Assembly (NCBI GenBank): GCA_012728835.1
Contig: JAAYEJ010000045.1
Location: 1 to 36,474 of the forward strand
Length of the DNA: 36,474 bases
Direction: 5' to 3'
Origin: Candidatus Brocadiaceae bacterium
GTDB taxonomy: Bacteria; Planctomycetota; Brocadiia; SM23-32
The notes beneath the pieces were generated by a model. The model saw only the letters and a list, made by a program, of their open reading frames with translations. It was not told where the DNA came from and did no database searches. Of this stretch, positions 1 through 36,474 are shown piece after piece. A program made the translations under genes and the position numbers. Position 1 is the first letter of the stretch; every line of letters begins with the position of its first letter.

Positions 1-2
1 CC

Positions 3-455
3 GACGCACCAGCGTCGGCCGACCCGGGCATCTTCGAGAACGTGGATGAACTGAACCGGGCGATCCGCCACGGGAGCCTGAAGGACGAATACGGCCCGCT
101 TGACAGCCCGGTCGACCTGGCCCGCTACAGGATGGGGCGGCGCGAGGTGACCGTTCGCCTCGTCCGCACGGGGGGGATGACGTACGTCATCCTGACCGCC
201 CCCGTCAGCCTGGACGACGTGCCCAACGTCCGCGCGCGCCTGGACGGGCTGGTCGGCCAGATGGGATACACGCGTCGGGCCGAGTTCGCCTATATACGTA
301 AGGACAAGGAGTTTACGTATACCGCCGGGTTCGGACCGCACGTGGCCAACATGGCGTGCCTCGCCGGTGAGGCACGCGAAGACCGTGCCACCGTGCGGCG
401 CATCAACCTGCTGCATCGCGAACTGGGCGAACTGCTCGAGAAGATGCGGTCGTAG
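3..455 (+). CDS. hypothetical protein, 5' end cut by the window
   Basis: The reading frame is open from the left edge to a TAG at 453-455. A GTG at 42 could start it, but no Shine-Dalgarno sequence precedes that codon and the codons before it read as ordinary protein, so the gene probably begins outside the window. The visible part, about 150 residues, has no transmembrane segment and no cysteine pairs. It looks like a small mixed alpha/beta domain followed by a charged C-terminal helix ending in EKMRS. I do not recognise the family. It ends 24 bases before the O-antigen-ligase-like gene on the same strand, so the two are probably cotranscribed; a link to surface polysaccharide is only positional. 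Confidence 0.6.
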   Translation, partial: DAPASADPGIFENVDELNRAIRHGSLKDEYGPLDSPVDLARYRMGRREVTVRLVRTGGMTYVILTAPVSLDDVPNVRARLDGLVGQMGYTRRAEFAYIRKDKEFTYTAGFGPHVANMACLAGEAREDRATVRRINLLHRELGELLEKMRS

Positions 456-479
456 CGTCGCCCGGGCGGAGGTTCGTCC

Positions 480-2024
480 ATGGCAGAGGCACCCGCCGAG
501 CCGCGCCGGACCCCGGACGGCGTGCGTGCCGGGGGGCGCCTGCAGGCCGTCCTTCTGTGGACGCTCCTGACCGCGCTCGCCCTGCACCCTACGCAGATCA
601 CGGTGCGCCAGTGGGCCGACGCCCTGGCGCAGAGGCTCGGCTTCGGTCTGCGCGCGGCCGGCCTGATCCCCGCCGTCGGAATCTGCGTCAGCGACGCCCT
701 GTTCGTGGTCGCCTTCGGCCTCTGGCTGGTCGCCGGGCGGGCCGACGGCCGCCTGACGTCGTGCATCCGGCGCTATCCGGCGGCCCTCATCGCGCTGTTC
801 GGGGCCGTCGTCCTGGCAGCGGTGCCCCACCTGAAGCCGATCGGCCTGCTCGGAGGACGAACCGTCGCCTGGGGCCGGGCCGTGCAGGAACTCGTGCAAC
901 TGGCCGTCCTCCTGGGCTGTGCCTACGCCGTGCTGGCCGACCGGCTGCGCGATCCGGCCTGGCGGACGCGGCTGACGGGCGCCTTCCTGTGCGGCGCGTT
1001 CGCGGCCATCCTGATCGGCGTCTGGGACTACGGCCGCCTGCGCCCCGACGCGACCGACCCCCGGTTCGCCGTCAGCCCGGCGCAGGTGGACGGCAGCTTC
1101 GGGTTCGCCGCCGAGGCGGCGGGCCCTCACGAACAGGCCGGGACGCTGAGCAACCGCAACGTGCTCGGCGCCTGGGTCAGCCTCGCCGTGCCCCTGCTCT
1201 GGGGCCTTGCGCTGTGCGTGCGGCGCCCGCCGGTGCGGGCCGCGTGCGGGGTGGCCGCCGCCGCCGGCATGCTGCTCCTGCTGCACGCGGGGCTCTGGGC
1301 GTTCACGATCGTCGGCGTGCTCACGGTCGCGTGGGTGCGCGGCCGGCAGGCGTTTGCCGCAACGGCGCTGGCGCTGTTCGTGCTGTGGACGGCCGTGTTC
1401 GGCTTCGGGCCGCAGCGCCACGGCGCGGTGCTTCTGGACTCGGCGATGCTGCGCAAGTCGTTCGACCGCTTCCACGTGCTGCCCGTCTACGGCGGCGGCC
1501 GCGTGCCCCCGCAGACCGAGCCGGCCCCGCTCGGCAGCGCCGACAACAGCGTGTGGCAGCAGCGCTACGTGGAGTGGCAGGCGGCCCTGCAGGCGGTGGC
1601 GCGCAGCCCGTTGTTCGGCGTCGGGCCGGGCAACTACCAGGTGCGCGTGAACCGGTACTACGAGCCGCCCCCGGACCGCCTGCTCAACCCCGGCGGTGTC
1701 TACAACGTAAGCAAGCCCTCCGCCAACCTGATGGAGGCCGGCGGCAACGCCTTCTACCTCGTCTGGCTGACGGAGACGGGTCTGGTCGGCGTCCTGGGCC
1801 TGCTGTCCGTCCTGCTGTTCGGCCTGCACGGCGCGGTTCGCTCCTACTGCGAAGGCGAAGACGACCTGGCGCGCGGGCTGGCGCTCGGGGCGTTCGGGGC
1901 GCTCTGTGCGGCGGCGGGGGGGATGGCGTTCACCCACTACCTGGTGCGGGGCGTGGGCATCGCCTTCGCGTTCGTGCTCGCCTGCGCCTCGCAGCGCACC
2001 GGCCGGCCTGCGCCGCAGGCATGA
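480..2024 (+). CDS. O-antigen ligase / polymerase-like membrane protein (Wzy_C type)
   Basis: This 514-residue protein is mostly hydrophobic, with roughly ten membrane helices separated by short charged loops and one large soluble loop near residues 310-425. The loop contains the sequence GVGPGNY and is followed by NAFYLVWLTETGLVG. That pattern matches the large periplasmic loop and following helix of the O-antigen ligase/polymerase superfamily, where a similar GxGPGNF...ETGLxG signature is usual. Such proteins join glycan chains to lipid carriers or to each other in the inner membrane, facing the periplasm. The ATG at 480 has GGAGG about eight bases upstream. The exact glycan substrate cannot be told. 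A glycosyltransferase lies 2 kb downstream on the same strand, which fits a loose surface-polysaccharide context. Confidence 0.75.
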   Translation: MAEAPAEPRRTPDGVRAGGRLQAVLLWTLLTALALHPTQITVRQWADALAQRLGFGLRAAGLIPAVGICVSDALFVVAFGLWLVAGRADGRLTSCIRRYPAALIALFGAVVLAAVPHLKPIGLLGGRTVAWGRAVQELVQLAVLLGCAYAVLADRLRDPAWRTRLTGAFLCGAFAAILIGVWDYGRLRPDATDPRFAVSPAQVDGSFGFAAEAAGPHEQAGTLSNRNVLGAWVSLAVPLLWGLALCVRRPPVRAACGVAAAAGMLLLLHAGLWAFTIVGVLTVAWVRGRQAFAATALALFVLWTAVFGFGPQRHGAVLLDSAMLRKSFDRFHVLPVYGGGRVPPQTEPAPLGSADNSVWQQRYVEWQAALQAVARSPLFGVGPGNYQVRVNRYYEPPPDRLLNPGGVYNVSKPSANLMEAGGNAFYLVWLTETGLVGVLGLLSVLLFGLHGAVRSYCEGEDDLARGLALGAFGALCAAAGGMAFTHYLVRGVGIAFAFVLACASQRTGRPAPQA

Positions 2025-2046
2025 AGGCCGTCTCCGGCGCGGCCCT

Positions 2047-2074
2047 TTGCCGGTCGGCCTCCCTCCAGTATAAT
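2047..2074 (+). promoter_or_regulatory. candidate sigma70 promoter for cinA
   Basis: TTGCCG at 2047-2052 is followed after 16 bases by a perfect TATAAT at 2069-2074, in the 96-base gap between the ligase-like gene and cinA. The -35 box is weak and the -10 box is at consensus. Confidence 0.5.
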
Positions 2075-2120
2075 CCGCCGGGAGACGCATCGTTCCCCCT
2101 ATTGCGAAGGACGATCTCCC

Positions 2121-3377
2121 TTGCAGGCCATCGTGATCTCCACCGGGGAGGAGCTTCTGCGCGGCCGGATCCTGGATACGAACGCGGCCTTCCTGGCCAC
2201 CGAACTGGAAAGGCAGGGCTTCGACATGCGGCGCATCGTCGTGGTCGGCGACGCGCCGGACCACATCCGGGAGGAACTGGTCCGGGCGGCCGCCGACAGC
2301 GCGCTGGTCGTGATGACGGGGGGGCTGGGGCCGACGGCGGACGATCGGATGCGCGACGCCATCGCGGCGGCGGTGGGCCGGCCGCTGGTGGAGGACGCCG
2401 ACGCCCGGCGCCACGTGGCCGAGCGCATACGGAGCTTCGGGCGCGAGCCGGAGCCTCGCCAGTTCACCCAGGCCCTGTTCCCCGAGGGCTCGGAGGTCTT
2501 CGCCAATCCGAACGGGACGGCGTGCGGGTTCGCCTGCCGCGCCGGCGAGTCCTGGATGGTCGCCATGCCGGGCGTGCCCGGCGAGATGCGGCCCATGTTC
2601 CATGCCAGCGTCGTGCCGTTCATCCGCCGGGCGCTGCCGACCGCCGAATGCGTTCAGACCGCAGTCGTGCGCCTCTACCCGCTGCCCGAGTCGGTGGCCG
2701 ACGAACGCATCGCGGACATGAGCGGCTTCGGACGCAACCCGTCCCTCGGCATCACCGTCAGCGACGGCATCATCAGCATCAGCGTGCGGGCGCATGCGGA
2801 CGACGAAGGGACGGCGCGGCGGCTGCTCGATGCGGACGTGGCGGTCCTCAGGGAGCGGTTCGCCGACCTGGTCTTCGGCGCGGGCGAGGCCACCCTGGCC
2901 GAGGCGCTGGCTGAGCAACTCGCCCGGCGGCAGGTCTCCGTGGCCGTGGCCGAGTCGCTGACCGGCGGGCTCGTGAGCCACATGCTGGTCGGCGTGCCGG
3001 GCATCTCCCGCTGGCTGGCCGGGTCCGTCGTCGCCTATTCGAACGAGGTCAAGTGCGCCCAGCTCGGCGTGCCCCCGGAACTGATCCAGCAGCATGGGGC
3101 CGTCAGCGCCGAGGTGGCCGAGGCGATGGCCCGGGGCATCTGCCGGGCGACGGGCGCCCGGCTGGGCATGGGCACCACGGGCATCGCCGGCCCCGGCGGC
3201 GGCAGCGTCCGGAAGCCCGTCGGCCTGGCCTACACGGCCGTCTGCCTGGACGGACACGTGCAGGTGGAGCGGCACCAGTACCGGGGCGACCGGGAGCGCA
3301 TCCGCGACCGGGCGGCCAAGGACGTGCTCAACGCCGCCCGCCTCACGTTGCTGCGGGGGGTGGAATCGGCGCGCTGA
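2121..3377 (+). CDS. cinA: CinA family protein (NMN amidohydrolase / ADP-ribose pyrophosphatase type)
   Basis: This is a full-length, two-domain CinA of 418 residues. The N-terminal molybdopterin-binding-like domain (about 1-170) starts with IVISTGEELLRGRILDTNAA and carries TGGLGPTADDRMRDAI. The C-terminal domain (about 255-415) has VAESLTGGLVS, SVVAYSNEVK and TGIAGPGGG, the hallmarks of the PncC-type NMN deamidase domain. Characterised relatives hydrolyse NMN to nicotinate mononucleotide for NAD salvage, and some also cleave ADP-ribose. Translation starts at a TTG, supported by the family's usual N-terminus immediately after it; no longer in-frame start fits. A separate promoter (2047-2074) suggests its own transcription unit. 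Confidence 0.92.
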   Translation: MQAIVISTGEELLRGRILDTNAAFLATELERQGFDMRRIVVVGDAPDHIREELVRAAADSALVVMTGGLGPTADDRMRDAIAAAVGRPLVEDADARRHVAERIRSFGREPEPRQFTQALFPEGSEVFANPNGTACGFACRAGESWMVAMPGVPGEMRPMFHASVVPFIRRALPTAECVQTAVVRLYPLPESVADERIADMSGFGRNPSLGITVSDGIISISVRAHADDEGTARRLLDADVAVLRERFADLVFGAGEATLAEALAEQLARRQVSVAVAESLTGGLVSHMLVGVPGISRWLAGSVVAYSNEVKCAQLGVPPELIQQHGAVSAEVAEAMARGICRATGARLGMGTTGIAGPGGGSVRKPVGLAYTAVCLDGHVQVERHQYRGDRERIRDRAAKDVLNAARLTLLRGVESAR

Positions 3378-3491
3378 CCGAATACAATACGGCCGGGCTT
3401 CGTTTGCACAAAGCAAGGAGCGCCGGGCCGACCCGCGACGGCGAGGCGTCCGCCGCACCCCGCGCGCCCTCACAGAGGAGGGACAGGCTCC

Positions 3492-4139
3492 ATGGCAGAC
3501 AAGGACGACGGCTTCATACGGTTCCGGTGCAGGACGTGCGGCACGCGCCTGAAGGTGAAGGTAGGCGTCGAGGGAGGCGGCGTGATGCCCTGCCCGCGCT
3601 GCGGGGCGACCGTCACGGTGCCGATCGGCAACCTGGAGGCGGTCGCCGAGGGCACCGCCATGGACGAGACGGGCGACCCGGGCCGTCTGAACGTAGACCC
3701 CGAACTGCTGATGAAGCGCCTGCGGGGCGACGACGAGAAGCGCGACGGCCCCGGTTCGGTCGGTGGCGGCCCGTCGCTCCGGGGGGGGGCGTGGGACCCC
3801 GCGGCCGCCTTCGGGCGCCTGACGGAACTGGACCAGGTCCAGGCGGCCGTGGCGAAGATCGACGAGGACGTAATGGGGCAGATCCAGCGGCTCTACCGGC
3901 AGAAGGACCGGACCGCGCAGGACCGGGAGGAGGAGGTCAGGGTGGCCGGCGAGCGGCGGCGCGATGAGATTCGCCAGATGCTGCTGAACCGCGTACAGAC
4001 CGCGCGCTTCCAGGTGCGCAGGCTCGAGTCGATGGAGAACCGGCTGGAGCGGACGGATCGCGACACCCTGCACCGGCTGAGGCGGGCGCTCGAAGCGATG
4101 GAACTCTACGCCCGCCACGTGCACGGCCTGGACCTGTGA
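3492..4139 (+). CDS. zinc-ribbon, coiled-coil hypothetical protein
   Basis: The 215-residue product starts with a short zinc ribbon made of C13-x2-C16 and C34-x2-C37 (RCRTCGTRL and PCPRCGATV), a pattern typical of small zinc-ribbon modules in Planctomycetota. The middle (about 60-115) is a loop rich in glycine and charge. The C-terminal 100 residues are strongly charged and look like a long helix or coiled coil. There is no enzyme motif, signal peptide or membrane segment, so it is probably a cytoplasmic protein that binds nucleic acid or protein; the function is unknown. The ATG has GAGGAGGG about nine bases upstream. It lies 36 bases ahead of the glycosyltransferase gene, which suggests cotranscription. 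Confidence 0.75.
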   Translation: MADKDDGFIRFRCRTCGTRLKVKVGVEGGGVMPCPRCGATVTVPIGNLEAVAEGTAMDETGDPGRLNVDPELLMKRLRGDDEKRDGPGSVGGGPSLRGGAWDPAAAFGRLTELDQVQAAVAKIDEDVMGQIQRLYRQKDRTAQDREEEVRVAGERRRDEIRQMLLNRVQTARFQVRRLESMENRLERTDRDTLHRLRRALEAMELYARHVHGLDL

Positions 4140-4175
4140 CCCCGCCCGGCACCCCTGGACCGCACGGAGACGCCG

Positions 4176-5612
4176 TTGCCCGCTGACGGACTGAAGACGC
4201 TGGAGGTGACCCGGGAGGCGCGCGAGTTCATGTTCGCCTTCCCGCGACGCCACCCCGGCGTGAGCGCCATGCGGGTCGTCAACGGCCTTCAGGTCGGCGT
4301 GCTGCTGGGCGCCTTCGGCGTCGTCGTGGCCGGGCTGGCGTTCCGGCTCGGCGCCACGCTCCTGGTCCTCAACGGCACGCTCCTGGCGTTCTACCTGGTG
4401 ACCGTCGCGTTCAAGGCCTACCTGATGGACCTCTCGGTTGGCGCCGCGCGGGAGATGGCGTTCACGCGGGACGAGATCGCCGGGCTGCCGGACGCCGCCC
4501 TGCCCGTCTACACGATCCTGGTGCCCCTCTACCACGAGCGCGAATCTGTGGAAGGCCTGCTCGACGCGCTGCGGGCACTCGACTACCCGAAGGACCGGCT
4601 CGAGGTCATCTGGCTCCTGGAGGAGGACGACGCGGAGACCCGGCACGCCGTCAGCCTGCTGAGCCTGCCGCGCTACGTGCGGGTGGCCGTCGTGCCCGAC
4701 GTGGGGCCGCGCACCAAGCCCAAGGCGTGCAACCTGGGCCTGGCGCTGGCGCACGGCGAGTTCCTGGTGATCTACGACGCCGAGGACCGACCCGAACCCG
4801 ACCAGCTCAAGAAGGCCGTCCTGGGCTTTCAGCGCAATGAGCCGGACGTGATCTGCCTGCAGGCGAAGCTGGACTTCTACAACGCCCGCCAGAACCTCCT
4901 GACCCGCTGGTTCGCCACGGACTACGCCGTCTGGTTCGACCTGTTCCTGCCCGGGCTCGACCACCTGGGCGGACCCGTCCCGCTCGGGGGCACCTCGAAC
5001 CACTTTCGGACCTGCGAACTGCGCGCTCTGCTGGGCTGGGACCCCTACAACGTGACCGAAGACTGCGAGCTGGGCGTGCGGCTGGCCCTGGCGGGCAAGC
5101 GCACGCGCATCATCGACTCGACCACCCACGAGGAGGCGTGCAGCGCGCTCGGCTACTGGGTCCGGCAGCGGTCCCGGTGGACGAAGGGCTACTTGCAGAC
5201 TTACCTGGCGCACCAGCGGCGGCCCTTCGCGCTGGTGCACGCCCTCGGGCTGCGGCGCGCACTGAGCTTCCAGGTCATGATCGGCGGCACGTTCGTCTGC
5301 CTCCTGATCAACCCCCTCTACTGGACGCTCACGGCCCTGTGGTTCGTCTTCCGATGGAAGGCATTCGCCGAACTCTTCCCGTTCCCCCTGATCCTCTGGG
5401 GCCTGCTCTGCCTGTTCCTCGGGAACTTCGCCTTCGTCTACGCCGCCATGCTGGCAAGCTGCAAGCGGGGGTTCCACGACCTGGTCAAGTACTGCCTCCT
5501 GGTGCCCGTCTACTGGTGCATCACCAGCGTCGGAGCGTGGCGCGGGCTCGTGCAACTGCTTCTGCGGCCGAGCCACTGGGACAAGACGCGACACGGGCTG
5601 GCCGGCCGCTGA
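4176..5612 (+). CDS. membrane family 2 glycosyltransferase
   Basis: This 478-residue protein has two N-terminal membrane helices (about 35-85), a GT-A catalytic domain (about 110-340) and two or three C-terminal helices (about 350-460). Catalytic motifs are visible: YTILVPLYHE at the domain start, DAED at 201-204 as the metal/nucleotide-sugar site, TEDCELG with the likely base at 294-296, and QRSRW at 331-335. This layout is shared by processive synthases of the BcsA/hyaluronan type and by related non-processive enzymes. I cannot see a PilZ or other control domain. Translation starts at TTG 4176; no better start lies nearby. The product is probably a surface or extracellular glycan, with unknown substrate. 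Confidence 0.88.
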   Translation: MPADGLKTLEVTREAREFMFAFPRRHPGVSAMRVVNGLQVGVLLGAFGVVVAGLAFRLGATLLVLNGTLLAFYLVTVAFKAYLMDLSVGAAREMAFTRDEIAGLPDAALPVYTILVPLYHERESVEGLLDALRALDYPKDRLEVIWLLEEDDAETRHAVSLLSLPRYVRVAVVPDVGPRTKPKACNLGLALAHGEFLVIYDAEDRPEPDQLKKAVLGFQRNEPDVICLQAKLDFYNARQNLLTRWFATDYAVWFDLFLPGLDHLGGPVPLGGTSNHFRTCELRALLGWDPYNVTEDCELGVRLALAGKRTRIIDSTTHEEACSALGYWVRQRSRWTKGYLQTYLAHQRRPFALVHALGLRRALSFQVMIGGTFVCLLINPLYWTLTALWFVFRWKAFAELFPFPLILWGLLCLFLGNFAFVYAAMLASCKRGFHDLVKYCLLVPVYWCITSVGAWRGLVQLLLRPSHWDKTRHGLAGR

Positions 5613-5701
5613 CCCGAACGGCCCGTCGCGTTGTTTCGGCCGTGACCTTTCTGTTACCATCGCAGGAAGACAAGAGACCTCCGTACCCTGAGGAGACACC
5701 C

Positions 5702-6664
5702 ATGGAATTCTGGACCGACGTGTGGAACAAAGTGGTCGATCTGCATGCGTCCGGCGACCTGGCGCTGCTGGTGCCCTTCTACGGCGTCGTGGTGGCGCTG
5801 ATCCTGTTCGTCTGCCTGCAGGTGATGCTCGTCCGCGGCCGGCGCATGGCCCTGCAGGCCGCGCAGACGACCCGCGACCTTCTGGACGACATGACGGCCC
5901 TCCATTCGCGCGTCGGCGAGACCGAAGAGCGCGTCGAGCAGCGCCTGGACGCACGCACGGGCGACCTGGACACGCGGATGACCCGGAAGATCGACCAGAA
6001 GGGCGATGCCCTCCAGGAACGGCTCGAACAACATCGGAGCGCACTCTCGGAGGTCATCGGGAAGGGCGAGGCGCGCCTGAGCCGACTCGACGAGCAACTG
6101 AAGGCCTGCCGGGAGCGCATCGACGAGGTCGAGGCCCGGATCCCCAACCTGTTCGACCGCCTGGACGACTTCCGCGAGATGCTGGGCCGCACCTTCCAGG
6201 CCGAACTCGGCGGCGTCTTCGACTCTTTCGACAACTCCGTCAGCGCGATCCTGCAGCAGATGAAGTCCGAACTCCAGCTCGGCGTCAGCCGCATCGAGAG
6301 CATCGAGGGCATGGTGCGCAGCCGGGAGAAGGCCGAGCGCTCGCTCCTGGGCGGCCGCGGGGAGCCCGCCCTGCCGGGCGCCGCCGCCGAGCCCGAGGAG
6401 AGCGACGAGTTCGAGGTATGGGAGCAGGAGGCCAAGGACCTGGTCGACCAGGACCAGGACGAAGACGAGGACGAGGACGAGGACCGGCCCGAGCCCGACG
6501 CCGAATCCGCCGCGTCCGAGCCCGAAGACGACGCCGAGATCACCGACTACCCGGCCGAGATGGAGGCGGTGGACGCCGAGGCGGACGTCGACTCCGAGCT
6601 GCTCGCGATGCCGCTGAACGACGAGGACCCGGACGCCGCCAGGGACGGGGACGCGCGCGCGTGA
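5702..6664 (+). CDS. membrane-anchored coiled-coil protein with acidic C-terminal tail
   Basis: The 320-residue product has a short N-terminal segment, one transmembrane helix at about 21-44 (LLVPFYGVVVALILFVCLQV), a basic stop-transfer stretch RGRRMA, and then about 150 residues of heptad-rich helix. The C-terminal 90 residues are extremely acidic and include an Asp/Glu run near 249-262. The topology resembles single-pass proteins such as RmuC or chromosome- and envelope-associated coiled coils, but I find no nuclease motif and would not name it. The ATG at 5702 has a GAGGAGA sequence upstream. It ends eight bases from the convergent rsmA stop codon. A weak promoter-like pair (TTGTTT 5631, TACCAT 5655) lies in the upstream gap. 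Confidence 0.7.
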   Translation: MEFWTDVWNKVVDLHASGDLALLVPFYGVVVALILFVCLQVMLVRGRRMALQAAQTTRDLLDDMTALHSRVGETEERVEQRLDARTGDLDTRMTRKIDQKGDALQERLEQHRSALSEVIGKGEARLSRLDEQLKACRERIDEVEARIPNLFDRLDDFREMLGRTFQAELGGVFDSFDNSVSAILQQMKSELQLGVSRIESIEGMVRSREKAERSLLGGRGEPALPGAAAEPEESDEFEVWEQEAKDLVDQDQDEDEDEDEDRPEPDAESAASEPEDDAEITDYPAEMEAVDAEADVDSELLAMPLNDEDPDAARDGDARA

Positions 6665-6672
6665 GCCGCAGG

Positions 6673-7563
6673 CTACGTCCGTTCCGGCGGCCCGAGGGCA
6701 CGTGCGACCGCGTGCAGTTCGGCAACCGTCAGTTCCTCGGCGCGGCGGCGCGTGTCGATCCCCGCTGCACGCGTGACCCTGTCCGCCGCGTGGGCGTCCC
6801 AGGCTGCGCGCACGGCCGCGGCCAGGCTCTTGCGGCGCGTCTGGAAGAGCCGGGCCACCGCCGCCGCGAACACGTCGTAATCCGGCGTGCGTGCGACGGC
6901 CGGCCGCCGGGCGATCCGCAGCAGCGTTGACGATACCTCCGGGGGCGGCCAGAAGGCATGGCGCGGAAACGTCGCCAGCCGCTCGGCCTCCGCCCAGTGG
7001 CCCACGATGACCGTCAGAGGCCCGTAGGCCCGGGTGCCCGGCCGGGCCACCACCCGGTCCGCCACCTCCTTCTGCAGCATCAGGCACATCTCGGCGACCG
7101 GTATCTCCCACTCCAGGAGGTTCACGATGGCCGGCGAGCTGATGCCGTAGGGAAGGTTGCTGACCACCTTCAGGGGGCCGTCGGCGCCGCCCGCCGCGTG
7201 CACGGCGTCGGTCACCTCGGCGCGGATCCTGTGCTTGCTCTCCAGGAAGTCGCAGCAGAGGAGCCGGACGTTTGCGGCGGCGGCCAGGCGATGGGCGGCC
7301 ACGGCGTGCAGGCCGCGGTCGATCTCGACCGAGACGACCATGCGCGCGCCGGCCGCAAGGCGCTGCGTCAGGCGGCCCAGGCCGGTGCCGATCTCCAGCA
7401 CGACCTCCTGGGGGTCCAGCCGGGCCACGGCCGCCACGCGGTCCAGGTCCGCAGGGGCGGCCAGGAAGTTCTGGCCGAACACCTTGCGCGGGCTCAGGCC
7501 GTGGGCCGCCAGGATGTCCCGCGGATGGGACGGCGGCTCCGGCGGCGCGCTGCGGCTGGGCAT
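6673..7563 (-). CDS. rsmA: 16S rRNA adenine dimethyltransferase RsmA (KsgA)
   Basis: This 296-residue protein methylates the two adjacent adenines in helix 45 of 16S rRNA, a late step in 30S maturation. Visible motifs are FGQNFL near the N-terminus, the SAM-binding EIGTGLGRLT, and the catalytic NLPYGISSPA. A C-terminal helical domain follows with the usual FQTRRKSL region. The length is normal for the family. It is the last gene of the minus-strand operon AICAR transformylase, DapF-like, rsmA, starting only 11 bases after the dapF-like stop codon. The ATG at 7561-7563 has a GGGAGA stretch close upstream. Confidence 0.95.
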   Translation of the reverse strand: MPSRSAPPEPPSHPRDILAAHGLSPRKVFGQNFLAAPADLDRVAAVARLDPQEVVLEIGTGLGRLTQRLAAGARMVVSVEIDRGLHAVAAHRLAAAANVRLLCCDFLESKHRIRAEVTDAVHAAGGADGPLKVVSNLPYGISSPAIVNLLEWEIPVAEMCLMLQKEVADRVVARPGTRAYGPLTVIVGHWAEAERLATFPRHAFWPPPEVSSTLLRIARRPAVARTPDYDVFAAAVARLFQTRRKSLAAAVRAAWDAHAADRVTRAAGIDTRRRAEELTVAELHAVARALGPPERT

Positions 7564-7574
7564 GGTGGTCTCCC

Positions 7575-8429
7575 TCAGAGCGGGACGCCGGCCCCTCCGA
7601 AGGCATCCTCGGCCATGGTCCCCTCGGCGACGCGCGTGACGGGGCCGCGCATGGTGATGGCGAACTCCTCGTCGATGTCGATCCTCAGGCGTCCGCCGGG
7701 CATGTGGACGGTGACATGGCCGTCGCAGAGGCCCAGCCTGCGCGCCACGGCGGCCGAGGCGCTCGAGCTGCTGCCCGAGGCCAGCGTGTAGCCGGCGCCG
7801 CGTTCCCAGATCTCGATCCGCACGTTGGAACGGTCCAGCACCTTCATGAACTGCACGTTCGTGCGGTTGGGGAAGCGCGGGTCGGTCTCGACGTGCGGGC
7901 CGACGGCGCGGGCCTCGTCGGCGGAGACCTCGTCCTGAAGGATGACGCAGTGGGGGTTGCCGACCGTGGCCGCGCTGAAGGTGTAGACGCGTCCTGCGAC
8001 CTCGATCTCCTCGTTCAGCACCTCGCGCGGCGGACCGGCCACAGGGATGTCGGCGCTGTGGAAGCTCACGCGGCCCATCTCGACGGTGACCTCGCGGCCG
8101 CCGTCGTGGACCTGCGCGCGCACGGTGCCGCCGGCGGTCAGGACGGTGAACTCGCCGCCCCGGACTCGGCCCGTGTCGTAGAGGCAGCGGCAGAAGATGC
8201 GCAGGCCGTTCCCGCTCTTCTCGGCCTCGCTGCCGTCCGGGTTGAAGATGCGCAGCGCGAAGTCGGCCTCGTCCGTCGCGATCGGGCCGAGCAGGATGCC
8301 GTCGGACCCGACGCCGAAGTTCCGGTGGCAGATCAGGCGGATGCGCTCGGGGGTCAGCTCGGCCGCCAGGTCGGCGGGATCGAGCACGATGTAGTCATTG
8401 CCCAGCCCGTGGTACTTCCGGAACCTCAT
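7575..8429 (-). CDS. dapF: DapF-family isomerase homologue lacking both catalytic cysteines
   Basis: The 284-residue protein has the diaminopimelate epimerase fold signatures: KYHGLGNDYIVLD at 5-17, GVGSDGILLG near 39-48, SGNGLRIF at 72-79, GNPHCVIL near 158 and ERGAGYTLASGS at 209-220. In true DapF the residue before GNG and the one before GS/TG in the last motif are the two catalytic cysteines. Here they read Ser72 (AGC codon) and Ser218 (TCG codon). A classical two-cysteine racemisation is therefore unlikely; the protein may be a divergent isomerase or have another activity, or use serine. The start at 8429 was chosen because AGGAGA precedes it and the family normally begins there. It sits between the AICAR transformylase gene and rsmA in one operon. 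Confidence 0.8.
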   Translation of the reverse strand: MRFRKYHGLGNDYIVLDPADLAAELTPERIRLICHRNFGVGSDGILLGPIATDEADFALRIFNPDGSEAEKSGNGLRIFCRCLYDTGRVRGGEFTVLTAGGTVRAQVHDGGREVTVEMGRVSFHSADIPVAGPPREVLNEEIEVAGRVYTFSAATVGNPHCVILQDEVSADEARAVGPHVETDPRFPNRTNVQFMKVLDRSNVRIEIWERGAGYTLASGSSSSASAAVARRLGLCDGHVTVHMPGGRLRIDIDEEFAITMRGPVTRVAEGTMAEDAFGGAGVPL

Positions 8430-8497
8430 CGGCGGTCTCTCCTGATTGCCGCGGTCGGCCGCGGCTGCCTGCGGCGGGCGCCTCGTCAAGGGGCTTC

Positions 8498-9670
8498 TCA
8501 GTGCAGGAACAGGCGCAGGCCCGAGTGAACCATGACCATGCCGTACTGGTCGGCCGCGGCCGTTACGGCGTCATCGCGCAGGGAGCCGCCCGCCTGCAGG
8601 ACGTAGCGGACGTTCGAGCGGCTGGCGCGGTCGACGGTGTCGCGGAACGGGATGAAGGCGTCCGAACTCAGGCAGATGCCGTCGAACTGCGCCACCCAGT
8701 CGGCGCGCTCCTCCCGGGTGAGGGGCCGGGGCATCTCGGTCAGTTGCGGCAGCATGGCGAACTTCTCGGCGTCGGCCAGCTCGTCCCAGAGCAGAAAGGA
8801 GTCGACGATGTTCGTCTTGTCGATGCGGCTCAACCCGTCCTTGAAGGGCAGGGCGAGCACGCGCGGGTGCTGTTGCAGAAGCCACTTGTCGGCCTTGTCG
8901 CAGGCCAGACGTGTGCAGTGCACGCGCGACTGCTGCCCGGCGCCCATGCCGATGACCTGCCCGTCGTAGGCCACGCAGATCGAGTTCGACTGCGTGTACT
9001 TGAGCGCGATGGTGGCCACCAGGAGCGTCTGGACGGCCGCCTCCGGGATGTCCTTCTTCGCGCTCACCACGTCGCGGATGATGCTGCGGTCGATCCGGGC
9101 GTTGTTGCGCTCCTGTTGCAGGCGGAAGCCGAACGCGTCGCGGTCTTCCACCGCTGGAGGTTCGTAGTCGGCGTCGATCTCGAGCAGCAGGTACTTCCCG
9201 TCCCGTTTGCCCTTCAGTATCTTCAGCGCTTCGGGCGTGTAGCCGGGCGCGATGAAGGCGTCGCTGACCTCGCGGCGGATCAGGCGCGCCAGGGATTCGT
9301 CCACCACGTCGCTGGCTGCGCCGACGTCGCCGAACGAGCACATCCGGTCGCCGCCGCGCGCGCGGGCATAGGCGGTGGCCACGGGCGAGAGGTCCTCTTC
9401 GGGGATCATCTGCGATGCGCGGAACGCGTCCGAGATCGGGCGGGCGACGGCCGCGCCGGCCGGGCTGACGTGCTTGAACGATGCGGCGCCCGGCAGGCCG
9501 GTGGCCGCCTTCAGCTCACGGGCGAGCTGCCAGGCCGCCAGCGCGTCCAGGATGTTGATGTAGCCGGGCGCGCCGCTGACGACGCGCAGGGGCGACGGCT
9601 CCTGCCCGATGACCAGACGGGCGGCGCCCTGGTGCGGGTTGCAGCCGTACCTCAGTGTGATCTCGCTCAT
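8498..9670 (-). CDS. purH: stand-alone AICAR transformylase (PurH C-terminal domain only)
   Basis: The 390-residue product matches only the transformylase half of PurH, which formylates AICAR with 10-formyl-tetrahydrofolate in purine synthesis. It begins MSEITLRYGCNPHQG, the usual domain start, and carries the catalytic Lys-His pair in SFKHVSPAG (K66-H67), NNARIDRS, and SNSICVAYDGQVIGMGAGQQSR. The IMP cyclohydrolase domain that normally precedes it is absent, and the upstream sequence is a promoter and leader, so it has not been lost to a frameshift here. IMP cyclohydrolase must be encoded elsewhere. The ATG at 9670 is preferred over an in-frame GTG at 9691 because AGAGGA lies at the right distance from it. 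It is the first gene of the operon with dapF-like and rsmA. Confidence 0.9.
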   Translation of the reverse strand: MSEITLRYGCNPHQGAARLVIGQEPSPLRVVSGAPGYINILDALAAWQLARELKAATGLPGAASFKHVSPAGAAVARPISDAFRASQMIPEEDLSPVATAYARARGGDRMCSFGDVGAASDVVDESLARLIRREVSDAFIAPGYTPEALKILKGKRDGKYLLLEIDADYEPPAVEDRDAFGFRLQQERNNARIDRSIIRDVVSAKKDIPEAAVQTLLVATIALKYTQSNSICVAYDGQVIGMGAGQQSRVHCTRLACDKADKWLLQQHPRVLALPFKDGLSRIDKTNIVDSFLLWDELADAEKFAMLPQLTEMPRPLTREERADWVAQFDGICLSSDAFIPFRDTVDRASRSNVRYVLQAGGSLRDDAVTAAADQYGMVMVHSGLRLFLH

Positions 9671-9690
9671 CCCTGCGTCCTCTGCTGTCA

Positions 9691-9731
9691 CGGGTTCTGC
9701 GGCCTGCGAGGGCAGGCCCGGGGCGAACCCG
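9691..9731 (-). promoter_or_regulatory. nested hairpin in the 5' leader of the AICAR transformylase operon
   Basis: A perfect 7-bp stem (GGCCTGC 9701-9707 with GCAGGCC 9712-9718, 4-base loop) sits inside an outer 6-bp stem (CGGGTT 9691-9696 with AACCCG 9726-9731). The predicted transcript start is near 9726, so the structure would fill most of the leader just ahead of the ribosome-binding site. It does not resemble a purine riboswitch. Confidence 0.35.
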
Positions 9732-9732
9732 G

Positions 9733-9761
9733 AGTATACAGGCGCGCGTGCGAACGGTCAA
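9733..9761 (-). promoter_or_regulatory. sigma70 promoter of the AICAR transformylase operon
   Basis: Read on the minus strand, TTGACC (9761-9756) is followed after 17 bases by TATACT (9738-9733). This is close to consensus. The -35 box directly abuts the stop codon of the TSUP permease gene. Confidence 0.7.
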
Positions 9762-10646
9762 TCAATGAAGCACCTTCGCGAGGATCTGCACGAGCGTCAG
9801 GGTGCCGAGCGCCGCCGTCAGGACGCCGATCAGCAGGCGGAGCCTGCGGGCGCTGATGCGGTTGACGGTGACGGCGCTGACCGGCACCGAGGCGAAGGCC
9901 CCCAGAGTCAGCGGGACGGCCAGGTCCCAGGCGATGGCCTTGCCGGCGATCACGTAGGTGATGAGGCCGACGATGCAGGTGACGCCCTCGGAGACGCTGC
10001 AGATGCCGATGGCGTTCTTCTCTTCGACGCCGCTGAGGATCTGCCCGCCGGTGATCAGCGGGCCGTACCCGCCGCCGCTGAGGCCCTTGTTGAAGGCGGC
10101 CAGCAGGCCGAGCCCTGTGATCCGTCCCCAGGAGAAGCGGAAGACGCGCCCCGCGGCCGCCAGGATGAACACGCCCATGGAGAGGACAATGACGCCGATG
10201 GTGATCTTCAGGTACACCTTCGGGATGTTCACCGCCACCCAGACGGCGGCCGCCGCCCCGACCACGCTGCAGGCGCTGAGCGTGGCCGCCACCCACGTGG
10301 CGCGCGAGTCGCGCGTGAACGACACGTTGCCGGCCACGTGGTGGGCGACTCCCGCCGACAGGCCGGTGATCAGCTCGCTCAGCAGGATGCACGGCACAAC
10401 GACCAGCGGCTCCAGGTCGAACAGCAGCATCAGCAGCGGCGTCAGGGCCGTGCCGTAGCCCATGCCGAGCGTCGAATCCACATACTCGCAGAAGAAGGCC
10501 AGGGCGACGAAGCCGAGCCCCTGCCATTGGAAGGGACACGCGGCCGACGCGGTCCACCCGAGCTGCCCCGCCAGGACGCAGGCGATGGCAAAGAATGCGA
10601 CGGCGCCGAACAACGACCCGGCGAAGGTGCGGACCACGGTTCTCAT
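9762..10646 (-). CDS. TSUP (TauE/SafE) family anion permease
   Basis: This 294-residue, very hydrophobic protein has about eight membrane helices arranged as two repeated halves. The first half contains FFCEYVDSTLGMGYGTALTPLL and the second FNKGLSGGGYGPLITGGQIL, the paired glycine-rich signatures of the TSUP family. Members export or import sulfite, sulfoacetate, taurine-derived or other organosulfur anions, with sulfite exporters of the TauE/SafE group best known. The substrate cannot be read from the sequence. The start at 10646 is supported by AAGGAG five bases upstream. A regulator gene lies 95 bases upstream on the same strand, separated by a terminator and a dyad (10679-10696), so the permease probably has its own regulated promoter. 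Confidence 0.88.
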   Translation of the reverse strand: MRTVVRTFAGSLFGAVAFFAIACVLAGQLGWTASAACPFQWQGLGFVALAFFCEYVDSTLGMGYGTALTPLLMLLFDLEPLVVVPCILLSELITGLSAGVAHHVAGNVSFTRDSRATWVAATLSACSVVGAAAAVWVAVNIPKVYLKITIGVIVLSMGVFILAAAGRVFRFSWGRITGLGLLAAFNKGLSGGGYGPLITGGQILSGVEEKNAIGICSVSEGVTCIVGLITYVIAGKAIAWDLAVPLTLGAFASVPVSAVTVNRISARRLRLLIGVLTAALGTLTLVQILAKVLH

Positions 10647-10678
10647 GACGGCTCCTTCTGCGACGCGAAGATCTGGCA

Positions 10679-10696
10679 ACACTCCTAACGGAGTGT
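10679..10696 (-). promoter_or_regulatory. dyad (possible operator) upstream of the TSUP permease gene
   Basis: ACACTCC and GGAGTGT form a perfect 7-bp inverted repeat around four bases, 33 bases ahead of the permease start. A TGGACA sequence, read on the minus strand, overlaps its edge and could be a -35 box; no clear -10 box is visible. A similar ACACTCC...GGAGT pair lies before the RHH regulator gene (10982-11002), which hints at a common binding protein. Confidence 0.4.
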
Positions 10697-10705
10697 CCAG
10701 GAGGC

Positions 10706-10741
10706 AAAAAAGGGGAACCGGCCACCCGGCCGCTCCGTTCC
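10706..10741 (-). terminator. intrinsic terminator after the RHH regulator gene
   Basis: Directly after the regulator's stop codon the minus strand can form a stem of GGAAC with GTTCC and CGGCC with GGCCG, with a 4-base bulge and a 4-base loop. Two bases further on is a run of six T (A6 at 10706-10711 on the plus strand). This is a classic rho-independent layout. Confidence 0.6.
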
Positions 10742-10978
10742 TCAGAGATACCCGAGCGTCCGCAGCCGCTGCCGAACGGCCTCCACCTCGGCCTGCGACA
10801 ACCCCTCCGAGCGGCTGCGCGGCGTGCTGGCCGGACTGGCCAGGTCCCGCAGCACGAAGACCGCGAACTCCGTGACCGAATGGAAACCGGTGTCTTCGAT
10901 CAGCCGCTGGAGGCGCTCGTAGAGCGGACGGGGGATCTTCAACGTGACCTTGTCGGACGCCGATCCCGTGGCACTCAT
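10742..10978 (-). CDS. ribbon-helix-helix (CopG/Arc-like) regulator with LGYL tail
   Basis: The 78-residue protein has an N-terminal ribbon-helix-helix domain: a beta strand KVTLKIP at about 10-16, helix PLYERLQRLIEDTG and helix VTEFAVFVLRDLA. It ends in a second helical motif AEVEAVRQRLRTLGYL. RHH proteins bind DNA as dimers through the strand and usually control their own operon or an adjacent one. The ATG at 10978 has CAGGAG six bases upstream. Its promoter overlaps an ACTCC/GGAGT dyad, consistent with autoregulation, and a related dyad precedes the TSUP permease gene downstream. It could alternatively be an antitoxin, but no toxin gene is next to it. A very similar C-terminal tail ends the phosphodiesterase at 19750-21417. 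Confidence 0.75.
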   Translation of the reverse strand: MSATGSASDKVTLKIPRPLYERLQRLIEDTGFHSVTEFAVFVLRDLASPASTPRSRSEGLSQAEVEAVRQRLRTLGYL

Positions 10979-10981
10979 AGG

Positions 10982-11002
10982 ACACTCCTGACCCCGGAGT
11001 CT
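10982..11002 (-). promoter_or_regulatory. imperfect dyad overlapping the RHH promoter
   Basis: ACACTCC (10982-10988) and GGAGTCT (10996-11002) are inverted copies with one mismatch, seven bases apart. The pair covers the -10 box and reaches the Shine-Dalgarno region, so part of the match (AGGAG) is also explained by ribosome binding. Confidence 0.35.
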
Positions 11003-11027
11003 ATCCCCTCCTGCGGCCCGTTGTCAA
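10998..11027 (-). promoter_or_regulatory. sigma70 promoter of the RHH regulator gene
   Basis: On the minus strand a perfect TTGACA (11027-11022) is followed after 18 bases by TAGACT (11003-10998). The -35 box overlaps the stop codon of the upstream M55 peptidase gene. Confidence 0.55.
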
Positions 11028-11842
11028 GCCCTTCCTTCGGCGTTCGTGAAGGGGCGCCAGGGCAGGACGTCGCGCGGGTCCTCGATGACCATGCGGATGG
11101 TGCGCGCGTCCAGCCGTTCCGCGCCCGGCCGGGCGGCCGCCTCATCGCAGAAGTTCGACTTCATGTACTCCACCTTGACCTCGATCGGCAGGATCGGCCG
11201 GAACGGTTTCGCCTGTTCGACGAGCGCAAGCGACCGTCGCGCGGCTTCGCGGACGCGGGCGCGCGCTTCCTCGAGCGGGTAGGCGATGGCCTTGTTGCGC
11301 CCAACGCCCTGCTTGACGGCCGCCGTCTCGATCGGGCTGAAGAAGGCCCGGGCCTCGGCGCAGGCGGCCTCGTCGCCCGAGACCATCACCATGGGCACGC
11401 CGAACCCGCCGGCCAACGTGGCCCAGATGGCCAGCTCGCCCACCTTGCGGCCGTTGATGAGAAAGTTCTGGATCGTCGTCGAACTCTGCGTGTGGTCCAG
11501 GAATCCGTTGAGCGTGCCGGCCATGGCATGTGCACCGACGAAGAACGTGGCGTCGCACGTCTCGTCCAGCATGCCCCACCAGCGGCTCTCGTCGCGCGGG
11601 TCATACTCGGCCCGCTTGTCCAGCATCTCCAGGATGAAGTTCATGCGCTGGATGCCCGCGTGGCCGTCCATGACGATCACCTCGTCGGCCCCGCCCTCGA
11701 ACGCGCCCTCGATCGAGGCGTTCACGTCGTGCATGAGCTTCTCGCACGACTGCCGGTAGAGGTCCTGCTTCTCGAACTGGCGCTGCTCCTCCTCGTCGAG
11801 GCCGCTGACGCCTTCCAGGTCGGTGTGGATGTAGATCCTCAT
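11024..11842 (-). CDS. M55 family D-aminopeptidase (DppA-like), second copy of a tandem pair
   Basis: This 272-residue protein resembles DppA, a zinc D-aminopeptidase that cleaves D-Ala-D-Ala or D-Ala-Gly-Gly. The expected metal ligands are present: D8 and E10 in TDLEG, H61 in DGHAG, H105 in GAHAMAG and E136 in KVGEL. Other family blocks are GDEAACAEARAFF and TAAVKQGVGR. There is no signal peptide, so it acts in the cytoplasm. The ATG at 11842 overlaps the stop codon of the paralogue upstream (TGATG), indicating translational coupling; an in-frame ATG at 11851 is possible, but its Shine-Dalgarno spacing is too short. The two copies are close in length and motif order and probably arose by tandem duplication. 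Confidence 0.9.
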   Translation of the reverse strand: MRIYIHTDLEGVSGLDEEEQRQFEKQDLYRQSCEKLMHDVNASIEGAFEGGADEVIVMDGHAGIQRMNFILEMLDKRAEYDPRDESRWWGMLDETCDATFFVGAHAMAGTLNGFLDHTQSSTTIQNFLINGRKVGELAIWATLAGGFGVPMVMVSGDEAACAEARAFFSPIETAAVKQGVGRNKAIAYPLEEARARVREAARRSLALVEQAKPFRPILPIEVKVEYMKSNFCDEAAARPGAERLDARTIRMVIEDPRDVLPWRPFTNAEGRA

Positions 11843-12618
11843 CAGTGCCATTTCCTCAGGTCGGAGGTGACCCAGCGGATGGTGCGCGCGTCGAGCCGCT
11901 CGACGCCCGGCCGGGCCGCCGCGCCGTCGCAGTAGTCGCTTCGCGTGTACTCGATCTTCACTTCCATGGGCAGGATGGGCCGGATCGGCTGGACCTTTCC
12001 CACCAGCGCCATCGCCTGACGCGCCGCCCGGCGGATGCGTGCGCGCGCCTCCTCGGGCGGGTAGCCGATGGCCTTGCTGCGGCCGACGCCCTGCTTGACG
12101 GCGGCCGTCTGGATGGGGCCGAAGAAGGCGCGGGCCTCGGCGCAGGCCGCCTCGTCGCCCGACACCATGAGGAGCGGCACGCCGGCCGCGCTGCACGTGA
12201 GCGCGTCCTGCACCAGCTCGCCCACACGGCGTCCGTTGATGTACCAGTTGAAGATCGTCAGGCCGCTCTGCGTGTGGTCCAGGAAGCCGTTCAGCGTGCC
12301 GGCCATCCCGTGGTAGCCCACGGCGAAGGCGGCCTGGAAGCTCTCGTCCGGCCCGATGCACTCCACGTGCGTCCTGTCCACGGCGGCCGCGCGCCCGTCG
12401 AGCATCTCCGGGATGAAGTTCAGCTTGTTGCGCCCGCCGTGTCCGTCCCAGGCCAGCACCTCGGTCGCACCGCCTTCGAACGCCCCCTCGATGGCCGCGT
12501 TCAGGTCGAGCATCAGGTTCTCGCAGACCAGCCGATAGGCGTCCTCGCCCGAGGACAACTGGGCGGCGTCCACGAGCCCGGTCACCCCCTCCACGTCCGT
12601 CAGTATGAATACCTTCAC
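11842..12618 (-). CDS. M55 family D-aminopeptidase (DppA-like), first copy of a tandem pair
   Basis: The 258-residue product keeps the M55 zinc ligands D8 and E10 (TDVEG), H60 (WDGHGG), H103 (GYHGMAG) and E134 (RVGEL), and the blocks GDEAACAEARAFFGPI and TAAVKQGVGRSKAIGYP. Known relatives release D-alanine from short peptides in the cytoplasm. Translation is placed at GTG 12618 because AAGGAG lies eight bases upstream and the family starts M-K-V/I-x-I exactly there; an ATG further upstream lies close to the -10 box, so it would hardly be transcribed. It is the first gene of a two-gene unit with the paralogue. Nearby M19 dipeptidase (14618-15715) is a plausible partner in using D-amino-acid peptides, for instance from peptidoglycan turnover. 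Confidence 0.9.
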   Translation of the reverse strand: MKVFILTDVEGVTGLVDAAQLSSGEDAYRLVCENLMLDLNAAIEGAFEGGATEVLAWDGHGGRNKLNFIPEMLDGRAAAVDRTHVECIGPDESFQAAFAVGYHGMAGTLNGFLDHTQSGLTIFNWYINGRRVGELVQDALTCSAAGVPLLMVSGDEAACAEARAFFGPIQTAAVKQGVGRSKAIGYPPEEARARIRRAARQAMALVGKVQPIRPILPMEVKIEYTRSDYCDGAAARPGVERLDARTIRWVTSDLRKWH

Positions 12619-12653
12619 AGTCCGGCTCCTTTGTGCAAGGCGTACGAAGGCCC

Positions 12654-12681
12654 TGTATACCACATCGCACACGAGGTTCAA
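12654..12681 (-). promoter_or_regulatory. candidate promoter of the M55 peptidase pair
   Basis: On the minus strand TTGAAC (12681-12676) is followed after 16 bases by TATACA (12659-12654), about 36 bases ahead of the GTG start. Both boxes keep the most conserved positions. Confidence 0.45.
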
Positions 12682-12693
12682 CGTCCGGGGGCC

Positions 12694-13278
12694 TCAGGCG
12701 TCCTCCAGGGCCGCGCGAACGAGGCCCGCCAGCTCGGGGCGGACGTTCTCCGCCACGCGGCGCCACGGCTCCCGTTCGGCCTCCGAGCGCACCCGGGGAC
12801 GGAAGCCGAACCGCAGGTAGAGGCCGATGGCCGGGATGCGCGGCGCGTTGGTGGTCAGGTAGGCGCCCTCGCAGCCCAGCTCGACCATGCGATGCAGGCA
12901 CGCGGCCAGGAGGGGCTTGCCGAGGCCGGCGCCCTGGTGCGCCGGGACGATGGCCACCCAGTGGACGCGGCCGTAGGCGCGGTCGGGGAAGTCCGTGTTG
13001 TGCCAGGCCGTGATCGTCCCGACGGCCTCTCCCTGCCCATCGCAGAGGTAGAGCTGCCGCCGGCGAAGTGCCTCCGCGTCATGCCCGAACTCGCGCTCGA
13101 AGAGCGCAAGCTCGGCCGTGTTCAGCGGATCGGACAGTTCGTGGATGCGCACCCAGGCCGCTTCGTCGCCCGGCGCGTACGGGCGGAAGGCGTACGGGAC
13201 CGGCGGGGCCACCGCGGGCAGGTCGGACAGGGTGGGTCGCACCATGCAGATGCTGGTGTGAGGCAGGTTGGTGTTCAT
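12694..13278 (-). CDS. GNAT family N-acetyltransferase
   Basis: This 194-residue protein has the GNAT fold. The acetyl-CoA pyrophosphate loop is visible as VPAHQGAGLGKPLL at about 117-130 (Q-x2-G-x-G type), preceded by strand VHWVAIV and followed by the helix LLAACLHRMVELG and the C-terminal YLRFGFRPR motif. About 30 N-terminal residues lie ahead of the domain. The acceptor substrate is unknown. The start at 13278 has AGGAAG upstream. It follows the Gfo/Idh gene by 56 bases on the same strand and probably shares its transcript. It is separated from the M55 pair by that pair's own promoter. Confidence 0.85.
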   Translation of the reverse strand: MNTNLPHTSICMVRPTLSDLPAVAPPVPYAFRPYAPGDEAAWVRIHELSDPLNTAELALFEREFGHDAEALRRRQLYLCDGQGEAVGTITAWHNTDFPDRAYGRVHWVAIVPAHQGAGLGKPLLAACLHRMVELGCEGAYLTTNAPRIPAIGLYLRFGFRPRVRSEAEREPWRRVAENVRPELAGLVRAALEDA

Positions 13279-13334
13279 CGGCACGGCTTCCTGTTCATGC
13301 GGGGACGGAACGGGCCCCGGGCGGCCGGCACGCG

Positions 13335-14441
13335 TCAGTCGCGGCGGGGCTCGGGCTTCAGTTCGCCGGATTCGATCATCTGAACCAGCGGGTTGTCGTC
13401 GATCTCCAGCGGCAGATCGACCATGCCGCGGCGCCGGGCCGACTCCCAGCAGGCGAAGATGATCTCGGTGGCCTTCAGTGCGTTCCGCGCGCCGTGCTCG
13501 GGCTCGGTGCCCTTCTGCAGGCACTCGACGGCGTGGGCGATGGCGCGGTTGTGGTAGGCGCCGGGGTCGTCGTTGCGCCCGTGCAGGCCCTCGCCCTTCG
13601 TGTCGATGTCCTCCCAGCGGGCGCTGCCCTTGCGCCGGATGCGCAGCAGGGGCCGCGGGTCCTGGTCGATCAGCGGGCCGACCTCGATGACGCCCTCGGT
13701 ACCGATCAGCTTGTCGTAGGCGCCGACGACGGCCCAGGCGGCGTCCCTGGGGCCGGTGACGCACTGGCCGAAGACGCCGTTCTCGTACTTCCACAGCCCA
13801 TGGGCGACGTTCTCGTTGTGGCTGCCGAAGACGAGGTTCTCGACCCGGTAGTCGATCTGGGCCACGGCCCAGACGGCGCGGTGGTGATCGTTGAAGAACC
13901 CCTGCATGTCCATGTGGTGCGTGCCGGCGTCGAAGAGGTTGCCCTCGCCGTACTGCATCAGCACCAGGTCGCCGATCTCGCCGGCGTCGAGCAGTTCCTT
14001 GGCCATGCGGAAGGGGCCGCCGAAGCGCCGCATGTGGTTGAACGTGAGCTGCACGCCCCGTTCCCTGCACACCTCCGCCATGCGCCGGCAGCCCGCCCAG
14101 GTCGTGGCCATGGGCTTCTCGCAGTGGATGGCCTTGACGCCGGCCTCGGCGCAGTCGACGGCCATCTGCTCGTGCAGGTGCATCCACGTGCAGATGCTCA
14201 CGATGTCCGGCTTCTCCTTCGCGAGCATCTCGTGGTAGTCGGTGTATGTGGTCGCGACGCCGAACTGCGCGGCGTACTTCCGGGCCCGTTCCGGCACCAG
14301 GTCGCAGCAGGCCGCCAGCTCGCACTGGTCGGGCAGGGCCAGGTAGCCGGGCCCGTGCCGGTAGGCCATCGCGTAGCCCTTTGCGCTTCGTTTCGCCGGA
14401 TCGTCTCCGCAGCCGATGATCCCCACGCGGAAGGCAGCCAT
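13335..14441 (-). CDS. Gfo/Idh/MocA family NAD(P)-dependent oxidoreductase
   Basis: The 368-residue protein begins with a Rossmann nucleotide-binding motif, VGIIGCGDDP at 5-14, followed by the family blocks DIVSICTWMHLHEQ and the catalytic-site motif HCEKPMA with its conserved lysine. The C-terminal alpha/beta domain follows from about residue 125. Members oxidise or reduce sugars, inositols and related hydroxyl compounds, or act on sugar nucleotides; the substrate cannot be inferred. The Rossmann motif is unusual in having an Asp-Asp pair after GCG. The ATG at 14441 has AGGGAG seven bases upstream and a near-consensus promoter at 14493-14521. The M19 dipeptidase gene is divergent from it. 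Confidence 0.88.
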   Translation of the reverse strand: MAAFRVGIIGCGDDPAKRSAKGYAMAYRHGPGYLALPDQCELAACCDLVPERARKYAAQFGVATTYTDYHEMLAKEKPDIVSICTWMHLHEQMAVDCAEAGVKAIHCEKPMATTWAGCRRMAEVCRERGVQLTFNHMRRFGGPFRMAKELLDAGEIGDLVLMQYGEGNLFDAGTHHMDMQGFFNDHHRAVWAVAQIDYRVENLVFGSHNENVAHGLWKYENGVFGQCVTGPRDAAWAVVGAYDKLIGTEGVIEVGPLIDQDPRPLLRIRRKGSARWEDIDTKGEGLHGRNDDPGAYHNRAIAHAVECLQKGTEPEHGARNALKATEIIFACWESARRRGMVDLPLEIDDNPLVQMIESGELKPEPRRD

Positions 14442-14492
14442 GGTCCATCTCCCTACCTGAGGTATTCGCACGGGCCGTCCCACAGCCATGGG

Positions 14493-14521
14493 AGTGTACG
14501 GCTGCCCCTTGGGGATGTCAA
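14493..14521 (-). promoter_or_regulatory. sigma70 promoter of the Gfo/Idh gene
   Basis: On the minus strand a perfect TTGACA (14521-14516) is followed after 17 bases by TACACT (14498-14493). It is one of the strongest promoters in the window. It points away from the M19 promoter, which begins 39 bases to the right. Confidence 0.7.
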
Positions 14522-14559
14522 CGCGCCCGGCGGCACACGCGCCGGCCCGCGCCCAACAC

Positions 14560-14588
14560 TTGACCGGGCGCAAGGCCGGGGGCATAAT
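14560..14588 (+). promoter_or_regulatory. sigma70 promoter of the M19 dipeptidase gene
   Basis: TTGACC (14560-14565) is followed after 17 bases by CATAAT (14583-14588), each box one base from consensus. The start codon lies 29 bases downstream. Confidence 0.7.
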
Positions 14589-14617
14589 CCACCGCTCCCG
14601 CACACAGGAGATCCGCC

Positions 14618-15715
14618 ATGACGGCCCCCGTCGACGCCGCCGCACATGCCGCAGAGCTGCACAGCCGGGCCATCGTCATCGACTGCCACTCCGACATCCT
14701 GATGCCCATCGCGGACGGCCACATCCGCATGGCGGACGACGTGCAGGTGCCCGACCCGGCGGCCTGGCAGCCGCCCTTCCTGATGCCGCCGCCGGAGTCG
14801 AAGTACACGAAGTGGCCGCGCGGGTCGGCCTTCGGCACCATCGGCCAGTACGGCCTGCCCCACTTCCTGCGCGGGGGCCTCACGGCCCAGGTCTGCGCCA
14901 TCTACGTGGATGACCGCCAGCTCCACGACGCCCTGCGGCGGTCGCTCGACATGGTCTGGTGGCTCCATCGCGAGGTGGAGGACAACGAACGCCTGGAGCT
15001 GGCTACGACGGCCGCCGACATCCGCCGCGCCAAGGAGCAGGGGAAGGTCGCCGCCGTCATGGCGCTGGAGGGCCTCGAGCCCGTCGGATACGACCTGAAG
15101 ATGCTGGACCTGTTCTACAAGCTGGGCGTGCGCATGGCGGGCATGGCGCACAACCGCCGCAACTACTACTGCGACGGCACGATGCACGGCATCCACACCG
15201 GCGGCCTGACCGATCCGGGCAAGCAGGCCATCCGCCGCATGAACGAGCTGCGCATGGTCGTGGACGTCGGCCACTTCGACGCGCGCGGCTTCTGGGACGC
15301 CCTGGAGGTCAGCTCCGCGCCGGTGGTGCTCTCGCACCGCAGCCCCCGGGCGTTCTTCCCACTGCGGCCCGAGGACAGCCGGCTGCATCCCTCCTACGAC
15401 GTCACGCGCGGGCGCGAACGCCTGGAGGCGCTGGCGCAGAACGGCGGCGTCTTCGGCGTCTTCTTCCTGGGGGCCCGCCACGTCGGCGACGTGGTCGACG
15501 ACATCGAGTACGTCATCGACCTGGTCGGGCCGGAGCACGTGGGGCTCGGCAGCGACCTGTACGGGCTGAGCGGCGCGCCGAAGGGCCTGGAGGACATCTC
15601 GAAGGTGCCCGCCATCACCGAGGAACTGGTGCGGCGCGGGCATCCCGACGAGGTGGTGCTCAAGGTGCTCGGCGAGAACTTCCTGCGCGTCTTCGAGCAG
15701 GTCTGGGGCGGGTGA
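14618..15715 (+). CDS. M19 family membrane dipeptidase (renal dipeptidase-like)
   Basis: This 365-residue protein has the amidohydrolase-type zinc site of the M19 family: H24 and D26 in IDCHSDIL, the bridging E151 in ALEGLEP, H219 in VDVGHFD and H240 in VLSHRSPRAF. A late block, HVGLGSDLYGL, corresponds to the DFDG-type loop. M19 enzymes hydrolyse dipeptides and tolerate a D-residue at the C-terminal position. No signal peptide is evident, so the bacterial enzyme is probably cytoplasmic. AGGAGA precedes the ATG. It has its own promoter and stands divergent to the Gfo/Idh gene. With the two M55 enzymes nearby, a role in recycling peptides with D-amino acids is plausible but inferred from neighbourhood. 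Confidence 0.92.
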   Translation: MTAPVDAAAHAAELHSRAIVIDCHSDILMPIADGHIRMADDVQVPDPAAWQPPFLMPPPESKYTKWPRGSAFGTIGQYGLPHFLRGGLTAQVCAIYVDDRQLHDALRRSLDMVWWLHREVEDNERLELATTAADIRRAKEQGKVAAVMALEGLEPVGYDLKMLDLFYKLGVRMAGMAHNRRNYYCDGTMHGIHTGGLTDPGKQAIRRMNELRMVVDVGHFDARGFWDALEVSSAPVVLSHRSPRAFFPLRPEDSRLHPSYDVTRGRERLEALAQNGGVFGVFFLGARHVGDVVDDIEYVIDLVGPEHVGLGSDLYGLSGAPKGLEDISKVPAITEELVRRGHPDEVVLKVLGENFLRVFEQVWGG

Positions 15716-15750
15716 ACGGCCCGCCGGCCGCCCCCGGGTGCCGCGCGCGG

Positions 15751-16788
15751 CTATCCGCCCGCCGCCTCGCGCAGCCGGGCCACCTCGGCCTCGAGCGCGC
15801 GCAGGCGTTCGGCCATCTCGGGCAGGCGCCCGGTGAGCGCCATGATGCGCCGCTGCTGGCCGATGGGGCGCGCCGGCACGCCGAACACGACGGCCCCCGC
15901 CTCGATGTCCTGCGAGGCCCCCGTGCGCGCGGCCAGGATGGCGCCATCGCCGATCGTCACGTGATCGGAGACGCCCACGTCCTCGGCAATGATCACGCCC
16001 CTGCCCACGCGCACGCTGCCGGCCAGCTTCGCCGCGCCGGCCATGATGCTCTCGGCGCCGACGTGGCAGTTGTGCGCCACGTGGCAGTGGTTGTCGATCT
16101 TGACGCCGTCCTCGATCACCGTCGCCTCGAGCATGGCCCGGTCCACGGTCGTCAGCGCGCCGATCTCCACGCGGTCGCCGATGCGCACGGTGCCGATCTG
16201 GGGCAGCTTGACGTTGCGCCCGTCCCGCTGGACGAACCCGAAGCCCTCCGAGCCGATCACCGAATTGTAGTGCACGATGCACTCCCGGCCGATCGTGACG
16301 CCCTCGTGGACCGAGACGTTGGCGTGCAGCACCGTGCCGGCGCCGATGCGGCAGCGGGGGCCGACATAGGCGTTCGGGTAGATCACGGCGCGGTCGCCGA
16401 TCTGCGCGCCCTCGCCGACGAAGGCGCCGGCGCCGACGGCCACGTCCCGGCCCAGCTCGGCATCGGCGGCCACGCAGGCGTCCGGGCTGATGCCCGTCGG
16501 GGCCGGAACCCGCTCGGCAGCAAATGCCTCCAGGACGATGGCCAGCGCAGACTCGGCGTCCGCGCACACCACCTGGGCGCCGGCATACTCCGAGAGCCTC
16601 ACGGGGGTGATCAGCACGCTCGCACGGCACGCCTCGGCCTCGGCCGCGCCGCGGCGGTTGCGCAGCACGGCCAGGTCGCCCGCGCCGGCGCACTCGATCG
16701 CCCGCAGGTCCCGGATCGTCGCGTCGTCGCGGCCGACCAGCTCGCCGCCGACCATCTCGGCCAGTTCCTTCGCTGTGAGACGCGGCAT
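15751..16788 (-). CDS. lpxD: UDP-3-O-acylglucosamine N-acyltransferase LpxD
   Basis: LpxD adds the second 3-hydroxyacyl chain, from acyl-ACP, to UDP-3-O-acyl-glucosamine in lipid A synthesis. The 345-residue protein has the N-terminal uridine-binding domain (about 1-100), a left-handed beta helix of hexapeptide repeats (about 100-320) and a C-terminal helix that probably trimerises (about 325-345). The catalytic histidine is H239 in HVAHNCHVG, the same number as in the E. coli enzyme. The phenylalanine-rich FGFV block near 183-186 and ASVLITP near 56-62 are also typical. The gene stands alone rather than next to fabZ or lpxA, and is divergent from tadA. It is direct evidence for an LPS-type outer membrane. 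Confidence 0.93.
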   Translation of the reverse strand: MPRLTAKELAEMVGGELVGRDDATIRDLRAIECAGAGDLAVLRNRRGAAEAEACRASVLITPVRLSEYAGAQVVCADAESALAIVLEAFAAERVPAPTGISPDACVAADAELGRDVAVGAGAFVGEGAQIGDRAVIYPNAYVGPRCRIGAGTVLHANVSVHEGVTIGRECIVHYNSVIGSEGFGFVQRDGRNVKLPQIGTVRIGDRVEIGALTTVDRAMLEATVIEDGVKIDNHCHVAHNCHVGAESIMAGAAKLAGSVRVGRGVIIAEDVGVSDHVTIGDGAILAARTGASQDIEAGAVVFGVPARPIGQQRRIMALTGRLPEMAERLRALEAEVARLREAAGG

Positions 16789-16877
16789 GTTCCCCTCGCA
16801 ATCCGCTTCGCTTGACTCCGCCCGGTGATCCGCCGAACATGCTACCTGCTGAGCACGGGCGCGAACAAGGGGACGGC

Positions 16878-17330
16878 ATGGCGACCGACGACGAGCGCTA
16901 CATGGACATGGCCCTCCGGGAAGCGCGCGCGGCCGCCTCCGAGGGCGAGGTGCCCGTCGGCTGCGTCGTCGTGCACGAGGGCATCGTCATCGGCCGCGGG
17001 CACAATCTGCGCGAGACGCTCCGGGACCCGACGGCCCACGCCGAGATCGTCGCGCTCAGGCAGGCAGCCGCCGCCCGCGGGCAGTGGCGGCTGGACGGGT
17101 CGGTGGTCTACTGCACGGTCGAGCCGTGCTGCATGTGCGCCGGAGCGCTGGTGAACGCGCGCGTGGCGCGCCTCGTCTACGGCATTGCCGATCCGAAGAG
17201 CGGCGCCTGCGAGTCCGTCCTCGACGTCGTGCGCGAGCCCCGCCTGAACCACCGCCTGGCGGTGACCGCCGGCGTGCGCGCCGCCGAAGCGCTGGCACTG
17301 CTGCGGGAGTTCTTCGAGTCGCGCCGCTGA
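16878..17330 (+). CDS. tadA: tRNA-specific adenosine deaminase TadA
   Basis: TadA converts adenosine 34 to inosine in the anticodon of tRNA-Arg(ACG). The 150-residue product has the cytidine/deoxycytidylate deaminase zinc site: H54-A-E56 in PTAHAEIVAL, with the proton-shuttling glutamate, and C84-x2-C87 in EPCCMCAGAL. Downstream ARVARLVYGIADPKSGA is typical of TadA rather than of free-nucleotide deaminases. Length is normal. The ATG at 16878 was chosen over an upstream in-frame ATG because the family begins close to it and AAGGGG lies five bases upstream. It is transcribed divergently from lpxD across 89 bases, which contain a TTGACT that could be part of its promoter. Confidence 0.93.
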   Translation: MATDDERYMDMALREARAAASEGEVPVGCVVVHEGIVIGRGHNLRETLRDPTAHAEIVALRQAAAARGQWRLDGSVVYCTVEPCCMCAGALVNARVARLVYGIADPKSGACESVLDVVREPRLNHRLAVTAGVRAAEALALLREFFESRR

Positions 17331-17391
17331 CCCCCGGGCGCTGCCCATTGGGGCGGTGCCTGGCCGTGCGTGCCCGTGCGCCCGCCGAGCA

Positions 17392-17421
17392 TTGACACCG
17401 CCCCCGCCGGCCGTCTATCCT
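17392..17421 (+). promoter_or_regulatory. sigma70 promoter for the GNAT-esterase-peroxiredoxin run
   Basis: A perfect TTGACA (17392-17397) is followed after 18 bases by TATCCT (17416-17421). The downstream start codon is 50 bases away. Confidence 0.55.
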
Positions 17422-17471
17422 GACCGCCCCGTGGGGGCTGCGTCTCCGCACCTGGTTGAGAGCCACGCATC

Positions 17472-18395
17472 ATGCCCATCCTGCCCTATCGAGCCGAGAT
17501 GGCCGGCGCCGTCACCGAGTCGTACAACCGGACCTTCGGCCGGGTGCCGCTCTGTTACCCGGTGCGTGCGGACGACGTGGCCGCTGCCGTGGCCAGTCCG
17601 GAGGCGCTGGTACGCGACCCGCCGCTCACGGCGATGGCGGCGTTCGCGGCTGCCGACGACGACGGCGTGCGGGGCTTCGTCCAGGCCGGCGTGCTGCCGC
17701 CCGATCCGGAGGGCGAGGCCGGGCTCGGGATGATCCGCTTCTTCTGGTACGAGCCGGGATGTCGGGCGGTCGGGCAGGCGCTGCTGGAGGAGGCCGAGGC
17801 GCACCTGAGCCGGTGCGGTGTCGGGCGGATCGAGGTGTTCCGGGACCGCTACAAGTTCCCGTTCTGCCAGATGCGGCCGTGCTACCTGTCCGACAGCCTG
17901 GGGCACGTGCAGGCCCTGCTGCTGGTCAACGGCTATGAGCGGGTGGCGGGCGAGGTCGTGCTCGCGTGGCCCGACTTCGAGCCCGTGCCGCCGCGGCCGC
18001 CCGCCGAGCCGGTGGACATTGCCGTGCAGTGGCACGCGGCACCGGACCGCCGCCCGGCGGCGACCCTGGACGCCTTCAAGGACGGCCGGCCGATCGCCCA
18101 GTGCCGGTGCGTGCGCGTGGGCGACTACTCGGACGACGAACGGGCGCGCGACTGGTTCTTCGTCGTCTGGCTCGGCGTGGACGACGAATACCAGGGGCAC
18201 GGGCTGGGCATGCACCTGCTGCGCCGGGCGTTCGTCGAGATGCGCGGCGTCGGCTACCGCCATGCGGCCATCAGCACGCGCCTGCACAACCACCGCGCCT
18301 TCCTCTTCTACAGCAACTTCGGCTACCACGTGGCCGACTGGACGCACGGGTTCGGGCGCACGGTCGCCCCGCCGGCCGCGCAGGCCCGTCGCTGA
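17472..18395 (+). CDS. GNAT family protein, probably a double-domain acetyltransferase
   Basis: The 307-residue product has a clear GNAT domain in its C-terminal half: strand FFVVWLGV, the acetyl-CoA loop DDEYQGHGLGMHLL at about 237-250, helix RRAFVEMRGVGY and the C-terminal FLFYSNFGYHVADW. The N-terminal half (about 1-170) shows a weaker copy of the same layout, with AVGQALLEEAEAHLSRCGVGRIEVF where a helix-strand pair would lie, but lacks a recognisable CoA loop. Tandem GNATs with one degenerate half are common. The substrate is unknown. It starts a plus-strand run with the esterase and peroxiredoxin genes, 42 bases ahead of the esterase. Confidence 0.75.
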   Translation: MPILPYRAEMAGAVTESYNRTFGRVPLCYPVRADDVAAAVASPEALVRDPPLTAMAAFAAADDDGVRGFVQAGVLPPDPEGEAGLGMIRFFWYEPGCRAVGQALLEEAEAHLSRCGVGRIEVFRDRYKFPFCQMRPCYLSDSLGHVQALLLVNGYERVAGEVVLAWPDFEPVPPRPPAEPVDIAVQWHAAPDRRPAATLDAFKDGRPIAQCRCVRVGDYSDDERARDWFFVVWLGVDDEYQGHGLGMHLLRRAFVEMRGVGYRHAAISTRLHNHRAFLFYSNFGYHVADWTHGFGRTVAPPAAQARR

Positions 18396-18437
18396 CCGAT
18401 CCCTTCCCGCATCTTCAGAGTCTCCGGGAGCAGAACC

Positions 18438-19181
18438 ATGGCAAGGCTGCAGATCAACTACTGGGCCGAGACGCTCAGCAACCACAGGCACCTGACCGTC
18501 CTGCTGCCCGACCTGACCGAGGGCGGCGGCCCCTGGCCCGTGCTCTACCTGCTGCACGGCATGTCGCAGGACGATGCCTACTGGTGCCGCATGACGGGCA
18601 TCGAGCGGTACGTGAACAAGCTGCCGCTCATCGTCGTCATGCCCGACGGCGGGCGGGGGCTCTACTGCGACGCCGTGCACGGCGAGCCGTTCGAGACGCA
18701 CATCCTCAAGGACGTGATCGGCTTCGTGGACCGCTTCTTCCCCACCATTCCCGAGCGCGACGGCCGTGCGATCGGCGGCTACTCGATGGGCGGGCTCGGG
18801 GCCGTCAAGCTGGCGTTCGCACATCCCGACGTGTTCTGTTCCGTCGTCGGGAGCGCCGGTGCCTACGACCTGGAACGGTGGCTGACGCTCTCTGACTGCG
18901 GCGAGGCCGCCCGGCGGATACTGGGCGACGATCCCGTCGGGGGACCGAACGACGTCTGGTGGCTGGCCGAGCAGATGGAGCGCGAACTCTGGCCCGCCAT
19001 CCGCATCGAGTGCGGCACGGAGGACTACCTGCTCCCCCAGAGCCGCCGGCTGCACGACCACCTGAACCAACTGGGCATCCCGCACGACTACGCCGAGCTG
19101 CCCGGCCCCCACAGCCTGGTGGCGTGGGACCAGCACCTGCCGGCCGGCATCGAGTTCCACAAGCGTGCCCTCGGGCTCTGA
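18438..19181 (+). CDS. alpha/beta-hydrolase esterase (esterase D / tributyrin esterase-like)
   Basis: This 247-residue hydrolase resembles the putative esterase family that includes S-formylglutathione hydrolase and tributyrin esterase. It has PVLYLLHGMSQD (oxyanion region, about 34-45), the nucleophile S116 in GGYSMGGLGA, a probable acid Asp in CGTEDYLL and the catalytic His in PGPHSLVAWDQHL. The N-terminus has no signal peptide, so the enzyme is cytoplasmic. Relatives cleave short acyl or acetyl esters; the natural substrate is not evident. The ATG at 18438 has a GGGAG sequence upstream. The gene is followed after 88 bases by the peroxiredoxin gene on the same strand. Confidence 0.85.
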   Translation: MARLQINYWAETLSNHRHLTVLLPDLTEGGGPWPVLYLLHGMSQDDAYWCRMTGIERYVNKLPLIVVMPDGGRGLYCDAVHGEPFETHILKDVIGFVDRFFPTIPERDGRAIGGYSMGGLGAVKLAFAHPDVFCSVVGSAGAYDLERWLTLSDCGEAARRILGDDPVGGPNDVWWLAEQMERELWPAIRIECGTEDYLLPQSRRLHDHLNQLGIPHDYAELPGPHSLVAWDQHLPAGIEFHKRALGL

Positions 19182-19269
19182 GGCGCGCCGCCTGCATGGG
19201 CGCGGGACGGCGGAATGCCCGGCGGCGGACGGGCCGCAGCCCTCTCGGGGCGGGAGGAGGAAACGCGCG

Positions 19270-19737
19270 ATGGCCGAACTCAAGCCGGGCGACCCGGCGC
19301 CGGCGTTCGAACTGGCGGATCAGGACGGGAACACGGTGAAGCTGAGCGACTTCCGCGGGCGGAAGGTGCTCGTCTATTTCTACCCCAAGGCCGACACGCC
19401 CGGTTGCACGAAGCAGGCGTGCAGCGTGCGCGACGCCCGGCCCGACCTCTCGGCGCTCGGGGTCGACGCCGTCGGGGTGAGCCCCGACCTGCCCGGGCGT
19501 CTGAAGAGGTTCGACGGCAAGTACGGGCTGGGCTTCCCGCTGCTGTCGGACGCCGACCATGCCGTGGCCGAGGCATACGGCGTCCGGGCGGAGAAGTCCA
19601 TGTTCGGCCGGAAGTACAGGGGCATCGTGCGATCGGCGTTTCTGGTGGACGAGGCCGGCAGGATCCAGGAGGCGTTCTACGGGATCAGCCCCGCCCGCAC
19701 GGTGCCCTCCGTGCTGGCCGCCCTGGGGCCGGAGTGA
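19270..19737 (+). CDS. bcp: thioredoxin-dependent peroxiredoxin Bcp (PrxQ)
   Basis: The 155-residue protein is a PrxQ/Bcp peroxiredoxin that reduces hydrogen peroxide and lipid hydroperoxides with electrons from thioredoxin. The peroxidatic cysteine is C46 in TPGCTKQ and the resolving cysteine is C51, five residues later, as in two-cysteine Bcp enzymes. The start block KPGDPAPAFELADQDGNTV and the late block AFLVDEAGRI are typical. GGAGGA lies upstream of the ATG at 19270. It is the last gene of its run and ends 12 bases from the convergent phosphodiesterase gene. Confidence 0.93.
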   Translation: MAELKPGDPAPAFELADQDGNTVKLSDFRGRKVLVYFYPKADTPGCTKQACSVRDARPDLSALGVDAVGVSPDLPGRLKRFDGKYGLGFPLLSDADHAVAEAYGVRAEKSMFGRKYRGIVRSAFLVDEAGRIQEAFYGISPARTVPSVLAALGPE

Positions 19738-19749
19738 CGGCCCGCCCGC

Positions 19750-21417
19750 TTACATGTACCCGAGCTGCTCGAGCCGGCTCCTGACGGCCGCCTCGTCCCG
19801 CCGGGGCAACGCGCCATCGGGGCCGGGCTCTGTGCGCGGCACGGCGGCGCGGCGCGGAGCGCTCACGTCGTCGGTGAGCATCTCGGTCAGGACCCGTCCG
19901 TCGTAGTCCTCGGGGATCGGGCAGCCCAGGAGCGCCAGCACGGTGGCCGGCACGTCGGCGATGGCGGCGTCCGGCAACTCGACGTGCCGCACGTGCGGGC
20001 CCGCCGCCATCAGGACGCCCTCGGAGCGGTGTCCGCCCATGAGTCTCACCCGGTCCCAGCGCACCTCGGGCAGGGCGTAGACCGCGCCGCCGTCCGGCCC
20101 CTCGCTGAGCGTCTGCATGCTGTACTGGTCGTCCTCCGACTCGACGATCAGGTCGGGCAGGCAGTCGAGCCGCGGGCCGGACCAGATGTCTTCCCGCCTG
20201 TGCACGGCCCGGATGACGGGGCGGCCCGTGCGGGGGTCGCGCAGTGGCCGCAGCGCCTCGATGACGCGGTTGCGCACGCCCTCATACTCCGCGCCCGGCT
20301 CGACAATGCCCTGGGGCTGGCGGCCGCGGAGGTTGACGTAGACGCCGTGGTCCGCGCCCACAGGGTAGGCGAGGCTTCGGCGGTAGTCGACGCCTCCGGC
20401 GGCGGCCCCGGACGCGACGCAACCGGCCAGGCCGGGCAGGAGCGATCGGAGCACGCGCTTGAGGGAGTAGGGCACGACCCGGGCCAGCAGGCGGCCGGCC
20501 GAGCGGCGCCCGCGCGCGAACGGTCGCGGCGGCGTGGGGGTGAGCAGCCCCGCCGCGGCCAGCGCCTTGCGCAGACTCAGGCCCGCCCGCAGCGGGCCCG
20601 ACCCGTGGTCCGACAGCAGGAGGACGTCCGTATCCGCGCCGGCCTCCGCCATGAGCGTGCCGACGGCCTCGTCCAGCGCGGCGTAGGTGGTCCGGACGGC
20701 ACCGGCGATGCGTTGCTGACGGGGCGTCAGAGTCTGCCCGGACCGTGCGGCTTCCAGGTAGGGCCAGAAGCAGTGACACGCCCGGTCGGCCGCCACGAAC
20801 ACGACGCAGAAGAGCGGCGGCCGGTGCTTGCGGTACAGCCCCACGGCCGCCCGGCACCGCGCCCGCAGGCTGTCGAGCAGCCGGGCCAGGATGGTCTCCG
20901 GGGCCTCGCCGACCGCGCTGAGCAGGCCGACGTCGATGGTGTAGTCCGGGCTGGCCGCCATCAGGTCGTCGAAGACCTCGGGCGGGCTGGCCATGGCCCT
21001 CCCCAGTCTGGGCGTCATCATGCCCGAGATCATGAACCCGTTGAACGGCTTCGGGGGATAGGTGAAGGGCAGGTTCAGGATGCCGCCGGAGATGCCGTGT
21101 CGCCCGGCAGTCTCCCAGAATGTCTCGCCGGCGCGGTCGGCGGCGGTGGCCAGGCGCGGGCGGTAGTCGTCGCTTCGCGTGCGGCTGAAGCCGATGATGC
21201 CGTGCTTGCCGGGGTTCAGGCCGGTCGCGAACGTGCTCCATGCCGCCGGCGAGCAGGGCGGGATGGTGCTGCGGAGCGGCCCGCCGGCGCCGGTTTCCAG
21301 GACGCGGGCGAGGTTCGGCAGGACGCCTTCGGCCACCCACGGCCACGTGAGTTCGGGCGTCAGCGCGTCGAGCCCGATGATCATGACTCTGCGTTCGTTC
21401 ACGCGGTCGCGTCCCAT
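19750..21417 (-). CDS. alkaline-phosphatase-superfamily phosphodiesterase / nucleotide pyrophosphatase
   Basis: This 555-residue protein belongs to the type I phosphodiesterase / nucleotide pyrophosphatase group. It begins with MIIGLDALTPEL (metal aspartate) and has PPCSPAAWSTFATGLNPGKHGI, where the nucleophilic Ser/Thr lies. LLSDHGSGPL supplies further metal ligands, followed by GHRSEGVLMAAGP and the common C-terminal PEDYDGRVLTEML. It ends AVRSRLEQLGYM, like the RHH regulator at 10742-10978. There is no signal peptide. It starts 20 bases after a BlaI-type repressor gene on the same strand, so the repressor probably controls it. The phospho-ester substrate is unknown. An in-frame GTG at 21402 is an alternative start; neither candidate has a good Shine-Dalgarno sequence. 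Confidence 0.85.
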   Translation of the reverse strand: MGRDRVNERRVMIIGLDALTPELTWPWVAEGVLPNLARVLETGAGGPLRSTIPPCSPAAWSTFATGLNPGKHGIIGFSRTRSDDYRPRLATAADRAGETFWETAGRHGISGGILNLPFTYPPKPFNGFMISGMMTPRLGRAMASPPEVFDDLMAASPDYTIDVGLLSAVGEAPETILARLLDSLRARCRAAVGLYRKHRPPLFCVVFVAADRACHCFWPYLEAARSGQTLTPRQQRIAGAVRTTYAALDEAVGTLMAEAGADTDVLLLSDHGSGPLRAGLSLRKALAAAGLLTPTPPRPFARGRRSAGRLLARVVPYSLKRVLRSLLPGLAGCVASGAAAGGVDYRRSLAYPVGADHGVYVNLRGRQPQGIVEPGAEYEGVRNRVIEALRPLRDPRTGRPVIRAVHRREDIWSGPRLDCLPDLIVESEDDQYSMQTLSEGPDGGAVYALPEVRWDRVRLMGGHRSEGVLMAAGPHVRHVELPDAAIADVPATVLALLGCPIPEDYDGRVLTEMLTDDVSAPRRAAVPRTEPGPDGALPRRDEAAVRSRLEQLGYM

Positions 21418-21437
21418 CCCGTTGGCCCGGGCAGGCG

Positions 21438-21839
21438 TCAGCGCGTCCTCTCGGCGGACTCGCCGTCACGACGGTCCAGTTCCCTGCGGATTCCGCGCAG
21501 TTCCCTCCGGTTCAACGGCATGTGTCGGATCACGTGGCCCAGCAGGGCGGGGACCGAACAGGCGAAGAAACGGTCGGCCAGGTCCTTGATGGCCTGTTCG
21601 GCGCCCTCCTCGCGTGTGACCGTCGGGCGGTACACCACCGAACGGCCCCGGCGCTCGTCGGCCAGCAGGCCCTTCTGGTGCAGCACCCGCATGACCATCA
21701 GGACGGTGTTGTAGGCTCGCGGGGCGGTCCGGCGGAGCTGTTCGTGCACCTGCCGCGTGGTCGCCTCGGACAGCTCCCACACCACGTTCATCACGGCCGC
21801 TTCCAGAGGCGTCAGTGTGCACGTCTCGGCCCTGCCCAT
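21438..21839 (-). CDS. BlaI/MecI family transcriptional repressor
   Basis: The 133-residue product has the winged-helix domain of BlaI/MecI repressors: LTPLEAAVMNVVWEL at 8-22, TTRQVHEQL as the second helix, AYNTVLMVMRVLHQKGLL as recognition helix and wing, and VYRPTVTREE leading to a C-terminal dimerisation region. Classical relatives repress beta-lactam resistance genes and are inactivated by a BlaR1-type membrane protease, but no such gene is adjacent. The only gene in its likely operon is the phosphodiesterase 20 bases downstream. The ATG at 21839 has GGGAG eight bases upstream. It is divergent from the QTMAN-like gene. Confidence 0.88.
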   Translation of the reverse strand: MGRAETCTLTPLEAAVMNVVWELSEATTRQVHEQLRRTAPRAYNTVLMVMRVLHQKGLLADERRGRSVVYRPTVTREEGAEQAIKDLADRFFACSVPALLGHVIRHMPLNRRELRGIRRELDRRDGESAERTR

Positions 21840-21870
21840 CTGCTCGGCTCCCGTGGCTTCAGAGACGTTC

Positions 21871-21899
21871 AGCCTACACGGCCCGGGCCGGCCATTCAA
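21871..21899 (-). promoter_or_regulatory. candidate promoter of the BlaI-type repressor gene
   Basis: On the minus strand TTGAAT (21899-21894) is followed after 17 bases by TAGGCT (21876-21871), 32 bases ahead of the start codon. The -10 box is weak. No convincing TACA/TGTA-type BlaI operator is visible. Confidence 0.35.
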
Positions 21900-21925
21900 C
21901 CGCCGGTCCGTTCGCCGGGACGGTC

Positions 21926-21954
21926 TTGCGCGCATGGGCGCCCTTCCCTACAAT
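21926..21954 (+). promoter_or_regulatory. candidate promoter of the QTMAN-like and BatA-like run
   Basis: TTGCGC (21926-21931) is followed after 17 bases by TACAAT (21949-21954), which is one base from the -10 consensus. The start codon of the QTMAN-like gene lies 52 bases downstream. Confidence 0.5.
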
Positions 21955-22005
21955 GCCGTCGGGCGTCGTTTCGGCCCCGTATTCTCACGCGGATGGGGAG
22001 CATCG

Positions 22006-23127
22006 ATGGCGCGCGTGCTGGCCCTGGAGCCATACTACGGGGGGTCCCATCAGGCGTTTCTGGACGGATACCGCCGCCGCAGCCGCCACGCGATCGACCT
22101 GCTCACCATGAGCGCGCGCAAGTGGAAGTGGCGCATGCGCGGCGCGGCGCTGTTCCTGCACGACGAACTGCGCGTGCACAAACGACCATTCGACATACTG
22201 CTCGTCAGCGACTTCCTGGACCTCGCCGCGCTCATGGGGATGGCGCCGCGCCTGCCGCCCGAGACGGCCACGGTGGCCTACTTCCACGAGAACCAGCTCA
22301 CCTACCCCGTCCCGTCGGAGCAGGACCGCGATTACCAGTTCGGATTCACGAACATCACGACCTGCCTGGCCGCCGACCGCGTGCTGTTCAACTCGCGCCA
22401 CCACCGGGACAGCTTCCTGGGGGCCGCCCGCGCGCTCCTGGGCCGCATGCCGGACTACGTGCCGCGCCGCGCGGTCGAGACGATCGCCCGCCGGTCGCAG
22501 GTGGTGCCCGTCGGCGTGGAACTGGCCGACATCGACGCGCAGCGGCCGGCGGCCGAGGCGCGCAGCGGCCCCCTCACCGTCCTGTGGAACCACCGCTGGG
22601 AGTACGACAAGGGCGCCGAGGAGTTCTTCGACGTGATGTGCGAACTCCAGGCGGAGGGCTATGACTTCCGCCTGGCCGTGACGGGGCAGCAGTTCCGCAC
22701 CGCGCCCGCCGTGTTCGAGGCGGCCCGCCGGGCACTGGCCCCGCGCATCCGCCGGTTCGGCTACGTCGAAGGCCGGGGGGAGTACTGCCGCCTGCTCCTG
22801 GAGAGCGACCTGGTGGTCTCGACGGCCGAGCAGGAGTTCTTCGGCATCTCCGTCGTCGAGGCCGTCTACGCCGGCTGCGTGCCCGTGCTGCCCAACCGCC
22901 TGAGCTACCCCGAACTGCTGCCCGAGAGCCGCCACGCGCAGTGCCTGTACGAAGGCCGCGACGGCCTCAAGGCGCGGCTCGTCCGCTGGCTGGAGCATCC
23001 GGAGCAGGCGCGCGCGCTGAACCTGAGCGCCGACGTGGCCCGGTTCGGCTGGGAGCACGTGGCGCCGATGCTGGACGACGTCATCGACCAGGTCTCCGAG
23101 GCCCGGCGGGAGGACGGCCATGGTTGA
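22006..23127 (+). CDS. bacterial homologue of tRNA-queuosine mannosyltransferase (QTMAN/GTDC1, DUF3524)
   Basis: The 373-residue GT-B glycosyltransferase matches the vertebrate GTDC1/QTMAN protein across its length. Shared blocks are EPYYGGSH at 8-15, SARKWKWR near 36-43, FHENQLTYP at 93-101, the stretch CLAADRVLFNS at 120-130, PHRWE-type WNHRWEYDKG, and the nucleotide-sugar motif EQEFFGISVVEAVYAGC. The animal enzyme adds mannose to queuosine 34 of tRNA-Asp; the bacterial protein lacks the long insertion before the second domain. By homology it may glycosylate a queuosine-type base or another acceptor, which is inference. The ATG at 22006 has GGGGAG upstream. Its last eight bases overlap the start of the BatA-like gene, so the two are translationally coupled. 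Confidence 0.82.
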   Translation: MARVLALEPYYGGSHQAFLDGYRRRSRHAIDLLTMSARKWKWRMRGAALFLHDELRVHKRPFDILLVSDFLDLAALMGMAPRLPPETATVAYFHENQLTYPVPSEQDRDYQFGFTNITTCLAADRVLFNSRHHRDSFLGAARALLGRMPDYVPRRAVETIARRSQVVPVGVELADIDAQRPAAEARSGPLTVLWNHRWEYDKGAEEFFDVMCELQAEGYDFRLAVTGQQFRTAPAVFEAARRALAPRIRRFGYVEGRGEYCRLLLESDLVVSTAEQEFFGISVVEAVYAGCVPVLPNRLSYPELLPESRHAQCLYEGRDGLKARLVRWLEHPEQARALNLSADVARFGWEHVAPMLDDVIDQVSEARREDGHG

Positions 23128-25366
23128 GTTCGCCCACCCCGCCCTGCTTTGGGCGCTGCCGGCGGCCGCCCTGCCCGTGCTGATCCACCTGCTGAACCGG
23201 CGTCGCTATCGCCGCGTGCCCTGGGCGGCCATGGCGCACCTTCTGACCGCCGAACACCGCAGCCGGCGGCGCGTGCGCGTGCAGAACGTCCTCGTCCTGG
23301 CGCTGCGCGCGGCCGCCGTCGCCCTGCTGGTGCTGCTGTTTGCGCGGCCGGCCGTGGCGGGGCGTCGCCCGGCCGGCACGGCGGCCGGCGATGGCCGCGT
23401 GGTGCTCCTGCTGGACGATTCGGCCGGCATGGGGCGGCTCGCCGCCGGCACGACGGCCTTCGAGCGGGCCGTGGACACGGCGGCGGCCATGGCGGACGGC
23501 CTGGCCGGGGGTGGGGCGGGCCTGACGGCGTTTGTGGCGAGCGAGGAGGAACCCTTCTTCGAGGCGGCCCCGATGGACGCCGAGAAGGCCCGGGAGTTCC
23601 GCACGCGTGCACGTGCACGGACGCCCGTGGCCGTGCCGTTCGACCCCGCCGCCCGCCTGCGCGCCCTTGCAAAGAGCGCCGCCGGGCCGGGCGACGTCCG
23701 CTTCATCGTCGCGAGCGACCTGCAGGCCGCCGACTGGGGCGAGGGGGCGGTACGGCCGGAGGCGGCCGAGGCGCTGCGGGCGCTCCAGGCGCGCGGGCCG
23801 GTCTGGGTCTGGGACGTCGGCGCGGCCGGGCGCGCGGGCGTGCGCGTGGCGGAGATCCTCGACGACGGGCGGCCCGTCTACGCGCGAGCGGCGACCGTGC
23901 TGCGGGTGGTCATCGAGAACGAATCCGACGCGGACCGCCCGGCCGGTCCGGTGGAGGTGCGGGTCGACGGCCGCGTCCTTCCGTCCGTCCCGGGGCCGGC
24001 CGTCCCCGCCGGGCAGCGCCGCCAGGCCGCCGTCCAGGTCTACCTGGAGGAGCCGGGCTTCCACCGGATCGAGGCGGCCGTCGAGGGAGGCGACGACTTC
24101 CCCGCCGACGACCGCCGCACGTTCGCCTTCGAAGCGGTCGAGTCCCTGCCCGTGCTGGTCGTCGAGGGCGGGCTGGCCGCCCGGCCGGCGGATGCGGCCG
24201 GCTACTACCTGCGGGCGGCGCTGCAGCCGAGCGACGGCGCCGGGCCGGGGCTGCGGGTGACCGGCCGCCCGGCGCAGACGGGGCCTCCCGACGACCTGGA
24301 CCGCTACGCGGCCGTCTTCCTGTGCGGCGTGCGTTCGCCGGACGGCTGGCTGGACGCCCTGCGGGGCTACGTGGGCGGCGGCGGGCGGCTGGTCGTCTTC
24401 CTGGACGATGAGGCCGGTGCCGACGCCTACGCGCAGGGCCTGCTCGGACCGGACGGCCTGCTGCCCTGCCGCCCGGGCGAACTCGTGCGCGCGCGGGCCG
24501 ACGGCGTCCACCGGCTGGCCCATCTGGAGTTCGCGGATCCCCTCCTGCGCCCGTTTCCAGATTGGGGAATGCTCTTCCACATGGTGGAATTCCGGGCGTT
24601 CCGCCGCGTCGAGCCGTTGGGGGAGACGCGGGTCCTGGCACGGTTCGACGACGCGGCGGCGTCGCCCGCGCTGCTGGCCGGTCGGTTCGGCCGCGGCGAG
24701 GTGGTCCTGCTGCCCTTCACGGCGAACGACGCGTGGACGGACTGGCCGCGCTCGGAGGCCGGGCGGGTCACGTACGTGGCGCTGATGCACTGGCTGGCGG
24801 AGCAGGGGGCGGCCGGTGCGCGCCGGCGGGGATATGGGCTGGACCTGCCGGCGGGCGCGCGCCTGGAGTTCCCGCTCGACCCCGCGCGCTTCCGCACGCA
24901 GGCGACCCTGCGCGGGCCGGATGCCGCGGCCGGCGGAGCGGCCGCGTCCGACGGAGCGGCCGCGTCCGAGCGCCTGCAGGCGCGCTCACTGCCCGATCGA
25001 GGCGGGCTCTGGCTGGCCGGCGGGCCGCTGCGGCGTGCGGGCTTCCATGAACTGCGCCTGACGGCCCTGGACGGCGGCGAGACGAGCGTCCACTTCGCCG
25101 TCCACCTGCCCGATCGCGAGCGCCTGCCGGCGCGCATCGCCAGGGACGCGCTGGAGGACGCGGCCGGCGACGCCGGGCGGCTGCACGTGACGGGGTACGA
25201 GGCGGTCGGCATGCGGGCGTGGGCGGGCGCGGCGCGGCCGGTCTGGCCGTACCTGGCCGGCGTCGTCCTGGCCGTCCTGCTGGTCGAGAGCCTGCTGGCG
25301 TGGCGGTTCGGCAACCCACGGGCGGGGCGCCCGGAGCGGCCGGCCCGCCGGGGAGGGGCGCCATGA
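23120..25366 (+). CDS. BatA-type membrane protein with degenerate VWA domain
   Basis: This 748-residue protein begins with the aerotolerance-regulator (BatA) N-terminal pattern: FAHPALLWALPAAALPVLIHLLNRRRYRRVPWAAM, spanning two short membrane segments, followed by a second helix at about 56-76. A von Willebrand A-like domain follows (about 92-220). Its metal site reads D99-x-S101-x-G103, so the last serine of the usual DxSxS is missing and metal binding is doubtful. A beta-rich middle, a Rossmann-like segment (about 335-430) and a final membrane helix near 715-735 complete it. Relatives occur with MoxR ATPase and DUF58 genes and are thought to act in envelope or chaperone functions; those partners are not adjacent here. 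Confidence 0.8.
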   Translation: MVEFAHPALLWALPAAALPVLIHLLNRRRYRRVPWAAMAHLLTAEHRSRRRVRVQNVLVLALRAAAVALLVLLFARPAVAGRRPAGTAAGDGRVVLLLDDSAGMGRLAAGTTAFERAVDTAAAMADGLAGGGAGLTAFVASEEEPFFEAAPMDAEKAREFRTRARARTPVAVPFDPAARLRALAKSAAGPGDVRFIVASDLQAADWGEGAVRPEAAEALRALQARGPVWVWDVGAAGRAGVRVAEILDDGRPVYARAATVLRVVIENESDADRPAGPVEVRVDGRVLPSVPGPAVPAGQRRQAAVQVYLEEPGFHRIEAAVEGGDDFPADDRRTFAFEAVESLPVLVVEGGLAARPADAAGYYLRAALQPSDGAGPGLRVTGRPAQTGPPDDLDRYAAVFLCGVRSPDGWLDALRGYVGGGGRLVVFLDDEAGADAYAQGLLGPDGLLPCRPGELVRARADGVHRLAHLEFADPLLRPFPDWGMLFHMVEFRAFRRVEPLGETRVLARFDDAAASPALLAGRFGRGEVVLLPFTANDAWTDWPRSEAGRVTYVALMHWLAEQGAAGARRRGYGLDLPAGARLEFPLDPARFRTQATLRGPDAAAGGAAASDGAAASERLQARSLPDRGGLWLAGGPLRRAGFHELRLTALDGGETSVHFAVHLPDRERLPARIARDALEDAAGDAGRLHVTGYEAVGMRAWAGAARPVWPYLAGVVLAVLLVESLLAWRFGNPRAGRPERPARRGGAP

Positions 25367-27687
25367 CGGCGGCGACACGCGGCTCGGCCGTCGGGTTCTC
25401 CTCGCGCCTCGAATGGGACGCGTTTCCGAGGGGCGTCTGGGGGCTGGCAGCCGTGGCGCTGGCCGCGCTGGCCGTCTGGGCCGTCGTGGCGCTCTATCGC
25501 CGCGAGGGAGCGTCGCGGCGGGCGGGGCTGCGGTGGCCGTGCGCGGCGGCGCGGCTGGGCTGCATGGCCGCGCTGGCGGTCGTGATCATGCGTCCCTCCA
25601 TCGTGCGCGAGGCCGAGCGGTTCGTGCCCGGCCGCGTGGTGGTGCTGGCGGACCGTTCGGCCAGCATGTCGGTGCGCGACGCCGCCCTGCCGGCGGACGA
25701 GGCGGCCGCCTGGGCCCGGGCGCTCGGACTGGCCGACCCGGCGGCTGTGGCGGACCTGACACGGCACGAGATCGTGCGGGCGGTGCTGGACCGTCGGGAG
25801 GGGGAGCTTCTGCGCGCGCTCGCGCGGCGCGGCGCGGTCGATCTGCGCACCTTCGCCGGCACGGCCCGGCGCGTCCTGCACCTGGCGCACGGCGACGACC
25901 GGGCGCCGGTCGCGGTGCCCGAGTGGTCGGCGGACGGCACGGCCACGGACCTGGCGGCCGCCCTGCTGGACGCCCTGGAGCCGGCCGGCGAGGGCGCCCT
26001 GGCGGGCGTCCTGGTCCTGTCCGACGGGCGCGATACGACGGCCTCGGACGTGGCCGATGCGCTCGTGCGCGGCCGTGTGCCCGTGCACTTCGTCGGCGTC
26101 GGGGCGGCCGCCGCCCCGCCGAATGTGGCCGTGCTGGGTCTCGACGCGTCCGATCACGCCATGTTGGGGCTGCCGATGCGGATGACGGCGTCGGTCGGCG
26201 CCGACGGCTACGCCGGGCGGTCGGTGTCGCTGGTGCTGTCGGTGGCGGGCGGGGACGGGGCGCCGGTCCGGGAGGTGCTGCGCCGCGAGGTGGTCCTGCC
26301 GGCCGACGGCGCCCGCGTGACGGTGGACCTGACGCACGTGCCGGAGGAGGGCGGGCGGCTGCGCTACCGGGCGCACGTCGAGCCGCTTCCCGGCGAGGCG
26401 CGCACAGAGGACAACGCGGTCCGGCGGGACGTGCTGGTGAGCGCGCGCACGATTGCCGTGCTCCTGGCGGCCGGCGGCCCGTCGACGGAGTTCCGGTTCC
26501 TCCGCTCCATGCTGCAGCGGGACCCGCTGTTCACCGTGAGGGCCTGGACGCCCGAGGCGGGCGGCCCACCCGACCCGTCCGCACTGGCGGACTGCGACGT
26601 GGTCGTGCTCTGCGACCCGCCGCCGGACCGGGCCGCCGGGGCGTGGTCGGCGGCGCTGGCCGAACGCGTGGATGCGGAGGGGCTGGGACTGGCGTTTGTG
26701 GCCGGCCCCCGGTGGACGCCCGAGGTACTCGGCGGCCGGGACGCCGAGGCGCTGGCGGACCTGCTGCCGGTGGTGGCCGATTCCGCGCGGCTTCGGCCGC
26801 TGGTCGGACGCGCCGAGCCCCACACGGTGCCGTGCCCGGTCGAACCGGACGAGGCCGGGGCCCGCCATCCCATCCTGGCGGTGTCGGACAACGCGTCCGC
26901 CTTCTGGGCCGCCGCGCCGCCCGTCTACTGGGTGCTGCCGGTGGCCCGGGCCAAGCCGGGCGCCACCGTGCTCCTGCGGGTGCGGGAGGCCGGCGCGTCG
27001 CAGTCGCAGCCGCTGGCGGCCGTGCAGCCGTACGGCCTGGGACGCGTCTTCTACTGCGGCACGCCCGAGACATGGCGATGGCGGCGGATGGGCATCGAGG
27101 AGTACGACCGGTTCTGGCTTCAGGCCGTCCGCTACTGCGCGGCGGCCCGCCTGGAGGGCGTCGGGCGAGGTGCCCGCATCCTGCTGGAGCGGAACGCCTA
27201 CGCCGAGGGCGAGGCCGTGCACGTGCGGCTCCGACGCCCCCCCGGGGGGTCCGAGGAGGGTGTGGAGATCCGCGTGGAGTCCGAGGCCGCCGCCCCGACT
27301 GCGCCGGCCCTGCACATGCGGGAGGGCGGCGAGGGGCTCTGGGAGGCCGTCTTCCACCCGCCGGGTGCCGGACGTTACGAGCTGGTCTTCGTGGACGGGG
27401 ACGGCGGGCGGACCTCGGAGGTGGTGACGGTCGGGCGGCCCGATGTGGAGTTCCAGGACCTGCGGGCGGACCGGGCCGCCATGCGGCGCATCGCGGCGGA
27501 CTCCGGCGGGCAGTGCTTCGGGCCGGAGGAGCTGGACCGGATACCGGAGGCGATCCCGGACGCCGGGCGCGTGAGGATCGACTCGACGCCTCCCGACCCC
27601 CTGTGGGATGCCCCGGCCGTGCTGATCGCCCTGGTGGGCGCACTGGCCGTCGAGTGGCTCCTGCGCAAGCGGATGGGCCTGCTCTGA
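25363..27687 (+). CDS. VWA-domain membrane protein, partner of the BatA-like protein
   Basis: The 774-residue product has two N-terminal membrane helices (about 23-46 and 58-77), then a von Willebrand A domain with an intact metal site D97-x-S99-x-S101 in VLADRSASMS. A Rossmann or glutamine-amidotransferase-like region follows (about 365-560), with VVLCDPPPDRAAG, then a beta domain and one C-terminal membrane helix ahead of the basic end RKRMGLL. The start codon shares four bases with the upstream stop (ATGA), so the pair is coupled and probably forms one membrane complex. The first protein's degenerate metal site and this one's intact site suggest divided roles. The function is unknown beyond the Bat/MoxR-type association. 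Confidence 0.82.
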   Translation: MTAATRGSAVGFSSRLEWDAFPRGVWGLAAVALAALAVWAVVALYRREGASRRAGLRWPCAAARLGCMAALAVVIMRPSIVREAERFVPGRVVVLADRSASMSVRDAALPADEAAAWARALGLADPAAVADLTRHEIVRAVLDRREGELLRALARRGAVDLRTFAGTARRVLHLAHGDDRAPVAVPEWSADGTATDLAAALLDALEPAGEGALAGVLVLSDGRDTTASDVADALVRGRVPVHFVGVGAAAAPPNVAVLGLDASDHAMLGLPMRMTASVGADGYAGRSVSLVLSVAGGDGAPVREVLRREVVLPADGARVTVDLTHVPEEGGRLRYRAHVEPLPGEARTEDNAVRRDVLVSARTIAVLLAAGGPSTEFRFLRSMLQRDPLFTVRAWTPEAGGPPDPSALADCDVVVLCDPPPDRAAGAWSAALAERVDAEGLGLAFVAGPRWTPEVLGGRDAEALADLLPVVADSARLRPLVGRAEPHTVPCPVEPDEAGARHPILAVSDNASAFWAAAPPVYWVLPVARAKPGATVLLRVREAGASQSQPLAAVQPYGLGRVFYCGTPETWRWRRMGIEEYDRFWLQAVRYCAAARLEGVGRGARILLERNAYAEGEAVHVRLRRPPGGSEEGVEIRVESEAAAPTAPALHMREGGEGLWEAVFHPPGAGRYELVFVDGDGGRTSEVVTVGRPDVEFQDLRADRAAMRRIAADSGGQCFGPEELDRIPEAIPDAGRVRIDSTPPDPLWDAPAVLIALVGALAVEWLLRKRMGLL

Positions 27688-27697
27688 GGCGCGGCCC

Positions 27698-28006
27698 TCA
27701 GACGGTCTCCTCGGCCTCCTCCGGGTAGAGGAGGCTCTGCAGGGCGGTGTCGTACTTCTGAAGGATGCTCGCCATCCGCCTGCGGTCGCGCCGGTCGAGC
27801 GCCTGCTCGATGATCACGAGCCCCACGACGAAGGCCAGCGGGCAGTAGGGCGCGGCCTCCGGCCAGCGTCCCAGGGCGACCACGGCCACGGCGCCCGCGC
27901 ACACGGCCAGGCCGACGGCGACGCCCATCAGCCACCCGCGGCCCTCGCCCGCCGCCATCCGAAGGTACGGCTTGAGGAGCCTCTGCTCCTGCGGCGTCAA
28001 CTCCAT
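27698..28006 (-). CDS. small membrane protein of unknown function
   Basis: The 102-residue protein has two hydrophobic segments, at about 24-45 (WLMGVAVGLAVCAGAVAVVAL) and 53-67 (YCPLAFVVGLVIIEQAL), flanked by a charged N-terminal helix and a basic, then acidic, C-terminal tail. I do not recognise it. It has a strong ribosome-binding site (AGGAGGAA) before the ATG. It lies 46 bases downstream of truA on the same strand, with a hairpin between them (28021-28037), and ends 10 bases from the convergent VWA gene. Confidence 0.65.
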   Translation of the reverse strand: MELTPQEQRLLKPYLRMAAGEGRGWLMGVAVGLAVCAGAVAVVALGRWPEAAPYCPLAFVVGLVIIEQALDRRDRRRMASILQKYDTALQSLLYPEEAEETV

Positions 28007-28020
28007 GGCTTCCTCCTCTC

Positions 28021-28037
28021 GAACGGACGGGCCGTTC
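28021..28037 (-). other. small hairpin between truA and the small membrane protein gene
   Basis: GAACGG and CCGTTC form a perfect 6-bp stem with a 5-base loop just upstream of the ribosome-binding site of the small membrane protein gene. No T run follows, so it is not a convincing terminator. Confidence 0.3.
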
Positions 28038-28052
28038 CGAATCCCCTGCGTG

Positions 28053-28823
28053 TCAGCCGATCAGGAACGTGCCGGATCGCGGGTCCTCCGCATAGCGCAC
28101 GCGCAGCAGCGTCAGGCCGCGGGCGGCGGCGGTCGGGCCGGCGGCCCGCCGGCTCCGGCGGTCGATCGCCTGCCGGAAGGCGGCCGGCGTCATCCGGGAG
28201 CGGCCCACGGCCAGGAGTGTCCCCGCAATGATGCGCACCATATTGTAAAGGAACCCGTTCGCCTCGATCATCAGATGCAGCTCGTCGGCGTCTTCGATCA
28301 GTTCGCAGCGCGTGACACGGCGCACGTTGCTGCGGGCCTCGGTGTGCTCGCTGGCGAAGCTGCTGAAGTCGTGTTCACCCACCAGCAGCGCGGCGCACTC
28401 GGCCATGGCGTCCACGTCCAGGGCCCGCCAGACGCGCACCGCCCTCGCCTCGCGGAGCGGCCGCCGCACGGCGCTCCGCAGGATGCCGTAGCGGTAGAGC
28501 TTCGAGGTGGCGGAGAAACGCGCGTGGAAGCCCTCCGGGGCCTCGCGGCAGTCGAGCACGGACACGTCCTTCGGCAGCCAGTGGTTGACGGCCTTCAGGA
28601 ACTGCTCGGGCGCCAGCTCCGAGGCCGTGTCCACGTGCGCAACCTGGCCCACGGCGTGCACGCCGGCGTCCGTGCGGCTGGCCCCGGCCACGCGCGACGC
28701 CGTGCCGGTCGCCTTGCCGATCGCCCGCTCCAGCACGCCCTGCACGGTGCGCCCCCCCGCCTGGAGCTGCCAGCCGCAGAAGCCCGCTCCGTCGTATTCC
28801 AGCGTCATCATGAGCCTGTGCAT
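28053..28823 (-). CDS. truA: tRNA pseudouridine(38-40) synthase TruA
   Basis: TruA isomerises uridines 38-40 in the anticodon stem-loop of many tRNAs. The 256-residue protein starts with the family block LEYDGAGFCGWQLQ, has the catalytic D52 in ASRTDAGVHAVGQ, and the conserved SKLYRYGIL, LVGEHDFSSF and GFLYNMVRIIAG segments. Length is normal. The ATG at 28823 gives the usual short leader before LEYDG; the two ATGs at 28811 and 28808 would also keep the whole domain. It begins 10 bases after the spermidine-synthase-like gene on the same strand, so it is the third gene of an operon with pcm. Confidence 0.93.
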   Translation of the reverse strand: MHRLMMTLEYDGAGFCGWQLQAGGRTVQGVLERAIGKATGTASRVAGASRTDAGVHAVGQVAHVDTASELAPEQFLKAVNHWLPKDVSVLDCREAPEGFHARFSATSKLYRYGILRSAVRRPLREARAVRVWRALDVDAMAECAALLVGEHDFSSFASEHTEARSNVRRVTRCELIEDADELHLMIEANGFLYNMVRIIAGTLLAVGRSRMTPAAFRQAIDRRSRRAAGPTAAARGLTLLRVRYAEDPRSGTFLIG

Positions 28824-28833
28824 GCAGCAGACT

Positions 28834-31299
28834 CTAATCGGCCTCCGTCGGCGCGTCAAGCCGCGAGCCCGGCAGCGCCCGGGAGACAAGGGCGGCGGCC
28901 GCATACAGGCCGCCCGCCAGGAGCAGCACAGCGGGGTAGCCGGCCCCCATGGCCAGCAGGACGGCCAGCGGCGAGGCGGCCACGGAGGCGAAGCCGTTGA
29001 TGCCCCACGCCCAGGGCACCAGGCCCGGCGCACCGCGCTCAACGAGCGCCAGGCCGTTCGGGAACAGCCAGCCCATCAGGAAGGCCGGCGGGGCGGCCAG
29101 CGCCAGGGCGACGGCGGCCCGGGCCGGCAGCGGCAGGCCGATGAAGGCCCCGAGGATCGAGTGCAGGCCGGCGGCGTACACGCCCGCCAGAACGGCCGTC
29201 CCCGCGGCGCACACCAGGATCGCGCGCCGCCGGCCGCCCTTGTACACGCCGCTCATCAGGCTCCCCAGGCCGCTGGCGCAGAGGAAGCCTGAGATGACGA
29301 TCGCGGCGGCGTAGATCGGGTCCCCCAGGAAACGCGTGAGCTGCAGCATGAAGGCCATCTCGAGGGTGAGATAGGCCAGCCCCAGCAGCGAGAAGTAGGC
29401 GCAGACCGCCGCCCGGGCGCGCACGGGCCCCCTCCGCTTCAGAAACGCCAGCGGCAGCAGGATCAAGGCGGCCCCCGCAACGAGGGCCTGCGCCAGGGCC
29501 AGGACCAGCACGACGTAGCCCAGTTCCGAACGCCGCAGCCATTCGCCGCCGTGGGCCTCGATCAGCCGGGGCAGCGAACGCCACCGGAAGAAGTTGTGGA
29601 AGTAGGGGCTGTCGTCCGTCGGCGGGCGCACGTCATACGCCCAGTCCCGGAAAAAGGCCTCCCGGTCGGCCGACAGGATGCGGACGGCCGCGTGGTGGTA
29701 CCAGGAGTGCTCCTGCCCGGGCGGGCCGTCCACGCGGTTGATCTGCTGCTCGGGCTGCAGCCCCTCGCACGGCGCCCATTCGACGTCCATCGTCAGTTCC
29801 GAAGCCGCCGACAGCAGCGTGCGGCACTGCGCGGGCGTGAGCGGGCGGGCGGAGGCCATGTTGATCGAGGCCAGGTAGTTGCGGGCCAGGACGAGGTGCC
29901 GGCCGGGGTCCTCTGCGCCTCGCGTCTCGAGCGCGGCCCGCAGGGCGGCGAAGACCTTGAGGCCGTCGCGGGGCGGCGCCTGCAGGCCGCGCGTGATGCC
30001 CAGGAGCCCGCCCTCGGAGAGCCGGGCCAGGCACGCGGCCAGACCCTCGCGCGTCAGCAGGTGATCCTCGTGCAGGGAGAGCAGCCCGCCCGAGGCGGCC
30101 GGCATGCCCTCCGCCGTCACGATCTGCACCAGGTCGAACGTCTCCTCCGTGCGGTCCACGAAGGTGCGCGGCTCGGCGACGACGACGCGGACGTCGGGGC
30201 CGAGCAGCACGCGCCCGCTCGCGGCGGCCAGCGGGGCCTGCATCAGCGCCGCCAGCGCGGGGTCGGGCTGCACGACGGTGATCGCGCGGGCGCCCATCCG
30301 GCGCGCCAGCCACACGTTGGTGCCGCCGGCCTCTCCCAGCAGCAGCACGCGCGGGCGGCCCAGCAGGCGGTAGGGAAGCGCCATCGGCGTATGGTCCAGG
30401 ATGGCCGCCTCCTCCGGCGACGAGATGCGGAAGACGGTGGCCGCCGGTTCGCCGTCGGCCAGCACGGCCATCTGCCGGGGCGGCACCGTGGTGGCCGCCA
30501 GGCCGGCGAACAGCGTGTGGTGAAGCAGGGGGGAGTCGTAGACGTCCAGCCGGCTGCGCGGACTGCGCGCCGTGGCGAGGTGGCGCGCCCGCCCCTCCTG
30601 CTCCCAGCGCCGCAGCGTGGAGAGCATCTTGTGCTCGTCGATCTGCAGCGGGCGCGGGTTCCGTACGGGCAGGAATCCGCCGATCAGGGCCGCGGCAACG
30701 GCCGCCGGCAGCGCAGGGCGCCGCAGGGCCCACACCACGGCGGCCATGGCTCCCAGTGCCGAGGAGGCGTAGATGAGGTGATGCTCCGGCAGCAGGAACA
30801 TGAGCCCCAGCGCCAGCAGCACGCCCGCCCCGCTGCCCAGCAGGTTCGCCCCGTAGAGCGCGTGCGGGCGCCCGGCCCGGTGGCTCAGCGCCAGCCCGAT
30901 GGCCGTCGCCCCGAACAGGAAGGGCACCAGGAGCAGCAGATGGTAGAGGAGCAGCCAGGCCGCCTGCCGGCCGCTGTAGAGCACGTAGCGGGCATCGAGC
31001 GGCAGGGCCTGGGCGGCACGGAGGCTCCAGACCGTCGAGAGTGCGAACAGCGCGGCGAGCACCGCACACGACGCATGGAAGCGCCGCCGCAGGGCGGCCC
31101 CGGCGAAGGCCAGCAGTGTGCCGCTCACGCCGAACCCGAGCAGGGCGGTGCTGACGACAAGGTAGGCGAAATGATGCCAGCGCGCGACCGACAGGCAGCG
31201 CATCAGGGCGAGTTCGAGCGACAGAATCCCCGCTGCGAGCAGGAAGACCGCCGCCATGGTGCAGACGCTGTCCCCTGCCGGCGGCGCCTGGCGGCTCAT
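28834..31299 (-). CDS. spermidine-synthase-like domain inside a polytopic membrane protein
   Basis: The 821-residue protein has about six membrane helices at the N-terminus (1-215), a soluble methyltransferase-like domain (about 225-585) and five or six C-terminal helices (600-815). The soluble part has VLLLGEAGGTNVWLARRMGA at the nucleotide/SAM position, the following acidic VQPDPAL, and TDDSPYFHNFF, the end signature of spermidine-synthase-like proteins. The usual GGGDG loop is altered to GEAGG, so true spermidine synthesis is doubtful. Such fused proteins are common in Planctomycetota and Deltaproteobacteria and are poorly characterised. It starts seven bases after the pcm stop codon and precedes truA by ten. 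Confidence 0.8.
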   Translation of the reverse strand: MSRQAPPAGDSVCTMAAVFLLAAGILSLELALMRCLSVARWHHFAYLVVSTALLGFGVSGTLLAFAGAALRRRFHASCAVLAALFALSTVWSLRAAQALPLDARYVLYSGRQAAWLLLYHLLLLVPFLFGATAIGLALSHRAGRPHALYGANLLGSGAGVLLALGLMFLLPEHHLIYASSALGAMAAVVWALRRPALPAAVAAALIGGFLPVRNPRPLQIDEHKMLSTLRRWEQEGRARHLATARSPRSRLDVYDSPLLHHTLFAGLAATTVPPRQMAVLADGEPAATVFRISSPEEAAILDHTPMALPYRLLGRPRVLLLGEAGGTNVWLARRMGARAITVVQPDPALAALMQAPLAAASGRVLLGPDVRVVVAEPRTFVDRTEETFDLVQIVTAEGMPAASGGLLSLHEDHLLTREGLAACLARLSEGGLLGITRGLQAPPRDGLKVFAALRAALETRGAEDPGRHLVLARNYLASINMASARPLTPAQCRTLLSAASELTMDVEWAPCEGLQPEQQINRVDGPPGQEHSWYHHAAVRILSADREAFFRDWAYDVRPPTDDSPYFHNFFRWRSLPRLIEAHGGEWLRRSELGYVVLVLALAQALVAGAALILLPLAFLKRRGPVRARAAVCAYFSLLGLAYLTLEMAFMLQLTRFLGDPIYAAAIVISGFLCASGLGSLMSGVYKGGRRRAILVCAAGTAVLAGVYAAGLHSILGAFIGLPLPARAAVALALAAPPAFLMGWLFPNGLALVERGAPGLVPWAWGINGFASVAASPLAVLLAMGAGYPAVLLLAGGLYAAAALVSRALPGSRLDAPTEAD

Positions 31300-31306
31300 C
31301 GGCTCC

Positions 31307-32110
31307 TCACTGCGTGTCCATCGCGCGGCCCGTCAGCGGCACGAAGCGCACCGGCAGGACGCTGCGTGTGCTCAGCCGGCCCTCCTCGTCCTTGGAGATG
31401 AGGACGAGCTGCTGAGCGCCGTAGACGGGGCCGACGGGGATCGCCATCCGTCCGCCGGGCCTGAGCTGGGCCGTCAGGGGAGGCGGGACGTGCCCCGCGG
31501 CGGCCGTCACGATGATGGCGTCGAAGGGCGCCTCGTCCGGCCACCCGTAGTAGCCGTCGTCCCGGCGCGTCCGGATCGTCCCGTAACCGACTGCGGCGAG
31601 CTGTGCCGAGGCCCGCTCGTGGAGCGCCTCCAGGATCTCGATCGAGTAGACGTGCGGGGTCAGCTCGGCCAGGACGGCCGCCTGGTAACCGCTGCCGGTG
31701 CCGACCTCCAGCACGCGGTCGCCGGGCCGGATGGCCAGCAGTTCGGTCATCAGCGCCACGATGTAGGGCTGGGAGATGGTCTGCCCGTGGCCGATGGGCA
31801 GGGGGCTGTCGTCGTAGGCCGCGCGGCGCATGTTCTGCGGCACGAACAGGTGCCGCGGCGCGTTCCGCATCGCGCGCAGGACGTCGGGGTCTTTCACCCC
31901 GCGCGCCTCGATCTGGTCGCGGACCATGGCGGTGCGCTCGGCCGCCCGTTCCTCGATGCGCGGGCGGTCCCGGGTGGGAGGCGCTTCGCCGGGCACGCCC
32001 TCAGTGGCGGCGCCGGGCCGCCGGGCGGGCTCATCGGCGTTCGGGCAGCCCCACACGCCGGCCAGCAGCAGCCCAAGAGCGATCCACAGGAGGCCCCCTG
32101 TGCGTTCCAT
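31307..32110 (-). CDS. pcm: protein-L-isoaspartate O-methyltransferase with a lipoprotein signal
   Basis: This 267-residue protein repairs L-isoaspartyl residues by SAM-dependent methylation. The catalytic part (about 60-260) has PLPIGHGQTISQPYIVALM and the SAM loop VLEVGTGSGYQAAVLAEL, both standard for Pcm, and later FDAIIVTAAAGHVPPPL. Unusually, the first 22 residues form a signal peptide with a lipobox-like end at C22 (LLLAGVWGC), followed by a Pro/Arg-rich linker. It is thus probably a membrane-anchored lipoprotein acting outside the cytoplasm, where SAM supply is unclear. The ATG at 32110 has GGAGGGG upstream and is preferred to an in-frame GTG 12 bases earlier. It is first in an operon with the spermidine-synthase-like gene and truA. 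Confidence 0.88.
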   Translation of the reverse strand: MERTGGLLWIALGLLLAGVWGCPNADEPARRPGAATEGVPGEAPPTRDRPRIEERAAERTAMVRDQIEARGVKDPDVLRAMRNAPRHLFVPQNMRRAAYDDSPLPIGHGQTISQPYIVALMTELLAIRPGDRVLEVGTGSGYQAAVLAELTPHVYSIEILEALHERASAQLAAVGYGTIRTRRDDGYYGWPDEAPFDAIIVTAAAGHVPPPLTAQLRPGGRMAIPVGPVYGAQQLVLISKDEEGRLSTRSVLPVRFVPLTGRAMDTQ

Positions 32111-32150
32111 CCGCCCCTCCACACAAGGACTCGACGCCGCCCTCGATGCC

Positions 32151-32328
32151 AGGCTCTGTCTGAGAACCCATCTGGCTTCGGCCGGCTGCGAAGCCGGATC
32201 GCTTCGGCGTCGGCGCCAAACGTCCTCAGCGTGGACACAGCCACGCTTCCGGGCCTTTGCCGCCTGCCGCCTTGCCCTCCGGCTTCTCGCTCGGCCTCGG
32301 GCCGACGATGGATTCTCAGACAGAGCCT
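32151..32328. mobile_element. MITE-like element with 21-bp terminal inverted repeats
   Basis: The ends, 32151-32171 and 32308-32328, are inverted copies of 21 bases with one mismatch, both beginning AGGCTCTGTCTGAGAA when read inward. They enclose 136 bases with smaller GC-rich hairpins and no gene. The 178-bp size and lack of coding capacity fit a miniature inverted-repeat transposable element. A TA follows the right end, but the left flank reads CA, so a target duplication is not clear. The element lies 41 bases upstream of the pcm start. Confidence 0.65.
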
Positions 32329-32352
32329 AACACGCCGTCCCCGGGCGGTCAA
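32324..32352 (-). promoter_or_regulatory. hybrid promoter for the pcm operon at the MITE end
   Basis: On the minus strand TTGACC (32352-32347) lies in ordinary DNA and is followed after 17 bases by TAGGCT (32329-32324). Five of the six -10 bases belong to the end of the MITE-like element. The transcript would carry the whole element as leader. Confidence 0.4.
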
Positions 32353-32684
32353 CCCGGCGAGGGGGCGGGTGGAATGCGCGGCCCGCTACCTGCGCGCACG
32401 CGTCCCGCCGCTGGAGGGGCACGCTCCGTCGTGCCCGTCCGTGCGCGTCCGTGCATGCGTCCGTGCCGCAATCCCCGGCCGCGACGGCGCGCGGCCCTCC
32501 ACACACGGACGGGCCACGGACGAAGGCACGTGCGTGGCACAGCCGCCCACGGCTGTGTCGGCGCCGGAGGCGCCGCGGGGCGGGGGCCCGTTTCCTGCGT
32601 CCGCCCGCGCTCCGGATCCCCCGATGTGGTATGATCCGCATCCTCCGGTACCGAACAGCCCGTCTGCCCCTGCGGAGTCCTCGC
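32329..32684. repeat. gene-free stretch with imperfect inverted and short direct repeats
   Basis: No convincing gene lies here. Inverted arms at 32412-32434 and 32479-32501 share TGGAGGG...CCGTCG; GTCCGTG occurs three times at 32436-32464 and its complement CACGGAC twice at 32504-32520. A hairpin of CACAGCCG with CGGCTGTG and one of GGCGCC pairs follow near 32535-32575. Part of this looks like a dispersed intergenic repeat. A TATGAT at 32630-32635 may be a -10 box for the VanZ-like gene, without a good -35 box. Confidence 0.45.
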
Positions 32685-33065
32685 ATGCGGTGGCTCAGTC
32701 GAATCGGCCTGATCGTGTGGCTGGGGTTCCTGGTGTGGGGCAGCCTGATGCCGACCGTTCCGGCGGGCCGCACCATCCGTGTCGTGCCGGGGGGCGCCTA
32801 CACGGTCCACGCAGTCGCCTACGCCATCCTCTGCATGATGGCGGTGTTCGCGCTGGGGTCGACCGGCCCGCGCGGCCTGCTGCTGACGGCGCTGGGCGCG
32901 TGCCTGCTGGGGCTGGTCCTGGAATGGGTGCAGCCGCACACGGGACGGGCATTCGACTGGGGCGACGTGGCGGCCAATGCGGCGGGGGTCGCTGCGGGGC
33001 TGGTGGCCGTGTTCTGCCTGCGGCGGGTGCCGGGGTGCTGCCGGCGGGCCGAGCCGGGCGGCTGA
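32685..33065 (+). CDS. VanZ-like family membrane protein
   Basis: The 126-residue protein is a four-helix membrane protein of the VanZ-like group: helix one ILxVWLGFLVWGSLMP, helix two HAVAYAILCMMAVFAL, helix three GLLLTALGACLLGLVLEWVQ, then the conserved polar block TGRAFDWGDVAANAAG, which continues into helix four. In the teicoplanin-resistance VanZ and its relatives the last block is the signature; the biochemical role is unknown. The ATG at 32685 has GGAG seven bases upstream; a longer in-frame start at 32634 would add a basic stretch with no family match. It ends 38 bases before the Rrf2 promoter and is probably a separate unit. Confidence 0.85.
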   Translation: MRWLSRIGLIVWLGFLVWGSLMPTVPAGRTIRVVPGGAYTVHAVAYAILCMMAVFALGSTGPRGLLLTALGACLLGLVLEWVQPHTGRAFDWGDVAANAAGVAAGLVAVFCLRRVPGCCRRAEPGG

Positions 33066-33103
33066 GGGGCGGGACGTTCCGACGAGAATCTGCGGACAAG
33101 GGC

Positions 33104-33132
33104 TTGACAGCCGTATATAGGAGTGATATACT
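33104..33132 (+). promoter_or_regulatory. near-consensus sigma70 promoter of the Rrf2 / NO-stress cluster
   Basis: A perfect TTGACA (33104-33109) is followed after exactly 17 bases by TATACT (33127-33132). It is the best promoter in the window and lies 31 bases ahead of the Rrf2 start codon. Confidence 0.8.
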
Positions 33133-33134
33133 CC
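33120..33134 (+). promoter_or_regulatory. dyad overlapping the -10 box, likely Rrf2 operator
   Basis: GGAGT (33120-33124) and ACTCC (33130-33134) are a perfect 5-bp inverted repeat around GATAT, with further partial symmetry outside (GTATATA to the left, AGAATAC to the right). It covers the -10 box, so a bound regulator would block transcription. Rrf2 regulators such as NsrR and IscR bind AT-flanked dyads of similar length. Confidence 0.55.
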
Positions 33135-33162
33135 CAGAATACCGGAGCAGAAAGGTCCTGGT

Positions 33163-33627
33163 ATGGCCGTCATCACGCGAGAGACCGATTACGCACTGCG
33201 CGCGCTCCTGGCTCTGGCCGGCGCCGACGAGTTCGTGGCCGTGACCGTGCTGGCACAGCAGCAGGGCGTCCCGGTGGTGTTCCTGCGCAAGATCATGCAG
33301 CGGCTCCATCGGGCGGGCGTCGTGGAGAGCCGGCAGGGGCCGTTCGGCGGCTACCGGCTGGCGGTGCCGGCCGACGCGGTGAGCCTGCTGGACGTGGTGG
33401 AGGCCGTGCAGGGCCCGCTGGTGATGAACGAGTGCTTCCATGCGCCGGACCTGTGCGATCGCGCGCCCGACTGCCCCGTGCGCAGGTGCCTGCAGGAGCT
33501 GCAGTCGTTGCTGCAGGAGCGGCTGTCTGCGCTGACCGTGGGCGGGGTGGCCGGCGGCGCGTGCGGCCGGGCTCCGTGCCCGAAGGCCGGGGCGTCTGCT
33601 CTGGCCGATGAACCGAAGGAACGCTAA
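33163..33627 (+). CDS. Rrf2 family regulator with Fe-S cysteines (NsrR/IscR-like)
   Basis: The 154-residue protein has the Rrf2 winged helix: ITRETDYALRALLALA at the N-terminus, VPVVFLRKIMQRLHRAGVVES as the recognition part and GPFGGYRLA as the wing. Three cysteines, C91, C98 and C104 (x6 and x5 spacing), lie where IscR and NsrR hold their Fe-S cluster. An extra C109 and a Cys-rich tail (GACGRAPCP) follow. Cluster-bearing Rrf2 proteins sense nitric oxide, oxygen or Fe-S status and release DNA when the cluster is damaged. The gene heads a run of Fe-S repair, flavodiiron and hybrid-cluster genes, so it most likely senses NO. Its promoter carries an overlapping dyad, which implies autoregulation. 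Confidence 0.9.
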   Translation: MAVITRETDYALRALLALAGADEFVAVTVLAQQQGVPVVFLRKIMQRLHRAGVVESRQGPFGGYRLAVPADAVSLLDVVEAVQGPLVMNECFHAPDLCDRAPDCPVRRCLQELQSLLQERLSALTVGGVAGGACGRAPCPKAGASALADEPKER

Positions 33628-33628
33628 G

Positions 33629-33964
33629 ATGGCTCAGAGACAGATCGTCGAGATCGCCGAAGAGGAGTGCGCCTGCCTGGGGGCCTGTCCGCGGGGGGCC
33701 ATCCGGATCATCACCCGGGAGGCGGCGGAGTTCGACGAGGAGGCGGCGGGACTGGGGGTCTCGTCCCCCGGCGACGCCGTGCACACGTGTCCGGGGGCGG
33801 CGCCGTTCTTCGAGGGGGCGGACCTGCTGATCGCGGCCGACTGCGTCCCATTCGCTCTGCCGGACTTCCACAGCCGGGTCCTGCGCGGGCGCCGTGAAGG
33901 GCAGGCGCCGCGTGGACGCGCCGTCGCAGAGTCTCGATCTGCGACGGCGCAGGGAGGGCAATGA
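33629..33964 (+). CDS. reduced ferredoxin-like ORF, possibly degenerate
   Basis: The 111-residue ORF starts MAQRQIVEIAEEEC and continues ACLGACPRGAIRII with only C14, C16 and C20, not the C-x2-C-x2-C-x3-C of a 4Fe-4S ferredoxin. Proteins often found beside hcp have two clusters and a C-terminal domain containing a block like FFEGADLLIAADCVPFAL followed by a GCPKLD motif. Here the second-cluster and AADC blocks are kept, but the first cluster, a middle segment and the CPKLD end appear missing, as if by in-frame deletions and a lost tail. This comparison is from memory of the family. The ORF may be a pseudogene or an assembly collapse. It starts one base after the Rrf2 stop and its end overlaps the cupin start. 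Confidence 0.5.
   Translation: MAQRQIVEIAEEECACLGACPRGAIRIITREAAEFDEEAAGLGVSSPGDAVHTCPGAAPFFEGADLLIAADCVPFALPDFHSRVLRGRREGQAPRGRAVAESRSATAQGGQ
33918..33950 (+). promoter_or_regulatory. perfect 13-bp hairpin just before the cupin ribosome-binding site
   Basis: GCGCCGTCGCAGA (33918-33930) and its exact complement (33938-33950) enclose a 7-base loop. The stem ends directly at AGGGAGG (33951-33957), the cupin Shine-Dalgarno sequence. There is no T run, so it is not a typical terminator; it could affect cupin translation or mRNA stability between the operon's segments. Confidence 0.5.
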
Positions 33965-34293
33965 TGAAGATCGTGACATCCGAACAGGTAAGTCCTTTCC
34001 AGAATGCACACGGTGTGCTGGCCCGCCGTCTGCACGACACCGAGCACGTGCAGGTGGTCCAGATCGACCTGGAGCCCGGCCAGGGCCTGAAGTCGCACGT
34101 CACGCCCGTCGACGTGTTCTTCTACGTGGTCCGGGGCGACGCGACGGTGCAGATCGGGGAGGAGCGGGAGTGCGTGCCCGTGGGCAGCCTGGTGCACAGC
34201 CCGGCCGGCATCCCGCATCTTGTTGCCAACGAGGGCGAGACGCACCTGCGCTTTCTCGTCGTCAAGACGCCCAACCCGGGTGGCCGCAAATAG
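33964..34293 (+). CDS. small cupin domain protein
   Basis: The 109-residue protein is a single cupin barrel. The first cupin motif reads LKSHVTPVDVFFYVVRGDATVQIG with one histidine and an aspartate where glutamate is usual, and the second reads LVHSPAGIPHLVANEG with a histidine. This TPVDVFFYV type of cupin occurs repeatedly near nitrosative-stress and anaerobic redox genes; no enzyme activity can be assigned, and it may bind a metal or small ligand. Tandem ATGs at 33961 and 33964 both fit. I chose 33964 because AGGGAGG then lies six bases upstream instead of three. It follows the reduced ferredoxin-like ORF and precedes the Ric gene by 31 bases. Confidence 0.8.
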   Translation: MKIVTSEQVSPFQNAHGVLARRLHDTEHVQVVQIDLEPGQGLKSHVTPVDVFFYVVRGDATVQIGEERECVPVGSLVHSPAGIPHLVANEGETHLRFLVVKTPNPGGRK

Positions 34294-34324
34294 GCCGTCC
34301 CGTTCGGGCCGAGGAGGTCCTCAC

Positions 34325-35059
34325 ATGAACACCAACACCGGAAACCAGACGGTCGGCGACCTGGTGACGGAGCGGCCGGCGGTTCGGCCGGCCCTCGAAC
34401 GCTACGGCATCGACTACTGCTGCGGAGGCGACCGGCCGCTTGCGGAGGCGGCGGCCGCGGCCGGCGTGGACCTGCGCGAACTGTGCGCCGCCATGGACGC
34501 GGCCGAAGCCGACGCGCCCGAGGGCGGCCGGGACTGGTCGCAGGCCACGCTCACCGAGCTGGTCGCCCACATCGAGGGGGCGCACCATGCCTTTCTGCGG
34601 GAGGCGTTTCCCCGCATCGAGGCGCTCTTCACGGCCGTGCTGGCCGCCCATCAGGCGCGACATGGCAAGGTGCTGCGCCCGCTCCGGGAAGTGTTCGGCT
34701 CGCTGCGGACAGAGATCGAGCAGCATCTGGAGAGGGAGGAGTCGCTGCTGTTCCCCTACGTGCGAAGGCTGGAGGAATACGTCCGGGGGGGCGGTCGGCA
34801 GCCGGCGGTCGGCAGCGAGCGGATTCGCAACCCCGTGCGCGTGATGCGGCTGGAGCACGACGACGCCGGCCAGGCGCTGTCCGAGATGCGCGGCCTGACC
34901 GACGGATACAGGCTGCCCGAGGACGCGTGCCGCAGCTTCCGGGCGCTTTACGACGCCCTGCAGGAGCTGGAGCGCGACCTGCACGAGCACATCCACCTGG
35001 AGAACAACATCCTGTTCCGCAAGGCGGTCGCTCTGGACATCGCCTGCTGGGGCGTCTGA
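34325..35059 (+). CDS. ric: iron-sulfur cluster repair di-iron protein Ric (YtfE/ScdA)
   Basis: Ric proteins restore Fe-S clusters damaged by nitric oxide or peroxide and bind a di-iron centre. The 244-residue protein has the N-terminal DUF542 domain with Y31-C32-C33 in GIDYCCGGDRPL, and a C-terminal hemerythrin-like four-helix bundle. Ligand candidates are the His pairs in LVAHIEGAHHAFL, HLEREESLLFPY, RLEHDDAG and the HEHIHLENNILFRKA block. Length is typical. The ATG has GAGGAGG upstream. It lies between the cupin and the flavodiiron gene under the Rrf2 promoter, the classical setting for an NO-induced repair protein. Confidence 0.93.
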   Translation: MNTNTGNQTVGDLVTERPAVRPALERYGIDYCCGGDRPLAEAAAAAGVDLRELCAAMDAAEADAPEGGRDWSQATLTELVAHIEGAHHAFLREAFPRIEALFTAVLAAHQARHGKVLRPLREVFGSLRTEIEQHLEREESLLFPYVRRLEEYVRGGGRQPAVGSERIRNPVRVMRLEHDDAGQALSEMRGLTDGYRLPEDACRSFRALYDALQELERDLHEHIHLENNILFRKAVALDIACWGV

Positions 35060-35095
35060 GCGGCACGCACGCGGCAATCGCCGGGGAGGACGAAG

Positions 35096-36286
35096 ATGGT
35101 CGTCGAGATCAAGCCGGGGCTCTACTGGGTTGGCGTTGTGGACTGGGGGCTCACGCACTTCCACGGTCACGAGCTGAGCACGCACCGCGGCTCGTCCTAT
35201 AACGCGTATCTGATCAGGGACGAGAAGACGGTGCTGGTCGACACCGTCTGGGGCCCGTTCGCGGACCAGTTGCTCGAGAACATCCGCGAGGTCGTCGATC
35301 CGTCCGAGATCGACATCGTCGTCGCCAACCACTCGGAGGTCGACCATTCCGGCGGCCTTCCGGCCGTCATGCGCCATGCGCCGAAGGCGAAGGTCGTCGT
35401 CTCCAAGCGCGGCCTGGAGAGCGTCGAGGGGCACTTCCATCAGCCGTGGGACTTCCAGTCGGTGGGCACGGGGGACCGCATCTCCATCGGCGCCAACGAA
35501 CTGGCCTTCGTCGAGGCGCCCATGCTGCACTGGCCCGACAGCATGTTCACCTACCTGACGGGGCACAACGTCCTGATGCCGAACGACGCCTTCGGCCAGC
35601 ACTACGCGACGGCCTTCCGCTACAACGACGAAGTGGACCAGGAGGAGCTGTACGAAGAGGCGCTCAAGTACTACGTCAACATCCTGACGCCGTTCAGCAA
35701 GCTGGTCCGGCGCAAGATCGACGAGGTGCTGGCGCTGGGGCTGCCCGTGGACGTGATCGCGCCCAGCCACGGCGTCATCTGGCGCAAGGACCCGCTGCAG
35801 ATCGTGCGGAAGTACCAGGAATGGGCGGCGCAGACGCCCGAACCGCGCGCCGTCATCCTGTACGACACGATGTGGAACGGCACGCGGCGCATGGCCGAGG
35901 CGATCTCCGAGGGCCTGGCCGAGGCCGGCGTCGACAGCAAGGCCGTCCATGTGGGGCTCACGGACCGCAACGACGTGCTGGTCGACGTCTTCCGTGCGCG
36001 CACCGTGGTGGTCGGCTCGCCGACCTTCAACAACGGCGTGCTGGCCAGCCTGGCGCCGATCCTGGAGGATCTGCGGGGCCTGAAGTTCCAGAACAAGATC
36101 GGCGCGGCCTTCGGCAGCTACGGCTGGAGCGGCGAGTCGATCGGGCTCATCGAGGAGCATCTGCGCCGGTGCGGGATCCCGCTCGTGCGGGAGGGACTTC
36201 GCTGCAAGTGGCAGCCGCGCGCTGAGGACCTGGAGGCGTGCCGCGCCTTTGGCAGGGAACTGGCCGACGCAACGAAGAAGGCCTGA
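35096..36286 (+). CDS. fprA: flavodiiron protein (A-type flavoprotein, NO/O2 reductase)
   Basis: The 396-residue protein reduces nitric oxide to nitrous oxide or oxygen to water. Its N-terminal metallo-beta-lactamase-like domain (1-245) has the full di-iron set: H79-x-E81-x-D83-H84 in [11 protein letters not shown]145 in [10 protein letters not shown]164 in NDAFGQH and H225 in APSHGVIWR. The C-terminal flavodoxin domain (about 250-396) begins [19 protein letters not shown], the FMN phosphate loop, and includes GSYGWSGES. There is no rubredoxin fusion, so a separate electron donor is needed. GGGGAGGA lies five bases before the ATG. It sits between Ric and hcp, strongly supporting a role in NO defence. 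Confidence 0.95.
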
Positions 36287-36353
36287 CGGGGGCACCGCCC
36301 CGGGGGCGACGCGAGTGACGCAGGCTCCAACTCTGAGGGGGAGGATGACCGGT

Positions 36354-36474
36354 ATGGACATGTTCTGTTACCAGTGTGAACAGACGGCGAAGGGCACCGG
36401 CTGCATCGTTCACGGCGTCTGCGGGAAGGCGCCGGAGGTGGCCGCGCTTCAGGACCTGCTGATCCGCGCCGTCC
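36354..36474 (+). CDS. hcp: hybrid cluster protein Hcp, 5' part only
   Basis: Only the first 40 residues are in the window; the gene runs off the right edge. They read [25 protein letters not shown], the N-terminus of hybrid cluster protein (hydroxylamine / NO reductase). The first cluster motif is C-x2-C-x8-C-x5-C, the 4Fe-4S type of anaerobes rather than the 2Fe-2S type of enterobacteria. Hcp reduces NO to N2O in protection against nitrosative stress. The ATG at 36354 has GGAGG nine bases upstream; ATGs at 36345 and 36360 are in frame, and the last gives the shortest classical start. It follows the flavodiiron gene by 67 bases, so it probably belongs to the same regulon. Confidence 0.9.

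Follow-up and report, generated by a model that had tools for sequence, protein, structure and literature searches.

The window analysed here is a stretch of 36,474 nucleotides from a Candidatus Brocadiaceae bacterium of the phylum Planctomycetota (contig JAAYEJ010000045.1). It contains a gene for a predicted glycosyltransferase, lying between a divergent repressor gene and a membrane protein gene on the same strand. The features considered are as follows.

21438 to 21935, reverse strand: gene for a BlaI/CopY-type repressor (PF03965, 98.7 bits), a neighbour only
22006 to 23127, forward strand: gene for a QTMAN-family GT4 glycosyltransferase of 373 residues (PF12038 and PF00534)
22012 to 22518, forward strand: QTMAN_N domain, with invariant S14, H15, W40, W42, R43, HExQ (94-97) and N129
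22531 to 23019, forward strand: C-terminal GT4 domain (residues 176-338), with invariant R197, W198, E199 and K202 and an EX7E motif
23120 to 25366, forward strand: gene for a BatA-type membrane protein of 748 residues (PF07584, TIGR02226)

The QTMAN gene runs from an ATG at 22006-22008 to a TGA at 23125-23127, has the sequence GGGGAG at about 21995-22000 ahead of its start, and begins 70 bases from the repressor gene. Elsewhere in the window, genes for an Rrf2 regulator, a ScdA_N/hemerythrin protein and an ODP-type metallo-beta-lactamase/flavodoxin protein stand in a row at 33163-36286, in what resembles a cluster for nitric-oxide or oxygen stress, and the AICARFT/IMPCHase bienzyme model is matched, from position 76 onwards, by a 397-residue protein encoded at 8498-9691 (reverse strand).

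The N-terminal half of the protein matches PF12038 (QTMAN_N), named by Pfam as the N-terminal domain of tRNA-queuosine alpha-mannosyltransferase, at 209 bits (E 5.2e-62) over the whole model (1-168 of 168), where the gathering score is 25 bits. The likeness to vertebrate QTMAN (GTDC1) on which the original prediction was built is thus confirmed, through a curated family model rather than by residue-by-residue alignment. Its architecture, a complete QTMAN_N domain with a GT4 domain after it, is that of the animal enzyme. PF00534 (GT4), in the C-terminal half, gave the highest score of the general glycosyltransferase families (49.5 bits). Against the NCBIfam equivalogs of general GT4 enzymes (EpsE, HpsP, BshA and others) it scored at most 32 bits, with cut-offs of at least 259, and its best match to a polysaccharide-type equivalog reached 31.9 bits against a cut-off of 400. 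These profiles place the protein in the QTMAN family as a true bacterial member of full length. Residues S14, H15, W40, W42, R43, H94, E95, Q97 and N129 are invariant across an alignment of the phylum, as are R197, W198, E199, K202 and E285; the other glutamate of the EX7E motif, E277, is nearly invariant. This pattern fits a retaining GT4 donor site joined to a family-specific acceptor domain.

An AlphaFold2 model of the protein (mean pLDDT 94.8, pTM 0.92) predicts with confidence a GT-B fold of the GT4 type, and so the kind of enzyme rather than its acceptor. The best solved structures in a fold search were GT-B, GT4-like enzymes, mostly at TM 0.6-0.7 and 12-20% identity. They included PimA with GDP-mannose (2gej), which was also found by profile search. 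Identifying the acceptor in this way was abandoned, as such generic GT4 enzymes do not tell it. A sequence search of the PDB returned no relative of QTMAN_N, the GT4 half alone being matched. PimA and the other GT4 enzymes share with the protein the GT-B fold, the EX7E motif and the R/K donor-site residues, but differ in overall sequence and have acceptor domains that are unrelated by Pfam; unlike the genes of such enzymes, the gene studied here lies outside glycolipid gene clusters.

The original prediction had treated a full-length bacterial relative as exceptional, which it is not. When species genomes were scanned once with 27 aligned members from the phylum as query, at least 577 relatives were confirmed, and the best 80 of these come, by title, from at least 10 bacterial phyla, the titles including Planctomycetota, Chloroflexota, Zixibacteria, Desulfobacterota/Thermodesulfobacteriota, Spirochaetota, Bacteroidota, Myxococcota, Actinomycetota, Nitrospirota, KSB1 and TA06. 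Within Planctomycetota, QTMAN is present in 38 of 199 sampled genomes, and it is absent from the 10 sampled members of the window's own class. Laboratory E. coli, a queuosine-containing bacterium, gave no QTMAN_N match. The closest relatives are up to 50% identical over 362 columns. A tree of 109 sequences groups the protein with five other planctomycete sequences (SH-aLRT 95) and not, as the prediction had allowed might happen, among unrelated GT-B enzymes; nothing in it marks the protein as stray or unrelated. A phage origin was rejected, since 2.9 million viral contigs yielded one partial match at 30% identity. One single-contig genome (G127:C1:1254105-1254603) has its QTMAN_N match in two overlapping pieces whose frame lengths differ, possibly a frameshifted copy.

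Gene neighbourhoods were compared at 80 named loci and 29 loci of the phylum. Clustering found no queuosine, BatA or glycan gene that recurs among the 80 loci: recurrent polysaccharide or glycolipid genes beside QTMAN were not found there, and no queuosine gene adjoins QTMAN in about 110 loci. Flanks are short at the loci of the phylum and at part of the named ones, and the search for neighbours at these 110 loci reaches the immediate neighbours only.

Absence of any queuosine pathway from the genome had been named as evidence that would speak against the prediction; queA, tgt and queH were all found. The queA and tgt genes are adjacent on contig 61, in the order queA-tgt-yajC, with both products above the NCBIfam equivalog cut-offs, and queH follows ruvA-ruvB on contig 29. 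Of the genes proposed for checking, tgt, queA and queG, the first two are present and queG is absent from the genome. The TGT pocket reads GGVSVG, six residues including a valine, like the preQ1-type GGLAVG. With queA, tgt and queH, the organism should make true queuosine, which would be available to the enzyme as it is in animals, the bacterium making its own. Two matches to the GluQRS model TIGR03838 were found in the genome, neither over the cut-off of 276.7 bits, and both are likely GluRS. On contig 19 there is a second TGT-like gene (L002:1441-2385, reverse strand), which scores 211 bits against archaeal TgtA and 70 bits against bacterial Tgt, below both cut-offs. Directly after it (L002:546-1448, reverse strand) lies a homologue of FmrO/Rmt-like 16S rRNA G1405 methyltransferases that scores far under the cut-offs for resistance genes; together the two genes suggest a further, distinct RNA modification.

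A family acting on queuosine should have carriers with a supply of it, and co-occurrence with QueA was compared on that basis. In Planctomycetota, QueA is found in 36 of 38 QTMAN carriers and 146 of 161 non-carriers (p 0.54; this and the other p values ignore shared ancestry, and genomes within one phylum are not independent), so the association is uninformative there and not above background. Canonical QueA, defined by us as a best E below 1e-80, occurs in 10 of 10 actinomycetotal carriers against 95 of 188 non-carriers (p 0.002), or at p 0.03 if any QueA-like match is counted. Chloroflexota show the reverse trend, with QueA in 6 of 18 carriers and 130 of 183 non-carriers (p 0.0025). The samples of Actinomycetota and Chloroflexota also hold a second, clearly weaker QueA-like class (about 215-277 bits), which stands by itself in many large genomes, accompanies canonical QueA in others, and may not be a queuosine enzyme. 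Among named carriers from many phyla, most of them metagenome-assembled genomes of unknown completeness, 45 of 50 have QueA; Geomonas paludis and Flavilitoribacter nigricans each have the QTMAN gene together with QueA. One planctomycete without QueA (G077) has TGT in its genome, and one carrier (G114, 81% complete) has neither QueA nor TGT.

The 12 chloroflexotal carriers without QueA (G469, G497, G506, G531, G533, G539, G563, G573, G579, G586, G610 and G642) could still have queuosine as a substrate if they salvage queuine. Queuine-salvaging TGTs typically read GG[LS][AS]G where the preQ1 type reads GGLAVG, and the valine of the latter is proposed to hinder queuine (PMC11570991). In G533, of which about 1.6 Mb of a 3.6-Mb genome was read, TGT is present (TIGR00430, 490.7 bits), carries a 32-residue insertion relative to the TGT of the window's genome, and has the pocket IGGSLG, without the valine; GGSLG is a short valine-less form whose fourth residue lies outside the published pattern. 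This single pocket, from one of the 12 carriers, suggests that lineages like G533 insert ready-made queuine, as eukaryotes do.

Taken together, the protein is probably (about 0.62) a hexosyltransferase, most likely a mannosyltransferase, acting on queuosine-34 of tRNA, and its overlap with the BatA-type gene probably reflects packing. The cell would make preQ1, which TGT would insert at G34 of tRNAs with GUN anticodons; QueA and QueH, whose genes are present, would convert the inserted base to queuosine. The family-specific N-terminal domain would bind queuosine-34 tRNA, and the retaining GT-B (GT4) enzyme would transfer a hexose onto a hydroxyl of the cyclopentene of queuosine, most likely mannose from GDP-mannose by analogy with the animal enzyme. 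Lineages without QueA may obtain queuosine from salvaged queuine, as the one TGT pocket sequence suggests. This reading is favoured because the full-length QTMAN_N score far exceeds that of any general glycosyltransferase family, and because the host has queA, tgt and queH and QueA accompanies QTMAN in all actinomycetotal and most named carriers. The confident GT-B model with its matches to GT4 enzymes such as PimA, the valine-less TGT pocket of G533 and the lack of recurrent glycan genes at the 80 loci also speak for it. It is weakened by the anti-correlation of QTMAN with QueA in Chloroflexota, by the background-level association in Planctomycetota, by the genome that has QTMAN without QueA and TGT, and by the want of an adjoining queuosine gene. 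Support for queuosine glycosylation stands at the level of the family and the pathway; the sugar, the tRNA and the activity are inferred.

The enzyme might instead glycosylate another target, such as a glycolipid, a polysaccharide or a metabolite, in which case the family would be ancient and only its eukaryotic branch a tRNA enzyme. The GT4 fold is indeed common to many polysaccharide, thiol and lipid enzymes, and both the 12 Chloroflexota genomes that carry QTMAN without QueA and the lack of physical linkage to queuosine genes agree with such a role. We consider it unlikely, given the invariant WxWR and HExQ motifs in an N-terminal domain specific to the family, loci that are not glycan clusters, the association with QueA in Actinomycetota and the queuine-like TGT kept by the QueA-less G533.

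A rival of similarly low likelihood, in our view doubtful, is that queuosine-tRNA is modified with a sugar other than mannose, for example glucose, or on tRNAs other than tRNA-Asp, for example several GUN tRNAs; as a sub-case of the preferred reading, its likelihood overlaps with that given above. The sequence does not reveal the donor, and donors differ among the nearest GT4 structures, but glycosyltransferase subfamilies often retain their donor type, and the animal homologue is a mannosyltransferase on tRNA-Asp (PMC12518689). GluQRS (YadB), which already targets queuosine of tRNA-Asp, speaks for this rival through its presence in several carriers. It resembles the proposed enzyme in carrying out a bacterial queuosine hypermodification, but has an unrelated fold (a truncated GluRS) and attaches an amino acid, not a sugar. 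Four planctomycetotal QTMAN carriers (G140, G183, G196 and G094) also encode GluQRS above the curated cut-off; mutual exclusion of the two enzymes was therefore rejected, with both in at least four genomes, and the two queuosine decorations are not mutually exclusive.

The BatA-type gene starts with an ATG at 23120 and shares exactly 8 bases (23120-23127) with the QTMAN gene on the same strand, as originally described. Its label as BatA/VWA stands in part: the BatA N-terminal domain is supported (PF07584 62.5 bits, TIGR02226 66.2 bits), whereas profile search found no VWA domain at E 0.001, PF07584 being the sole family reported. The overlap had been taken to mark a meaningful coupled unit, a view that was not supported, as the pairing is not conserved in the roughly 110 loci. 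Among immediate neighbours at the 80 named and 29 phylum loci, the sole BatA homologue is a single weak match on the opposite strand (L051). In the same genome, unrelated genes overlap by 4 bases (tgt-yajC and yajC with the next gene), so the overlap needs no functional explanation; it is probably ordinary compact gene packing of genes that are not functionally linked. That the two genes form a functional unit, in which glycosylation of RNA or protein serves a membrane complex, is suggested by the same-strand overlap and is very improbable in view of the unconserved pairing, the other overlaps and the ribosome-binding-like site of its own (purine-rich GGGAGG) just upstream of the BatA-type ATG.

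Animal QTMAN is the mannosyltransferase on tRNA-Asp noted above (PMC12518689), and a 2024 review places the sugar-modified queuosines manQ and galQ in vertebrates and assigns gluQ to bacteria (PMC12710937). The open-licence literature yielded no paper on manQ or QTMAN in bacteria. By its sequence the protein belongs to a known family, and the function proposed for it is a good prediction. The wide family and a genome equipped to make queuosine turn sugar-decorated queuosine in bacteria into a testable prediction. We put it at even odds that glycosylation of queuosine in tRNA is ancient and widespread among bacteria, occurring in at least 10 phyla including queuine salvagers, and that the animal manQ enzyme branched off late from within a bacterial family. 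Should queuosine be the substrate of the bacterial relatives of QTMAN, glycosylation of tRNA would be a trait found broadly in bacteria.
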